Shown: positions 1 to 64,000 of the stretch, piece by piece
Numbering within the stretch: the first letter of the stretch is position 1
Layout of the letters: each line of letters begins with the position of its first letter
NCBI GenBank assembly: GCA_015522685.1
Contig: WALU01000049.1
Location: 22,441-86,440, forward strand
DNA: 64,000 nucleotides
Source of the DNA: Thermoproteota archaeon
GTDB lineage: Archaea > Korarchaeota > Korarchaeia > Korarchaeales > Korarchaeaceae
Reading direction: 5' to 3'
Notes under the pieces: model-generated
What the model saw: only the letters and a program-made list of their open reading frames with translations
Databases searched by the model: none
What the model was told of the DNA's origin: nothing
Made by a program: the position numbers and the translations under genes

Positions 1-820
1 GCTCCTTCGACGGAAATAGGTATCTAAACTTGGAGTCCACCAAGAGAGTCAGTATTCTCCTATTTCTAGAGATCTTGGATCTGATCTTCCAATGAGACAT
101 TAATACCACATAGGGAATTAATCTTGCAATGGATGTGCCATACCTTGTGGTCATCTTGAGGATGGATACAGGTCCGCTCACCTCTACTATTATTTTACCT
201 TCCTTCTTCTCGGCGGCGTACATGAGTCCAAACCTCTTTAAGCTCCTAAGTAAGTTCTTGATCTCCCATCCCGATACTTTAGCTTCTATTCTTAGGTCAA
301 GCGCCTTGAAGAGAGCAGTTTGGAGGAGAGATAAGTTGTATTCCTTAAGGAGATTCTCTGGAGAATAGTTAAGTCCCCCAACAAGTACCTGTAACTTATC
401 TGAGTCAGCCCAGAGGCTCTTCTCCAACTCTTCCCTCTCTATACCCAGCTCCTTTGTCGCTTCATTGAGAGCATCATCCCTAAGTTCCTCAGGAACAAAT
501 CCTCCATATTTAATATTAACAAGTCTGAACACAACTTCCCTTGCTCTTTCAGGCTCAACGATGGTATTAGGCCTTTTAAACCTACTAGTTCTCTCTAGTA
601 ATATAGTTAGGCCCCTAACAAGCTTATAATCAATTCCAGTAGATTCATATATCTCCTCTATCTCCTCAACCCTCTCTTGTATCTCACTTAGCTTAACACC
701 TGCCTTAAAAACTCTAATCAGATCTCTAGCTAGCTGAAGCTCCTCATCCGAGCCCCTCGCCCATATGGGGTAGATGATGCCCTTGCTTATCCTCACCCTT
801 AGAAGCTGAGAGGGGAGCAT
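1..820 (-). CDS. Bax1/DUF790-family nuclease (XPB partner), partial, runs off the window
   Basis: Hand-translated minus-strand frame MLPSQLLRVRISKGIIYPIWARGSDEELQLARDLIRVFKAGVKLSEIQERVEEIEEIYE..., open to base 1; ATG (818-820) overlaps the stop of the XPB ORF, the usual XPB-Bax1 arrangement. Confidence 0.8.
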   Translation of the reverse strand, partial: MLPSQLLRVRISKGIIYPIWARGSDEELQLARDLIRVFKAGVKLSEIQERVEEIEEIYESTGIDYKLVRGLTILLERTSRFKRPNTIVEPERAREVVFRLVNIKYGGFVPEELRDDALNEATKELGIEREELEKSLWADSDKLQVLVGGLNYSPENLLKEYNLSLLQTALFKALDLRIEAKVSGWEIKNLLRSLKRFGLMYAAEKKEGKIIVEVSGPVSILKMTTRYGTSIARLIPYVVLMSHWKIRSKISRNRRILTLLVDSKFRYLFPSKE

Positions 821-2136
821 TATCTCAATCCCTTCCTTCTTCTACTGGATATCCTAACCTCAGACGTTCCTTTAGATACTACTTCATAGAGAACTGCTCT
901 TTTACCTTCTCTCTTCCTTAGTATTCTTCCTAATCTCTGAATAAACTCCCTTCTACTTCCAGTTCCTCCTAATATTATACCGACTCTGGCATCTGGCACG
1001 TCTAACCCTTCATCCAATACCTTTGAAGTGACTATCTTCATAACAGATCCTATCTTGAAGGCATCCAATATTTTCTCCCTCTCTCTTCTACTTGTCCTGT
1101 GAGTTATTAGAGGTATCAGAAATCTTTTGCTTATTTCCTCGGCCATCTCATTGTATTCCGTGAATATTATCACTTTATCTTCTCTATGGCTCTCTAAAAG
1201 ATCTTGAAGAACCTGAAACTTTGCTTTTGAGTTTATAGCTATTTTCCTAGCTTCATTCCAGGATAAAAGAGCCTTCCTAGCATGAATATTCCTACTGCTC
1301 CTCATTACAAGTTTTCTGAAGTCTTCTAAGGATCTCATCGAGATACCTGCTTTCTTTAGAGATTCTTTGTATTCTCTCAAGAAGCGCTCATACTTCTTCC
1401 TCTCATCATCCAGTAGATCTACCTTGAGCCTGATTGCATCAAACTCTGATAGATGCTCGCCAGCCAGCTCCTTTGGAGCTAATTGATAGATAATCCCACC
1501 AACCAATGGAAAAAGGAGTCTATGCCTTCCATCTTCCCTCTCCAAGGTAGCAGTTAGGCCCATTCTATAAGGGGAGGCTGATAGCTCTGCTATCTCTATA
1601 TAGCTCTCTGCAGCTAAATGGTGCACCTCATCAAATATAATAAATTGAAACCTATTCCCTAACTCAGCAGCTCTCAGATAGGCTGAATCATAGGTAATTA
1701 CTGTTATGGGATCAAGGTGCTCCTTACCACCTCCTATGATACCGACTTCAATGCTGCAAAGGGATTGTATGGTCTCTCTCCACTGATTTAAGAGGGGGAG
1801 CGTTGGCACTACAATCAGAGTAGGTTCCTTTAGAACTTCCATGGCCTTCAGAGCGATGTAGGTCTTACCAGCGCCTGTTGGAAGGGCTATTATCCCTCTC
1901 TTGCTCTTGAGCCATGAACCGAGTGCATCGTCTTGGAAGGGTTTAAGCTCAACTACTTTTCTCAGCTTAGGAGAAGGTAATAGATCCATGACCTCATCAA
2001 TGGCCTGGGGAATCAGTTCTTTAATCTCCCTGTACTTATAGGCCATCGCTCTCAGCTTTCCCATTCCAGGATCCCATTTACAATAAGGCAGCCTCTTAGC
2101 TCCCTCAATCAGCAAAGTGCCTCTATCATAGCTCAT
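820..2136 (-). CDS. XPB/Rad25-like DNA helicase
   Basis: SF2 motifs: LPTGAGKTYIALKA (Walker A), IIFDEVHHLA (DEVH), GLTATLEREDG, QRLGRILRK. Confidence 0.9.
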   Translation of the reverse strand: MSYDRGTLLIEGAKRLPYCKWDPGMGKLRAMAYKYREIKELIPQAIDEVMDLLPSPKLRKVVELKPFQDDALGSWLKSKRGIIALPTGAGKTYIALKAMEVLKEPTLIVVPTLPLLNQWRETIQSLCSIEVGIIGGGKEHLDPITVITYDSAYLRAAELGNRFQFIIFDEVHHLAAESYIEIAELSASPYRMGLTATLEREDGRHRLLFPLVGGIIYQLAPKELAGEHLSEFDAIRLKVDLLDDERKKYERFLREYKESLKKAGISMRSLEDFRKLVMRSSRNIHARKALLSWNEARKIAINSKAKFQVLQDLLESHREDKVIIFTEYNEMAEEISKRFLIPLITHRTSRREREKILDAFKIGSVMKIVTSKVLDEGLDVPDARVGIILGGTGSRREFIQRLGRILRKREGKRAVLYEVVSKGTSEVRISSRRRKGLR

Positions 2137-2257
2137 TCTGAGAACTACTATCTCACCAACTAATGTGACTAGTTAAAATGAAAAATATTCGCAGCTCTCG
2201 AAGGGAATCTTTGGGTAACTTTTTAATAAAAATCGGATTTTTTGAGTAGGTGTTGTC

Positions 2258-2680
2258 ATGCCTAGGAGAAGGTTAAGTTATCCAATTGAAGCTATTGAGG
2301 GGGTAGGGGGAGCTTATTCAAAGAAGCTCAAAGGAATAGGGATTAAGACAATTAATGATCTACTGAAGCTAGCATCTAAGAGATCAGAAAGAAGAAAACT
2401 AGCTAAGAGCCTAGGAATATCCGAGAAGAGGATCTTAGGTTGGATAAACAGAGCAGACCTATTCAGAATTCCAGGAGTAGGAGAGGAGTATTCTAGTCTG
2501 CTAGAGCAAGTTGGCGTTGATACAGTTGCAGAACTATCAAAGAGAAGCCCAGACAATTTGTATGAAGCTCTTCTAAAGATAAATGAGAAAAAGAAGCTAG
2601 TAAGAAGGCTTCCTACCAAAAACCAGGTAGCTGGCTGGATAAGATCTGCGAAAAAATTAAAGAGGATAATAGAATACTAA
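2258..2680 (+). CDS. Helix-hairpin-helix (DUF4332-like) small protein
   Basis: Two HhH-like repeats: IEGVGGAYSKKLKGIGIKTINDLL and IPGVGEEYSSLLEQVGVDTVAEL. Confidence 0.6.
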   Translation: MPRRRLSYPIEAIEGVGGAYSKKLKGIGIKTINDLLKLASKRSERRKLAKSLGISEKRILGWINRADLFRIPGVGEEYSSLLEQVGVDTVAELSKRSPDNLYEALLKINEKKKLVRRLPTKNQVAGWIRSAKKLKRIIEY

Positions 2681-2914
2681 ATTTCATTATTTCTCTATAA
2701 TTTTCCATTTAATTATCATATTCTAGTTACTTTAGTAAGATAAGATATGTCTATCATATTATCTCAGATTAAAGGAATAGGATGAGCCATTTATCTTACT
2801 TGAACTGATCGAGGCAAGCCTTTTGGTCTGGAAGGTAGAATTCAAGGTCAATAAGTTTTCGCTTAGGACGACGATTAAAGTTAGGGAAATGAAAGCTTAT
2901 AAGTCCCCCCAAGG

Positions 2915-3715
2915 TCACCACAAACCAATTGCTCTAGTTCCATTCTTCTTTATATAGTACTCAACGCTTCTCATAAGTCCTAATGCAAATAGAACCATCG
3001 CTGATGATTCAGCTATTGATATCAGAAAAGCTTCGCTGAGGAGGATCGATTGCTCTGCCCCTACCGCAACTTTCATGAGATATACGGGAGCTATATAAGG
3101 TATTAAGAGGTAGGGAATCCTGATCCGAGATGGCAACATGCTTATTGGAATTATGAGAATCCCTATAATACCAAAGTTTAGTATCTCTAAGAACTGCTGA
3201 GATACACTAGTCCTCATAGATGCGGCAGAGATGGAGAGAGCATATGATAAGCTTTCTATTATCAGAAAAGTGAACCCGACAACTATAAGGATGGGATCCT
3301 TAAACGTCATCAAATCCTTACCAAAAATATCACCTAGAAAATAGCCCATAACTATAATTATGACAAATGATATTGTCGTCCCTGTCAGGACCCTACCAAC
3401 TATTGCTGTAAAGGGAGATGTATTTCTGATTATGTGCTCTTCCACCATACCCATCATTATAAAGAAATTCGTCCATCCACCTATGAGAGAGGTGAAGCTA
3501 GATATTATCGTCCAAGCTGCTATTGTCCAGTAAGCAAGCCTGAGAGCTGTTGTTAGATGGTCTGGTGGTACAAATAGTAGGATACCAAGTATGAAGAGAA
3601 GTATCCAGAGAGTTTGGGATAGTATCATGTTAAGGAAGCCCATCCCATATCTCCACAACCTGATCGTGTGGAGGATTATTATCGCCTTTATCTTAGCCAT
3701 CATTTCATACGACAC
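2915..3715 (-). CDS. ABC-2 type transporter permease
   Basis: Multi-TM protein in an overlapping operon with a second permease and an ABC ATPase. Confidence 0.7.
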   Translation of the reverse strand: MSYEMMAKIKAIIILHTIRLWRYGMGFLNMILSQTLWILLFILGILLFVPPDHLTTALRLAYWTIAAWTIISSFTSLIGGWTNFFIMMGMVEEHIIRNTSPFTAIVGRVLTGTTISFVIIIVMGYFLGDIFGKDLMTFKDPILIVVGFTFLIIESLSYALSISAASMRTSVSQQFLEILNFGIIGILIIPISMLPSRIRIPYLLIPYIAPVYLMKVAVGAEQSILLSEAFLISIAESSAMVLFALGLMRSVEYYIKKNGTRAIGLW

Positions 3716-4517
3716 CTTTCTTCAGAGCTTTCTTCTCAGCCTTTCCAAGGGCTGAGTAGGAGGCTAAGTTGTAAAGCAGGGACATCCCCAGAAGTATTGC
3801 TATGAGAAAGGTAATCTCCGCCAGCTTAGGAGCTCCTATCAGGGATGCAAGCCTCGCCAGCTCAAAGGTATAGGTTGTAGGTATGAGACCTGAAAGTATC
3901 CTAGCCCAAGCTGGGAATAGATAAGCTGGGTAGAACGCGCCGGAAAGAATGAGCACTATAGGATTTAGCCAGCTAAGGATATTGCTCTCTTCCTTTAGAG
4001 TCAGGAGATATGAGCCGAATATCGCAGAAAAGCCGAGTAAGGGTAGCATTCCTATCACAATAGCTAAAGTTATTATGAGGACATCTTGAATACCTCCTAA
4101 GATCCCTTCTCTCCAGATAAGCAGAGGAACAAACTCTGTAAGGTGTATAGAAGACCAGAGAAGGTATCTAGGGACATATGACATGACTAGGGTAGTAGAT
4201 GTTCTGTAAGGAGCTAGAAGCATGTATGGAAGGGTTCCTGACCACCTATGAGTTAAGACGGCTCCTCCAACTTCCCACATAACGGACATCGATTCCATGG
4301 CTATGAGAGTAGATGCAACGAAGAAAACAATGGGGTCGGCATTTACCTTGACATTTGATTTGAAAGTCTGAGTTGAGCCAAAGATGAATCCCATCCCCAG
4401 CATTAGGGTCAGTAGGATATATGGCCAAGTGAGGAAGGATATCAGTTCAGCTCTATTGTTCTTGAAGAAATATATATCTAGAGTAACACCTGATTTCAGA
4501 AGGTTCAGGATGCTCAT
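3705..4517 (-). CDS. ABC-2 type transporter permease
   Basis: Multi-TM; PIVLILSGAFYPAYLFPAWARILSGLIPTTYTFELAR is typical of ABC-2 permeases. Confidence 0.75.
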   Translation of the reverse strand: MSILNLLKSGVTLDIYFFKNNRAELISFLTWPYILLTLMLGMGFIFGSTQTFKSNVKVNADPIVFFVASTLIAMESMSVMWEVGGAVLTHRWSGTLPYMLLAPYRTSTTLVMSYVPRYLLWSSIHLTEFVPLLIWREGILGGIQDVLIITLAIVIGMLPLLGFSAIFGSYLLTLKEESNILSWLNPIVLILSGAFYPAYLFPAWARILSGLIPTTYTFELARLASLIGAPKLAEITFLIAILLGMSLLYNLASYSALGKAEKKALKKGVV

Positions 4518-5530
4518 TCTGCCCCTCCTTCAGTCAATTCTATGAAAACATCCTCCAGAGTTGGTTCCTTGACCTCTACCCTTCTTACATGGACCCCTAA
4601 GCTATAGAGCGATTCTAAAATCTCCTGCGTCACTATCCCCCTTTCATCTGGCCTTAAAACCACCTTTATCCTCACGTTCTTCTCTCTAGGCTGTATTTCC
4701 ACATCCCTACCGAGAACCAACCTCAGATCATCAGTGATTTTTCTCAGGCTAGCCCTAGCTGGAAGTATAGCGCTTATCTCCAATGTTATATTACATAAAA
4801 CAGATCTCTTAAGCCCTTCTACTCTATCAAGTGCTATTATTTTTCCTTTATTTATTATAGCAAGTCTATCGCAGACTATCTCAGCCTCAAACATATTATG
4901 CGTCGTTATTAAGACAGTCTTGCCTTCATTATGAGATATCCTTGCAAGTAATTCCCTTAAAAGCCTAGCAGATGGGGGATCCAGACCGAGGGTAGGCTCG
5001 TCTAGGATCAATAAATCTGGATCTGTAAGCATCGCTCGAGCGACACTGAGCCTTGCCTTCATTCCTAAGGAGTATTCTTCATAGAGTTTATCCGAGGAGC
5101 CGAGTTCCTCGAGCCCAACTACCTTAAGCATTCTCTGGACCCTCTGCTTTAGATCGGAACTGCTCAGTCCATAGAGCATTCCGAAGTATGTAAGGTTCTC
5201 CCTGCCAGTCAACTTCCAGAAAAATCCCTTCTCCACGCTGAGCGATACCCCTATCCTCTTTCTAACTTCAGTGGCTTCTTTTACGACATCATAGCCAAGA
5301 ACCTTAGCCTTTCCTGAATCTGGAAGGAGAAGCGTACTTAGGATCTTAACTGTCGTCGTCTTGCCAGCACCGTTCGGTCCTAAGAGTCCAAATACCTCTC
5401 CCTTTCTAATAGTGAAAGATACTCCTCTGAGAGCTTCCACTATCTTCTTTTCCCTCTTAGTTATGCCTTTCCTTAGAAAAGTCTCATATCTCTTCACTAG
5501 GTTCTCGGCTACGACGACTTCACCCTCCAT
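4514..5530 (-). CDS. ABC transporter ATP-binding protein
   Basis: GLLGPNGAGKTTT, YSLGMKARLSVARAML, DLLILDEPTLGLDP. Confidence 0.92.
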   Translation of the reverse strand: MEGEVVVAENLVKRYETFLRKGITKREKKIVEALRGVSFTIRKGEVFGLLGPNGAGKTTTVKILSTLLLPDSGKAKVLGYDVVKEATEVRKRIGVSLSVEKGFFWKLTGRENLTYFGMLYGLSSSDLKQRVQRMLKVVGLEELGSSDKLYEEYSLGMKARLSVARAMLTDPDLLILDEPTLGLDPPSARLLRELLARISHNEGKTVLITTHNMFEAEIVCDRLAIINKGKIIALDRVEGLKRSVLCNITLEISAILPARASLRKITDDLRLVLGRDVEIQPREKNVRIKVVLRPDERGIVTQEILESLYSLGVHVRRVEVKEPTLEDVFIELTEGGAE

Positions 5531-5595
5531 AAAAACACCTTAAGGCCCCCTACACGTAGGTTTGCTGTAAAGAAATTTAAACCTCTTGACCCAAT

Positions 5596-6402
5596 ATGAT
5601 CAAGAAGTGGGCATTAATGAAAGGCGAGCAGCATTTGGATAAGTACTCCGCAATAGTGTGGCCACTACTATCCCAGATAATATCTGCTGCAGTAGTACTG
5701 AGTATAAGGCCAACGCCGCAAATAGAACTAGGTATAGAGGAATCTGCAGGTCTATCTCTTTTTTACGTCTTAATAGTCCTTGTTACTGCCTCCTTGATAT
5801 TATTACTTATTAGAAAGGGGATGTTCAGCATAATAAGGCTGCTTACAATTACCTTCTTCGCATATTCATCTTTCATAGCAATAGATAATCTCCTCTATTC
5901 ATTACAGGTCCATTGGTCTATAGAGCTGATGGTAGCAGTAATTATAACCTGGTTAAGCTTGAGGAGAGATATCTGGGGAAACATGGCCAAGTCTTTTTTG
6001 GCTGCATCTCTAGCCTACCTATTCGTCTACTTCTTCAATGATCTCTTTATCTATTTCTTATTGGCAGGTCTTGCTTTCTACGATGCATACTCGGTATTTA
6101 AGGGGCCACTAAGCAAGCTTTTGATGGTATCCAAAGGAAAGAGCGATCCTCTTGAGCCTCTGATGGTATTTCATGGAGACATTTCAATGGGGCTAGGTGA
6201 TGTATTTTGCTACTCCATGGCTTCTGCTTCTTCTCTCAGGTCTTTGAAAATTCCTCTTGCATTCTTACCAATTGTTATTCTTAATATAGGTATTCTAATA
6301 ACTATATGGCTCCTGTATAGAGCTAAAAGATCTCTTCCTGGGCTAACTATACCTATAATTCTCTGGCTTGCTGCTCAGCTGACTTTCCATGGTATTAGAT
6401 GA
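5596..6402 (+). CDS. Presenilin/signal-peptide-peptidase-like aspartyl protease (A22 family, archaeal type)
   Basis: Multi-TM with catalytic-type motifs FYDAYSVF (YD) and MGLGDVFCY (GxGD), then a C-terminal LPGLTIP in place of PAL. Confidence 0.75.
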   Translation: MIKKWALMKGEQHLDKYSAIVWPLLSQIISAAVVLSIRPTPQIELGIEESAGLSLFYVLIVLVTASLILLLIRKGMFSIIRLLTITFFAYSSFIAIDNLLYSLQVHWSIELMVAVIITWLSLRRDIWGNMAKSFLAASLAYLFVYFFNDLFIYFLLAGLAFYDAYSVFKGPLSKLLMVSKGKSDPLEPLMVFHGDISMGLGDVFCYSMASASSLRSLKIPLAFLPIVILNIGILITIWLLYRAKRSLPGLTIPIILWLAAQLTFHGIR

Positions 6403-6444
6403 GCTGAAAGCATCATTAAATTCCGGTAATCCTTTCTCTCCTAG

Positions 6445-7842
6445 ATGGATACTATAGTGTTAGGGAAGGAAGTAGAAACAGGCAAGGACTTCAAGCTCAA
6501 GGTTCCTGAGCTTGTAACTGGAAGGACAGCCATAATAGCTAAAACTGGCTACGGAAAGTCTTGGACCATCAGGAGGATAGTAGAGCAGTTGCTGGACACA
6601 GGTTATCCCGTTGGGATAATAGATCCTGAGGGAGAGCATTCTTCTCTAGCAGAGATATTCGACTTGCTTATTATAGCGCCAGATGGAGATGTGGATCTCA
6701 CTAGGGTATCTCCTACGAGGCTAGCTCAGGTTGCTGTAAGAGGGGTGAGCTTCATACTTGATCTATCTAAGTACGATCCAGATATCTCCTCGGAGCTTAC
6801 TATCAGCACTCTAGAAGCATTAATGAATATGAAGGGCAATGGTGGTTTCCTAGTAGTGGTAGATGAAGCTAAGGTGTTGGCCCCTGAGAGGGGAGTTGGG
6901 AGTACCCTGGGGAAGCATGCTTTATTTACTACGACGTGGCTCAATGCTTTAGCGACTAGAGGAAGGAAAAGGGGGTTAGGCCTTCTCTTCTCAACCCAAA
7001 GGCCCCAGCTCGTATCTAAAACCCTACTTAGCCAAGCAGAGAACAAGATAATCTTGAGAGTTGAATATAGTCGGGATCTATCAGCAATAGTCGAATTCCT
7101 CGGCCTTAGCAAGAGAGTGGCTAGAAAGATCACTAGATTGGATAGAGGAGTAGCTTACGTGGAGGGTCCATTCGCTGATAGATCTAGCTTCGTTAGAGTA
7201 GGAGAAGTCAGAAGTGCTCATCTTGGCTCCACTCCGAGCCCTAAGCCCAGACCTCCCCCTAGCCTGAAGGAAGTAGTGAGCTTTCTTTCGATGGGTGAAC
7301 TTGAATCGTTAAATGATGAGGAGAGGGAGGTAGAGCTTGAAAGAGCTGAGGAAAGAAGGAAAGGAAAAGTAGGAGAGACTAGTATTAAAGCGAAAGAGAA
7401 AAGTGGTTTCAATAGGAAGGGAAGGAAGATAGATATTAGATCCCCGGAGATATTCTCACTACCTCCTCAAAGCCTAAGCTCAAAGATAGCTGAAGATTTG
7501 GTAAAGAGAAGGAACGAAATGAGGTCCTTGGTTAGTACCTTGGAAGACAGGAAAGGAGAAATGAAGGAACATGTTTACCAGCTATTGCTCAAGGAATATG
7601 AGAGGGAAATGAGTCATCTAGAGGATAGCCTTGAACCTTACAGGGAGGAAGCTAGAGAGGCTATTCTGGTGCTGGAAGCCGCCATAGAGGATAGAAAGAA
7701 TATGATCGCCGCCCTTAATAGAAGCAAAAGCTTCCTTAAGAAATTATGCAATAAACTGAAAATTTATAAGCTAAAAAGAGAGATAAGAGATCTAGAAAGA
7801 AGATTGAATAAGACAAAACGCCTCCTGAGTAATTTAAGATGA
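6445..7842 (+). CDS. HerA-like (DUF87) ATPase with long C-terminal coiled coil
   Basis: Walker A AKTGYGKSWTIRRI, Walker B GFLVVVDEAKVLAPERG, Arg-finger-like ATRGRKRGLGLLFSTQRP; charged coiled-coil tail. Confidence 0.75.
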   Translation: MDTIVLGKEVETGKDFKLKVPELVTGRTAIIAKTGYGKSWTIRRIVEQLLDTGYPVGIIDPEGEHSSLAEIFDLLIIAPDGDVDLTRVSPTRLAQVAVRGVSFILDLSKYDPDISSELTISTLEALMNMKGNGGFLVVVDEAKVLAPERGVGSTLGKHALFTTTWLNALATRGRKRGLGLLFSTQRPQLVSKTLLSQAENKIILRVEYSRDLSAIVEFLGLSKRVARKITRLDRGVAYVEGPFADRSSFVRVGEVRSAHLGSTPSPKPRPPPSLKEVVSFLSMGELESLNDEEREVELERAEERRKGKVGETSIKAKEKSGFNRKGRKIDIRSPEIFSLPPQSLSSKIAEDLVKRRNEMRSLVSTLEDRKGEMKEHVYQLLLKEYEREMSHLEDSLEPYREEAREAILVLEAAIEDRKNMIAALNRSKSFLKKLCNKLKIYKLKREIRDLERRLNKTKRLLSNLR

Positions 7843-7858
7843 TCCCGAGGTTTAGATT

Positions 7859-8110
7859 ATGAGAAGGATATTTTAGAGGATCGAAAAAACGAATCCTCAA
7901 ATAGATAAATTTCTCAGGAGAAACAACGTATTGGCTGTGGTTGGGGTATCTAGAGATTGTGAGAGTGGAGGTATGAGTTATGTTCTTTTTCAAGGAATAT
8001 TACAGGAGAGTATACACATTAATTCAAATGCAAGTGAAATCGATGGAGATAAAGCTTATCTTAATCTATCGCGCGATTTAATGCTATATGTTATACCAGC
8101 AATAAGTTAA
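7859..8110 (+). pseudogene. Decayed CoA-binding (Rossmann, CoA_binding_2-like) protein
   Basis: Continuous frame with one internal stop (TAG 7874-7876): MRRIF*RIEKTNPQIDKFLRRNNVLAVVGVSRDCESGGMSYVLFQGILQESIHINSNASEIDGDKAYLNLSRDLMLYVIPAIS*. Confidence 0.6.
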
Positions 8111-8199
8111 CAGAACCTTGATAAGTAAAGTTTATATTCAGCAGAAGTATGCTTTCAAAACCTCTATAGGGTGGGATTGTTGATCCAACTAGAAGATCT

Positions 8200-9924
8200 T
8201 TGAATGGACGAGTCGTAGATGCTATATCCTCTCTTTTGATAGAATTAGGTGTTCATACCTTAGTGGGTGTGATTGGTGGCTCCATAATGCCCCTCTATGA
8301 TGCGCTTTATCCCTACAGAGACGAGATGGAGATTATAATGTTCAAGCATGAGCAAGGGGCGGCTCATGCAGCTGATGCCTATGGCAGAGTTGCGAGGAAG
8401 CCTGGCGTAATGGTAGCTACTTCGGGGCCTGGAGCTACAAACCTCGTCACCGGCATAGCAAATGCCTATATGGATTCCTCTCCGGTTATGGCCCTTACAG
8501 GGCAAGTTGCCACGGAAGTGTTTGGAAGAGATGCATTCCAGGAGACAGATATCTTCGGTGTTATAGCGCCAATAACTAAGTTTGTGTATCAAGTGAAGGA
8601 TCCAAAAGAGACCATTCCAGCAGTAGCGGCAGCTTATAAGATGGCATTGATAGGGAGGCCTGGGCCTACTCTTGTAGACCTACCAAGGAATATTCAAGTT
8701 GCTGAGGCTAAGGATCAGAAGAGGAAGATTCTTCCACTCAACTTCAGGAGATACCTCTTACCAGATCCAAAAATCGAAGATATAAGAAAAGCTGCTAGTC
8801 TGATAGTAGAGGCAGAGAGGCCAGTTATATTGGTTGGTGGAGGTGTTTACTGGTCAAAAGCATCAGATAAGGTACTAAAATTGGCTGAATACATCCTCGC
8901 CCCAATAGTGACGACTCTTCCAGGAAAGAACTCCGTTCCCTTCAATCATCCACTTGTTATGGGACCAGCGGGAATGCATGGTAGGGCAGAGGCTGATGCT
9001 GCATTAGCGAATGCTGATGTCGTTCTTGCTGTCGGAACGAGGTTCTCAGATAGAACAGTAGGAAGATTCGATGAGATGAGGGAGAAGAAAGTTATTCATA
9101 TAGATATAGATGCGAGTGAGCTTGGCAAAAACATCCCAACAGAGGTTGCAATAAGGGGAGATGCTAAAACTGCACTAGAAATGCTCCTTAATGAGATAAA
9201 AACTGTGGAAACTAAGGAAAGGGATAAATTTCTGTCTTGGCTCAGATACATAAGGGAAGAGTTTGAAAGATCCTTGAAAGAGTGGGAAAACAGTTTTAAA
9301 GGCCTTGCTCCATGGAGAGTATTAAAAACATTGAGGAAGTTCCTTCCTAGCAACTCAATAGCAGTAACAGGTGTTGGAAGCCATCAGATGTGGTCCGAGA
9401 TTCATTGGAATGTGCTCTTCCCTGGAACATTCATAACATCGGCTGGTTTAGGAACTATGGGATTCGGTATACCAGCAGCCTTGGGAGCTAAGCTAGCAGC
9501 TAGAGATAGGCAGGTGGTATGCATAGATGGTGATGGAAGTTTTCAGATGACCTTAAACAATCTATCTCTGATTAGAGATTATGACCTTCCATTTATAGAA
9601 GTGATATTCGATAATAGAGCCTTAATGCTGGTCAAGCAGTGGCAGATATACCTTTATGAGAGAAGGATCATAGCAACTGAATTCTCAAATAATCCTGACT
9701 TCGCCAAGATATCGAATGCCTATAACATAGAGTTCTCGAGACCTGAAAGCTATGAAGATATAAAGAAATCCGTGGAATGGGCCGTTAGGAACAGAGAACC
9801 TCTCATACTTGATATAACATTGGACAATGAGAAGGACATTGTTTTGCCATGGGTTCAGCCTGGAAAATGGCTTACAGATGCCATACTTCCACCTAGCATG
9901 GAGATTGATCTGAAATGGAGGTAG
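8200..9924 (+). CDS. ilvB: Acetolactate synthase large subunit
   Basis: ThDP-enzyme signature: HEQGAAHAADAYGRVARKPGVMVATSGPGATNLVTGIANAYMDSSPVMALTGQV; IDGDGSFQMTLNNLSLI; precedes an ACT protein and ilvC. Confidence 0.92.
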   Translation: MNGRVVDAISSLLIELGVHTLVGVIGGSIMPLYDALYPYRDEMEIIMFKHEQGAAHAADAYGRVARKPGVMVATSGPGATNLVTGIANAYMDSSPVMALTGQVATEVFGRDAFQETDIFGVIAPITKFVYQVKDPKETIPAVAAAYKMALIGRPGPTLVDLPRNIQVAEAKDQKRKILPLNFRRYLLPDPKIEDIRKAASLIVEAERPVILVGGGVYWSKASDKVLKLAEYILAPIVTTLPGKNSVPFNHPLVMGPAGMHGRAEADAALANADVVLAVGTRFSDRTVGRFDEMREKKVIHIDIDASELGKNIPTEVAIRGDAKTALEMLLNEIKTVETKERDKFLSWLRYIREEFERSLKEWENSFKGLAPWRVLKTLRKFLPSNSIAVTGVGSHQMWSEIHWNVLFPGTFITSAGLGTMGFGIPAALGAKLAARDRQVVCIDGDGSFQMTLNNLSLIRDYDLPFIEVIFDNRALMLVKQWQIYLYERRIIATEFSNNPDFAKISNAYNIEFSRPESYEDIKKSVEWAVRNREPLILDITLDNEKDIVLPWVQPGKWLTDAILPPSMEIDLKWR

Positions 9925-9928
9925 TATC

Positions 9929-10207
9929 ATGAGAGCAGAGATAAGGCTTGAGATGAGGATATTTGGCGGCCTTGATCAGCTTTCTAGGGTCATTAACATA
10001 ACTAGAAGGGGCAGGGTCTCTTATAGGAATATAGAAGTAAAATTTGAAGACGGTGAAGTCAAAGCTGCAATCGATATGAAAGGAAAAGCCAAGGAAATAG
10101 AGTGGCTTATAAAGAAAATGGCTACATTACCAGAAGTAATCTCTATTGAGACACGTGCTAGAACTGTAGAGCTCGAAGATCCCCTGACTGAGATTTTTCT
10201 TCCTTAA
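9929..10207 (+). CDS. Small ACT-domain protein, probable acetolactate synthase regulatory subunit
   Basis: 92 aa ACT-like fold pattern between ilvB and ilvC. Confidence 0.65.
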   Translation: MRAEIRLEMRIFGGLDQLSRVINITRRGRVSYRNIEVKFEDGEVKAAIDMKGKAKEIEWLIKKMATLPEVISIETRARTVELEDPLTEIFLP

Positions 10208-10227
10208 GTTTGATGAGGTGTTTTCCT

Positions 10228-11211
10228 ATGGCGAAGGTGTATTTAGATAAAGATGTTAGTTTAGAGCCCCTAGAGGGCAAGACTCTAGCTGTAGCCGGGT
10301 ATGGAATACAAGGAAGGGCTCAGGCCCTGAATTTGAGGGATAGCGGACTTAATGTAATAGTAGGAGTGAGAAAGGGAAAATCTTGGGATCTAGCTGAGAA
10401 GGAAGGTTTCAAAGTATATAGCGTCGGAGATGCTGTAGCTGAAGCAGATGCCGTTCTCTATCTACTGCCAGATATGGCTCAACCTGATGTATGGGCTAGG
10501 GAGGTGGAGCCTAACTTGAAGGAAGGAGCAGTAGTTAACTTTGCGCACGGCTTTGCTATACATTATGGCCTCATAAAGCCAAGAAAAGAGTTAGATGTAG
10601 TGATGGTCGCACCGAAGGCCCCGGGAGCTGCTGTGAGAGAGGAATACTTGAAAGGTAAAGGCGCCCCTGCCCTCGTAGCGATATACCAAGACTATTCAGG
10701 AATGGCAAAGGAGTTCGCCTTAGCTATAGCAAAGGGAATAGGAGCTACTAGATCAGGTGTTATAGAAACGACTTTTGCTGAGGAGACGGAAACGGATCTA
10801 ATAGGAGAGCAGAATGTCCTCGTAGGAGGGCTAATGGAACTTTTGATGAAGGGATGGGAAACTCTAGTGGACATGGGATACCAACCAGAAGTGGCATATT
10901 TTGAGGCTCTAAACGAAGCCAAGCTTATAATGGATCTAATATGGAGGTATGGTATAAAAGGAATGCTAGATAGGGTTTCCGTCACAGCTAGGTATGGCGG
11001 CCTCACGGTGGGCCCCAAAGTGCTAGATGATGGGGTGAAGGACAGGATGAGAAGATATGCTGAGAGAGTGGTGAGTGGTGAGTTCGCTAGAGAGTGGGTG
11101 AAGGCATACAGAAATGGAGGAAATAAGCTAGACGATCTCATGAGAAGAGTAGAGAGCCATCCGATAGAAAAGGTGGGTCACCGAGTCAGAAAGCTTATAT
11201 TTGGGGAGTGA
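10228..11211 (+). CDS. ilvC: Ketol-acid reductoisomerase
   Basis: AVAGYGIQGRAQALNLRDSGLNVIVGVRKG...VVMVAPKAPGAAVREEY...TTFAEETETDLIGEQNVL; start placed at the internal ATG (MAKVYLDKD). Confidence 0.95.
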   Translation: MAKVYLDKDVSLEPLEGKTLAVAGYGIQGRAQALNLRDSGLNVIVGVRKGKSWDLAEKEGFKVYSVGDAVAEADAVLYLLPDMAQPDVWAREVEPNLKEGAVVNFAHGFAIHYGLIKPRKELDVVMVAPKAPGAAVREEYLKGKGAPALVAIYQDYSGMAKEFALAIAKGIGATRSGVIETTFAEETETDLIGEQNVLVGGLMELLMKGWETLVDMGYQPEVAYFEALNEAKLIMDLIWRYGIKGMLDRVSVTARYGGLTVGPKVLDDGVKDRMRRYAERVVSGEFAREWVKAYRNGGNKLDDLMRRVESHPIEKVGHRVRKLIFGE

Positions 11212-11434
11212 TATTGAGGTGTCTCTTTTTTCTATTTTTATCTTTTAATTTTTGACATATGGAAGATTTTTTACTATTACGACTACTTTCTAAGACTATG
11301 TCGATAAAATTTTTATACAACGGTAGTATCTCTACTATACTTAAAATTTAAAAATAGTATAATAAGAATGCTTTGGCTCTATCTCTTCACTCTGTTGCTA
11401 CTATCAAGCAATCACCTAAAGGACATTTAAGTAC

Positions 11435-11922
11435 TCACACAAAATTGTCCAGTATAGTCTTTAGATCTCCCTCAGCCCCTTTATTTCATCTAGCATCTCA
11501 TCCTATCTTTTTAACATTCCGTCTTGTTTCTTTAGTATTTCATCTTGTTTGTTTAACATCATGTATTGCCTTCCCAGTATTTCATCCTGCTTTCCTATCA
11601 TCCTAAGTCCTATCTCTATCATTTTACTCAGCTGCAGAGTCGTGAAATACGATCTAAATCTCTCTATATCTTTAACAGGCTCTTCATAATCTTAAGAGGA
11701 GATGCTACTAATCTCTGCTCCTTTAGGGAGTATGCTTCTAACATCATCCTCTAAAGTTCTTACTACTGCCTCATTTTCATCATATAATACTTCTACAGAG
11801 TTCTTGCATATATTCCTAGCTTAAAAAGCATTTAGGTCATGCTCACTGGCGAGGTTAGGGAGAAACATTCTGTAGCCCAAATCCTGAACTTTGCTGCCCT
11901 TAATGAGAAGCTTCCTTTTCAT
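11435..11922 (-). pseudogene. Acylphosphatase-domain protein with C-terminal KQDE(I/M)L tandem repeats, decayed
   Basis: Single minus frame from ATG 11922: MKRKLLIKGSKVQDLGYRMFLPNLASEHDLNAF*ARNICKNSVEVLYDENEAVVRTLEDDVRSILPKGAEISSISS*DYEEPVKDIERFRSYFTTLQLSKMIEIGLRMIGKQDEILGRQYMMLNKQDEILKKQDGMLKR*DEMLDEIKGLRE(fs)DLKTILDNFV*; stops at 11821-11823, 11692-11694, 11503-11505. Confidence 0.7.
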
Positions 11923-12175
11923 CAATGCAAGTTGCTTTGATATCAATTTAAACGTTATCTGTCAATTGGCGATATATTTAAGGTTATGAAATTTTTAGAA
12001 ACGTATTATATTTACTATCGAGATATAGTGTAAAGTGAAGCGAATGATATGTTCACCTATCTGTCTAGTCTAGCTATATGCTCATAACCTTTCACTTTAG
12101 GAGAAGTAATGAGATAAGTTGAGAAAAATATAGGCTAGGCTAAGTGAGAAATAGCGTTAAAGATTCTTATATCAG

Positions 12176-12472
12176 TCAGAGGTTCTGGGCGGCAATCCAT
12201 TTTTCCATTATATTGTAGTGGGCTTCTCCTCTGTACTTGGTGACAATCTGGGTCATCCATCTCGGTAAGATAGTCTCTCCAGTTAAAGAAGCCTTAAGAA
12301 CAGTCTTTATATGAGCCAGCTTTGAGAATTCCTTCAGAAACTCATTCAGCTCATCCATCGAGGGGAATGAAAGCACATATGTATACTCATATCCTCTATC
12401 GCCCTTCAATTCCAGTAGTATAGGCACCTTCAACTTAGAAATTTCATCTAGAAAGCCTTCTGGGGATAGCAT
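12176..12472 (-). CDS. Hypothetical protein (98 aa)
   Basis: Balanced coding composition; ORF track. Confidence 0.5.
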   Translation of the reverse strand: MLSPEGFLDEISKLKVPILLELKGDRGYEYTYVLSFPSMDELNEFLKEFSKLAHIKTVLKASLTGETILPRWMTQIVTKYRGEAHYNIMEKWIAAQNL

Positions 12473-12852
12473 GATTGGTTGGATCTGAAGAGGACATCAA
12501 TATCTTTCCCTTGTGAAGAGAGGCTACCTTATGTAAGGATGAGGAATCAGGTGAATAGGCTACTGCGAAGAAGTAGGCCTCCGCAAAGATACATCACCCA
12601 AGAGACATTCCTTGTCTCCACTTAAAAACCTTATTCTGATTCGCAACCCATATTTTATTATATAGATTATCATTATCCATTGCAAAGAGGCCATCAGTCC
12701 GCCCGTCATACCCCATGATTCAGGTTTAAGGAATTATCATCATCGGCCATGCTATGATGAAACGAGAGCTATTAACGTTTACCACTATAAACTATAAGGC
12801 AAGCGAATAGCAGCTGTCGGAAATCTTTAATAAGCTCTCTCGGAATTCTAAC

Positions 12853-13362
12853 ATGATGACCAGACTTCTATCCTTCTTGATGCTGTCGCTGATTTCATTA
12901 GTTGTGACAAGTTCTCTTGCATCTGCATCAGTCCTCACCGGGCCTGTAGCCATAGTCTCAAATTCTATAGATATGCCAACTGCAAATAGAACAGCAAATA
13001 TCTTGAAGGAGATGGGCTTCGAGGTGAAGATATTCTTCCCCAGCGAATTTGATGACGCCCTCAAGTATGGGCAGTTTGTGATAATACTGGGGGGCCATAA
13101 GGCGCCTGAAGGCATAGGTCAGATATCCACAAAATTCCTATCCGCCGAAGAGAAGGCAAAGCTTGAAAGAAAGAATTATGCATATTATTTCATCAAGAGA
13201 GGACCTGAAAGGAAGCCTGTTGTCATAATAGCTGGCAATGATAGGTTTGGAACATATAGAGCGACAAATACCTTCCTCATTAAAGGAATAAAAGAATTAT
13301 CAGATTTCATCTCTTCACCTGGAATCGTAATGGTGGCGATGACATCGCCTGCAGGTGATTGA
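12853..13362 (+). CDS. Secreted protein with S-layer/cell-surface-like repeat domain
   Basis: N-terminal signal peptide; IVSNSIDMPTANRTANILKEMGFEVKIFFPSEFDDALKYGQFVIILGGHKA...VVIIAGNDRFGTYRATNTF; paralogous to the ORF at 20802. Confidence 0.6.
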   Translation: MMTRLLSFLMLSLISLVVTSSLASASVLTGPVAIVSNSIDMPTANRTANILKEMGFEVKIFFPSEFDDALKYGQFVIILGGHKAPEGIGQISTKFLSAEEKAKLERKNYAYYFIKRGPERKPVVIIAGNDRFGTYRATNTFLIKGIKELSDFISSPGIVMVAMTSPAGD

Positions 13363-13410
13363 GTTGCCCCTAGCTCCTACGAGGAGCTAGGAGATTGAGA
13401 TGCTAGCATC
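13344..13410. repeat. Cluster of three palindromes, possible terminator or mobile-element end
   Basis: ATCGCCTGCAGGTGAT (13344-13359, near-perfect), CCTAGCTCCT-ACG-AGGAGCTAGG (13369-13391, 10-bp perfect stem), GATGCTAGCATC (13399-13410, perfect). Confidence 0.6.
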
Positions 13411-14162
13411 CCCCCCATAAGCTTACTCAGGGGTAGAGTATTTCTCCCCATGGCCTTGCCCCTGAGGTACCTGGCAGGATGCTCTGATCCAGATGATCCA
13501 ATATTTCACTTATAGAAGCCATTTTAGTAACAGGTCCTCCTTTAATTCCTGTTTTAGAGGGAGGGCCTAGCTGCACTGGTGGCTGGAAGAATAAATGCAT
13601 GTAGCTAGGTATCCCCCTTCCCTATGAAGTAGCTCTATTCTCCTTGCCTTGGATTGGTTCATGTTAAACACTGCTGGAAGGGAAAGAAGAGCTATCAATA
13701 GATGAGATCCTTCATTTCGTTTCTAGCCTCTTGAATGTCATCGAGTCTATATCTATCCAAATACCCGGGAAATCCATTCTCTCAGTATCAACGCAAACCA
13801 TGTTTACTTATCTACTACCTTAAGGCGATTCAGCATCTTTTATCTTCTCTAGTAGGAGAGATAGACCTCTTCTCAAAGCTCTATCTGAATTTTTTCCCAA
13901 CCATCTGGGTCTATTAATTAGCTCTTCTATCTCCTCTTTTTTATGAATCTTCTCGTAGATCTTCAGGCCTAGGTGACCTTGCCTTCTTAAACTGCACTGA
14001 AGGGTAAATCCATTGCCTTCCTCCTTACTGAAGCTGCATGAAACAAATACGCCTTGAGAAACTTCCACCTTCAGCATTTCTATCGCTGATTTCTGTACTA
14101 GGATCTTATTTAAGGTTGATAGCCCTCGAACTTTAAGCTCCGTAAGCAGGTAAGTTGAGAAA

Positions 14163-14565
14163 ATGTTGGCAGAGTTGATGAAATTTGTAGAAGCAGCTAG
14201 CTCCCTTGCGAGAGATGTGGCAGTCTCCAAGGATCCTGACGACCCAGATTTGATTATCATAAGCATGAAATCTCCAAGGAAGAGGTTAGATCAGATGAGA
14301 GAAGAGAGATAATGAGCTAATCACTAGAATTCTCCTCAAGAGCTCCTCCGTTGAAAGAGCCATCAAACCACTTAAGGAGGAGTTCTCCAAACTTAGGTTC
14401 ATAGTGGAGCATGCTGGCGCCGAGTTGGAGGCTTCTAAGACAGATATCTTTATACCATTCATAAACCGAGCGGGAGGAAGGGGAACTTATCAAGCCTCTT
14501 TGAGCATCCCCTTTAAGTACAAGGCTTACCTAGACCTGTGTTTCAGATTATATCATGGTGCTTGA
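14163..14565 (+). pseudogene. Frameshifted hypothetical ORF
   Basis: ORF1 14163-14312 MLAELMKFVEAASSLARDVAVSKDPDDPDLIIISMKSPRKRLDQMREER* continues after a frame change in GAGAGAAGAGAGAT as ORF2 (open 14299-14565) EKRDNELITRILLKSSSVERAIKPLKEEFSKLRFIVEHAGAELEASKTDIFIPFINRAGGRGTYQASLSIPFKYKAYLDLCFRLYHGA*. Confidence 0.4.
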
Positions 14566-14636
14566 CGGTTTTTATTATAGAGCTCAATGCAATAGATGTT
14601 AAGGCTGGAAAGATGCCTAGCCTAATTACGTGCAGC

Positions 14637-15419
14637 CTAGATAAATATCTTTAGAATCATCCAGAGAGCAGCTCCTAGAAGTATCAACGAGAAGGCTCCT
14701 CTTAACCTTCCCTCATCTATCTTTACATGCATTCTAGATCCTACCTGAGACCCAAGAATGACTAGAAAGCCAAGAAATGTGGCGAGCGTAGGATCTATCC
14801 CTCCTCTTACTACATGACCCAAGAAAGACATGGAGGATGACGATAGGGCCAAGAAGCTATTTGTGGCCATAGCTATCCTGAGAGGGACTCCTCCTAAGAT
14901 TGTGCATATAGGAACTATCAATCCTCCTCCAGATATCCCAGCCATCCCTGCTAGAAAGGCCACTATAGTCACAGGAGGAATCATTCCGGCAAGCCAGATC
15001 TCATAGTCTGTCTCTCCAACATTTCTTCTGATCAAGAAGAGTCTCGATCCCTTGAATTCCTTCTTAGATAATATCATGAAGGCTGACATTATTAGTAGAG
15101 ATGAGAAGCATATCTTGAGGTAGATTGAGGGTATTCTGTAAGAGATAAATCCTCCTAGAAAGGAGGAGATTCCTACTACTGCTCCAAGTATTATAGCTAG
15201 AGTCCAGTCCAAGAGCTTATGTTTTCCATGGTAAACGATCACCATGGAAAGCCCTTGCAATGTTATCAAGAGGAGACCCAATGATGCAGCTCTGTAATAG
15301 CTGAAGCCAAGCAGTGTCATCAGGATGGGGATGTAGAGTTCTCCTCCACCTTTCCCAAACATTGAGAAAACCAATGAAATGAGGAAGATTAGTATTGCTG
15401 TCATCAAAAACTGGTGCAT
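14637..15419 (-). CDS. TauE/SafE (TSUP) family membrane transporter
   Basis: MFGKGGGELYIPILMTLLGFSYYRAASLGL and MAGISGGGLIVPICTILGGVPLRIAMATNSF repeat halves. Confidence 0.8.
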   Translation of the reverse strand: MHQFLMTAILIFLISLVFSMFGKGGGELYIPILMTLLGFSYYRAASLGLLLITLQGLSMVIVYHGKHKLLDWTLAIILGAVVGISSFLGGFISYRIPSIYLKICFSSLLIMSAFMILSKKEFKGSRLFLIRRNVGETDYEIWLAGMIPPVTIVAFLAGMAGISGGGLIVPICTILGGVPLRIAMATNSFLALSSSSMSFLGHVVRGGIDPTLATFLGFLVILGSQVGSRMHVKIDEGRLRGAFSLILLGAALWMILKIFI

Positions 15420-15493
15420 AGAAGCTGCTAGCTTAAGTTAGTATATAAACTTAAGCAACTACAGACTGAGAGGTGATCGTGCTTATGCTATAT

Positions 15494-15853
15494 CTATACA
15501 TCCCTTTTCGCTAAGATCTCCTGAACTTTAGGTGCGATATCTTTTCCTACTATTCTACACGCGTTAGGAGGAGCTATTCCAGCTGCGATAGCCTCAGCAC
15601 AATCTCTACATGTAGGAAAGCCACATGCTCCACAGTTCATCTTTGGGAGGAGAGAGTAGATCTCATCAACGAGGTTCTTATCCCTAAGTTGATACTGAGC
15701 ATCTGTATGTGGTGCCTGAGCTATTGAAGGTATTGATTGATTTAGATAAGCTGGCCAGTGCATCCCTCTAGCGCTCATTCTAATTCTCATCCCTTTTCCT
15801 TTGCTTCTTCTCCATCTCCGTCTGTATCTGTAACCCAAAATAATCACCACCAC
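15494..15853 (-). CDS. Small Fe-S protein with 4Fe-4S (PF04060-like) domain
   Basis: PKMNCGACGFPTCRDCAEAIAAGIAPPNACRIVGKDI. Confidence 0.75.
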   Translation of the reverse strand: MVVIILGYRYRRRWRRSKGKGMRIRMSARGMHWPAYLNQSIPSIAQAPHTDAQYQLRDKNLVDEIYSLLPKMNCGACGFPTCRDCAEAIAAGIAPPNACRIVGKDIAPKVQEILAKRDV

Positions 15854-15913
15854 TTAAGTTGAGGCTGCCTATTAAAGTTAGGTGGACTGATCTTTTTTAT
15901 ACACCTTCCTAAG

Positions 15914-16642
15914 CTAATAATGTGTCTTTGAGATTCTCAGGCACTTGAGGAGTAGAATTATGAAAATGGAGATTAGAGGAGATACTAGTGCAGGCAAAAG
16001 TGAATTCATACCCGAAACAGCAATTATCGATAGAAAAGTAGAGAAGTAGGGAAGCAACTTAGTAACTCCTAGTGATCCCTTAAGGTCGTCCCTAGCTATG
16101 GCTCGGTAGAGCAATAGGGATATGTAAGAAGTGAAGAACCATCCTATGAAATTCTCGGTGGGTATACCGAACCAAGGACCGGTGGTCTCCCATTTCCAGA
16201 CCTCTAGGTCTGTCATTACCGGATCTACCGCCATATCAAGAATTACCATTAGCAGGGAAGTGAGAAGATCTCGCGCCACTCCAGTATATAGATAAGAGGC
16301 TGCTATGTAGGATATGTAGAGGTATACGCCCCAAGCAAATATTATTGGGATCGGTACTCCAAAAACCTTGGCGCCTTCAAATTTAAGATACTCATATCTG
16401 CCAAATGGCAGTCCATAGTTGATGCCTACGTATTCCATGATTAAGCCAACCAACGAGCCTGATGCAAACAGTAGCAGACTACTCTCCCATTCCTTAGATG
16501 ATATGGCGAGCGAGAGAAAGAAAAGTATAGTTAGAGATATATCCGCTTCTTTCCTATAGCCTAAAAAGGAGAGGAGAGCATTAAGGATGTATGCAAGTGA
16601 TAGTAGGTAGAGGGAGATTCTGAAATATGTATTACCGATCAT
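15914..16642 (-). CDS. Carotenoid biosynthesis-like membrane protein (CruF/DUF422 family)
   Basis: LIMEYVGINYGLPFGRYEY...VPIPIIFAWGVYLYISY...AVDPVMTDLEVWKWETTGPWFGIPTENFIGWF. Confidence 0.75.
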   Translation of the reverse strand: MIGNTYFRISLYLLSLAYILNALLSFLGYRKEADISLTILFFLSLAISSKEWESSLLLFASGSLVGLIMEYVGINYGLPFGRYEYLKFEGAKVFGVPIPIIFAWGVYLYISYIAASYLYTGVARDLLTSLLMVILDMAVDPVMTDLEVWKWETTGPWFGIPTENFIGWFFTSYISLLLYRAIARDDLKGSLGVTKLLPYFSTFLSIIAVSGMNSLLPALVSPLISIFIILLLKCLRISKTHY

Positions 16643-16692
16643 TGAGAAAAAAGACCTTCATACTTTTTCAATCTAATCTATTCTATTCTAAT

Positions 16693-17466
16693 CTATTCTA
16701 TAGTACTCCTCTCGAATATTCTAACCGAGACGGTTATGAATCCGATGCATAGAATGATTAACGCAGATATATCAGCGATTAATGGTATGGAATTCACTCC
16801 AGTTAGGAAGTACCTCGTAGAATCAACAGCAAATGTTAATGGGTTCATATAGAATATAATCTTAGCCGCACTAGGAAGTCTGTCTATTGGATAGAAAGCT
16901 CCACTAAGAAATATAAGAGGTAATGTTATCAGGCTCATTATGAGCTGGAATCCCTCGGGGCTTCTCATCTTAGAAGCTATCGCTATACCTAATCCATTGA
17001 AAGAGAGGGCTGTAACTAAACCAAGGGCCAAGGCTGGTAGTGAGCCCTCAAGCTTCAATCCGGGCACTAAGAGATACATCATACAGAGCACTATTGCTCC
17101 TTGTAGTACGGATGTTAGCGAATCCCCAAAGGCCCTTCCTATTATTGCATAAGTTCTAGAGGCAGGCGCTACCAGTACTTCCTTCAAGAATCCAAATTCC
17201 TTGTCCCAGATGACTGATATTCCTCCCACTAGGCTTGAGGTGAATATCGTCATTACAGTGATGCCCGGAGCTAGGAAAGCTAAGTAATCTATTCCTCCGA
17301 AGAGCTGCTTAGATAATCCTCCCCCTAAAGAAAAGCTCCATCCCATCCCTAGAAAGAGAAAGAATATGAGTGGATTAACTATAGTACCGATTAGCCTAGA
17401 TTTAGCCCTGAAATATCTCTTCAGCTGTCTATAGGTCATAGCAAGAAGTATGCCTCCTTCGTTCAT
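16693..17466 (-). CDS. ABC-2 type transporter permease (drug/lipid export type)
   Basis: GIDYLAFLAPGITVMTIFTSSLVGG..EKEVLVAPASRTYAIIGRA-type pattern; operon with ATPase and PadR. Confidence 0.8.
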   Translation of the reverse strand: MNEGGILLAMTYRQLKRYFRAKSRLIGTIVNPLIFFLFLGMGWSFSLGGGLSKQLFGGIDYLAFLAPGITVMTIFTSSLVGGISVIWDKEFGFLKEVLVAPASRTYAIIGRAFGDSLTSVLQGAIVLCMMYLLVPGLKLEGSLPALALGLVTALSFNGLGIAIASKMRSPEGFQLIMSLITLPLIFLSGAFYPIDRLPSAAKIIFYMNPLTFAVDSTRYFLTGVNSIPLIADISALIILCIGFITVSVRIFERSTIE

Positions 17467-17470
17467 GAGA

Positions 17471-18493
17471 TCACCTCCTCATTCTAGCTCTGGCCGCCCT
17501 TCTCATTCTTATAAGATCCTTCCAGTTTCCTTCCTCATCTCTCAGCTCTCTACCGGTGTAATGAAGAAAGACATCTCCTAATGATGGCTGAGTGTACTTT
17601 ATCTCTTCTACTTTGATATCGAACGTGTTTGCAAGTTCGAAAACGGGAGGTATTGCCTTAGATGCGTATCTCACGCTAAATGCAACCATATCTCCCACTA
17701 ATCTATAAGATAGAGCTATTCTCTCCCTTACGATCTCTTCCGCGAACTCTTTAATCTCATCCATTGGATTGTTTACCTTTACATAGAGCATATCGCCACC
17801 AAGGCTATTCTTAAGATCTTCCGGACTACCCATAGCCATTATTTTACCATGATCTATTATAGCGACCTTGTCGCATAGTTTTTCGGCCTCATCCATGTAG
17901 TGGGTTGTCATGAATATCGTGACATTCTCCTCTTTCCTCAGCATGCGTATGTATTCCCATATTCTAGCCCTAGTTTGGGGATCCAATCCTATCGTAGGCT
18001 CGTCTAGGAACAGAACCTCTGGACTATGCATCAATGCACGCGCTATCTCAAGCCTTCTCATCATACCACCGCTGTAATTCTTAACAGGCACACTTTTGAA
18101 CTTTGTAAGCTCAGCAAACTCTAATGCGTCTTCTATTCTCATCTTAAGCTCATCTCCTTTCAAGCCGTATATGAGACCGTGTATATACAGATTTTCCCAT
18201 CCAGTTAAGTATCTATCAGCCGTATTGTCCTGAAAGACTACTCCTATCTTCTCTCTTACCTTTATAGGCTCTTTTATGACATTATGACCGGCGACAAAGG
18301 CCTCTCCTCCAGTCGGCTTCATAACAGTTACAAGGATGTTTATAGTCGTGGTCTTGCCAGCGCCATTGGGCCCTAAAAAGCCGAAGATCTCTCCCTTCTT
18401 TACATCAAAACTAACTCTATTTACAGCGATTAGATCCCCAAATTTCTTGACTAAATTCCTTGCAGAAATTGCAGATTCATCCATTTGGCTCAC
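17471..18493 (-). CDS. ABC transporter ATP-binding protein (DrrA-like)
   Basis: GFLGPNGAGKTTTINILVTVMKPTGG, NYSGGMMRRLEIARALMHSPEVLFLDEPTIGLDPQTR. Confidence 0.92.
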   Translation of the reverse strand: MSQMDESAISARNLVKKFGDLIAVNRVSFDVKKGEIFGFLGPNGAGKTTTINILVTVMKPTGGEAFVAGHNVIKEPIKVREKIGVVFQDNTADRYLTGWENLYIHGLIYGLKGDELKMRIEDALEFAELTKFKSVPVKNYSGGMMRRLEIARALMHSPEVLFLDEPTIGLDPQTRARIWEYIRMLRKEENVTIFMTTHYMDEAEKLCDKVAIIDHGKIMAMGSPEDLKNSLGGDMLYVKVNNPMDEIKEFAEEIVRERIALSYRLVGDMVAFSVRYASKAIPPVFELANTFDIKVEEIKYTQPSLGDVFLHYTGRELRDEEGNWKDLIRMRRAARARMRR

Positions 18494-18960
18494 CTCAGAT
18501 ACTTATCACTCATAATTCTCTTGAGATCGCCAGAAAATCTCATAAAAGAGATTCTAACTTCTTCTTTTTGCTTTTCGCTTAAGGAATTGTAGGAGGATAC
18601 TACTTCCTTTATTAATAGGAAAGGTTTTAAGCCTATTTCTGAGATAAATTCTCTGAAAGCCTTTATGCTCTCTATCATTGGTTTTACTTCGTCCCTATGC
18701 TCCCTGAGGAATTCCAGCCCTTGATTTGTTATATGGTAAACGTTCTTCCTTTCTACCCTCTCAGAAACAATGTAATCCATATCCTCAAGGAGCTGAAGAG
18801 TAGGGTATATTATACCAGGACTTGGCTCGTAACCTCCTCCAACGAGTTCCTTTATCCTCTGTATTATCTCATAGCCATGCAGAGGCCCCTCCCTGAGCAT
18901 ATATAACATTAGATACTTGAAATTCCCCCTCACCTTGAGCTTTGGCTTAAAGTCGTACAT
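18490..18960 (-). CDS. PadR-family transcriptional regulator
   Basis: MLREGPLHGYEIIQRIKELVGGGYEPSPGIIYPTLQLLEDMDYIVSERVERKNVYHITNQG. Confidence 0.9.
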   Translation of the reverse strand: MYDFKPKLKVRGNFKYLMLYMLREGPLHGYEIIQRIKELVGGGYEPSPGIIYPTLQLLEDMDYIVSERVERKNVYHITNQGLEFLREHRDEVKPMIESIKAFREFISEIGLKPFLLIKEVVSSYNSLSEKQKEEVRISFMRFSGDLKRIMSDKYLR

Positions 18961-18987
18961 ATATCTCTAGATATATCTAGAGATATA
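18960..18987. promoter_or_regulatory. 28-bp perfect palindrome at the start of the PadR/ABC operon, candidate PadR operator
   Basis: T-ATATCTCTAGATATATCTAGAGATAT-A reads identically on both strands and abuts/overlaps the padR ATG. Confidence 0.75.
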
Positions 18988-19166
18988 GATATAGTAATAA
19001 AGTTGATCCCTTACAACATTAGATTCAGCTGAAGAATGAGGGGGGTAGGTAGGTTATCTAACCACAGGGAGGATCAAGTGGAGCATAGTTGTTGATGTAA
19101 TGTATACTTACTTTCACTCAATCAGCTAATGCTACGAACTTACATGAATGCGAAAAGTCATCCCCT

Positions 19167-19345
19167 TCATAGATTTGGAGGGAAGAGCATGACTCTGGCA
19201 TTGTCTAGCATATCACGATTATTATTGAAGAATATGTATGCGCGCGAATTTCCCCTTATTAAGCTCATTAGTTCGTCCTTAGCATCAAGTTCGGAATAAG
19301 TATTAGATAAGATCTTATGGTTTACATATCGCCAAGTTACCAGTT
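19167..19345 (-). pseudogene. C-terminal remnant of a DUF72-like protein
   Basis: Minus frame ..LVTWRYVNHKILSNTYSELDAKDELMSLIRGNSRAYIFFNNNRDMLDNARVMLFPPNL*; YIFFNN is DUF72-like; no N-terminus found. Confidence 0.4.
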
Positions 19346-19410
19346 ACTATAAAGCTTGACCACTATCTCGCTTCCCTCTTAATCATTAAATTTTTGTACA
19401 TATAAGTAAC

Positions 19411-20616
19411 ATGATGAGGATAGCTGTTATTGGAGCGGGATTAATGGGTAGAGCCGCGGTCCTCGATTTAGCTGATGACTCGATGAGCCCTAATGTAGAG
19501 GCGATACTTGTAGTTGATATTAATGAAAGAAGAGCAAGAGAGGTATATGAAGAGGCAATAAAGCTCACAAGCACTAAGGAGATGGAATATCGCAAGATAG
19601 ATGCTACATCGAAAGATGAGGTGATTAGCATATTAAAGGAGTTCAAAGCAGATGTAACGCTTAACGCTGCTCTTTATACAACTATTCATACAGTGATGAA
19701 AGCATCTTTGGAGGCAGAATCTCACTATCTAGATCTAGGAGATGATGTAGATGCATTAATCTTTCAACGAAGTTTAGATCTAAAATTTAAGGAGAGAGGG
19801 TTAATTGCTCTACTGGAGATGGGAGGAAGTCCTGGCCTCATAAATATTATGGCCTCTAAAGCAGTTGGAGAGCTGGATAGGGTAGAGGAGATAATCCTAA
19901 GGGAAGGGTGGATCGATCTGAACAACTACGACTCCCTTGGAATCCCTCTCCCAGTTCCTTATTCCTTTGATACTATATTAGATGAGTTAGAGCAGCCAGT
20001 GGAGATATGGAAGGATGGTAAGATAGAAAAGGTACCTCCCTTCTCTGGCAGAGAAACAATGGAATTTGTAGATCCAATAGGGAAGCAGGAGCTCTATTAC
20101 GTGGAACATCCAGAGGTCTACTCACTTGGAGAGACCTTCAAAAGGAAGGGGTTAAGGTTTGTGGATTACAAGCTTTCCTTCCCCAGAGATTTGCTACTGA
20201 AATATAGACTGCTCAATTGCTTAAAATTGACTTCTAACTCCCCTGTGAAAGTAGATAGTATGAATATAATCCCTAGAGATCTTTTGAGGGAGATGGTAGC
20301 ACAGATGATGGAGAATAAGGAGGTAGAGCCCAACGATTACGATATCATGAGGGCCATAGCGAAGGGTTGGAAGGGAGGAGTCAGGTCTAAGGTAACGATA
20401 GAAGCTTTGATAAAGTGGAGTGAGAGGTGGAAGGTGAGTGCCCAAGCTCTGCTCGTCGGCAGTCCAGCATCAATAGCGGCCCAATGGATCGGACTTGGGA
20501 TTTTAGATACGCCAGGTGTTCACTACCCTGAGGAGATAATAAATCCTATTCCATTCTTGAAAGAGGTGATGAGTAGAGGAATAAATTTCATAGAGAAAGT
20601 GGAATTCCAGCTTTAG
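19411..20616 (+). CDS. Saccharopine dehydrogenase-like NAD(P)-binding protein
   Basis: MRIAVIGAGLMGRAAVLDLADD Rossmann; LEMGGSPGLINIMA; saccharopine DH C-terminal architecture. Confidence 0.8.
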   Translation: MMRIAVIGAGLMGRAAVLDLADDSMSPNVEAILVVDINERRAREVYEEAIKLTSTKEMEYRKIDATSKDEVISILKEFKADVTLNAALYTTIHTVMKASLEAESHYLDLGDDVDALIFQRSLDLKFKERGLIALLEMGGSPGLINIMASKAVGELDRVEEIILREGWIDLNNYDSLGIPLPVPYSFDTILDELEQPVEIWKDGKIEKVPPFSGRETMEFVDPIGKQELYYVEHPEVYSLGETFKRKGLRFVDYKLSFPRDLLLKYRLLNCLKLTSNSPVKVDSMNIIPRDLLREMVAQMMENKEVEPNDYDIMRAIAKGWKGGVRSKVTIEALIKWSERWKVSAQALLVGSPASIAAQWIGLGILDTPGVHYPEEIINPIPFLKEVMSRGINFIEKVEFQL

Positions 20617-20801
20617 TTCCGGTAGCTCCTTCACTAACACATCAACTATCTAACCCAGAGCTTTCTCCAGTGGCTATTGCAAATTTACCCCTTAATCCTA
20701 GTCCATAGGGAAGCTACCCTGTATACTAGTGAAAAATCCTTGCTGTGAGGTTACGTCATCAACGTAAAACTCTTTAAAAGGTGAGTATACTCTAGGAGCT
20801 G

Positions 20802-21893
20802 ATGAAAAACAGACTTGCCTTACTGCTCGCATTGATTCTACTCCTACCGATTCTAATAATAGGACAGGCAAGCGGAGAAAATCCCCCTAAGATTGTTATA
20901 GTTAGCAATAAAGCTGATATGCCTACTACTAGATTCATTGGTAAGCTATTAAATCAATCTGGGTTAGCTTATAATGTATTAGGGCCCAGTTCCTTTGAAG
21001 ATGCCCTCAAGGGCTATGATATGATCCTATTGCTGGGTGGTCCTAAGGCTTATGATGGTATGGGAAACATAACCTCCAATTATATACCGCCCAGCAATTC
21101 ATCGACGCTTATAGAAGAGCCAAAGACCTTCCTAATCTCTGTTTTTAAAGGAGGCAGGGATATAGTTGTATTAGCAGGCCACACTAGGAGAGATACTATG
21201 GATGCTGCTTCATATTTCTTCAAGGATTCAATAAGGCTTACGAGCCTCTGGGGATGGGCTGGATACCCAGTTGATTTCAGGGTAGGATCCTTCGTTATAT
21301 ACTATGTGGCAAGATACTACTACAATAACAAGACGGGTGAATTTAAGGGATATCCTTGGGGAAACGTGAAAACAGAGACATTAAGCAAGCAGGATATCAA
21401 TGATAGTACTCTGTACAATGTGACCACCATCGAGGAGCATCTATACTTAGATGTGAATTATACAACAGTAACTGTGAACTTGGTGGATAGTTTAGGAAGG
21501 CCGCATATCTGTAAGATGGTGCAATTTATAGATAGCAATCTATCTAGGCAGTCGAAGGGCTGCCCGAAGCCATCCCGTGGAAGCTTAGGAAGGACTAGGG
21601 TATATGTTACCTTTAAGTTTGAGGAGACAGCAAATAGAAAATACTGGAAAATCGCAGGGAATAATGTCAGGAGGTCTTTACCTTATCCAATAGGCACGAG
21701 GCATATCAAAACAGATCTTGTGCTTAAATATGCATTCAAATACCCCTCTTGGAAGCCAGACCCTGAGTTCATCCTGTTATACGTAAATCCAGCAATACCC
21801 TTTGGAGGTACTGTTGTAAGGACATTGAATTCGGTAGTCAATGGACAGCCAATTACGACAGAGGTAATAAATCTCACAGCTTTTAGGCCATGA
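20802..21893 (+). CDS. Secreted S-layer-like domain protein
   Basis: Signal peptide MKNRLALLLALILLLPILIIGQASG; IVSNKADMPTTRFIGKLLNQSG...LLLGGPKAYDGMG paralogous to the 12853 ORF; no C-terminal anchor seen. Confidence 0.6.
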   Translation: MKNRLALLLALILLLPILIIGQASGENPPKIVIVSNKADMPTTRFIGKLLNQSGLAYNVLGPSSFEDALKGYDMILLLGGPKAYDGMGNITSNYIPPSNSSTLIEEPKTFLISVFKGGRDIVVLAGHTRRDTMDAASYFFKDSIRLTSLWGWAGYPVDFRVGSFVIYYVARYYYNNKTGEFKGYPWGNVKTETLSKQDINDSTLYNVTTIEEHLYLDVNYTTVTVNLVDSLGRPHICKMVQFIDSNLSRQSKGCPKPSRGSLGRTRVYVTFKFEETANRKYWKIAGNNVRRSLPYPIGTRHIKTDLVLKYAFKYPSWKPDPEFILLYVNPAIPFGGTVVRTLNSVVNGQPITTEVINLTAFRP

Positions 21894-21993
21894 ATGTATA
21901 AGAGTCAGAAAATGCAATAAGGTATATTATTCAAGGTTGTTTGTGGCGGATTACCCCACTATCAATCATTATATGTAAGCATAGATCTCTTCC

Positions 21994-22893
21994 ATGATAA
22001 AGAACGGTGATCCTATGGAAGCAAGGGCGGTGTCCTCCAGAATTTCCGACTATATATGCCTAACGAAGCCCAAGCAAACATTTCTTCTCCTCCTTACCTC
22101 TATATTTACCTACCTAGGTGCCGGTGGTTACGATTTGAGGGTTCTAGTTCTTCTAACAGCAGCCATGGTTCTTTCCATATCAGGGACAACAGCAGTTAAC
22201 ATGACTCTAGATGCAGACATAGATTCATTGATGAGGAGAACTAAGGAGAGACCTGTACCTTCCGGTAAGGTATCTCAGGAAGGCGCTTTATCGTTTGGAA
22301 TTACTATCTTTCTCTTAGGTGTAGCCGTAGCTTACATTATAAACTCTTGGACGGCTTTAGCTACATCCTTAGGTGTAATATTTGATCTGTTAGTTTATAC
22401 TCTATGGACAAAGAGGAAAACTCCCTTTTCCATAGTCTTCGGCGGCATCGCTGGAGCTGCACCTTCTCTTGCTGGATGGACCGCAGCTAGAGGCTTAGTA
22501 GAGCTACCTGCCATTCTTATAATGCTAATAACGATGCTGTGGATACCAGCTCATATTTGGTACATATCGATATATTACTTGAATGATTATAGGGCAGCGG
22601 GAGTTCCCATGCTCCCTGTTGTTATAGGTGTAGAAAGAACTGCAAAGGTAATTGCAGCGTCTATAACTATAATGACAGTGACTGAACTGGCGCTTTTCCT
22701 GATAGGATCTATGGGCATGGTATTTCTCGCAATAGCTTTACCTCCTACCCTGCTTCTCCTGTATAGATCGATCTTATATGCTAGAAATCCAACAGCAGAA
22801 GGAGCTAAGAAAATGTATAAGACAGCGAGCCCGGTAGAAGGAGCGGCTTTCCTTGGTATTGCACTGGATGGATTGGCCAGACTTCTGCTGTAA
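21994..22893 (+). CDS. UbiA-family prenyltransferase, protoheme IX farnesyltransferase-like
   Basis: NMTLDADIDSLMRRTKERPVPSGKV and AHIWYISIYYLNDYRAAGVPMLPVV. Confidence 0.8.
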   Translation: MIKNGDPMEARAVSSRISDYICLTKPKQTFLLLLTSIFTYLGAGGYDLRVLVLLTAAMVLSISGTTAVNMTLDADIDSLMRRTKERPVPSGKVSQEGALSFGITIFLLGVAVAYIINSWTALATSLGVIFDLLVYTLWTKRKTPFSIVFGGIAGAAPSLAGWTAARGLVELPAILIMLITMLWIPAHIWYISIYYLNDYRAAGVPMLPVVIGVERTAKVIAASITIMTVTELALFLIGSMGMVFLAIALPPTLLLLYRSILYARNPTAEGAKKMYKTASPVEGAAFLGIALDGLARLLL

Positions 22894-22931
22894 GCTAAAA
22901 CTTATTATGTCACATTTTTAGGGTATAGGTT

Positions 22932-23348
22932 ATGAGTTCTAAGGTAATTGTTAAGGGAGAGCTTGTCTTCAGCAATGGAGATGAGTTATTCCCCTTCTTT
23001 GATAAGTTAGGGATACCAGAGGAGAAAATAAAGCTGGGGAAGGCCTATACAGATGAACTGAAGATCGAGGAGATAAGAAGGGAGAATAATGAATATCATG
23101 TCAAGTTTGAGGGCGATCTCAATTGGCCATCAAATCTAGCACCTTCTGGAGAAAACCCACTAGATTGGCTCAAGACTCAGACGGCAGGTTTGGTATGGGA
23201 TGTAGAGGACCTAAAGACTTTAGAGGTTTTTAAGGGATCCGAAGACCTCAAATTCTCATTCTACTCCGATGAAGAGCTAGCTAAAAAGAGAGAAGAGTAT
23301 AATAAGTGGTGGATAGATTCTGCTAGCAATATAGTCGGGCTTTTCTGA
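22932..23348 (+). CDS. Hypothetical protein (138 aa)
   Basis: Coding composition; ORF track. Confidence 0.6.
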   Translation: MSSKVIVKGELVFSNGDELFPFFDKLGIPEEKIKLGKAYTDELKIEEIRRENNEYHVKFEGDLNWPSNLAPSGENPLDWLKTQTAGLVWDVEDLKTLEVFKGSEDLKFSFYSDEELAKKREEYNKWWIDSASNIVGLF

Positions 23349-23455
23349 GATTGACATTCAATGCTGAAAAATAAAAAGGAGGTTACTTTATAGTGGCTAT
23401 TCACCAAAAGTATAGCATAGGTTTTTATATAGTCTATGAAACTAGGTAGCTTGGA

Positions 23456-23779
23456 ATGGTTGCATTCGATGAGAGATTAAGAGATCCAGTTACAGGACTT
23501 CCACTGGAGCTTTTTTCCTGGGAAGAAGTCGAGAAAGAACTTACACCGGTAAGGATAAGATCGGAGAGGAGAAGGGGAAGGGATGTCACCATTATAGAGA
23601 ACCTCCCATTTTCAAAGGAAAACATGAAATCATTTTTGAAGGAGATGAAGAAGATACTGGCTTGTGGAGGGACCTATAAGGATGGATATGTACTTTTGCA
23701 GGGAGATCATAGATACAAAGTGGCAAAGCTATTGAAGGAGAGGTGGGGAATACCGGAGGATCAGATAGAGATAGAGTAG
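23456..23779 (+). CDS. aIF1/SUI1-family translation factor
   Basis: DPVTGLPLELFSWEEVEKE...LKEMKKILACGGTYKDGYVLLQGDHRYKVAKLL, the SUI1 signature. Confidence 0.85.
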   Translation: MVAFDERLRDPVTGLPLELFSWEEVEKELTPVRIRSERRRGRDVTIIENLPFSKENMKSFLKEMKKILACGGTYKDGYVLLQGDHRYKVAKLLKERWGIPEDQIEIE

Positions 23780-24001
23780 ACGATCATCGGTTAGGTAAAC
23801 TGTAGCAGCCAATACAGTTACTTTCTATGGGGCTTATAGTGTAGCCAGTTTGCCCTGCTCTCCTTATGAGGCGTAGCTTGTATAGGTATAGTCATCAGCA
23901 TGTGAGAAGCCATTGTTGATAAAAGCTCGCAATAAGTTAAAGAAGTGGAGCTTAAAAGAAAAATAGATGAAAGAGTGGAGAATTCCTTATACGAGGAAAG
24001 A

Positions 24002-26053
24002 TCATGGTGGAAAGAAGGCAACGAATGTCAGGGCTACTATGGTAACTAGCTTTATGAATATGTGTAATGATGGACCTGCTGTATCCTTAAGTGGATCTCC
24101 AACAGTATCCCCTACCACGGCAGATTTATGAGCATCAGATCCTTTTCCCCCATACAGCCCTGTCTCCACCAGCTTCTTAGCATTATCCAATGCTCCACCG
24201 GCATTTATCATGAATATCGCTAGCAAGCCTCCCGCTATTGTCGCTCCGACTATAAAGGAACCGAGAGGCCCTCTACCAAAGATTAGCCCTATTATTATTG
24301 GAGCGAAGAACGTTATTAAGGTTGGAGATATCATCTCCTTCAATGCATGCTTTGTTGATATATCTACAGCTTTAGCATAATCTGGTTTAGCCTTGCCCTC
24401 AAGTAAGCCTTTTATTTCCCTGAACTGCCTTCTCACTTCATCTACTAATTTATTAGCGGTTCTACCAACAGATTGCATGGCCATGGCAGAGAAGAGATAT
24501 GCTAACGTTGAACCTACTATTACACCTACTAAGATGAAGGGATTTGCTAACTCCACTCCGGCTGCTTGCGGATTTACTATCCTAACATCTGTGAGATATG
24601 TTTTCAGGCCGGCAGATGTTAGGTAAGCAGAGAAAAGAACGAATGCTGAAAGCAAAGCGCATGCCATAGCATATCCTTTAGTTATGGCTTTCGTTGTATT
24701 CCCTACAGCATCTAAAAGGTCTAAGCCTCTCCTCACATCTTTACCTAAACCAGACATTTCAGCTATACCTGCAGCATTGTCGGAGATTGGACCAAAAGTA
24801 TCTGCTGCCATTATTATACCTGTAGTAGAGAGGATTCCTGCAGTAGCTGCTGCTATTCCATAGAGCCCATCTATCCAGAAGGCTAAAGATACTACAGTGC
24901 CTATCACTATTAGGGGAAGAAAAGCGCTTTCCATCCCCATAGAGAGACCTGCTATAACGTCTAAAGCAGGACCGAACTTAGACGATTCTGCTATATATCT
25001 AACTGGCCTGTACTGAGTTCCAGTATAGTACTGTATAATCATTCCCACAAGCAGGCTTGCGACTAACCCCAGCACAGCGGCATAGAATACTTCTATGTGA
25101 CCTAGGAAGTTTACAGCCATTACATAGAAGAATGCTAGATTAAGAATACCAGCTACAAGTAATGATACGTTAATCGCTGTTATAGGACTTTTAACACTCT
25201 CTCTTACTAAGAATATTGCCACTATTGTTGATATAATCCCGAGAGATTCGGCTAATAGTGGAAACATTATACCATTAAGTCCATAGAGAGAGAAGAAGGC
25301 CACTCCGAGAAGCATCATGCCAATTATGTTATCTGAGAAAGACTCGAAGAGATCCGCTCCCCTCCCAGCGCAGTCACCTACATTATCCCCAACCTGGTCA
25401 GCTATAACAGCAGGATTCCTAGGATCATCTTCAGGTATGCCAGCTTCCACCTTTCCCACTAGATCAGCTGATATATCTGCAGCTTTTGTGTAAATACCTC
25501 CCCCCAGTTGAGCAAATAATGCAGCTAAGCTAGCTCCCATGCCAAACGGGACTATGGTGTGGAGGGCCATCTCAAGCTGTTGCGGCGATTTAATGGAATA
25601 GAATGCATTTATTGCTAGATAGAGAAGCCCTATACCTAAAATGCTTAAACTGACTACAGATAAGCCCATGACAGAACCTCCCCAGAAAGCAATTTTGAGG
25701 GCCTTCTTTGGAGAAGTTCTGGCAGCATTCGTGGTCCTAACGTTCGCTCTCACTGCTGCATTCATCCCTATATATGCTGCTATGAGCGAGAGGACTGCTC
25801 CTGTTATGAATGACCCTGCTGGAATATCTCCTTCTAGAATCCCAAGAGCTATAGCTATTAAGATAATGAATACTGTTATTGTATAAAACTGCCTTTTCAA
25901 ATAAGCATTAGCTCCTTCTTGCACATAGGATGCAACAGCTACCATTTCAGGGGTTCCTGGTTCTTCTCTATTCACAAGGTAGTAGATGAGAGCTACAAAC
26001 AGCATCCCCACTATCCCCATTATTAAAGGAATTAGTTCTAGCAATTTGATCAC
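24002..26053 (-). CDS. hppA: Membrane-bound proton-pumping pyrophosphatase, predicted K+-independent
   Basis: [46 protein letters not shown]-type core; [10 protein letters not shown] carries the K diagnostic of K+-independence. Confidence 0.95.
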   Translation of the reverse strand: [683 protein letters not shown]

Positions 26054-26114
26054 CTCGCTTAGATTTGCTTTCTAAGCGACTTTGGGGATTCCCTTTTAGA
26101 ATTTAAAAAGGTAA

Positions 26115-27638
26115 TTAACAGGGTTCTATTGTGCTAGGAGGCTTAGTGGTTATCGCATAGGTAACCATTGTGACCTGAGGAATTTCTGACGTTATCCTCT
26201 TGGATATCTCCTCTAGAATATCCGAAGGCAGTTCATACCAATCGGCCGTCATGGCGTCCTCGCTCTCAACTATTCTCACTGTTACTATGTAGCCATCGAC
26301 GCGAGTATCCCCCTTTACACCTACCCACCTATCGTCCCCAACAGATGCGAAGGCCTGCCACACTTTATTGTAGAAACCTTTCTTCCTGAGCACCTTTTCA
26401 ACTATTGCTGAAGCCTCTCTCACAATACTCAATTTTTCCTCTGTAACCTCTCCTATAATCCTTACTGCCAATCCGGGTCCTGGGAATGGGTGCCTCTCAA
26501 CAATCTCCTTGGAGAGACCTAAATGGAGAGCTAGCCTTCTCACTTCATCTTTGTAAAGGTATCTTAAGGGTTCTATAACCTTAACCTTAGATTTGATCCA
26601 TTCAGGAAGCCCGGCCACATTATGGTGACTCTTTATCCTATCGGCCCCTATCTCTCCCCCACTCTCTATCACATCAGGATAAAGAGTACCTTGAACCAAA
26701 CAGTCAAAATCCCTACCTTTAAGTGATTTAGAGAAGACCTTCACGAAAAGTTCTCCTATTATCTTCCTCTTTTTCTCACATTCTTTTACTCCTCTTAAGG
26801 CACTGAGGAACTCCTTTGAAGCATCTATATATATGGGATTTATTCCAGTCCTTTCAAGCAAATTTAACACGTCTTCCGGCTCGTTCTTTCTTAACAGGCC
26901 ATGATTAACGAATATTGAGGTGAGCCTGTCACCTGCAAATTGATTTACTAGGAAAGTAGCTACTGTGGAATCAACCCCTCCGCTTACAGCCGATGATATG
27001 CTACTGCATTCCTCAAGTTCCCTTTTGAGGTATTCTTTTATGAGCGAGATCATCCTATTCTCAGTCCAATCTCTGCTGCTTCCAGCTATTTTTACAAAGT
27101 TATCAAGCAGGATACTTCCTTTGTAGGTATGCTTTACCTCAGGATGGAACTGAACACCGTAGATGGGTAAGCTCCTGTGCTTGAAAGCAGCAATATATCC
27201 GTTCTCAGATATGGCAGTTACTATAACGTCTTGAGGTGGAGATGCAACGTGATCGGAATGACTCATCCAAACAGTCTCCTCCTCATCCCATCCCTCAAAT
27301 AGACCCGATCTATCCAGTATCTTTACCTTAGTAGGACCGTATTCCCCTTTTGATCTCCTCACTTCTCCGCCCATCATAGCCGCTATAAGCTGGAACCCAT
27401 AGCAGATTCCCAGCACTGGAATTCCTAAACTTAGTATCCACTTGCCAATTTTAGGGGCTTGAAGCTCGTATACACTACTAGGCCCCCCAGATAATATTAT
27501 TGCATCTGGTCTTATCTCTCTTACCATTTTTAGAGTGATCTTGGTGTAGGGAAGTATCTCAGCATAGACCCTTAGATCTCTGATCCTACGCGTAATTAAG
27601 TGGGCATATTGCCCACCGAAGTTCACCACTAGGATCAT
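26115..27638 (-). CDS. guaA: GMP synthase (glutamine-hydrolysing), fused GATase and synthetase
   Basis: GGPSSVYE, GICYGFQLIAAMMGGEV, FHPEVKHT; SSAVSGGVDSTVATFLV, HPFPGPGLAVRIIGE. Confidence 0.95.
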   Translation of the reverse strand: MILVVNFGGQYAHLITRRIRDLRVYAEILPYTKITLKMVREIRPDAIILSGGPSSVYELQAPKIGKWILSLGIPVLGICYGFQLIAAMMGGEVRRSKGEYGPTKVKILDRSGLFEGWDEEETVWMSHSDHVASPPQDVIVTAISENGYIAAFKHRSLPIYGVQFHPEVKHTYKGSILLDNFVKIAGSSRDWTENRMISLIKEYLKRELEECSSISSAVSGGVDSTVATFLVNQFAGDRLTSIFVNHGLLRKNEPEDVLNLLERTGINPIYIDASKEFLSALRGVKECEKKRKIIGELFVKVFSKSLKGRDFDCLVQGTLYPDVIESGGEIGADRIKSHHNVAGLPEWIKSKVKVIEPLRYLYKDEVRRLALHLGLSKEIVERHPFPGPGLAVRIIGEVTEEKLSIVREASAIVEKVLRKKGFYNKVWQAFASVGDDRWVGVKGDTRVDGYIVTVRIVESEDAMTADWYELPSDILEEISKRITSEIPQVTMVTYAITTKPPSTIEPC

Positions 27639-28972
27639 GTTACACCCGGTCCTGCCACCTTAGCTATAAACCTTATAGATCCCCCTTTAAAGTTGGAGAA
27701 TGCTTCTATATCATCTCCAATACCATATATACTTTTTAGGAATCCTCCTAAGGTGAAAGCCATGCTCGTCTGTCTTAGGGACTTAGTGACCTCGCCGTTT
27801 TCTATGAGGAAAGATGTTTCTGCCATTCCACTGAACTCTCCCGTTGCTAGATTAGGCGTATCTATAGTGTACACTACTAATACTCCTCTCTTAGTATCTA
27901 TAAGCTCGTCTGCCTTCATTCGAAGGGAGGGAGCTTCTATACTCACGGTATGAGGTGAGATCGAAGGAAGATGTGCGTGATCCCTTGAAGCATTGCCTGT
28001 GCTTTCCTTTCTCTCTTTAGATGCTGTATACCAATTGTGAAGTAGGGCTTTGAATACTCCTTTCTCCACAACGTAAGTTTTACGGGTAGGTATCCCTTCA
28101 GCATCAAAGCTTGAGCTGCTACTTAGCCAAGGGATCCTTCCATTGTCTACTATACTTATCTCATCCTTCGAAATTCTCTCACCAACTTTCCCGGTAAGAA
28201 AGCTCCTACCATACTGTACATTCTCCGCATTGGCTGCCTGACCTGCTATGAAAGGAACTATGGTAATTTGGGCTTTAGGCTTGAGTATTAAGGGAAGTTC
28301 TTCCACGCCTATCGTTATAGCATCTAGTGTCTTTACGGCTAGCTTGCCAGCTTCCTTCCCAACTTTCTCTGGATCAAACATATCTAACCTTCTACCATCA
28401 GAGAAACCGAAGCCTGATCCTCTTTTATCACCATCTTGGCTGGCAGCTTCTACTTCCGCTGAGAAGTATGTCCTTTCCTCTGATGTATTGACTCCCTTGG
28501 AGCTGTAAATTGAGACATTTACATGCCTAAGCTCAAAGCTGCCCGAGATAGATTTTACCTTCTGGGATATCTTAGCAGCTTCTATAGATGCCATAAAGAG
28601 TGACGCTGCCTCTTCCACACCTAGATTTCTCAGCTTTGGATCCATGAGATCGTTTATGTAGGAAATGCTGGCGGGTTCAGGCAATCCCTTGAAGTTTAAG
28701 TCCTCAGGGGCAGCTTTAGCATTCATGACAGCTTTCTTTCCAATTTCACTACCATCCATCGGATTGGTAGCGAATGCGAAGCCAAGCTTCTTCCCAATAG
28801 CAGCCCTAACACCTAGCCCAGTGAACCTAACAGAGCTTGCTGTCTTCATGGCGTTCTTCTCTGCTTGGATGGAGATCCCCCTTCCTATAATCTCAAAGGC
28901 TTCTGCCTCATTAGCGCCTTCAGATAAAGCTACCTTCACAGCTTCCTCTTCTAACATATCATCTCCCCCCAA
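27635..28972 (-). CDS. TldD/PmbA-family protein (PmbA-like)
   Basis: GNASRDHAHLPSISPHTVSIEAP, GVLVVYTIDTPNLATGEFSGMAE; paired with TldD. Confidence 0.85.
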   Translation of the reverse strand: MGGDDMLEEEAVKVALSEGANEAEAFEIIGRGISIQAEKNAMKTASSVRFTGLGVRAAIGKKLGFAFATNPMDGSEIGKKAVMNAKAAPEDLNFKGLPEPASISYINDLMDPKLRNLGVEEAASLFMASIEAAKISQKVKSISGSFELRHVNVSIYSSKGVNTSEERTYFSAEVEAASQDGDKRGSGFGFSDGRRLDMFDPEKVGKEAGKLAVKTLDAITIGVEELPLILKPKAQITIVPFIAGQAANAENVQYGRSFLTGKVGERISKDEISIVDNGRIPWLSSSSSFDAEGIPTRKTYVVEKGVFKALLHNWYTASKERKESTGNASRDHAHLPSISPHTVSIEAPSLRMKADELIDTKRGVLVVYTIDTPNLATGEFSGMAETSFLIENGEVTKSLRQTSMAFTLGGFLKSIYGIGDDIEAFSNFKGGSIRFIAKVAGPGVT

Positions 28973-30317
28973 AGACTAGCTTCTTTACCCTAATATGGGG
29001 TGCTCCCGTCGTAACGGGAACCCATTGACCATACTTTCCACACATTCCAGGATCATGGGTCAGGTCGTTTGCAATAGCATCTATATTATGGAGAACATCT
29101 AAGGTCATTCCCGTAATTGCTACCTCTCTAAGTCTCTGTTTTAGCTCTCCATTCTCTATTAGCCACCCTCCTTCAGCTTTAAACATAAACTGCCCTTTTG
29201 CTGGGTCTGTATACCCATATAAAGATCCAAAGGCATATATTCCGCTTTTCATTTCTGAGAGCATCTCATCAAAACTCCAGTTCCCAGTTTCTATGAAAGT
29301 GTTAGACATCCTGACTATAGGAGGGTTATCATAATCCATTGATCTGGCATTCCCGGTTGGCTCTATCCTGAGCCTTGATGCCGTTTCCAAGCTGGTCATA
29401 TAACCTGAGAGCAAGCCTCTCTTCACAATATACTTCCTCTTTGATTCCGTTCCTTCATCATCATACTTGTAGCTCCCATACAGGCCCTCAATAGTTGGAT
29501 CATCGATAACGCTTATCATATCAGATCCGACCTTCTTATCCATTTTCCCGACAAGTATGCTTTGATTATTTACTATGGCATCTCCCTCAGCTGCATGGCC
29601 GAACGCCTCATGTATGAAAACACCAGCTAGTTTCGGATCTAGAATTGCTGGTGAAGTGCCTGGAGGAGCTGGCTTAGCGGATAAAGCTTCCACTGCCCTT
29701 TTAGCAGCAAGCTCTGCTACGTTCGATCCTTCAACTATCTTCATACCTCCAACGCCTCCCTTAGATTCGAAGGCACTCTCTGTAAGTTCGGCTTCATGAG
29801 AAAAGATGTAAGCAGCTAACCTGACTCTAGCTGTCTTTTGATTTATGTCCGTTCCTAAAGAGTTAACGATTCTAGTTTCTCTCATAACATCTCCGAATAG
29901 TATGTTGGTGTTTCTGATCTTGTCCATCTTTCTGGCCTGTTTATCCTGTTCCTGGATTAGTTCTACCTTTTCTGAAGTGCTAACCTCCCAAGCTGGCTTT
30001 TGAGCTTTTACCTCATATCTACCTCTGAAGGAAGGCCATTCTGGCTCTATATGTTCCGCCCATTTAGAAGATAGCTTAGCCAGCTCAACAGCATCTTTAA
30101 CAGCATCTTTCAGCTTAGCTAATGAGCTGGCAACTCCTAGCCCCCAGCCCCCTTTGTAAAGAGCTCTAACACTTATTCTGAACTCGCTTCCTCTAGATAG
30201 CTCTCTAACCACTCCGTCTATCATACGGATCGTTGTAGTCTCAGATCTTTCCCTCCTAACTTCAACAAAATCTACACCATCATCTAGCGCGAGAGATATT
30301 GCATCCTCCAACTCCAT
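28959..30317 (-). CDS. tldD: TldD-family metalloprotease
   Basis: GVFIHEAFGHAAEGDAIV contains the HExxxH metal site; GYTDPAKGQFMFKAEGGWLIENGEL. Confidence 0.9.
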   Translation of the reverse strand: MELEDAISLALDDGVDFVEVRRERSETTTIRMIDGVVRELSRGSEFRISVRALYKGGWGLGVASSLAKLKDAVKDAVELAKLSSKWAEHIEPEWPSFRGRYEVKAQKPAWEVSTSEKVELIQEQDKQARKMDKIRNTNILFGDVMRETRIVNSLGTDINQKTARVRLAAYIFSHEAELTESAFESKGGVGGMKIVEGSNVAELAAKRAVEALSAKPAPPGTSPAILDPKLAGVFIHEAFGHAAEGDAIVNNQSILVGKMDKKVGSDMISVIDDPTIEGLYGSYKYDDEGTESKRKYIVKRGLLSGYMTSLETASRLRIEPTGNARSMDYDNPPIVRMSNTFIETGNWSFDEMLSEMKSGIYAFGSLYGYTDPAKGQFMFKAEGGWLIENGELKQRLREVAITGMTLDVLHNIDAIANDLTHDPGMCGKYGQWVPVTTGAPHIRVKKLVFGGR

Positions 30318-30450
30318 ACATAGTTATTGAGGAGAACCCGATATAATCATTCTGAGTTTCATCAAAGGTGCTATGCTAAGAGATTCTTCAGATGAGTGGA
30401 CTTTCTACAGCCAGAAGAGAAAGCAGGATAGGGTCCATTACCAAGTATGA

Positions 30451-31278
30451 GTGAAGCATTTTAATCTGAAACTGAGAGTTAGTGCGAGGTTCTCTGAGAT
30501 GCATCCATGTAAAGATGCAACTAGAACTTGGCGCGGTATAAGGATAGCTGCAGATTATAAGTATACCATTGAGCTGGAAGGTAAAGGTAAGGCTGGTTAT
30601 TTTTACACAAGCCCAAATTTAATTGAGGAAGCGATAATAGGGTTTCTCTATTATAAGAAAGGGATAGATTATGATATACGCCTGGTGGATCTCACTAAGA
30701 TCAATGAGTTAGAATATTTAGCTAAAGTTTCAAGGAAAGATAAGTTATTGGAAATACCAAGTTGGGTAGAAGGCTCGATAGATTGGGACCTAGCTCTAAA
30801 ATTATTAGGGAAGTTATCAGAGCTTGTCCCAAAGAATGAATGCCCTTATGCATTCCATTCGATGGCTCTCTTCCTTTTACTTGATGGAAAAATCTCTTCC
30901 ATAATATCCCTAGTAGATGCAAGTAGACATACTGGTATGATTAAGATATTGGGATGGGTATTGAGGAAAGGCTCCTCTCTGAGTGGTTATACCCCTGTCC
31001 TAGTTACAACTGGTAGAGTTTCAAGCGATCTGATTGATATGATAAATTCCATAAAACTGAAAATTGTGCTAAGTCCGAGACATGCGTTAATGAGTGGAGT
31101 AGTTTCAGCAGAGTCGGAAGGTATCACTTTAGTTTCTAAGGATATAACTCGTAGATTGAAAGTATTTACATATCCAGAAAGAATAGCAAACGCCCCTATA
31201 GTTGAATGGAAAGAGAATCCAATAACAGCAAACTACAGAAAAGATGTAAGTAAGGGAGGAAGCCTGCCCATTTGTTAA
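30451..31278 (+). CDS. Divergent FdhD-like formate dehydrogenase accessory protein
   Basis: VDASRHTGMIKILGWVLRKG (cf. DVGRHNAVDK), LVTTGRVSSDLI, LSPRHALMSGVVSAESEGITLVS, YPERI; lies beside fdhE and fdh. Confidence 0.7.
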   Translation: MKHFNLKLRVSARFSEMHPCKDATRTWRGIRIAADYKYTIELEGKGKAGYFYTSPNLIEEAIIGFLYYKKGIDYDIRLVDLTKINELEYLAKVSRKDKLLEIPSWVEGSIDWDLALKLLGKLSELVPKNECPYAFHSMALFLLLDGKISSIISLVDASRHTGMIKILGWVLRKGSSLSGYTPVLVTTGRVSSDLIDMINSIKLKIVLSPRHALMSGVVSAESEGITLVSKDITRRLKVFTYPERIANAPIVEWKENPITANYRKDVSKGGSLPIC

Positions 31279-31293
31279 TGTCCTTAAGAATTT

Positions 31294-32181
31294 TTATTCT
31301 CCTTGCTCTTGCTCAGATTCAGATTCAGACTTAGATTTGAGAGATGCGTTTAGACTATCTAACTTGAATGTCCATACCGGGTATAGTTCCCTAGGAATCA
31401 TTCCCCCGGCTATCTCCTCATCAACAACCTTCCAGTACTCACCGCATTTCTCACACACATAAAGCCTAAATTTGTTGCTCTCAAGAGAGTAGAAGCCAAG
31501 CTTCTTCTCATCTTCATTCCCACAGAACGGGCATTTTAACCTCCGAAATGGCCATTCCATTCCACAGATTTCACATTTGAGGGTTAATTTCCTCCCTTCA
31601 CCAGACATGTATCCTGTTCTTGTATAACTACCACATATCGGGCAGTATCCTCTATACCAGCTTTTAACGTCTATTTCATCGCTTGAGATCTCTTTAAGTG
31701 ATTTTAGAACAGGCTGTATTGTCCAAAGAGCCAAGGCTTTAATCAAGTCTAAGTCTACATCGAGACCTGCAGCTACGCCTCTCGCATAATCTTCTTTACC
31801 TTTTAGGGAAGATATAGCTAACTCTTTGATATCAAAAGCCCTTTTATCGAGGGCAGATAACACTTTATTTAAATCATCAATTAGCTCTTGCCTGTGTTCT
31901 TTCACAACACTGATTATTTCCTTCATTAGATCTTCCCAAAGCTCTTGCTTTATTGTGGGAATCCCGAAGATCTCTATTAGAGGTTTCCCTTCTTCAGTTA
32001 CCTTCCCTGCTCTTTCCCTTATAACATCCTTTTGCCAATCTATCTCCTCTGTAACTCTTTTAGATAACTTATCTTGGATTTTTAGTAAATCAGAGTAGAA
32101 AAGTAAGGATTTCCTAAGCTCTGGCTCATCTAGGGATATCTTATCAACTGCCTGCCTCAGTAAATCAAGCTCATCACTCAT
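31294..32181 (-). CDS. fdhE: FdhE-like formate dehydrogenase accessory protein
   Basis: RGYCPICGSYTRTG...LKCEICGMEWPFRRLKCPFCGNEDEKKLG...YVCEKCGEYWKVVDE. Confidence 0.88.
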   Translation of the reverse strand: MSDELDLLRQAVDKISLDEPELRKSLLFYSDLLKIQDKLSKRVTEEIDWQKDVIRERAGKVTEEGKPLIEIFGIPTIKQELWEDLMKEIISVVKEHRQELIDDLNKVLSALDKRAFDIKELAISSLKGKEDYARGVAAGLDVDLDLIKALALWTIQPVLKSLKEISSDEIDVKSWYRGYCPICGSYTRTGYMSGEGRKLTLKCEICGMEWPFRRLKCPFCGNEDEKKLGFYSLESNKFRLYVCEKCGEYWKVVDEEIAGGMIPRELYPVWTFKLDSLNASLKSKSESESEQEQGE

Positions 32182-32250
32182 GTGATCACAGGTCCTCTAG
32201 ATGGACCTTTGATTTAATTCTTTTCATAAAAAAGAGGAAGGGGATTATAA

Positions 32251-32991
32251 TTACTCTTCTTCCTTCCTATGCCATCCTGGAAGATGCTTTGCAACATACT
32301 CTTCTGTCAGCCTACCGGTCCTGAACATCGCCCTTACCATTGGTCTATGTTCGGGTATTAGGACAGCTGTGTAAACATGAACTATCAGACCAATTGCTGC
32401 TAGGAAGAATCCTATATCATGTATCATGTGAGCCCATCCCCATATGCTTGGGGAGAACATGTCTCTGAACCACATTATGGTGCCAGTCACGTACATCACT
32501 ATCATTCCTATAATAACAGTCCATATCCATCCTTTCTGCCCTAAGTTATACTTGGAGAAAGGTACAGACTTTTTGTGTACATAATAGTCAACTAAGTCCT
32601 TAGTTCCTTTCTTAAAGCAGCTCCAGCTCCAGCATTCAGGCCATATCTCCATTTCCCTTAAAGCCCCAAGTTCCCCAAGGAAGAAGGGTATCAGTATTAG
32701 AGCCAAGCCAAAGGCTGAAAGTCTGTGTACGAGCCTCGCTATTTCCATTCCTAGCGAGTAGGGATTGTACACCGGGCCTATCACGACAGAAACTGGATAG
32801 CTGTAAAGGTAAGCTAGCCAGCCAAACCAGTCCTTGCTGATGAGAGGCAATCCCGTTAGGAAGAAAGCTGCAACAAAATGGATGAGATGCTTATGAACCC
32901 ATATCTGCATCTCACTGAATGTCCTAACTGCCTCACATTTGCTTATCCACATAGTATGAGTGATGCATTCCTCTTTAGCCATATCACTCAC
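32251..32991 (-). CDS. Formate dehydrogenase cytochrome b (gamma) subunit
   Basis: Multi-TM with His-rich helices; downstream of Fe-S and catalytic subunits (FdnI-like position). Confidence 0.8.
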   Translation of the reverse strand: MSDMAKEECITHTMWISKCEAVRTFSEMQIWVHKHLIHFVAAFFLTGLPLISKDWFGWLAYLYSYPVSVVIGPVYNPYSLGMEIARLVHRLSAFGLALILIPFFLGELGALREMEIWPECWSWSCFKKGTKDLVDYYVHKKSVPFSKYNLGQKGWIWTVIIGMIVMYVTGTIMWFRDMFSPSIWGWAHMIHDIGFFLAAIGLIVHVYTAVLIPEHRPMVRAMFRTGRLTEEYVAKHLPGWHRKEEE

Positions 32992-33790
32992 CTCCCTTCT
33001 TAAGTTCCTTCTTCTCTCCTTTTTCCTGCATTCTCTTAGCTCTCCAGTAGATGAAGTGACCAGCAGCAGCTAGGAGCGTGAGACCGACAAGACCCCATCC
33101 TATGGGCTTTACCACGTTGGCCTCAGACTCAATCTCTCCCTTACTTGGGTTCTTAAGAAGCCTCTCTCCAAAGTATTTTGGATCGGTGAGCTTTCCTTTA
33201 TATTTCTTAGATGTGTAAATCCAATGTGTATGGCCCACAACATTATTGACATTATCTCCGTAGACTTCATATCCCTGAGATTTGTATTTGTTCACTAGCT
33301 CATTGTAATCGCCGAATACTAAAGCATCTGTTGGGCATGCAGTAACACATGCTGGATTAAGCCCATTCTGAATTCTATCGATACAGAAGGTACACTTGTA
33401 AACTTTCTTGGTGTAGGGATCATATCTAGGAACATTGTAGGGACAGGCCTCAATGCAGTACCTACAGCCTATACACTTATCTTCTCTTATGACCACAGCA
33501 CCCTCTGGATGCACCTCTATCGCATTGACTGGGCATGCCTTAGCGCATGGAGCATTGCTGCAATGCATGCATTGCCTCTTAAAGAAGAGCCAGTGAAACT
33601 CACCACCATCCTCTATCTCCTTAGCCTCCATCACAGTCCAAACGTTTGGCAAGAGATCTGGAGGATTCGTCAACGTTGGAGTAAAGTCTGTTACCTCAGC
33701 TCTCGTGTTGTTCCAGACATGGCAAGCTACCTGACAAGCTCTACAAAAGATACAATTATCTACATTAAATGCTATAGCTTTTTCTCCCAT
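32984..33790 (-). CDS. Formate dehydrogenase Fe-S (beta) subunit
   Basis: Multiple [4Fe-4S] motifs: CIFCRACQVACHVW, CMHCSNAPCAKACP, CIGCRYCIEACPYNVP; C-terminal TM. Confidence 0.9.
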   Translation of the reverse strand: MGEKAIAFNVDNCIFCRACQVACHVWNNTRAEVTDFTPTLTNPPDLLPNVWTVMEAKEIEDGGEFHWLFFKRQCMHCSNAPCAKACPVNAIEVHPEGAVVIREDKCIGCRYCIEACPYNVPRYDPYTKKVYKCTFCIDRIQNGLNPACVTACPTDALVFGDYNELVNKYKSQGYEVYGDNVNNVVGHTHWIYTSKKYKGKLTDPKYFGERLLKNPSKGEIESEANVVKPIGWGLVGLTLLAAAGHFIYWRAKRMQEKGEKKELKKGGE

Positions 33791-33794
33791 AAGA

Positions 33795-36700
33795 TCACCT
33801 CCTTGGCCTTATACCAGGTACATTCACCTCATTAGCTCTGTAATCGTACTTCTCTGGAGACGCTTTCCTGACAAATGCCAAGAATACCTTTGACTCCTGC
33901 ATCGTGGTGACTGTGTCCATGTAAACATCAGTAATCGTATTCGCCACGGCATACGTGCTATGGGCGCCCTGCCATCCCCAATGCCAAGGTAAGTTTATGA
34001 CATATACTTCTTTACCATCTATATTGAGTTTAGGTACTCTATGCGTGACTAGGGCTCTCACATAGATGATGTTCCTGTTGTTTCCTACTTCCACTATATC
34101 TCCGGGTTTTATCCCTAGTTTATCTGCTAAAGGCTTTGGAATTTCAGCAAATGGTTCTGGAACAAGTTCAGCTAGAAGAGGAACATTTCTAGTGAGCTGA
34201 CCTGTATGGAAGTGCTCTGTCATCCTATTTGTCGTAGCGACAACCACTTCAGCTCCTTTTGGCTTCTCCATTTCTTTCGGTAATATACTAACTGTCTCCT
34301 TGAGATGCTCCCAACCAGATGGTGGCTCCAAGAATTTATAGTTCTCAGATCTCCTCCAAGCCATTGCAGGGTATTTTGTCGCTAAATCTAGACTTGGAGA
34401 TTCAACAGGCTCATAATGCGTCGGATATCTCATATCCCAGGCGAGGATCTCACTTGGATTGCTCGGGTTCGGATATGCATACCACTCTCCGTACTTCTGC
34501 TTCATCTTTATTATCGCTTCTTTAAAGCCTACCTGTTCCACAAGGCTTCTCAATTCCTGGCTGAACTTATCCTTCACTTTAGCCCAATCATAGTAACCAA
34601 CATACTTGATGGTCTTTCCATTAACTTTCTTTGTTCCCTTGAAGTATGGTTTGAGGTAACTAGCCTTCCCTGCGTTTACAACTTCCTTATCATAGTAGAA
34701 GCTCTCACATAATGGACATCTTATCCCTAACTCATTGTAGCTTACCACTTTAGCCTCTGAACTTGAGAATTCTGCTATCTTGCCAACAACCTTCTCGTAC
34801 CACAGTAGCTCCTTAGAACTCCTTGCCCCAGTGAACAAATCAGCCATTCCTGACCAAGCCCTCTTATAGAATTTGCCTATAAGGAAGTTATGCCCGGGTA
34901 TGAAAGCAGGTCTCCATTTTCCGCTCTTTGCATCCATTATTTCTCCGCTCTCTCCAGTTATACTAACTGCCATCCCATTTAGCTCCTTACCAACCATGAA
35001 CTCTCCTGAAGGGAATTTGAAGTTGAACTTCTTGCCTAATGTTTTTGAGAGAGTCCACAGGTTATAGAGGATCCTTACGTTCTTGGGCCAAGTCCAAGAC
35101 CAGTCCTTATACATAAGGTATTTCTTATCTAGAATACCGTCTATGTCATTTTCTTCCCTGAGTAGGGGCTTCCTGCGTTTAGATAAATTTCTATGGTAAT
35201 ACCAGTCATACATCCCATTATAGAGATCCACCGCTAGATCTATCTCCTTATAAACGAGTTCAGGATCCACATACGCGTAGTCAGAATCGGGGAACTTACC
35301 AGTAGCGTAATCCATGAACGGCTCTATCTTTCTCTCATATAAATCAACGAACTCACCGGTGTATGGATTCTTTATTGCTACCTTCTCGCTTCTCTTACCG
35401 TAGGTTAGGCTTGGCATTCTTACTACTCCATATCTCTTGAAATAGTCCCAAAGCTTGACCATTATCCAGAGATCAGGCTTGGCCTCTCCTGCGGGAGGTA
35501 TTACTCTATCCTGCCACTGAACCCAACGATTGCTATTAGTTATAGAGCCATATTTCTCATACTGAACAGCCCCAGGAAGCAAGACATCAGCAAATGTTGA
35601 CGTCTCAGTTTCCCATAAGTCAACTACCACTAGAAGCTTAAGAGAAGCTAGAGCTTGATATGTAGCAAGGGCATCTGCATCACTAACAGCTATATTCTCA
35701 GCCATTATCATTGCTGCTTTTATCACATTATCAAAGAGAACGCCCTGCCACCAAGTATTCTCAGTGTACCCTTTACCAAACGGGAAGTCGCTTATTACTG
35801 TCCCGTTCTTGGGATCGCTTTCTGGATCAGTCCCAACGAATATCCCCCAAATAAGCTCGAAGCGACGCCAGTTCTGGAACCACCAGGACCACATAATCTT
35901 GGCGGAGTTGACATTGCCTTTTTCCCTTGGGCCAAAGCTACCTCCGGCCCAGTCAGGTATATTCCAGTGCCAAGCATCTGGGAAGCCTTGATTCTTCCAA
36001 TCCTGGTAAACTCTCATTTGAAGTGGGCTTGATGGCTGCTTTATATATCCAGGTAATACGTGGGATAAGATACACATATCAGTTGTCCCTTGAACATTAC
36101 TATGTCCTCTATATGGGTTGAGACCACCACCAGGGAATCCCATGTTCCCTAACGTGAGTTGGATTAAGGTACTCATTCTAGTAATTTGAGTGCCTACGTG
36201 ATGTTGAGTTTGTCCCATTGCCCACTGTATTGAGCCGAACCTCTTGAAGTTTGTTGTCACTCCACTATTCTCTACGTAAGTTTTAGCGATGAGCTCGAGC
36301 TTATCAACAGGTATACCTGTTATTTTAGATACCTCCTCGGCTGTATAAGCTTTTGACATATCTTTGAACTCTTTTATCTCACTCAGATCAACGTTGAACC
36401 TTGTTGCATATTCCTTGAATGTATCAAGTTCATCTACAGGTGGATTTCTCTCCCAGAATGCATAATGAAGGAGATACATCATGAAAGCCAGATCTGAGCC
36501 TGGCCTAAAGAATGTGAATATATCTGCCTGAGAAGCAGTCCTATTGTACCTAGGATCTACGACTATTAATTTCAGTCCCTTCTCCTTACCCCTCAGAGTA
36601 TGCCTCATACTGACTGGGTGGTTCTCAGCAGGATTACCACCGAATATCAAGTAAGCCGTTATAAATTGAGTATCTATGAAAGTTTGAGTCTGAGCTCCGA

Positions 36701-37433
36701 AACCTACAGTACCAGCAAGGCCAGCCACAGTCGTAGAATGACATCTTCTAGCATCATGATCTATGTTATAGCTTCCTAGCATTGTCGCGAGCTTCTTTAT
36801 GATGTATGCTTCTTCATTGGTAAGCTTAGCTCCAGCCTCTATCCAAAACGGGAACTTCTTGCCTTTATAGTAATAACCATCACTATTCTTCGGATTCCAT
36901 CCAACTTCATCTAATATCTTCTTCGTCTTCCCAGCTATATAGTTAAAGGCCTCATCCCAAGTTACACGCTTCCAGACAGGCTTATATTTCTCCAGTATTG
37001 CTCTAAGCTCATCTTGATTTCTTACTTTCTTTAGTTCTTCAACAGGAGGTTTGGGATTGACCCTTATCATAGGATATCTTAGCCTCCTAGAGTTATACTC
37101 TCCAAGTAGCTCCAAGGACGCTTCTCCTTTGGGACATAGCTTCCCTTCATTCAGCGGATTATCTGGATCTCCTTCTAAATGAACAACACTATCTCCATGT
37201 TTATAGAATATTATTCCACAGCCAACGGAGCAATATCCACAAACTCCCCTAACTTCTCTTGTTATCTGTAAGTTTTTCTGGCCTATCTCGCCAAGATAGT
37301 ACCTTTTAGGCTTAGGAAGTCCAAGTACTTTCTTTGTAGCATCTGAGAACATTAAAGAAAATGCACCGAGGCCCGCTACCTTGAGAAAAGTTCTTCTTGA
37401 AACCTTCAAATCTTCTATCAAATTTTTTATCAC
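33795..37433 (-). CDS. fdhA: Formate dehydrogenase catalytic (alpha) subunit, Cys type, TAT-exported
   Basis: TAT motif SRRTFLKVAG; CGYCSVGCGIIF..GKLCPKG; DARRCHSTTVAGLAGTVGFGAQTQ has Cys where FdnG has Sec; 1212 aa. Confidence 0.9.
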   Translation of the reverse strand: MIKNLIEDLKVSRRTFLKVAGLGAFSLMFSDATKKVLGLPKPKRYYLGEIGQKNLQITREVRGVCGYCSVGCGIIFYKHGDSVVHLEGDPDNPLNEGKLCPKGEASLELLGEYNSRRLRYPMIRVNPKPPVEELKKVRNQDELRAILEKYKPVWKRVTWDEAFNYIAGKTKKILDEVGWNPKNSDGYYYKGKKFPFWIEAGAKLTNEEAYIIKKLATMLGSYNIDHDARRCHSTTVAGLAGTVGFGAQTQTFIDTQFITAYLIFGGNPAENHPVSMRHTLRGKEKGLKLIVVDPRYNRTASQADIFTFFRPGSDLAFMMYLLHYAFWERNPPVDELDTFKEYATRFNVDLSEIKEFKDMSKAYTAEEVSKITGIPVDKLELIAKTYVENSGVTTNFKRFGSIQWAMGQTQHHVGTQITRMSTLIQLTLGNMGFPGGGLNPYRGHSNVQGTTDMCILSHVLPGYIKQPSSPLQMRVYQDWKNQGFPDAWHWNIPDWAGGSFGPREKGNVNSAKIMWSWWFQNWRRFELIWGIFVGTDPESDPKNGTVISDFPFGKGYTENTWWQGVLFDNVIKAAMIMAENIAVSDADALATYQALASLKLLVVVDLWETETSTFADVLLPGAVQYEKYGSITNSNRWVQWQDRVIPPAGEAKPDLWIMVKLWDYFKRYGVVRMPSLTYGKRSEKVAIKNPYTGEFVDLYERKIEPFMDYATGKFPDSDYAYVDPELVYKEIDLAVDLYNGMYDWYYHRNLSKRRKPLLREENDIDGILDKKYLMYKDWSWTWPKNVRILYNLWTLSKTLGKKFNFKFPSGEFMVGKELNGMAVSITGESGEIMDAKSGKWRPAFIPGHNFLIGKFYKRAWSGMADLFTGARSSKELLWYEKVVGKIAEFSSSEAKVVSYNELGIRCPLCESFYYDKEVVNAGKASYLKPYFKGTKKVNGKTIKYVGYYDWAKVKDKFSQELRSLVEQVGFKEAIIKMKQKYGEWYAYPNPSNPSEILAWDMRYPTHYEPVESPSLDLATKYPAMAWRRSENYKFLEPPSGWEHLKETVSILPKEMEKPKGAEVVVATTNRMTEHFHTGQLTRNVPLLAELVPEPFAEIPKPLADKLGIKPGDIVEVGNNRNIIYVRALVTHRVPKLNIDGKEVYVINLPWHWGWQGAHSTYAVANTITDVYMDTVTTMQESKVFLAFVRKASPEKYDYRANEVNVPGIRPRR

Positions 37434-37446
37434 CTCTCTTGCAGAG

Positions 37447-37463
37447 TAGGGTCAAAGACCCTA
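37447..37463. promoter_or_regulatory. Hairpin in the fdh operon 5' leader
   Basis: TAGGGTC-AAA-GACCCTA perfect 7-bp stem, 14 nt before the GTG start; TATA-like TTTATATTG on the minus strand at about 37485-37493. Confidence 0.5.
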
Positions 37464-37674
37464 AAACTTAGTTGAGACTTTTACAATATAAATATAGCCG
37501 AAAAATAACTTTATTATTCATTTTGGGATAGATATATCGAATCATAGTTATTATAATTGTGATAACGTAATTGTCATATATAATTTATCATATGTTAATT
37601 AGTCTTTATGTTTTCGGAAGTCATTAGCCAATTGTATACAAAGGGTTATAATCGAGGATTGGACCATTTAGTGT

Positions 37675-37812
37675 ATGAGTTGTGAAGAGGATGATAATTT
37701 CGTAGAAGAACAGCCAGAAGATGAATTTGCTCTAGAAGAGCTAATGTTCCCTGAGAGGTCTAAATGTAGGAAGAAAGGTAGTAGGAAGAGGGATAAGTTT
37801 GTAGCTCGGTGA
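37675..37812 (+). CDS. Small ORF (45 aa), acidic N-half and basic C-half
   Basis: Hand-translated MSCEEDDNFVEEQPEDEFALEELMFPERSKCRKKGSRKRDKFVAR*; absent from the ORF track (<60 aa). Confidence 0.4.
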   Translation: MSCEEDDNFVEEQPEDEFALEELMFPERSKCRKKGSRKRDKFVAR

Positions 37813-37954
37813 AAGTCCAAGGATCTTGTTGGTCTCTGCTCTTCTCTTTGTTAGTATACCGTGATGATATCATTTGATGGAATTTGTCACATGGGTATTC
37901 TATATTGGATAAGAGATAGTTTTATTAATCTGGGTTTTTAGGGAGTAGTCAGGA

Positions 37955-39016
37955 ATGAAACAAGAAAGTCTTCTAGATAGTTTGAAAGCATATAGAGAGG
38001 TAGCAATCACATACAAGGGACAAAGAATCCTCGATTCAAAACTTGCTAAGATTTTGGAGGACATAGATAAGAAAGGCTCTATTCTCTCTGCTGCCAAATC
38101 ACAGGGAGTATCTTATTCGTGGGTTTGGAACAAAATTAATGAAATGGAAGAACTATTAGGAGAAAAGGTAGTCTGTGTGAAGAGAGGAGGTCATAGAGGG
38201 GGAGGGGCCTCCTTAACAGATACTGGGAGGCTCGTTTTAGATTTTTATAATCAATCATCAGCTAAAGGTTATAGAAGGCCCTCTAAATCTAAAGCTGAAA
38301 CTAAGGAGGATAATACAGTATTTGGTGGGGGGTATGACCCTATCATAGAGGCTCTCCTAAAGCAATATGCCAGTGAAATAGAGTTTCAGTGGACAGGGTC
38401 CCTTACAGCTTTAACAGGTCTTCTTGCAGGTACAGTAGATATTGCTGGTATACATTTATATGATCCAGAGACAGGTACTTTTAATATCCCTTACGTGAGG
38501 AGGCTCTGGCTATCCGATTCCCTTATAGTGATGAGAGGATTTGAAAGAGAAATAGGCCTCATATTCAGGCCTGAGCTGGATGTATCCTTTCCATCGGAGA
38601 TAATAGAGAAGGGGCTTCGATATGTTAACCTAATCAAAGGTCATGGAGCCAGAGTACTTGCCGACTGTCTTCTAAGGATGAGTGTTAGGATGCTAGGTCA
38701 TAGTGATCCCAATTTGGAGAAGTTGATAAGGGGATACGATGTCGAGGTGAGAACGTCATTTGGGGTAGCCAAGAAGATAGTTAGAGGAGAAGCTGATGTT
38801 GGATTCGGCATAAGGAAGGTAGCCGTAGAGTTCGGTTTAGGGTTCAAAAGGTTATTATGGGAGAATTATGATCTTGCAATCCGAAAGGAATCGTTAGGAA
38901 AGCTTATGATATCTAAGATAATTGAGATTCTCACATCAGAGAAAGCAAAGAGTATGATAAGGAAAAGTGAGGGTTATAGACCTTCACCTGATTTTGGTGC
39001 CATTCTCCTTAGATAA
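37955..39016 (+). CDS. ModE-like HTH regulator with periplasmic-binding-protein-like sensor domain
   Basis: SILSAAKSQGVSYSWVWNKINEMEELLGEKVVCVKRGGHRGGGASLTDTGR (ModE HTH); GGGYDPIIEALLKQY...LLAGTVDIAGIHLYDPETGTFN (PBP-like). Confidence 0.85.
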   Translation: MKQESLLDSLKAYREVAITYKGQRILDSKLAKILEDIDKKGSILSAAKSQGVSYSWVWNKINEMEELLGEKVVCVKRGGHRGGGASLTDTGRLVLDFYNQSSAKGYRRPSKSKAETKEDNTVFGGGYDPIIEALLKQYASEIEFQWTGSLTALTGLLAGTVDIAGIHLYDPETGTFNIPYVRRLWLSDSLIVMRGFEREIGLIFRPELDVSFPSEIIEKGLRYVNLIKGHGARVLADCLLRMSVRMLGHSDPNLEKLIRGYDVEVRTSFGVAKKIVRGEADVGFGIRKVAVEFGLGFKRLLWENYDLAIRKESLGKLMISKIIEILTSEKAKSMIRKSEGYRPSPDFGAILLR

Positions 39017-39061
39017 GACTTAGAGCATTAACTGGGAACATGAACTATAGTTCCCTGTATC

Positions 39062-39367
39062 CTACTCGGGAAACATTTCCTCGATATGGCTCGTATCAGG
39101 GTTCCAAACTTTCAATTTTATCCCCTTTTTCTCCTTAGGTTCTATCATAAGATATCTCTTGGAAGTTTTGGTGGGTATTATAAAGTACTCATCCACTCTA
39201 CCACTCTTATGGTAAAGTACTAGTTTATACTTATTCTCTGTCCTTTCTTTCGTTTCTAGGTCTCTATACTCTATGAGAGCGAACTGACCTCTGGAGACTA
39301 TTGTCCTTATTTCCTTCTTTCCCTTCCTACTTATCGTTATTGCCTTCTCCACAGACATACCCATCAA
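39062..39367 (-). CDS. Hypothetical protein (101 aa)
   Basis: Coding composition; tandem with the next small ORF. Confidence 0.55.
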   Translation of the reverse strand: MMGMSVEKAITISRKGKKEIRTIVSRGQFALIEYRDLETKERTENKYKLVLYHKSGRVDEYFIIPTKTSKRYLMIEPKEKKGIKLKVWNPDTSHIEEMFPE

Positions 39368-39402
39368 ATATTGCTGTGATAGGAGGATATAATCTTCTCC
39401 AT

Positions 39403-39750
39403 TTAGTAACCATAGCCTTCCTCCGTGAAGCCACTTGTCTCTTCCTTTTTGAGATTAAGCTTCAGCATATCTCCTATTGTCGGTCTTCCTAACTTCTCAT
39501 ACTCTTCCGGAGTTAGTGTTATGGTTACCGCAGGCATTTGAACCTGAGCAACTGGAGTAGGTAGCTTCATGTACTTCTCCATAGCCCTGACTACTTGAAA
39601 CATCATAGCTTCCTCCTCGCTCTCAGGAGGAGGTACCTCTTCAACACCTTTAGGCCTGCTTAGAGAGAGGATTACCCCAGGAGGAGCTTTCCTGACTTCA
39701 GTCACTTCTAAATAAAGTTCTAACATTATAACCCCTTTTTTGAGTTGCAT
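39403..39750 (-). CDS. Hypothetical protein (115 aa)
   Basis: MLELYLEVTEVRKAPPGVILSLSRPKGVEE...VTITLTPEEYEKLGRPTIGDMLKLNL. Confidence 0.55.
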   Translation of the reverse strand: MQLKKGVIMLELYLEVTEVRKAPPGVILSLSRPKGVEEVPPPESEEEAMMFQVVRAMEKYMKLPTPVAQVQMPAVTITLTPEEYEKLGRPTIGDMLKLNLKKEETSGFTEEGYGY

Positions 39751-39798
39751 ACATTAATAATGTTTGATCCTCCATTTCTTCAGTAGTCGCTATGAGCA

Positions 39799-40332
39799 TT
39801 AAGCTTTTCGAGGTAATGGAGGAAGGTACCTCATCCTCCTTCCCTCCCCTATTATCGCCTCAGCTAGCTCTCTAGGACTGTTATAACCTCTTGTATAGTC
39901 TCCTCTGGTAGAATAAACTCCTATTATAGGAGGAGCTAGCTGATCTATTAAGGAGATCGCTTCCTTAGCGCTCCACACAGCCAGCGCCTTGAAAACTCTC
40001 TCATCATCAGCTGCTATCTTCCTGAATCCTAGTAAAATAATTGCATCTGGCTTTACAGGCATCAGGCATTGAATTCCCTTGACAAGTTCATCTAAACTGT
40101 CAGGAACGTATGTAGATGTGTAAGCTATTCTACCGGCAGAGTATGCCACTTTCACACTTGCTCCAGCCCAAGCCAGTTCCATGAGTTCTTTAGGCATGCT
40201 TACTTTCCTCAATGATATTGCAGAGGCTACTCTATATCCAGAACTTGCCAGTATCTTAGTAAGAGCACCATATAAGTCATTTCTTTTGCTTCCTAAGATT
40301 GATACAAGCATCATTTTCATCACCCAGGCCAT
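39799..40332 (-). CDS. Hypothetical protein (177 aa)
   Basis: Overlaps the next gene start; coding composition. Confidence 0.55.
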
Positions 40333-40847
40333 CTCTCGGATGATACAAACTTAGCTAGAGCCATAAAGACCCCATGCACATATAAATCAGTCCTACTTAC
40401 CGCCCCTCTCGTGAAAAATCCTATAGCACCTTCTTCCCTCCTTATATTTGCTCTGCCACTTATTTCAGCCATGAGGTCTCCCAATTCCTTCCCCATGAGG
40501 AGCTTAGGAATGAAGCTTCTTGGACATTCAAACCAGCCGCTAGTTCCAGTGTTATAAACTCTATCCTTTCTCTCTATCCAGACGAACCCGGTACAGTAGT
40601 AGCGGCCGGCAAAATAGGATATTCCTCCTTCTATACCCACCCCGAAGTCGGCACCTGTCTTCATTAAAGAAGCTTTAGCCCTGTTCTTGGCTCCTTCTAC
40701 TACCAAAGGCCCAATAGGCTCTAGAGGTACTCTGCTATCTACCTTGACTCCTTCTACCTCAACGATCCAAAATTTAGAGAAAGCACGCTTGGTAGCTTCT
40801 ATTTTAACGGGGTTTGTGGAACCTACTGCAACCAACAACTTCTCCAT
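40320..40847 (-). CDS. Inosine/xanthosine triphosphatase (YjjX/DUF84 family)
   Basis: [22 protein letters not shown]...[26 protein letters not shown]. Confidence 0.85.
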
Positions 40848-40891
40848 CTCGGATCATAATCAATGTACACTTATACTTATTACTACGCACC

Positions 40892-41314
40892 TCATTAACT
40901 CCTGGTGATCATCTGACAGGTGAGATAGAGGCCCAAGTAGAGGAATATCTCAATAAAATGAATGTGAAATACCGGAAGGAAGAAGGTGCAATCACTTCTC
41001 TTTGGAAGGTCGGAGATAAGGAGTATTGGGTTCTCGTATTCATCGGAGACGATTGGGTTGCTGTTAGAGCAACAATTTTGAGGAAAGATAAGGTTCCACA
41101 AAGCGTAGATTTCTTTAAGCAGCTGCTTAAAGCCCATTACAGCCTTGCGGAGGTGAGATATGACATGGATGAGGAGGGTAATATAGGATCAAGTAAAACA
41201 ATACCAGCTACAGGCCTTAATCAAGATATATTCTCAAGCGAGTTCAATTCTATTGTCTTCGCTATAGACTACTTCAGACAGGAGATAGCTTCTAGGTTTG
41301 AGATAAAACTCTAG
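40892..41314 (+). CDS. Hypothetical protein (start codon uncertain)
   Basis: TGEIEAQVEEYLNKMNVKYRKEEGAITSLWKVGDKEYWVLVFIGDDWVAVRATIL; the listed ORF start lies inside the opposite-strand gene. Confidence 0.5.
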   Translation, partial: SLTPGDHLTGEIEAQVEEYLNKMNVKYRKEEGAITSLWKVGDKEYWVLVFIGDDWVAVRATILRKDKVPQSVDFFKQLLKAHYSLAEVRYDMDEEGNIGSSKTIPATGLNQDIFSSEFNSIVFAIDYFRQEIASRFEIKL

Positions 41315-41416
41315 ACTAATCTAAACTAAAATTATTTTCTTCACTTTCATTAGATCTTATCTCAAGGATTAACATTTATGGGTAGGGAACTAGTTCAAAG
41401 GATTTACCACTATCCT

Positions 41417-42430
41417 CTATCTTTCCTCTATAAACTCATCTACAGCCATTCCAAAATGTCTAGCCATTCTACCTTCGACGTATGCTAGTATCTTATCTCC
41501 AATCTTAGCTTCAGTGACTGATAAAGGAGTTCCATCAGGCCTCATTAGAGGAACAGTCTCTGCGAGCTGAAGAATTGCCCAACCTTCTTTTCCATTAGTC
41601 TTAGCCCTGATTAGGACTAAAGGCCTTCTTTCCATCTTAGCCCTTCCTGTGCTCATGACTCTTTTCCTGCCATCCTTGCTAACTGCTAATACCTCTACTC
41701 CAGACCTTATCTCGGATAGATACTTTGTCTTTTCATTCGGCATTAGTATATAGTTTGAAACAGCCCCAGCATTAACCCTGAACTCCCTAGGCGATGTGAA
41801 AGGCGATTCTAAATTCTCACTATGAACTAGGAGGAAGAAAGAAGCGGAACCGCCTACAAGCATTCCCTCCCCCTTTGAAAGGATTGAGGCCGTATCCACG
41901 CAAACCCGATCACCCATACCTACCTCTCTAACCTCAGTAACTTCTGCAGTGACTAGGTGTAGGGGAGTAGCCTCCTCAAGTATTCTCTTAGCCTCGCTTA
42001 ACTCACTTAAATCATGTATGGAGACCACCACTCCCTTTATTCCTCTTTCCAATACTCCCAAGAGGGATCTAGCTTCTTCAAGTGTGGTAGCAATAGCATA
42101 GATCCTATCCCCGCTGCCAAGGCTAGCAATTAAATTCTCTAAAGGAATTATCTTCCAGCCCTTGCTATCTATGAGTACATTCTCAGAAGTAGCAGCTTCC
42201 TCTACTATAGAAAGATCATCTGGACTCTTAATCCTGACTAATGTGAGATCCCCTTTAGAAGGCCATTCTTCCACTTTGACTAGAGATGAAGCATTAACTG
42301 AACCCTCTAAACTCTCCCTCGCTTCCTGACTTAAGGCCAGTATCTTAAAGCCCATCTTAGCAGCTTTCTCTATAATCAGATCGGGAGAGTTATCAGCCAG
42401 AATTATGAGTTCCTTGGACTCCGTAGACAT
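41417..42430 (-). CDS. Archaeal 3-dehydroquinate synthase II
   Basis: Characteristic NAGAVSNYILMPNEKTKYLSEIRSGVEVLAVSKDGR; near aroE and archaeal shikimate kinase. Confidence 0.9.
   Translation of the reverse strand: MSTESKELIILADNSPDLIIEKAAKMGFKILALSQEARESLEGSVNASSLVKVEEWPSKGDLTLVRIKSPDDLSIVEEAATSENVLIDSKGWKIIPLENLIASLGSGDRIYAIATTLEEARSLLGVLERGIKGVVVSIHDLSELSEAKRILEEATPLHLVTAEVTEVREVGMGDRVCVDTASILSKGEGMLVGGSASFFLLVHSENLESPFTSPREFRVNAGAVSNYILMPNEKTKYLSEIRSGVEVLAVSKDGRKRVMSTGRAKMERRPLVLIRAKTNGKEGWAILQLAETVPLMRPDGTPLSVTEAKIGDKILAYVEGRMARHFGMAVDEFIEER
42343..42366. repeat. 24-bp perfect direct repeat, copy A (inside DHQ synthase II gene)
   Basis: tcttaaagcccatcttagcagctt at 42343-42366, also at 42586-42609. 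Confidence 0.85.
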
Positions 42431-42585
42431 CGCATTAGCCTATAGAAATGAAGTAATTTAAGTTGAAGTGCGATTCTCTCTGCACTCCCAATATCTAGAA
42501 ATTGTTACATTAACTTGATGGATGCAAATTTCGTTCTACTTGGAGCTTCTCTCTGGCGGTGATTCTATTAGGCTAATAAAGAGCT

Positions 42586-42609
42586 TCTTAAAGCCCATCT
42601 TAGCAGCTT
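42586..42609. repeat. 24-bp perfect direct repeat, copy B (intergenic)
   Basis: Identical to 42343-42366. Confidence 0.85.
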
Positions 42610-42732
42610 ATAGTATTCTCCACATCTTCGATCTCACTGGACTGGATGGTATATATCTAGCCGGTATGGATATTATCCTAACAGGTGCCTGGTCCTTTTC
42701 CCAATTCCCTCACATAATTGTAAGGAGGAACT

Positions 42733-42978
42733 CTAGGCACTTCGATTAAGTATCTCCAAGAACTCTGGTTCTGCACGATACCTGGGCCTTTTCGACAGAA
42801 CCCTCGTTAGCTCCTCCTTTCTCGGTTTACTAATCTCTTCTCTCACTACCTTGACAGCGCATCCTCCGCAGTATCCAGCTCCACTACATAGTAGAGGAAA
42901 GACAATTATTCTGCTTATGATATTAGCAAGCAGTTCTCCTTCAGCTGCATCAGCCATATCAGCTGGGAGTATCTTCAT
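42733..42978 (-). CDS. Mini [2Fe-2S] ferredoxin-like protein (81 aa)
   Basis: PLLCSGAGYCGGCAVKVVREE (C-x5-C-x2-C); directly downstream of the MetE-like gene. Confidence 0.5.
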   Translation of the reverse strand: MKILPADMADAAEGELLANIISRIIVFPLLCSGAGYCGGCAVKVVREEISKPRKEELTRVLSKRPRYRAEPEFLEILNRSA

Positions 42979-43000
42979 CTCATCTTCACTTTAGACTTCT

Positions 43001-43945
43001 TTAGATTGATCTAACCACCTCCACTATTACTCTTAGTTTCCTTATAGCTGACTCATAAGCTTCTGGACCAGCTGATTTTAGACCACCGAATCCACAATCT
43101 CCACTTACTAAATCTACTCTTTCCTCGCCAAATCTCTCGATTATAGCCTTTAGAAATCGCCTGACTTCATCCTTGCTCTCCACCCTCAAGCTCTGAGCAC
43201 TGACAATTCCGGGTGAAATTATCTTACCACCTTCCTCCAACTTTTCCCTCGAGAACCTCTCCAAATTAGATCTGGAATTATAGAACTCATGGCTAAGATA
43301 TTTGAGAGGCAGTTTCATCAGCAGGTTTGCCAGTTTAGGAGACAGCTTACCGCATATATGGGTACCTCTCTTAGCTCTCACGTTAGAGAATACCTTCTCG
43401 TATGACTCTACTATATCTTCTTCAGTGTAATCGAATAAGATCCTTCTCCCTATTAAGAGATCGACTACTGGTTCATCAATGAATATATATCCAAAACCTT
43501 TAGAATTTATTTCTCTGGATATCTTGGCGACATATGGTACGAAAAATTCAAATAGATTCTTCTTATCCGCTACTAGTGAATTGAATATACCTCCTTCTTT
43601 TATCTCAACCCTGCTAGCGAGGGTAAATGGACCTGTTATAGGAAATCGTACTTTAGAAAGGTCGAAATTCATTTCTCCAGCGATACTGAGGAACCAATCA
43701 ACTTCCTCTATATTGATTTGAGGTTCTCCTCTTAGATCTATGGGCCTGTACTTCCCTCTCCCTATTGGTTCCAGGTACCCCATCTCAGCTAGGGGTTCAA
43801 GGTACATATCTGTAAAAAGCCTCAGTTGAGGTACTGGAGGTATGGTTATCCCGGCATCTAGCGTATCTAGGAAGGCCTTCCTCAGATTGTTTATTGAGTG
43901 ATCTAGAGGGTAACTGCCCACATGAGACGTCTCCACTTTCGACAC
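43001..43945 (-). CDS. MetE-core-type (folate-domain-less) methionine synthase
   Basis: MetE C-terminal zinc-site pattern: THICGKL, LSHEFYNSRS, SGDCGFGGL; only 314 aa. Confidence 0.75.
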   Translation of the reverse strand: MSKVETSHVGSYPLDHSINNLRKAFLDTLDAGITIPPVPQLRLFTDMYLEPLAEMGYLEPIGRGKYRPIDLRGEPQINIEEVDWFLSIAGEMNFDLSKVRFPITGPFTLASRVEIKEGGIFNSLVADKKNLFEFFVPYVAKISREINSKGFGYIFIDEPVVDLLIGRRILFDYTEEDIVESYEKVFSNVRAKRGTHICGKLSPKLANLLMKLPLKYLSHEFYNSRSNLERFSREKLEEGGKIISPGIVSAQSLRVESKDEVRRFLKAIIERFGEERVDLVSGDCGFGGLKSAGPEAYESAIRKLRVIVEVVRSI

Positions 43946-44104
43946 CTATACTAGGTGATCCTCAGAGAATTAAGCATTGACCTCAATCTAGGTCTAAAAT
44001 CACCCAATTGCCTAACAGAATACTCTTGGGCCTGAGAGATGGCAGCTGTTATTTCGCCTTGCATGCACTCAAAGCTCTTATTTATCATGTACCATCGCCT
44101 AAAG

Positions 44105-44932
44105 ATGGTAGTAAATTCTAGAACGAAACTCACATGCCTTATCGGCCACCCCATCTCTCATTCCATTTCTCCACTGATACATAACACCTCTTACAGGGAT
44201 CTGGGATTGAATGCTATCTATCTAGCCTTCGATGTAATTGATTTGCCAAAGGCTTTAAGAGGCCTGGAAGAACTTGGAGCTATAGGCTGTAACATAACCA
44301 TACCTCATAAGGAGCTTGCTCAGGATCTTATGAGCTGGTTGAGTGATAGTGCTGAGCAAGTGGGAGCTGTGAATACCGTGAAGTTCGATGACGGTCTCTT
44401 AGGATATAATACTGATGTGAGTGGCGTGATCTATAGTCTCAACCTGTTCAACACAAGTCATTTTGATAGAGTCCTCCTATTAGGCGCCGGAGGAGCTGCA
44501 AGATCCGTTTTAGCCGGTATTTTCGGAAGAGCTAATAGGGTATATGTGACATCTAGAAGGATTAAAAGAGCTAGAGGAATCCTAAGCCTATGTAGCAGGC
44601 TGGGACTAGATGCTGAGGCCATCCACTGGGAAGAGAGAGAGAAGTATGTCGGGAAAGTAGATTTACTAGTTAATGCAACGCCGCTTGGAACTCTGAGTGA
44701 AGAGATTCCTATCAATCCAAAATTCCTCAAGCCAGGCTGTCACGTGTTCGACCTAGTTTACAATCCTCCTAAAACTCACCTAGTGAAGGAAGCTATTAGA
44801 ATGGGATGCGAGGCCGTAGGAGGAGTCCCTATGCTAATTAGGCAGGCCTCTGAGAGCGAGAAGATATGGTTTGGTGCTAATCCTAATGAGGAGATAATGA
44901 TGAGGGCTGCAATAGATTATCTAGGTGATTAA
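44105..44932 (+). CDS. aroE: Shikimate dehydrogenase
   Basis: IGHPISHSISPLIHNTSYRDLGLNAIYLAFDV; NITIPHKE; LLGAGGAARSVLAGIFG; start placed at the internal ATG. Confidence 0.92.
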   Translation: MVVNSRTKLTCLIGHPISHSISPLIHNTSYRDLGLNAIYLAFDVIDLPKALRGLEELGAIGCNITIPHKELAQDLMSWLSDSAEQVGAVNTVKFDDGLLGYNTDVSGVIYSLNLFNTSHFDRVLLLGAGGAARSVLAGIFGRANRVYVTSRRIKRARGILSLCSRLGLDAEAIHWEEREKYVGKVDLLVNATPLGTLSEEIPINPKFLKPGCHVFDLVYNPPKTHLVKEAIRMGCEAVGGVPMLIRQASESEKIWFGANPNEEIMMRAAIDYLGD

Positions 44933-45749
44933 AGTGAGGAAGATAAGGGTTAACGGTGCCATCACTGTAGTCAATGCCATAGCAAGCTGGAAGGGATCTG
45001 CTATAGGGATAGATTACGAGGTTTCAGCAACAGCAGAGGTATCGGATGATCTTCATGTGAGGCCAGATGATCTTCTCATTAGAGAAGCAGCGTCGCTAGC
45101 ACTCAAGGCCATAGGGGGAGAGGGTGCCTATGTCGAGGTTAAATCAGAGATACCGATAGGTTGGGGTCTGAAGAGCAGTAGTGCAGTAGCTAATGCCACA
45201 GTCTTGGCAATAATGTCCTTATATGGAGAAGTTAGCATGAAGAAAGCTTTAGAGATATCAGTAAGGGCCTCTAGGATGTCTGGAGTTAGCATCACGGGAG
45301 CTTTGGATGATGCGGCAGCCTCGATGCTTGGGGGTTTCGTCATAACTGATAACTTGAAGGATGAGATCCTCATGAGAGCTCCTTTAAAGGAGAGGAACGT
45401 GGTCATACTTTTACCTGATAGAGAGAAAGCAAAGCTAACAAGAGAACTTGACGCAAATATGATGAAACCCCTGGCTAATGTCGCAGAATCGATATTTGAT
45501 TTATTACCTAAGAGAGTATGGGAGGCCATGACCCTCAACGGCCTCCTCTACTCCTCAATATTAGGTTACGATCCCAGTCCCGCCTTGGATGCAGTGAAGC
45601 TAGGTGCTCTAGGAGCGGGTCTTTCTGGTACCGGTCCAGCAATAGCTGCCGTCTGTGATAAATGCGGTGAGATCGTCAGGAAGTGGTCCTCTTTAGGTAA
45701 AGTTGTAGTCAGGAGGATAACCAATGAGGCTGCCAGGTTCACTACATAG
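44925..45749 (+). CDS. Archaeal (GHMP-type) shikimate kinase
   Basis: EIPIGWGLKSSSAVANATVLA; GLSGTGPAIAAVCD; overlaps aroE. Confidence 0.88.
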   Translation: MIKVRKIRVNGAITVVNAIASWKGSAIGIDYEVSATAEVSDDLHVRPDDLLIREAASLALKAIGGEGAYVEVKSEIPIGWGLKSSSAVANATVLAIMSLYGEVSMKKALEISVRASRMSGVSITGALDDAAASMLGGFVITDNLKDEILMRAPLKERNVVILLPDREKAKLTRELDANMMKPLANVAESIFDLLPKRVWEAMTLNGLLYSSILGYDPSPALDAVKLGALGAGLSGTGPAIAAVCDKCGEIVRKWSSLGKVVVRRITNEAARFTT

Positions 45750-45829
45750 TCCATTAGGTATTTAGCTCCTCTATAATTGCTAAGAGATAAGGAGAATGTG
45801 CCGCAAATGCACCACTTATCCAACCAGCA

Positions 45830-47656
45830 TTAAAGAGACCTTAGTTCATTCCATCTAGCTAGATTAACTGTTTGTTTTATGAAATCTGGGAGCAGCTTAA
45901 AATACGTGCGCTTAGCGTATCTTTCATCTGCCATGATGAATATGCCTCCATCCTCCTCCGATCTTATTACCCTTCCAAGGGCTTGAGAGGCTCTTCTTAG
46001 CGCTGGAACTACATATGCTAGATATCTTCCCCTCCTTGTCCCATAAACTCTCTGACTATATTGGATAAAGAGCCTTGTCTTCGTTGTAAGACGATCGAAT
46101 GGTATTCCTAACAGCATTACTCCTTCCAGTTCCTCACCAGGGAAATCAGCTCCTTCAGCAAATCTGCCACCAGAAGGCGCAACTAGCAATCCTATCTTAC
46201 CCTGCTTGGGTAGCAGCTTAAACTCATCTAGCATATTACTGGCTTCATCACCAGGCATATCTTTCTTCTCAATAAAGAGATGGCAATTATGCCTACCTGA
46301 TAGCTCCTCTATACTTGGTAAGACCTCATCCTGAATTCTATAGCTTGCAGTGAATATGGCTAGATTCCTAGGAAGAGATAAAAAGGTATCTATGACTCTG
46401 AAATACCTCCCAACCATTTCTCGTGATAGTTCCTCCCCCTTTGTGCTCACTCCCTCTATTATAATACTTTTAACCTTATCTGGATCCGCCGTAGATGGAA
46501 CGCTCATTCTGGCACATTTTTCCACTCCTGTGGTCTCAGCAAAGGCATCTATTGGCTCAAGGGTCCCTGATATGAATATGACGGAGTGAAAGTCCTTCCA
46601 GATGGAAGCCAGTATGTCCCTAGCGCGCATATCCCATACTTCAAGCTTCACTCTCTCCTTATCTCTAGAATAGAGATAGGCTACCCCATCTTCTCCTTTT
46701 TTCTCCAAGGCTGCCACTAAGAAATCGGCTAGGGAGTTTAAGTAAGAACGAGGCTCCTTCCCCTCAATAATCCGATCCTTATATATATCATTAGCAAGCT
46801 TGTAAATGAATCTTATATCTTCTGGCGTGAAATCGGTGGAAGATAGGAGGTCTTCCAAGTAAAAGGTACCGTCCTTTGATGTTGTTACCTTCAGCATGAA
46901 ATTTGATAATCTCTCTATTTTCTCCCTAAGCCTATACTCATCATTTGGATCGTATTTCTCCGCCTCTCTAAGAGATCTTTCAACGGTAGTGGAGGTAATT
47001 GATTTACTATTCATTTCTATAGCGGCCCTATTTATATTATGGGCCTCATCGATGATGAGTATAGATTCCCTAAAGGGAATCTTCCTCCTTATAACCCATC
47101 CAAGCGGTGAGAGTATGTAGTTATAGCTCAGAGAAATGACATGGGAGTATTCTAGGAGAGCTATTTGTAGGAAGTAAGGGCATACCTTCATCTTTTTCGC
47201 TATTTCAAATATTTCAGAAAATGTAAGAGGCTCTGAAGGAATTAGTAGATCTCTCATTCTCTTTAGATTGCGATAATAGAGACATTTATCCCTCTTCATT
47301 CTGCAAAGCGTTCCAACTCCCTCATAGCTCTTAACATTAAGCTCCCTAGCCAGAAGGCACATATCTCTCTTTCCCCTGAAGGAGAGGCCAAAGACCCTTC
47401 TCTTCTTATTCACCATTGCCAGCTCTTCTATCGGTCTATCCGTCTCATTTCCGGTTCTAACAGTCCATATTATGGATCCTTTCATACCCTCTATGAGAGG
47501 GAGTAGAGCAGCGAGCACTACGGGAGTCTTCCCGAATCCGGTAGGCGCATGAAGGCAAAAATTCTTTCCCTCCTCTACGGCTGATCTTATGGATGCTATG
47601 GCCTCCTTTTGATAGTGACGAGGTTCGTAGGGAAAGTACTCTAGATCTGGATCCAT
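45830..47656 (-). CDS. XPD/Rad3-type Fe-S helicase
   Basis: HAPTGFGKTPVVLAALLP; Fe-S Cys set (CLLA..CRMKRDKC..CPYF); ILIIDEAHNINRA; RRASQALGRVIRS. Confidence 0.9.
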   Translation of the reverse strand: MDPDLEYFPYEPRHYQKEAIASIRSAVEEGKNFCLHAPTGFGKTPVVLAALLPLIEGMKGSIIWTVRTGNETDRPIEELAMVNKKRRVFGLSFRGKRDMCLLARELNVKSYEGVGTLCRMKRDKCLYYRNLKRMRDLLIPSEPLTFSEIFEIAKKMKVCPYFLQIALLEYSHVISLSYNYILSPLGWVIRRKIPFRESILIIDEAHNINRAAIEMNSKSITSTTVERSLREAEKYDPNDEYRLREKIERLSNFMLKVTTSKDGTFYLEDLLSSTDFTPEDIRFIYKLANDIYKDRIIEGKEPRSYLNSLADFLVAALEKKGEDGVAYLYSRDKERVKLEVWDMRARDILASIWKDFHSVIFISGTLEPIDAFAETTGVEKCARMSVPSTADPDKVKSIIIEGVSTKGEELSREMVGRYFRVIDTFLSLPRNLAIFTASYRIQDEVLPSIEELSGRHNCHLFIEKKDMPGDEASNMLDEFKLLPKQGKIGLLVAPSGGRFAEGADFPGEELEGVMLLGIPFDRLTTKTRLFIQYSQRVYGTRRGRYLAYVVPALRRASQALGRVIRSEEDGGIFIMADERYAKRTYFKLLPDFIKQTVNLARWNELRSL

Positions 47657-48254
47657 AATGATACCCTCATTCTGATGGTATTAAAGCGGTCTGATTCGTA
47701 CTATCATATAGACAGTTTGATATAAGGTCGCATCTAGTAGATCTTAGGCTGATGGCCTTCAAATCAATTTCTATCTGAACGATCTCATTCACATTCCGAT
47801 CAGTTAGCTAGCTGATGGAATTTATGTCTTCACAGGATATATGATTCTTATGTCCCTGTAGCTTAGGCTTAGCATGTAGACATCCTGACCCGGTATTTTC
47901 CTATTAGGATTTAGTAGAATAGGATAGAATAGAATAGAAATCAGCCATTACAAATATTCACTTAGGATATAAGATGCTTTGAGAGGAGGAGTATAGGGTC
48001 ATCCTATGAGCGATATCCATAAATAAAAGGAAAGATCTTGAAATACTTGGAAAACTAAGGTTCCAGTACTTCCTTTACTTTCACCGCAGGCCCTCAGCGC
48101 AAATGCTATCAAGGCTGGGAGAGAGAACATACTTTCTCCGCTTTTAAGGAAAGCTAACTTAGGTGAATTTATGGCTTATATCGTAGATAAAGAAATAGAA
48201 GTGAAGAAACTAGGATCTTTGGGTGTAGTAAGAAGGGCTACAGAAGTGATTTAA

Positions 48255-48788
48255 ATGGAGAAATGCGCAGTTTTTGACATAGATAATACACTTTTTGATG
48301 CAAGAGAGAGGTATAGAGTGGCCATAAGAAAGTTTAATGTTCTTTCTCCTAGAGAACTTCCTTTTGAATTACAGAAGGATTTTTGGAAGGACTTTATGAG
48401 TCCCGAGCTATTTCACTTAGATAAGCCTATCTCTAGATCAATAGAGATGATAATAGGTGCTAAGAAGAGGGGTCTGAGGATCGTTTTGGTAACTGGCAGG
48501 TATGAGTGGTTGAGAAGGGAGACCATCTTGCAGTTAATGTTAGCTGGAGCTCCCTCTGATGAGTTGTTGATGAGGCCCAGTGATAATTATCAGGAGGACA
48601 GAGAACTAAAGCCATTCCTGATAAAGGATCTAAAATGCGAGGTCGTAGAGTATCATGATGATGACTTAGGTGCTCTACTAGAGATGAGAAAAATGTTTCC
48701 TAATGCGTTATTGTTCTTGCATAAGCCTGATGGAACCTTTAATATACTTCCTTATGGAGATATGCCAAAGCGATCTCATCTTCTCTAG
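48255..48788 (+). CDS. HAD-superfamily hydrolase
   Basis: CAVFDIDNTLFDARERYR, IVLVTGRYEWLRRETI, EVVEYHDDDLGAL. Confidence 0.75.
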   Translation: MEKCAVFDIDNTLFDARERYRVAIRKFNVLSPRELPFELQKDFWKDFMSPELFHLDKPISRSIEMIIGAKKRGLRIVLVTGRYEWLRRETILQLMLAGAPSDELLMRPSDNYQEDRELKPFLIKDLKCEVVEYHDDDLGALLEMRKMFPNALLFLHKPDGTFNILPYGDMPKRSHLL

Positions 48789-48929
48789 TTCATCGCTGAT
48801 CTTACGTGGCTAAGTATCTAGAGGATTATAACTGCCCCCGAGGATAGACGAGCAGGGTTTATAGCTACAATCCTTGAGGGATGTAGGCAGTAAGTAAAGT
48901 AAATTAGTTGGGAGATCTACATAAGAATC

Positions 48930-49469
48930 ATGAGAAAATCTAAGAGGTATCTCATTTGGGCTTTTATCCTGTTGATAGCTATTGCATCTCTTGCAGCATG
49001 CCCAGTCAATTTAGAGGAGGGAATATCATATGCTTCCAGCTGGGGAATACCAGTAACATTTGGAATATCAGCATTATTGATATCGATTAAGCTGAGATCT
49101 GCTGGTTTAGATACTTTGAAGCCTTTTGCTGCATTCACAGCGGCTTTCGGCTCTCCTTGGGTGGTAATCTTAACTATTTTTGCTTCGAATAGAGTTATCT
49201 TGGTTTTATATTATGAAGGAATAGGAAAGAACTATCTTCTAATGCTAATATCATGGTTTATTTATCTGGCCTTATCTTCTTATATAATAACATTTAATCA
49301 CAGTAGCGAGAAGATCATTGAGGTTTCATCCATTTATATGGTACTATCTGCCGCGATTCTATCTATACTTCCCATCTGTTCCGTTGAATGCTTAGTTTGC
49401 ATAGTTCCCGCTAGCTTGATCTCTATAGGGATTCTCGGAATAATAGTTGAACCTAGGAGGCTCATTTGA
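48930..49469 (+). CDS. Hypothetical multi-TM membrane protein
   Basis: Hydrophobic segments throughout; ORF track. Confidence 0.6.
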   Translation: MRKSKRYLIWAFILLIAIASLAACPVNLEEGISYASSWGIPVTFGISALLISIKLRSAGLDTLKPFAAFTAAFGSPWVVILTIFASNRVILVLYYEGIGKNYLLMLISWFIYLALSSYIITFNHSSEKIIEVSSIYMVLSAAILSILPICSVECLVCIVPASLISIGILGIIVEPRRLI

Positions 49470-49579
49470 TAGTAAAGTTAGAGGACCCTTCGTTCATTAA
49501 GGAGTATTTTTGGTTCAGCTCGAAGTTCTCTCATATTCTGTCTGTTATGAGTGCTAATAAAGTTAATTATCTAATCTAA
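49466..49579 (+). CDS. Candidate small ORF (37 aa, TTG start)
   Basis: SD-like AGGAGG (CCTAGGAGGCTCATTTG) before TTG overlapping the upstream TGA; LIVKLEDPSFIKEYFWFSSKFSHILSVMSANKVNYLI*. Confidence 0.35.
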   Translation: MIVKLEDPSFIKEYFWFSSKFSHILSVMSANKVNYLI

Positions 49580-50272
49580 TAGCTTATCTAGCCTTTTGAA
49601 GGCTTTATCTATCTCTTTTGGGGTTATAGAGAAGCCCTCAAACACGATGCTCTTCAGGACATCTAAAGGAGTTTCATCAAAGTACATATTCACTAGATTA
49701 ACTCCCTCGAGCTCTGCTACCTCTCCGGGCTCCCTCTCTTTAATTACATAGGTTTCGCTGTAGAGCTTTAATAATCCTGGAACAGTGATGGTACTCACTG
49801 ATAGAGCTAGAGGGTAGGTTCCGGCCTTATTTACTAGATACTTGGGAGTTACTCTATCAGCTCCTACAAGTCCAATAGCTCCAGATCTTTTAGCATACCA
49901 AGGCAGCAGAGCATCAATCACTAAAGTGATTGAGAATCCTTCTTCTCTGAGTATTTTAGCTGTCTCTATTCCTTCTAGGCCAGGACGTGATTCACTTATG
50001 ATCACTTTGCTGACACTCGATCTTTTCAGGCAGTTGATCACAGCGGAGCTTCTACTTAAAGTCGCTATTTTCTCAATATTCATGTCTGACAGAAGATTGG
50101 CACATGTTTTAGCTAGTTCTACCTTAGATTTCGTATAAAAGCTTTTTAATCTATTCAAGGATCCAGAGCATGCAGAATCTCTCAAATGCCCTAGTATGGA
50201 CATCTCTGGATGGGCCGTTAGCAATCTATTTGCATCTGAACATGGATCATTGCTTCTAGCTAATATACCCAA
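49571..50272 (-). CDS. eIF-2B alpha/beta/delta-like (aIF2B/R15P isomerase superfamily) protein
   Basis: VIISESRPGLEGIETAKILREEGFSITLVIDALLPWYA..GAIGLVGADRVTPKYLVNKAGTYPLAL. Confidence 0.85.
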   Translation of the reverse strand: MGILARSNDPCSDANRLLTAHPEMSILGHLRDSACSGSLNRLKSFYTKSKVELAKTCANLLSDMNIEKIATLSRSSAVINCLKRSSVSKVIISESRPGLEGIETAKILREEGFSITLVIDALLPWYAKRSGAIGLVGADRVTPKYLVNKAGTYPLALSVSTITVPGLLKLYSETYVIKEREPGEVAELEGVNLVNMYFDETPLDVLKSIVFEGFSITPKEIDKAFKRLDKLLD

Positions 50273-50324
50273 AGCATCCTCAAATATCTCGAGAGAACCT
50301 CTTCTCTTATCCCTCAGGAGAGAA

Positions 50325-51629
50325 TCAATGCTCGTATGCTAGACCCTCCTCAAATGTATACTTAACCGTTCTAAAGTTCTTTCTAAGATCTCTAACCTCC
50401 TTCGCAATCTTGCTTGGATCTTCCTTATCTAGTAGGACTTTTCTGTACAGCTTGGCTATAAGTTTCATCTCATCTCCTCCCATTCCAAGCCTAGTTATCT
50501 CAGCTACACCCAACCTCAGTCCACCTGGATCCTTGAAGGTCCTTCCTCTCTTTATATCCCATGGTAGAAGATTTCTGTTCACAATAATGTTAGCCTGCTC
50601 AAGCAGTTTTTCGCACTTATACCCTCCACCTACCTCGTCAACATCGAGTAGAACCTGATGACTCTTGGTGAAACCCAAGTGCTCTGCCACTACTTTGAAT
50701 CCTTCGTCATGCAGGGCATAAGCCAAGGCTTTAGCATTACTTACCACGGCTTTAGCATAGTTCTTGCCAAAGTTAAGAATTTCGCAGGCCGCTATAGCTA
50801 GAGCGGCTACTGCATGCAGGTGATGGTTGCTGAGGAGCCCTGGAAAATTAGCTCTCTTTATCAGATCAAATTTCTCCTCATTGTTTGTTATAACTGCTCC
50901 ATGTTGCGGGCCAAAGAATGTCTTATGCGTGCTAAAGGTCATGGTATCTGCTCCTTCATCTATAGGATGCTGAAATTGTCCTCCCGCTATGAGGCCAGCC
51001 ACATGAGCTGCATCATAATTCACTAAGGCTCCCATAGACCCGGCCACCTCTACTATCTCCTTAACGGGCTGCGGGAAGAGGATTACGCTACCACCGAGCA
51101 TCATTAACTTAGGATTATACTTCTCTATCCTCTTGATAGTCTTGTCTACATCTATGTTCATGTTCTCATCATCGAACGCTATATACCTGACATTTAGCCC
51201 TCTCACTGCCCCGGCAGTGCCTCCAATGAATTGGCCCTTAGATCCTGTAAGGGGTCCCATACTTATGTGCCCTCCTTTAGTTATTGGGAGGGCCATCACT
51301 ACATCTCCCGGCTGAGTTAAAGCTGTATAGATGGATAGATTAGCTACTACGCCACTGATTGGCCTAACATCAGCAAATCTAATGTGATATATCTCCTTTA
51401 TGAGATCCATTGCTAGAGATTCGACCTTATCTATATATTTTGTCCCAGCATAGACTCTCTCGCCTACCCATCCTTCTGCATATCTATGACCGAAATCGCT
51501 TGCTATAGCTCTTCTAACAGCCGGGCTGGAGACATTCTCACTAGCTATCATGGGAAGAGAGGAATCAAACCACTTGCGATGCTCCTCTATCGAGGAGAGG
51601 ACCTCCTTATAAGCGCTTCGAGGATCCAA
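50325..51629 (-). CDS. glyA: Serine hydroxymethyltransferase
   Basis: MIASENVSSPAVRRAIASDFGHRYAEG; MTFSTHKTFFGPQHGAVITN; PLP Lys motif. Confidence 0.93.
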   Translation of the reverse strand: MDPRSAYKEVLSSIEEHRKWFDSSLPMIASENVSSPAVRRAIASDFGHRYAEGWVGERVYAGTKYIDKVESLAMDLIKEIYHIRFADVRPISGVVANLSIYTALTQPGDVVMALPITKGGHISMGPLTGSKGQFIGGTAGAVRGLNVRYIAFDDENMNIDVDKTIKRIEKYNPKLMMLGGSVILFPQPVKEIVEVAGSMGALVNYDAAHVAGLIAGGQFQHPIDEGADTMTFSTHKTFFGPQHGAVITNNEEKFDLIKRANFPGLLSNHHLHAVAALAIAACEILNFGKNYAKAVVSNAKALAYALHDEGFKVVAEHLGFTKSHQVLLDVDEVGGGYKCEKLLEQANIIVNRNLLPWDIKRGRTFKDPGGLRLGVAEITRLGMGGDEMKLIAKLYRKVLLDKEDPSKIAKEVRDLRKNFRTVKYTFEEGLAYEH

Positions 51630-51690
51630 AATATCACACCCAATATGGGATGAGGGAAGAAGTTATAACTGTAAGCGAACTTAAAGTAGA

Positions 51691-52878
51691 ATGCTTGAGG
51701 AATATGTGCTTAGGTGCATCCAGTGTGGTCATGAGCTTAAAGCCGATCCTTGGGTGCTGTCCTGCCCTAAATGTGGAGGCCTTTTATCCTCTGAGATTAA
51801 GGAGAAGCCCCTAGCCATCTCATGGTCTCTTTTTAGAACTAGAAGATTTGGTGTCTGGAGATATAAGGAACTCCTGCCTCGGATAAAGGAACCGGTTACG
51901 TTAGGAGAGGGTGGAACTCCCCTAGTGAAGATAGGTAAGAAGATATGGGTTAAATTTGAGGGAGCTAATCCAACTGGGAGTTTTAAAGATAGGGGAATGA
52001 CTGTAGCTGTATCTTTAGCTAAGGAAAGCGGTGTTAAAAATGTTATATGCGCATCCACTGGAAACACAGCTGCTTCTATGGCTGCCTATGCATCAAGAGC
52101 TGGGATGAGAAGTTTTGTTGTGCTTCCTAAGGGAAAAGTGGCGAGAGGAAAACTTGCACAGACTGCTCTCCACGGTGCCATAGTAATAGAGATAGAAGGA
52201 CCGTTTGATCTGGCTTTAGATGTTGTAAGGGAAATAGCTGGTCCTGATACTGGGCTCTATCCACTAAACTCTCTCAATCCTTGGAGGATTGAGGGACAGA
52301 AGACCTTAGCATATGAAGTAGTAGATGAGATAGGAGTACCTGACTGGATTATTTTACCTATAGGAAACGCTGGTAACATATCGGCTATATGGAAAGGCTT
52401 TTTGGAGATGAGAAAGTTCGGGCTGATAAGAAGAATGCCAAAGCTTGCCGGTGTACAAGCAGAGGGAGCAGCCCCCATAGCGAGGGCATTTAAGGAGGGA
52501 AGGAAGGAGCCCCTATTCACTGACAATCCCAAAACAATTGCAACGGCTATAAGGATAGGAAGACCAGTTAACTGGGCTAAGGCATTCAAAGCGTTGAGAG
52601 AGAGCCAAGGAGTCGCTGAGATTGTAAGCGATCAAGAGATAATAGATGCTCAGAGGAAGTTAGGAAGGATGGGTCTAGGCGTAGAACCTGCTTCTGCTTC
52701 ATCCTATGCTGGCTACCTCAAATTGCTGAAAGGAGATGTGATGGGAGAAGAAGATCGCATAGTAATGATTGCTACTGGCCATGCCTTAAAAGACCCAGAC
52801 TCCTCACCTCCAGTGGAATCTATAAGAGCCTTAAATAAAGAAGAGGCAATTAATAAGATAAAGGAGTTGATCTCATGA
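51691..52878 (+). CDS. thrC: Threonine synthase
   Basis: N-terminal Zn ribbon CIQCGHE..CPKCGG; GANPTGSFKDRGMTVAV; followed by homoserine kinase. Confidence 0.9.
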   Translation: MLEEYVLRCIQCGHELKADPWVLSCPKCGGLLSSEIKEKPLAISWSLFRTRRFGVWRYKELLPRIKEPVTLGEGGTPLVKIGKKIWVKFEGANPTGSFKDRGMTVAVSLAKESGVKNVICASTGNTAASMAAYASRAGMRSFVVLPKGKVARGKLAQTALHGAIVIEIEGPFDLALDVVREIAGPDTGLYPLNSLNPWRIEGQKTLAYEVVDEIGVPDWIILPIGNAGNISAIWKGFLEMRKFGLIRRMPKLAGVQAEGAAPIARAFKEGRKEPLFTDNPKTIATAIRIGRPVNWAKAFKALRESQGVAEIVSDQEIIDAQRKLGRMGLGVEPASASSYAGYLKLLKGDVMGEEDRIVMIATGHALKDPDSSPPVESIRALNKEEAINKIKELIS

Positions 52879-53774
52879 GGGTTAGGGCTTGGAGCACAAG
52901 CGCTAACCTAGGTCCAGGCTTCGATATAGTGGGAATAGCCCTCAGGGCCTTTAAAGATTCGGTAGAGGTTGAGCTGGAAGAAGGAGGCCCAAATGCTCTT
53001 GTCACAGAAGTTAAAGGTCCTTACTCATCCTTAGTACCGAGGGGAAGGGATAATGCTGCTGCCTTCGCAGCCAGAGCAGCATTGGAGATCGCTGAGCAAA
53101 AGCTAACTGCCAAGATAAGGTTATGGAAGGGAGTTCCTCCGAGGAGGGGATTGGGGAGCAGCGGCGCCTCCTCGGCTGCTGTCGTTAAGGCAATAAATAT
53201 AATGCTAGGAAACCCATTAGATGAGAATAAGTTGATAAAAGCTGCAGCTGAAGGAGAAAGAGCTACATCTGGGCATCCTCATCTAGATAATGTGGCTCCT
53301 TCTCTTCTAGGTGGGCTTGTCATAATAGGAGAAGAGATTGTAAAGATAGAACCTTCAGTTAGGTTTGTGCTTGCAATTCCTTGGATAAATACTCCAGATA
53401 GAAAAACAGAATTCATGAGATCCATACTCCCTAGAAAGATTGAGATGAGCAAGTTAGTGAAGAATTCAGCTAGCCTTGCACTGCTGACTTTAGGGATGGC
53501 GACCGGTGATTTAGAGATAGTCGGCAAGGGAATGTCCTTCTCAATCATAGATGAGTTGAGATCTAGGATGATCCCCGGATTCAACAAGATTAAAGAAGCA
53601 GCAATGAGAGCTGGTGCCCTGGGGTTATCTATAAGCGGGGCTGGGCCTAGCCTTCTCTTCCTTTGTGATAAGTGCGAGCCTGTTCTAATGGCAGTTAAAA
53701 GAGCTTATATTTCGGTAAATATACCAGCTAGTATAATGGTTGTAGAGCCAGCTGAAGGATCTGCGAAAGAATGA
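52875..53774 (+). CDS. thrB: Homoserine kinase
   Basis: GHMP: STSANLGPGFDIVGIAL, GVPPRRGLGSSGASSAAVVKAIN, SISGAGPSLLFLCD. Confidence 0.92.
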   Translation: MRVRAWSTSANLGPGFDIVGIALRAFKDSVEVELEEGGPNALVTEVKGPYSSLVPRGRDNAAAFAARAALEIAEQKLTAKIRLWKGVPPRRGLGSSGASSAAVVKAINIMLGNPLDENKLIKAAAEGERATSGHPHLDNVAPSLLGGLVIIGEEIVKIEPSVRFVLAIPWINTPDRKTEFMRSILPRKIEMSKLVKNSASLALLTLGMATGDLEIVGKGMSFSIIDELRSRMIPGFNKIKEAAMRAGALGLSISGAGPSLLFLCDKCEPVLMAVKRAYISVNIPASIMVVEPAEGSAKE

Positions 53775-53786
53775 AGGGTGTAAGTA

Positions 53787-54500
53787 ATGGAGGAATTTGT
53801 AGGCCTAGCTCTCCTGCTCGTTGATCTAATGCTCCTTATAGCAACCATAATTCTCCTGTATTTCAGCAGACATGAAGCGGAAGGTAGAAGAAAGTTGGTT
53901 GAGCATCTTATAGAAGCGACGAGGGTTCTTACTAGGACTCAATACTTTCACTTCGTAATAGATGCTATGAGGAGTGCGAAGAGGGAAATTTTCGGCTCTA
54001 TTACCGGAGCTAAGCCAGGAGAATCATTGGAGTTCTTCGAGAAGATCGTCGATGAGATACAGCATGCCACATCAAAGGGCGTGAGAATAAGATACCTGGT
54101 TCCTGAAGGAAGGGGATGCCTTTACGTTGGATATAGATATACTAAAGCGGGAGCTGAAGTAAGATATCATAGTGGTCTAGTTGTGTATGATCTGAGGCAT
54201 ATGGTTGTAGATGATAGGGTAGTAGCGATGGGATTCCCTGAGAGAGTGGGTGCTGAGCAGCCCACTAGAACGGGAATAAAGATAGAGTCAGAAAGCCTAG
54301 CTAAGATATTTAAGGAGAGATTTGAGAAGCTTTGGAGAGAAGCAGTACCTTATGAGAAATACTTGAGCCAAGTTATTTCAGATATAGAGAGAGCTAACCC
54401 GAAGATATCGCCTAATCTTGTAGCTAAGCAGTTAGATCTTCCTATTGATGAAATAGATAGAGTATGGACTAATATGAATAAGAGTATTGACCAAGGATAA
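53787..54500 (+). CDS. Membrane-anchored PLD-like domain protein
   Basis: N-terminal TM; MRSAKREIFGSITG..RIRYLVPEGRGC..VRYHSGLVVYDLRHMVVDDRVVAMGFPE. Confidence 0.55.
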   Translation: MEEFVGLALLLVDLMLLIATIILLYFSRHEAEGRRKLVEHLIEATRVLTRTQYFHFVIDAMRSAKREIFGSITGAKPGESLEFFEKIVDEIQHATSKGVRIRYLVPEGRGCLYVGYRYTKAGAEVRYHSGLVVYDLRHMVVDDRVVAMGFPERVGAEQPTRTGIKIESESLAKIFKERFEKLWREAVPYEKYLSQVISDIERANPKISPNLVAKQLDLPIDEIDRVWTNMNKSIDQG

Positions 54501-54527
54501 TAGAATCAATTCAATTTGATTTGATTT

Positions 54528-55835
54528 TTACTTGCTATTGAATATAATATTACTTTTGTTTTTATCTTTCTTGGAAATCGTCCGCTCACTTTCACCTTTC
54601 TCTTTTATCGATAGGGCAAAGAGGAAGTCATATAAGGAATAGAGAAGAGCAAATGCAGAGGCAGGGTATTCTAAGTATATATCGAGGAGGTCGCCTCCTG
54701 CTAATGAGGAGATGGCCCTTGGTCCAACAAGGGAAAGGTTATAAAGGGAGTTCGCAGTTCCTCTATCCTCTACTGGCGTGTTTTCCATAAATAATGTCCA
54801 TATAAGAGGAGCTGGTGCATAAGATCCCATGGCCTGGAGAACTAATATAATAGATGCTATTAGGAAATTATTCACGAAGGGAAGAAGTGCCATTAACGCT
54901 GCGGTCATTCCTTGAGAAATAACGATAAATCTCACCGTTCCTATAACCTTTGAGAGGGAGGGGGCTATTAGATAGCTAAATGATGATACCAAGTAAATTA
55001 AGGTGAGGACCGTTCCGACAGGACCTGATTCGACTCCATACTTCTTTCCTAAGTAGTAACTTGTCAGGGGATAGAAGAAGCCCATTGCAAGACTTGATAT
55101 AGACAAGAGAATGATCAGGTTTCTCGCTACTGAGTTCTTAAATGACCTAGTTACTTCGCTCCATCCCACATGACTGATGCTGGACGCTCTATTTTTCTCC
55201 TTTATTAGCAGGAGTAGGGGAATCGCAGATAGAGTAGCTAAGAGAGAGAGAGCTATCATGAACCTATAAGCTTGAGGATAACTTATTCTAGAAGATGCCA
55301 CCATGAGTTCTGGTATCCACCCCATTAAGCTGCCGGTAGAAAAGCTGATGCTGTATAGAAACATTTGGAGGCTGGACGCTTCCTTCAGTTTGCTCTCCGC
55401 AAGATCTGCCAGCCATGACTGGAATGCTGGAAGTGCCAGAGATGAAAATCCCCCTAAAACTCCACTTAGAATTATAGATATTACATTCAGCCCCCAGAAC
55501 ACTACTATTCCTATTGATAGAGCAGATAGAGTGTATCCAAGGAGGACAGGCCTCTTCCTCCCCACCTTATCTGTCATTACTCCAGCTGGCAGGAAGACCA
55601 AGGTCATTATAATACCTTCTAGGAAACTGTAGAGCCCTAGATAACTACTATTAATACCTTTTGTCTCAAAGTAAAGTCCCCAAACTGAGTAAAAGAGGCC
55701 ACCAGATAGACCTGTAGGTATACTTGTGATCAGCAATAGTTTCAAGTCCTTCTCTAGGTTCCCTAATCCATTAATCATTTTGGATAATAAGTAGAATCCT
55801 GTATATATTAAATAATTTCCCTTCTTCTTTATCAA
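54528..55835 (-). CDS. MFS transporter
   Basis: About 12 TM; GVMTDKVGRKRPVLLGYTLSALSIG MFS signature. Confidence 0.85.
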   Translation of the reverse strand: MIKKKGNYLIYTGFYLLSKMINGLGNLEKDLKLLLITSIPTGLSGGLFYSVWGLYFETKGINSSYLGLYSFLEGIIMTLVFLPAGVMTDKVGRKRPVLLGYTLSALSIGIVVFWGLNVISIILSGVLGGFSSLALPAFQSWLADLAESKLKEASSLQMFLYSISFSTGSLMGWIPELMVASSRISYPQAYRFMIALSLLATLSAIPLLLLIKEKNRASSISHVGWSEVTRSFKNSVARNLIILLSISSLAMGFFYPLTSYYLGKKYGVESGPVGTVLTLIYLVSSFSYLIAPSLSKVIGTVRFIVISQGMTAALMALLPFVNNFLIASIILVLQAMGSYAPAPLIWTLFMENTPVEDRGTANSLYNLSLVGPRAISSLAGGDLLDIYLEYPASAFALLYSLYDFLFALSIKEKGESERTISKKDKNKSNIIFNSK

Positions 55836-55983
55836 TTTATCATATAAATTGAAAAAAATAAAGTTTTCATATACAAAATTCCAATACCTATTATTATAGG
55901 TAGTATTCTTATCTGAAAAATCGGGAGGAATGGAGAGTAATATCCCACATAAAAGATTATATCACTAGCATCTCTTTTAATTC

Positions 55984-56059
55984 GGGCCGGTGGTCTAGAG
56001 GCTATGACGCCGCCCTCACACGGCGGAGACCGGGGGTTCGATTCCCCCCCGGCCCACCA
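55984..56059 (+). tRNA. tRNA-Val (anticodon CAC), CCA encoded
   Basis: Cloverleaf: GGGCCGG/CCGGCCC acceptor, CCGCC-CTCACAC-GGCGG anticodon arm, GGGGG-TTCGATT-CCCCC T arm, ACCA end. Confidence 0.95.
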
Positions 56060-56070
56060 TGGTGAAATGA

Positions 56071-56370
56071 TTGGAGAGGGAAGGAAAGATGGCCCGATAT
56101 TCTATATCTAGATTAGCTGGGAAACCCATAATAACTGATAAAGGCCTTATGCTGGGGGAGGTTACTGATTTGGTGGTCGATGAGATAACCGGAAAGATGA
56201 TTTCTTTGGTTATTAGAAGTAGTAGGGGTGCTGCTGATGCTCTACTCCAAAAATTAAAGAGAGATAGGAAAGGAAATGTCCTAATTCCTTATTCTACAGT
56301 TAAATATATAAGAGAAATGATTGTAGTAGATGAAAGGCTTCTTAAAGTATATATCGCAACTAAGGGATGA
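56071..56370 (+). CDS. PRC-barrel domain protein
   Basis: ISRLAGKPIITDKGLMLGEVTDLVVDEITGKMISLVI..VLIPYSTVKYIREMIVVD. Confidence 0.85.
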   Translation: MEREGKMARYSISRLAGKPIITDKGLMLGEVTDLVVDEITGKMISLVIRSSRGAADALLQKLKRDRKGNVLIPYSTVKYIREMIVVDERLLKVYIATKG

Positions 56371-56640
56371 TCAGGCCTTTTTTCTTGACTCTCTTTCCAA
56401 ATAATCGGCTATATCCTCAGACAATCCTGACAGGAGTAATTTTACTTTAATGATAGCGGGTGCTTCTTCCTCTGCAACACTTCTCATATATTTAGATCGA
56501 TCTGCTAGTCCAAGCATTTTATATGCCTCATCTAAATAATCCATAGCCTCATCTATATCTACTGTCTTACCTAATAAGAGATTTTCCCTTATCTTCCGTC
56601 TGAGTTCTTCATTTAATTCTAATATATAACTTAAGGACAT
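56371..56640 (-). CDS. Hypothetical protein (89 aa)
   Basis: Charged helical composition. Confidence 0.55.
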   Translation of the reverse strand: MSLSYILELNEELRRKIRENLLLGKTVDIDEAMDYLDEAYKMLGLADRSKYMRSVAEEEAPAIIKVKLLLSGLSEDIADYLERESRKKA

Positions 56641-56650
56641 CAGTTAATTA

Positions 56651-57055
56651 GTGGCGCATATTTTTACATGTATGCCTTCGCAATCAGCTGGTGAAAGTTT
56701 AATGGTGGAAGTTACCCTCAAATCCATTAGGCAGGATCCAGCATTCGAGCTAGATGTACTAAGATTTTCCTCGGAGAACGACTCTCTTACATTAACGTTG
56801 GAGCTCCCAAAGGGATTCTTAATCCTTAAAAAAGGATCTAAAGCAGTCCTGATTATAGGAGAGGAGGGAGAAGGAGATCTAGTGATGAAAGGCCACGTCT
56901 ATAGAGCAGATACTAATTCAAGACAGGTAGAGATATCATTCCATGGACTTTGGCTTAGAATGACCTATAAGAGTTCCCTACCATTCAAATTAATGGAAGG
57001 ACAGGATGTATATCTCACAATGAGATTCATAAATGGTTTATCAATAAAAAATTAA
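56651..57055 (+). CDS. Hypothetical protein (134 aa)
   Basis: Coding composition; ORF track. Confidence 0.55.
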   Translation: MAHIFTCMPSQSAGESLMVEVTLKSIRQDPAFELDVLRFSSENDSLTLTLELPKGFLILKKGSKAVLIIGEEGEGDLVMKGHVYRADTNSRQVEISFHGLWLRMTYKSSLPFKLMEGQDVYLTMRFINGLSIKN

Positions 57056-57122
57056 TGTGATTATGAAATTTTTATTTTACTTTCATGCAAGAAATATTAA
57101 TATTTTTGAATAAGTATTTAGA

Positions 57123-57869
57123 GTGATGCATGAAAGGACGTGTCCTCTCTGTGGTTCTCCCTTAGTTAGGGAGAATGGTCTGCTTGTGTGTAGTAACTGC
57201 GGTTACATTGTGAGTGAAGAATTGCTACCAAGCAGATTTGATGGAGCTTATTATATCAAAGAAGATGAATTTAGATCAATAAATGATATAGTCTCCAGAC
57301 TAAATTTACCTAGCGAGGTTTCTAACATGGCTAAAGAAATAATATTGAATTATGAGGCCAGTACAGGCAAAAAAGTGACTCTATCTATGCTTATTGCCTC
57401 TGTGATAATCTCAGCCAGATTGTATGACATACCTATACCGATTAAAGAGGCCAGCAGGAAATATCCAAGAGTATCCCCTTCTCATCTAGCCTTAACCATC
57501 GGTGTGTTGGAAGATGAGCTCCCAAAGAAGGAAGGTGTACCGTGGGAAGGCTATATCAATTATCTCATTAGAAAACTGTCTCGGGATGAGAGAGTTATAG
57601 AGATCCTCAAACAATCTTCTGGAAAATTACCTCTGCAGATAATAATAGAGAGACTCAGGATAAACTCTATAAGAGAGATGAGAAGAGTAAAGAAGGATAG
57701 TAGATCTCGTATGGTAGGTAGAAACCCTATATACATCGCTGCTGCAATAGTTTACATAACTGGCAAGAAGATAGGTATAAGAGGGCTGTCTCAAGGCCTA
57801 ATGGCAGATGCCCTAGGTGCGAATAGATCTACCATCTCTAAAGCGTTAGTGGTGGTGAGAAGGGATTGA
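57123..57869 (+). CDS. Divergent TFB/TFIIB-like transcription factor
   Basis: Zn ribbon CPLCGSPLVRENGLLVCSNCGYIVSEE; two cyclin-like folds; HTH-like GLMADALGANRSTISKALVVVRR. Confidence 0.75.
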   Translation: MMHERTCPLCGSPLVRENGLLVCSNCGYIVSEELLPSRFDGAYYIKEDEFRSINDIVSRLNLPSEVSNMAKEIILNYEASTGKKVTLSMLIASVIISARLYDIPIPIKEASRKYPRVSPSHLALTIGVLEDELPKKEGVPWEGYINYLIRKLSRDERVIEILKQSSGKLPLQIIIERLRINSIREMRRVKKDSRSRMVGRNPIYIAAAIVYITGKKIGIRGLSQGLMADALGANRSTISKALVVVRRD

Positions 57870-58018
57870 ATTATGAGGAGATTATGTTTGAGATAGAGAC
57901 CATCTCCCATCAAATAGAGTTTCTCTTCTTTAAGCTTGATGATTTGATGAAGAGGATAAGCAACATTGAAAGTAGGCTGAATACCATTGAAAAGAGGATG
58001 GACCTTGAGATTAGGTAG
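57866..58018 (+). CDS. Small coiled-coil ORF (about 50 aa)
   Basis: TTG start overlaps the TFB stop: LNYEEIMFEIETISHQIEFLFFKLDDLMKRISNIESRLNTIEKRMDLEIR*; overlaps the HerA ORF. Confidence 0.5.
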   Translation: MNYEEIMFEIETISHQIEFLFFKLDDLMKRISNIESRLNTIEKRMDLEIR

Positions 58019-59723
58019 AGAAAACGTTTCGATAATCCTCGCAATAATCCTACTAACTATTACTTATGTGTATAAGCGACTGAATTTAATTCTATCTATT
58101 GTAAGTAAATACCAGCTCATTCTAAGTGCTTCATTAGCTCTAGCACTGATTTCTTTAGCTGTACTCTTAAGTAGGAGAAAGATTTATGGCTCTACCCCAC
58201 TTCAAAACGCATTGACCGTGGAATCTAGAGGAAGAAGATATCTGATTCTTCCAACTGAATTAGAAGTCGAAGAACAGAGCGCGCAGTTAGATCTCAAAAA
58301 AGTAAAGGGTATCATAGAGAGTATGAATGTTGGAATGTCCCTCCTAGTAACACAGTGGTCAGGCAGAAGATTCTTCAATCAGATAGTAGGAGGAGGGATT
58401 AGTACTAAGCTGTTACTATGGTCTCCTCTAGGAGATCTCAATGAAGCGGAAAACTCTCTTAAGGCTACTCTTTCTGCTCTCAATAGTTCAATAGAGGGAA
58501 TTAGACTGAAGATTGATGAAAACTTCTCAATTGATCCGGAGGCGCTATCTGGGATATTAAATTTGAGCAAAGGATCAGAAAATCTTGAGGGTATAGCATT
58601 TGGAAGAGAAGAGAAAAAAGATCTGCCTATGCTGGAGATAGGTGAGCATAAAGGAAAGGTTATTGGCATCCCCTTGGCGGATATATCAAGGCATATCCTG
58701 ATCGTAGGTCAGACAGGTTCTGGTAAAACTACAACATCCAAGAGGATAGTATACGAAGCATGGAATTTAGGAATACCCTCTCTCGTCCTAGATATACATT
58801 GGGAGTATAAATCTCTGATTTTCCAGCTTGGAGGTAAGATCTTTACAACGAAGGGAGGATTACCTAACATATGCATAAATCCCCTTGCGGAAATTCACAA
58901 GAGCAGCGAGAAGGAGATATTTTTACTCTCTGAAACTCTATCTAATATCCTAGACTTGACCCCCTCTCAATTTTATTTCCTAATGAACGGTCTCAAAAGG
59001 ATTAGAGATCAGGCATTAGATGGTAGCGCTCCCTCAATGAAAGATCTGGTATCTGAGCTTAAGGAGATGAGGCTAGCTTCACAGGCAGAGGAAGAGAGTA
59101 GAGCTTCATTAGTCAGAAAGCTCGACCCAATTATCATGTCAGAAGGAGCTGATATATTCAATTATGATAACCTAAGTATCGAGGAGATAGGTGGCTCTCT
59201 CTCCCTCATTGACATAGGGGATATAAGAAGCGATATCTTAAAGCAGTTAGTGATATTCTTCATCTTAAGAAGGATAAAAGATAGATTTGTGAGAGAGGAA
59301 GGGAAAGCTCTCTATCCAAGGATGCTTATAGTTATAGAAGAGGCTGAAAAACTCATACCACATTATAGCGATGTTACTGGAATGAATATAATCGACAGAT
59401 TGTTCTCAGAGCTGAGGAAGTTTGGAGTTTCCTTGGTACTAATAACTCAAAGCCTAACAGATATCCCGGAGGGAGTAGTGAGAAATACTGGAACCAAAAT
59501 ATACCATAGAGTCGAATCACCCTCAGATTTGAGGGCCCTCAAATCTATTCTGGGAGAGAAGAAACTTCTGAACCTAGTAACATCCCTCTCGCAAGGAGAG
59601 TGCCTTGTTGTAACCTCAAGCTCAGTGTATAGGGCAATGGTTTCCTCTGTAGAGGAAAGATCAATAGATGCTAAGGCCATAGAGAGAATCTTGAGGTATA
59701 CTCCTTTCTATTGGCCATCTTGA
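57987..59723 (+). CDS. Membrane-anchored HerA/VirB4-type ATPase
   Basis: Two N-terminal TM segments; HILIVGQTGSGKTTTSKRIVYEAW, MLIVIEEAEKLIPHYSD, ELRKFGVSLVLITQSLTDIPEGVVRNTGTKIYHRV. Confidence 0.8.
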   Translation: MKRGWTLRLGRENVSIILAIILLTITYVYKRLNLILSIVSKYQLILSASLALALISLAVLLSRRKIYGSTPLQNALTVESRGRRYLILPTELEVEEQSAQLDLKKVKGIIESMNVGMSLLVTQWSGRRFFNQIVGGGISTKLLLWSPLGDLNEAENSLKATLSALNSSIEGIRLKIDENFSIDPEALSGILNLSKGSENLEGIAFGREEKKDLPMLEIGEHKGKVIGIPLADISRHILIVGQTGSGKTTTSKRIVYEAWNLGIPSLVLDIHWEYKSLIFQLGGKIFTTKGGLPNICINPLAEIHKSSEKEIFLLSETLSNILDLTPSQFYFLMNGLKRIRDQALDGSAPSMKDLVSELKEMRLASQAEEESRASLVRKLDPIIMSEGADIFNYDNLSIEEIGGSLSLIDIGDIRSDILKQLVIFFILRRIKDRFVREEGKALYPRMLIVIEEAEKLIPHYSDVTGMNIIDRLFSELRKFGVSLVLITQSLTDIPEGVVRNTGTKIYHRVESPSDLRALKSILGEKKLLNLVTSLSQGECLVVTSSSVYRAMVSSVEERSIDAKAIERILRYTPFYWPS

Positions 59724-60262
59724 GGCAAAGAATCGATTATTGATATGAAGTCTGAGGACCAGTTAAATCTCCCTAATTCTCTCCTCTTCCTTCCCCTTAA
59801 AAAATCTAAAACTACCCTAATCTCATCATCTGGCTTACTTTCACATCCATCTACTTCTACTATCCGTTCCCTTCCTATTATTACTAAGGCATCATAAACA
59901 GGACCATCTATCACTTCATACTCTATATTCTCTCTTATTTTACCTAGAGAATACCCCCTAGACCTCAATCTTTCCAAAAGGATTGAAGGTCTGCATCTAA
60001 TTACTACAGTGATTATTACGAGATCCTTCGGTATCGCGTTAGGGGAAATCGTTTCAACAACTAAGCATTTATTATCAACCAACTTTTTTATCTCTTCTGT
60101 GATTGGTACTTCATCTAAAATGAGAGAATTTCTTTTATGATCGATTCCTAAGATGAATCCCCTCTCCTTAGCCAATGATCCAACGTTTAGATAGTCGCAT
60201 CTTATCTTCGATGCTAGTCTCTTGGCCAATATTGTCTTGCCAGAACCTGGAGTTCCTATCAC
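59708..60262 (-). CDS. Adenylate kinase-like NTPase (AK6/Fap7 family)
   Basis: VIGTPGSGKTILAKRLASKIRCDYLNVGSLAKERGF; the listed ORF start overlaps tRNA-Glu, so the start was moved to in-frame GTG at 60262 (uncertain). Confidence 0.75.
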   Translation of the reverse strand: MIGTPGSGKTILAKRLASKIRCDYLNVGSLAKERGFILGIDHKRNSLILDEVPITEEIKKLVDNKCLVVETISPNAIPKDLVIITVVIRCRPSILLERLRSRGYSLGKIRENIEYEVIDGPVYDALVIIGRERIVEVDGCESKPDDEIRVVLDFLRGRKRRELGRFNWSSDFISIIDSLPQDGQ

Positions 60263-60333
60263 AACAATTATCCCATGGGGCTTATCTTCTCTCGAGAAAT
60301 GTTTATATTCCCTATATCCATTCCATGCCTTAG

Positions 60334-60408
60334 GCTCCGGTGGTGTAGCCCGGCTAAGCATAGGGGCCTCTCGAGCCCCAGACCTGGGTTCAAATCCCGG
60401 CCGGAGCA
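60334..60408 (+). tRNA. tRNA-Glu (anticodon CTC)
   Basis: GCTCCGG/CCGGAGC acceptor, GGGGC-CTCTCGA-GCCCC anticodon arm, TTCAAAT T loop. Confidence 0.93.
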
Positions 60409-60426
60409 TCATTTTTATCTACTCAC

Positions 60427-60810
60427 TTAGTATGGAAGTTCTCCAAAGAGGGAGATGATAGGATGAAAGTTCGCGATTCCAACTAAAGCTAGCCATAGTA
60501 CATAAGCTACCAAAGCTGTCACTATGAGACGAACTGGTTGTTTGTTATAGGCAGGAATTAGTAGAAATAAAGCCTGCATCATAACTAATATCAAGTAAAA
60601 GTTACTTAAAATTACATTTTGGGGTTGCATCCATACGATCATGACCCATACCCCTAGCTCAGCTATGAATAAAGCTACAGGAAATGTGAAAATGGCAAAT
60701 AATGCACCATAGATTGTTTCTACAAGTACTTTCTTTATGGCAGGGGGTAAGCCTCTCTTTCTTCTAATGGTAGAAGTCTTGCTCCTCCAACTCCTAGACG
60801 ATCTTAGCAT
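60427..60810 (-). CDS. Hypothetical membrane protein (127 aa)
   Basis: Basic N-terminus then 3-4 TM segments. Confidence 0.6.
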   Translation of the reverse strand: MLRSSRSWRSKTSTIRRKRGLPPAIKKVLVETIYGALFAIFTFPVALFIAELGVWVMIVWMQPQNVILSNFYLILVMMQALFLLIPAYNKQPVRLIVTALVAYVLWLALVGIANFHPIISLFGELPY

Positions 60811-60816
60811 ATAGAA

Positions 60817-61518
60817 TCACCCCAACTTTATAATGCTTCCTACATTCTTTCCTTCTATTAGATCGAGTAAAGCTTCTGGATTATCTCCACTTAAAATTAT
60901 CGTTGAGATAGACGATCTTCTCAGGATTTTAATTGACAATGCGTCGAGAAGCTCGTAAGTACCTGGATGATAGGATTTATCTATTATAATATGCTCTAAT
61001 TCATCATAAGTTAAAGTTTCTATCTTTTTAGCATCTGGATATAGCTTAGGATCCTTATCATAAACTCCATCGACTCCAGTCATTTTAGCAATAATGTTAA
61101 ACTCAAGCTTCTCAGCCAAGAGGGCAGCAACTGCATCTGTAGATTGACCTGGCTGCATCCCTCCACTTACAGGTATTCTATTCATTGCTATGGCAACTGC
61201 AGCATCTTCATAGCTCTTAACTATTTTAGGATAGGCTAAAGAGCCAAGAGAAGACATAATTACTGTAGCATGCAGCCTAGTAGCAAGTATTCCTGCATAA
61301 TCTTGGGTATAGTTATCTCCTCCCATGTTCCTAATCACATCTATGTATATCCTTGCTAGGTCACTGCCACCAGTTACTATCGCTATCTTAATACCCAAAC
61401 CCTTCAACTCTCTCACTACCTTCGATATCCTCATTATCAACGAATAATCTCCGCTCATTATGCTTTTGAATGTATATCCCCCCATTAGGAGGACTAAACC
61501 TTCTACCTTCGAGGCCAA
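60817..61518 (-). CDS. pyrH: UMP kinase (archaeal type)
   Basis: GLGIKIAIVTGGSDLARIYIDVIR...QPGQSTDAVAALLAE...MTGVDGVYDKDPKLYPDAKKIETLTYDEL. Confidence 0.9.
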   Translation of the reverse strand: MASKVEGLVLLMGGYTFKSIMSGDYSLIMRISKVVRELKGLGIKIAIVTGGSDLARIYIDVIRNMGGDNYTQDYAGILATRLHATVIMSSLGSLAYPKIVKSYEDAAVAIAMNRIPVSGGMQPGQSTDAVAALLAEKLEFNIIAKMTGVDGVYDKDPKLYPDAKKIETLTYDELEHIIIDKSYHPGTYELLDALSIKILRRSSISTIILSGDNPEALLDLIEGKNVGSIIKLG

Positions 61519-61542
61519 AGGATCACCTTTCTCCTAAATAAC

Positions 61543-62529
61543 TTAGTAGAATCTTATGGCTCTTTCTAATCTAGATAAAAGTACAATTCTGCTTTGAGGT
61601 GACTCGTCTATTATATTATATCCAGATAAGCTAGCTAGTTTGCGAGCAAACTCCTTCACTTTCTCATGACTTGGCATATTCTCCCTTCTTAATCTCCTCC
61701 TTGAGTATCCTATCCACATGTAGGCCTTGGGCTCAACGTAAGTTGGCGTAGATCTCTTTATTATACGAGAAAATTCCCTGATAGTATCATCATCCATATT
61801 AAATTCTTTTATGAGGGGAATCCTCATTACCGTAGGACATGAAAATGATTGAAGGAGGTCTAAAGTTCTGTTTACCCTCTCCCAAGCATCAGACCATAAA
61901 GGCCTAGTTATCTCCATGTAAAGCTTCTCATTCGGGGCTGGTAAAGTGACATAAAGCTGAGTGGGCTCTTTCTCAAGCCTCTCTAATCTCTCTGGCAAGG
62001 TCCCATTTGTAACTATGAAAGTAGTCATTCCCCTTCTAGAATAAGCTTCAACCAATCCTCCTATATGAGGATATAATGTAGGCTCTCCTGTGAGAGATAT
62101 GGCGGCATGCTTTGGCTCTTCTGCCTCAAAAACCCATTCTCTCTTAAAAACCTTCACTCCCTTATATCCTTGGACCATCATTCGATGGAGCCTTATGCTC
62201 TCCTCAGCTATATCTTCAGGGTCATCCCATCTATCCGATTCATCAGGTACTTCTTTCCATCTATTCTCAAGGGGAACATCGCTAACATTTAATCTCCAGC
62301 AGTAAAGACATTGTAGATTGCAGAAGGATGCTGTTGGGGTCGTCTGTAGGCAGCGCCACGAAGGTATCCCGTAAAATTTGTGTTTATAACATGTCCTCCC
62401 TTCCATTAAGGCTTTTCTAAACCAATGGCATGGTTTTATGGCTGAATGATTTAGAACAATCTTATAGCCCTGCTTTTCCATGAGCTTTCTCACATAATTA
62501 GGTACCTTTACAATGCCAGTAGATAACAT
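61543..62529 (-). CDS. tRNA wybutosine-synthesis radical SAM enzyme (Taw1/TYW1)
   Basis: PTASFCNLQCLYCWR radical SAM CxxxCxxC; CHWFRKALMEGRTCYKHKFYGIPSWRC; ISLTGEPTLYPHIG. Confidence 0.92.
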   Translation of the reverse strand: MLSTGIVKVPNYVRKLMEKQGYKIVLNHSAIKPCHWFRKALMEGRTCYKHKFYGIPSWRCLQTTPTASFCNLQCLYCWRLNVSDVPLENRWKEVPDESDRWDDPEDIAEESIRLHRMMVQGYKGVKVFKREWVFEAEEPKHAAISLTGEPTLYPHIGGLVEAYSRRGMTTFIVTNGTLPERLERLEKEPTQLYVTLPAPNEKLYMEITRPLWSDAWERVNRTLDLLQSFSCPTVMRIPLIKEFNMDDDTIREFSRIIKRSTPTYVEPKAYMWIGYSRRRLRRENMPSHEKVKEFARKLASLSGYNIIDESPQSRIVLLSRLERAIRFY

Positions 62530-62563
62530 CTTTATCCATTCTGAGTCCTTGTTCTAGATAATA

Positions 62564-63187
62564 ATGATTCTTCCCATGTTGGTAAGTAAGCAGTTAGAGT
62601 TAGCTCGCGATGAGCTAGAGCGTCTGAATTCATTAAGGGAGGAAGCAATGAAGCTGTCAAGGAAATGGCTTTCTCTCTGCAGAAATTCGATCCTGAAAGC
62701 TAGGGAGAAGAGGGAATTGGGTCATGTAGAGGACCAGCTGAGGTCTATGATAGAGGAAGTCAATAAATTTCTCAGAAGATGCACACTGCAGTTAGGCTAC
62801 CTCGATAGTTCCGTAAGATCCTTGATTTCTGACTCTCTCCAAGAGGCAGTAGAAGGTATAGCCCTAGCGAGGTTTCTAAGGGGAATGGAAATACCTAGTC
62901 ATAAGGAGCTCAATGTTAGCCCCAGGGAATATGTACTAGGAATTGGAGATGCCGTAGGAGAGCTTAGGAGAGTAGCTCTCCAGCTTTTAATAGAAAGGAA
63001 AATAACTGATGCCGAGAAACTGGTATCATATATGGACGAGATATATGAAAACCTAAACTCTATGGTATTTCCTGATTCGCTTCTGCCTGTAAGAAGGAAG
63101 GCTGATGTCGCTAGATCTCTTATAGAGAAGACTCTCTCTGAGATTATTATGATGAAAACTTCCACCGAGGTAAGAAGCGATGAGTAG
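62564..63187 (+). CDS. Translin-family protein
   Basis: All-helical; ..VEGIALARFLRGMEIPSHKELNVSPREYVLGIGDAVGELRRVALQ, the translin signature. Confidence 0.82.
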   Translation: MILPMLVSKQLELARDELERLNSLREEAMKLSRKWLSLCRNSILKAREKRELGHVEDQLRSMIEEVNKFLRRCTLQLGYLDSSVRSLISDSLQEAVEGIALARFLRGMEIPSHKELNVSPREYVLGIGDAVGELRRVALQLLIERKITDAEKLVSYMDEIYENLNSMVFPDSLLPVRRKADVARSLIEKTLSEIIMMKTSTEVRSDE

Positions 63188-63857
63188 GGAATTAAAAGAA
63201 CTAGATCCATATACCTCACATTTGCTATTGGCTGTAATCCTCCTTGGAGGATCTAAGAAGCCTGTAAGAGCTTCCGATTTATGCGAATACTTGGGCACCT
63301 CTAGGGCAACAATATCAAGGTGGATATCAAAAGCTGATAATCTCGGCTTTTTGAGATCAATTATAGCCAAGAGGGTTCAATACATAATGGCTACTCAGAA
63401 ATCCTTAGAATTGATCAAGACGATATATGAAATGACCGAGGGAGTAAAATGGGATAAAGAGGTGCTAATGGCAGAGGTATTCTCAGGCATGAGAGAAGGT
63501 GCATATTATATATCTCGTCCAGATTATGTAATGGGTTTTAAGGAGATAGTGGGATATACGCCATTTCCAGGCACACTGAATTTGAAAATAAGGGAGGAAA
63601 ATGTTATCAAGGTCAAGGAATGGAGGAGAAAAGTTAGGCCAAGAGTTGTACCAGGTTTTGTTGAAGCGGGGAGGGCCTTTGGAGAGGTAGAAGTGCTCCC
63701 AGTAGAGCTCAATGGATCAATACATGCTCATGCTATATTTCCTCTTAGGAGGCATTACGGTGATAATGTATTGGAAGTAATATATCCTGAAAGCTTAAGA
63801 GTCAAACTAGATCTGAAAGATGGGGATATAGTAGCAGTTACACTGGAGACATGGTAA
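63180..63857 (+). CDS. ribK: CTP-dependent riboflavin kinase with N-terminal HTH
   Basis: HTH (LCEYLGTSRATISRWISKADNLGFL); GYTPFPGTLNLKI; RRHYGDNVLEVIYPESLRVKLDLKDGD. Confidence 0.9.
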   Translation: MSRELKELDPYTSHLLLAVILLGGSKKPVRASDLCEYLGTSRATISRWISKADNLGFLRSIIAKRVQYIMATQKSLELIKTIYEMTEGVKWDKEVLMAEVFSGMREGAYYISRPDYVMGFKEIVGYTPFPGTLNLKIREENVIKVKEWRRKVRPRVVPGFVEAGRAFGEVEVLPVELNGSIHAHAIFPLRRHYGDNVLEVIYPESLRVKLDLKDGDIVAVTLETW

Positions 63858-63930
63858 TGGGCCGGGGGGGAATCGAACCCCCGGTCTCCGCCTCGTCAAG
63901 GCGGCGTCATAGCCTCTAGACCACCGGCCC
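63858..63930 (-). tRNA. tRNA-Val (anticodon GAC), no encoded CCA
   Basis: Reverse complement GGGCCGG...CCGCC-TTGACGA-GGCGG...CCGGCCC-A; otherwise identical to tRNA-Val(CAC). Confidence 0.95.
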
Positions 63931-64000
63931 CTCTGACCCAAGGAAGAGGTCCTTAAATAAGTTTTTTAAAGAGAATATCCCAGCATCTTGCCACTAGGAC

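Follow-up and report, generated by a model that had tools for sequence, protein, structure and literature searches.

The locus analysed here raises the question of why a relative of the transcription factor TFB should be encoded in one overlapping array with a membrane ATPase. The window, by which we mean the whole 64,000-nucleotide stretch of DNA that was analysed, lies on contig C49 of an archaeal MAG of 1.48 Mb (G000), which we take to belong to the genus Korarchaeum. In an initial annotation, three genes had been described: a TFB-like gene, a coiled-coil ORF of about 50 codons starting on its stop codon, and an ATPase with two N-terminal TM segments whose gene overlaps that ORF. All three ORFs are present, and two N-terminal hydrophobic segments were found in the ATPase. 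Beyond these genes, RpoG/Rpb8 immediately precedes the array, and a Fap7-type kinase gene converges on it from the other side. The initial annotation had inferred a possible DNA-translocation or DNA-damage module linked to an alternative TFB, which our analysis supports in part. Our reading, to which we give a probability of roughly 55%, is that the array represents a korarchaeal DNA-translocase operon of the CedD type, equipped with a regulator of its own that derives from TFB and with a coiled-coil protein as partner.

All genes of the unit are on the + strand. The gene for the RpoG/Rpb8 subunit of RNA polymerase (56651..57055; Pfam RNA_pol_RpbG, 2.1e-5), which the RpoG profile places next to the TFB gene in korarchaeial loci, is followed by an intergenic promoter region (57056..57125) and by the gene for the divergent TFB paralog, here called TFB' (57126..57869). 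The longest ORF of the latter is 57123-57869, with the ATG at 57126 as the likelier start. Next comes the gene for the 50-aa coiled-coil protein (57866..58018), which overlaps TFB' by 4 bp and the ATPase gene by 14 bp; similarly tight spacings are found in relatives. The ATPase (58005..59723) consists of an N-terminal TM hairpin, an N-terminal domain and a C-terminal ATPase domain. Its longest ORF is 57987-59723, but we placed the start at TTG 58005 because relatives with an ATG start point to this position. The Fap7-type AAA_18 kinase (59708..60412, - strand; Pfam AAA_18, 2e-22) is convergent with the array, and such a kinase adjoins CedD in many Thermoproteota. A tRNA-Glu gene (60334-60408, +) overlaps the 5' end of this kinase ORF, the first ~25 residues of which are antisense read-through of the tRNA; the true Fap7 start lies downstream of that stretch. 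Further along, a Translin-family protein (62564-63187; Pfam 9e-10) is syntenic in most korarchaeial relatives.

For the ATPase, CedD is the best curated NCBIfam family, with 151.6 bits (3e-44) as compared to 61.3 for TraC, 52.9 for CedB (2e-14) and 49.7 for HerA. Yet this score is far under the equivalog cut-off of 600 for NF053655, and the protein is therefore a distant member or a sister of the family rather than a certified CedD. The initial annotation had seen a HerA/CedB-like membrane ATPase. The ATPase does belong with the Ced-type pumps and not with unrelated families, but scores and motifs place it closest to CedD and led us to reject CedB: the 52.9 bits are to be compared with a cut-off of 700 for NF041017, the Walker B sequence is IEEAEK and not DEAW, and an RKFG motif is present that is common to the ATPase, CedD and HerA and absent in CedB. 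The Walker A motif reads GQTGSGKT. A TM hairpin at the N-terminus is shared by the ATPase, CedD and CedB, and is absent in NurA-type HerA. With CedD, the DNA-import ATPase of Sulfolobales (SSO0283/SiRe_1715 family, arCOG00286), the window ATPase has in common the complete succession of TM hairpin, N-terminal domain and C-terminal HerA/VirB4-like ATPase, including RKFG. The surroundings are also alike, as the cedD locus is near a thermosome gene and has RpoG and Fap7 close by in other Thermoproteota, two genes that also accompany the window ATPase. The two differ in that the window gene overlaps a coiled-coil gene after TFB' and that the partner CedB was not found, at E<1e-30, in G000 or in the same-genus genome G009, presumably Ca. 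Korarchaeum cryptofilum OPF8. A 2010 paper had already drawn attention to the SSO0283 ATPase family and to its S17e-Urm1-thermosome context (PMC2948915), and CedD has been found to be UV-induced and needed for DNA import in Sulfolobales (PMC11868833).

In phylogenetic trees the ATPase is separate from the HerA clade. The backbone connecting the korarchaeal sequences, Sulfolobales CedD and the CedD-like proteins of other Thermoproteota is unsettled: a grouping of all three was not rejected (p-AU 0.243), and one tree sets the korarchaeal sequences weakly with the long CedB branch (74/89). The HerA_C and DUF87 domains (Pfam), together with PDB matches that are mostly HerA-type proteins, could also indicate a HerA helicase of the usual end-resection type, or an FtsK/HerA-type pump for chromosome segregation, that has nothing to do with DNA exchange. 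This is very improbable in our view, given the TM hairpin and the CedD score of the ATPase, the separate clade (starred) formed by the HerA sequences, and a second gene in the genome, on contig C16 (L134), that encodes a HerA without N-terminal TM hairpin and adjoins a Mre11-like ORF. Hairpin, position outside the HerA clade and the existence of this separate HerA likewise led us to reject an assignment as NurA-type HerA. A defence gene was also considered and discarded, as PADLOC matches were to generic HerA-type proteins and the neighbourhood does not support a defence system. The AlphaFold model of the ATPase was set aside (mean pLDDT 45). Several Korarchaeum genomes additionally encode a HerA-like protein of ~850 aa (L139, L140; G015:C48, G001:C9).

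The small ORF between TFB' and the ATPase had been suggested as a novel partner in the initial annotation. It recurs, with a LFFK-type coiled-coil motif, in all Korarchaeum loci that hold the stretch, and the FFK-centred motif of the protein is kept (e.g. NQIEYLFFKLDE). Seven pairs gave dN/dS ratios of 0.06-0.16, and one distant pair gave 0.32; in the pair formed by the window and G014, synonymous sites are saturated (pS 0.84, pN 0.11). Since most ratios are this low, the 50-aa ORF must be considered a gene, and a chance ORF is ruled out. Three korarchaeia at a greater distance (G022, G023 and G024) also have coiled-coil ORFs at this position, and in six others (G016, G017, G018, G020, G021 and G025) TFB' directly overlaps the ATPase ORF with no coiled-coil gene in between.

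The single canonical two-repeat TFB of G000 is encoded on contig C35 and not on the window contig, and TFB' is therefore a second, divergent copy. Its Pfam matches are weak (TFIIB zinc ribbon, 2e-5; TFIIB repeat, 5.5e-4) and both are below the Pfam cut-offs, hence the designation as divergent. When aligned to canonical TFB, the protein is missing the B-reader and the linker and keeps both cyclin folds as well as a C-terminal HTH that can still be recognised despite the loss of the canonical VRNRYKEL tail. The AlphaFold model (mean pLDDT 75) predicts two cyclin folds with the helices of the C-terminal HTH. All best Foldseek matches are TFIIB (E=4e-7); the global TM-scores of these matches are low (0.36), which makes the relative orientation of the domains uncertain. 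Among 25 korarchaeial TFB' proteins, the zinc ribbon (CxxC...CxxC) is kept in 16, including that of the window, and absent in nine, which amounts to at least four losses on the tree. When both ribbon and reader are missing, a TFB would not be expected to work as an ordinary initiation factor. With no B-reader, repeats below the Pfam cut-off and a canonical TFB elsewhere in the genome, a general TFB is ruled out for TFB', and the alternative TFB of the initial annotation has withstood this comparison.

When 54 TFBs were placed in a tree, the canonical proteins, korarchaeal ones included, were divided from TFB' and the alternative TFBs linked to CedD by a branch supported at 100/99.9. Branch lengths indicate a much faster evolution of TFB' than of canonical TFB; as the branches are long, a shared fast rate may contribute to this grouping. 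Profile comparisons match TFB' to the alternative TFBs over the whole length (1.7e-32) and more weakly to canonical TFB (5e-25). The obvious point of reference is TFB3 of Sulfolobales, known for its damage-induced control of ups and ced genes. UV irradiation strongly induces TFB3, and cells depend on it to survive UV (PMC2246294, PMC6934391). Like TFB', it is an extra TFB copy with a zinc ribbon and no B-reader. However, TFB3 has ~170-190 aa and is devoid of the C-terminal HTH (PMC2246294), while TFB' has both cyclin folds and this HTH, and the TFB' of some species, unlike TFB3, is without zinc ribbon. The TFB3 profile matches TFB' over ~70 columns only and canonical TFB over more. Orthology with TFB3 would thus rest on position only, and an equation of the two by sequence was set aside. 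As regards position, the order in Sulfolobales is cedD, a convergent thermosome gene and tfb3, with RpoG ~2-3 kb further on; TFB3 is hence two genes away from cedD, convergent to it, and a few genes from RpoG, just as TFB' is close to a CedD-like gene and RpoG. Published locus tags agree with this order (SiRe_1715 for CedD, PMC11868833; SiRe_1716 for the thermosome, PMC7744417; SiRe_1717 for Tfb3, PMC10470591). Because tfb3 and cedD are only two genes apart, the analogy to TFB3 and Ced is stronger than was supposed in the initial annotation.

Within Korarchaeia the neighbourhood is conserved. Wherever one korarchaeial contig carries both genes, TFB' is found directly upstream of the ATPase, separated from it by the coiled-coil gene at most. 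This holds for the genus, for eight genomes from other genera of the family, for G024 from the same taxonomic order and for G025 from the same class. In G010, TFB' and the ATPase are on two contigs, each gene at a contig end, and the G004 contig breaks off inside the ATPase. RpoG is beside TFB' in all of these loci except that of G024. The wider neighbourhood is syntenic as well, and conservation by itself is therefore weak evidence of function. A purely positional explanation would accordingly see here an old informational cluster (TGT, LSm, RpoG, Fap7, thermosome), in which TFB' serves RpoG-related transcription and the ATPase has some other membrane role, the two sharing no pathway. In its favour, much of the wider neighbourhood is inherited in the same order, and a codirectional 'TFIIIB' next to RpoG in the first korarchaeote, as well as the RpoG-TFB pairing in Crenarchaeota, was noted by Koonin et al. 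2007 without CedD (PMC2234397). That pair is the RpoG-TFB' pair described here; in the relevant part of the paper it is connected neither to CedD or DNA exchange nor to a coiled-coil gene. We also found no link of the RpoG-side alternative TFB to CedD in open-licence papers. In K. cryptofilum, however, the flanks are rearranged, with the Fap7-translin block on the other side of the array, and the four-gene unit of RpoG, TFB', coiled-coil gene and ATPase has stayed intact. The overlap of the three downstream genes, the separate conserved promoter-like region between RpoG and TFB', and the fact that distant families likewise combine alternative TFBs with CedD and genes for pilus ATPases also argue against mere inheritance of position, which we judge improbable.

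The promoter region contains two BRE/TATA-like elements, each GAAA plus an AT-rich stretch, at 57064-57079 and 57090-57105, i.e. ~26 bp apart. The upstream alignment shows them to be conserved in most Korarchaeum. Searches of six relatives gave one copy of the composite element per genome, at this locus only, and the consensus had no match in G000 or G014. As the element is restricted to this locus, a wider regulon was not seen, which suggests a dedicated promoter for TFB', the coiled-coil gene and CedD rather than a regulon-wide motif. One match to the ANTTTC UV-motif upstream of TFB' (ACTTTC near 57079) was left unused because it is not conserved in relatives.

The order RpoG-(alternative TFB)-CedD-Fap7-thermosome recurs in distant Thermoproteota. 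RpoG directly precedes CedD in G113, G203, G335, G349 and G425, and Fap7 and/or the thermosome gene follow CedD in nearly all of the loci examined from other Thermoproteota; the context of RpoG, Fap7 and thermosome around CedD is complete in G113, G335, G349 and G397. We take G203 to be Staphylothermus hellenicus and G349 to be Pyrolobus fumarii; G389 and G185 are presumably Aeropyrum pernix and Metallosphaera cuprina. After RpoG in G203, the N-terminal part of CedD and the ATPase part appear as two ORFs (L075:7294-8720). An alternative TFB is encoded several kilobases upstream of CedD and in the same orientation in 10 of the 20 neighbourhoods from other Thermoproteota, a co-occurrence with a probability of ~5e-10 by a rough chance estimate that ignores shared descent.

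We propose that Korarchaeia have, in this array, their own version of an ancient locus of RpoG, alternative TFB and CedD. By analogy to CedD, the TM hairpin would anchor a ring-forming HerA/VirB4-like motor that threads DNA across the membrane, and the coiled-coil protein would be a small partner of this ATPase, probably produced by coupled translation. TFB' is a TFB paralog without the B-reader on which ordinary initiation depends. Most likely, it modulates its own operon and perhaps other DNA-exchange genes in the manner of TFB3, through contacts to TBP/DNA or to RNA polymerase, possibly at its own upstream promoter. For Korarchaeum, the sequences show the gene content, its conservation, the domain architecture and the kinship of ATPase and TFB'; we infer DNA translocation, regulation and a damage response from the Sulfolobales systems. 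The CedD score below the cut-off, the weak placement of the ATPase in the trees and the missing CedB count against this reading. That the zinc ribbon was lost on at least four occasions is unexpected if TFB' has to dock on RNA polymerase, and counts against a regulator. Alternatively, TFB' has left transcription altogether, its two cyclin folds serving, via the coiled-coil protein, to load DNA (or TBP-marked DNA) onto the membrane CedD pump or to hold it there, as part of one complex. Both cyclin folds and the place beside CedD were retained while the ribbon was repeatedly lost, TFB' evolves much faster than canonical TFB, and the 4-bp and 14-bp overlaps suggest coupled, stoichiometric synthesis. 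Gene overlaps are, however, common in archaeal operons, the C-terminal HTH of TFB' has remained recognisable even without its tail, and the conserved composite element upstream of TFB' also fits a regulator. We consider such a complex unlikely. Its most specific form, a TFIIB-fold protein recruited into a membrane DNA-translocation complex as a DNA loader derived from a basal factor, with the 50-aa coiled coil bridging to the CedD motor, is a still more tentative idea. If true, a structural role of TFB' in the pump would be more of a surprise than a regulatory one.

On our reading, Ced-type DNA-exchange ATPases, so far described in Crenarchaeota, would extend to Korarchaeia. The array also suggests that the connection between an alternative TFB and a DNA-exchange pump known from TFB3 of Sulfolobales may predate the split of these lineages. 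The array offers a defined gene unit for asking how DNA transfer came to involve a basal transcription factor, and the conserved 50-aa protein is a candidate connector. Several uncultured families carry, next to CedD, both an alternative TFB and type-IV-pilus genes. A gene for a T2SSE-type pilus ATPase is present in the ten loci with an alternative TFB upstream of CedD and in an eleventh, G345, where the TFB-like match is just outside the stretch examined. These loci (G397, G421, G300 and others) match the window in the order and the genomic context of their alternative TFB and CedD genes. They differ in having the T2SSE-type ATPase and membrane or pilin-like genes between TFB and CedD, where korarchaeia have the coiled-coil gene or nothing. 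Loci of this type are candidates for complete single-locus DNA-exchange systems. In three loci of uncultured Thermoproteota (L095:1577-9808, L084:8103-16091 and L082:2771-10322), alternative TFB, T2SSE-type ATPase, small T2SSF- or pilin-like membrane proteins and CedD are all encoded, possibly as a complete exchange system of pilus plus DNA pump.
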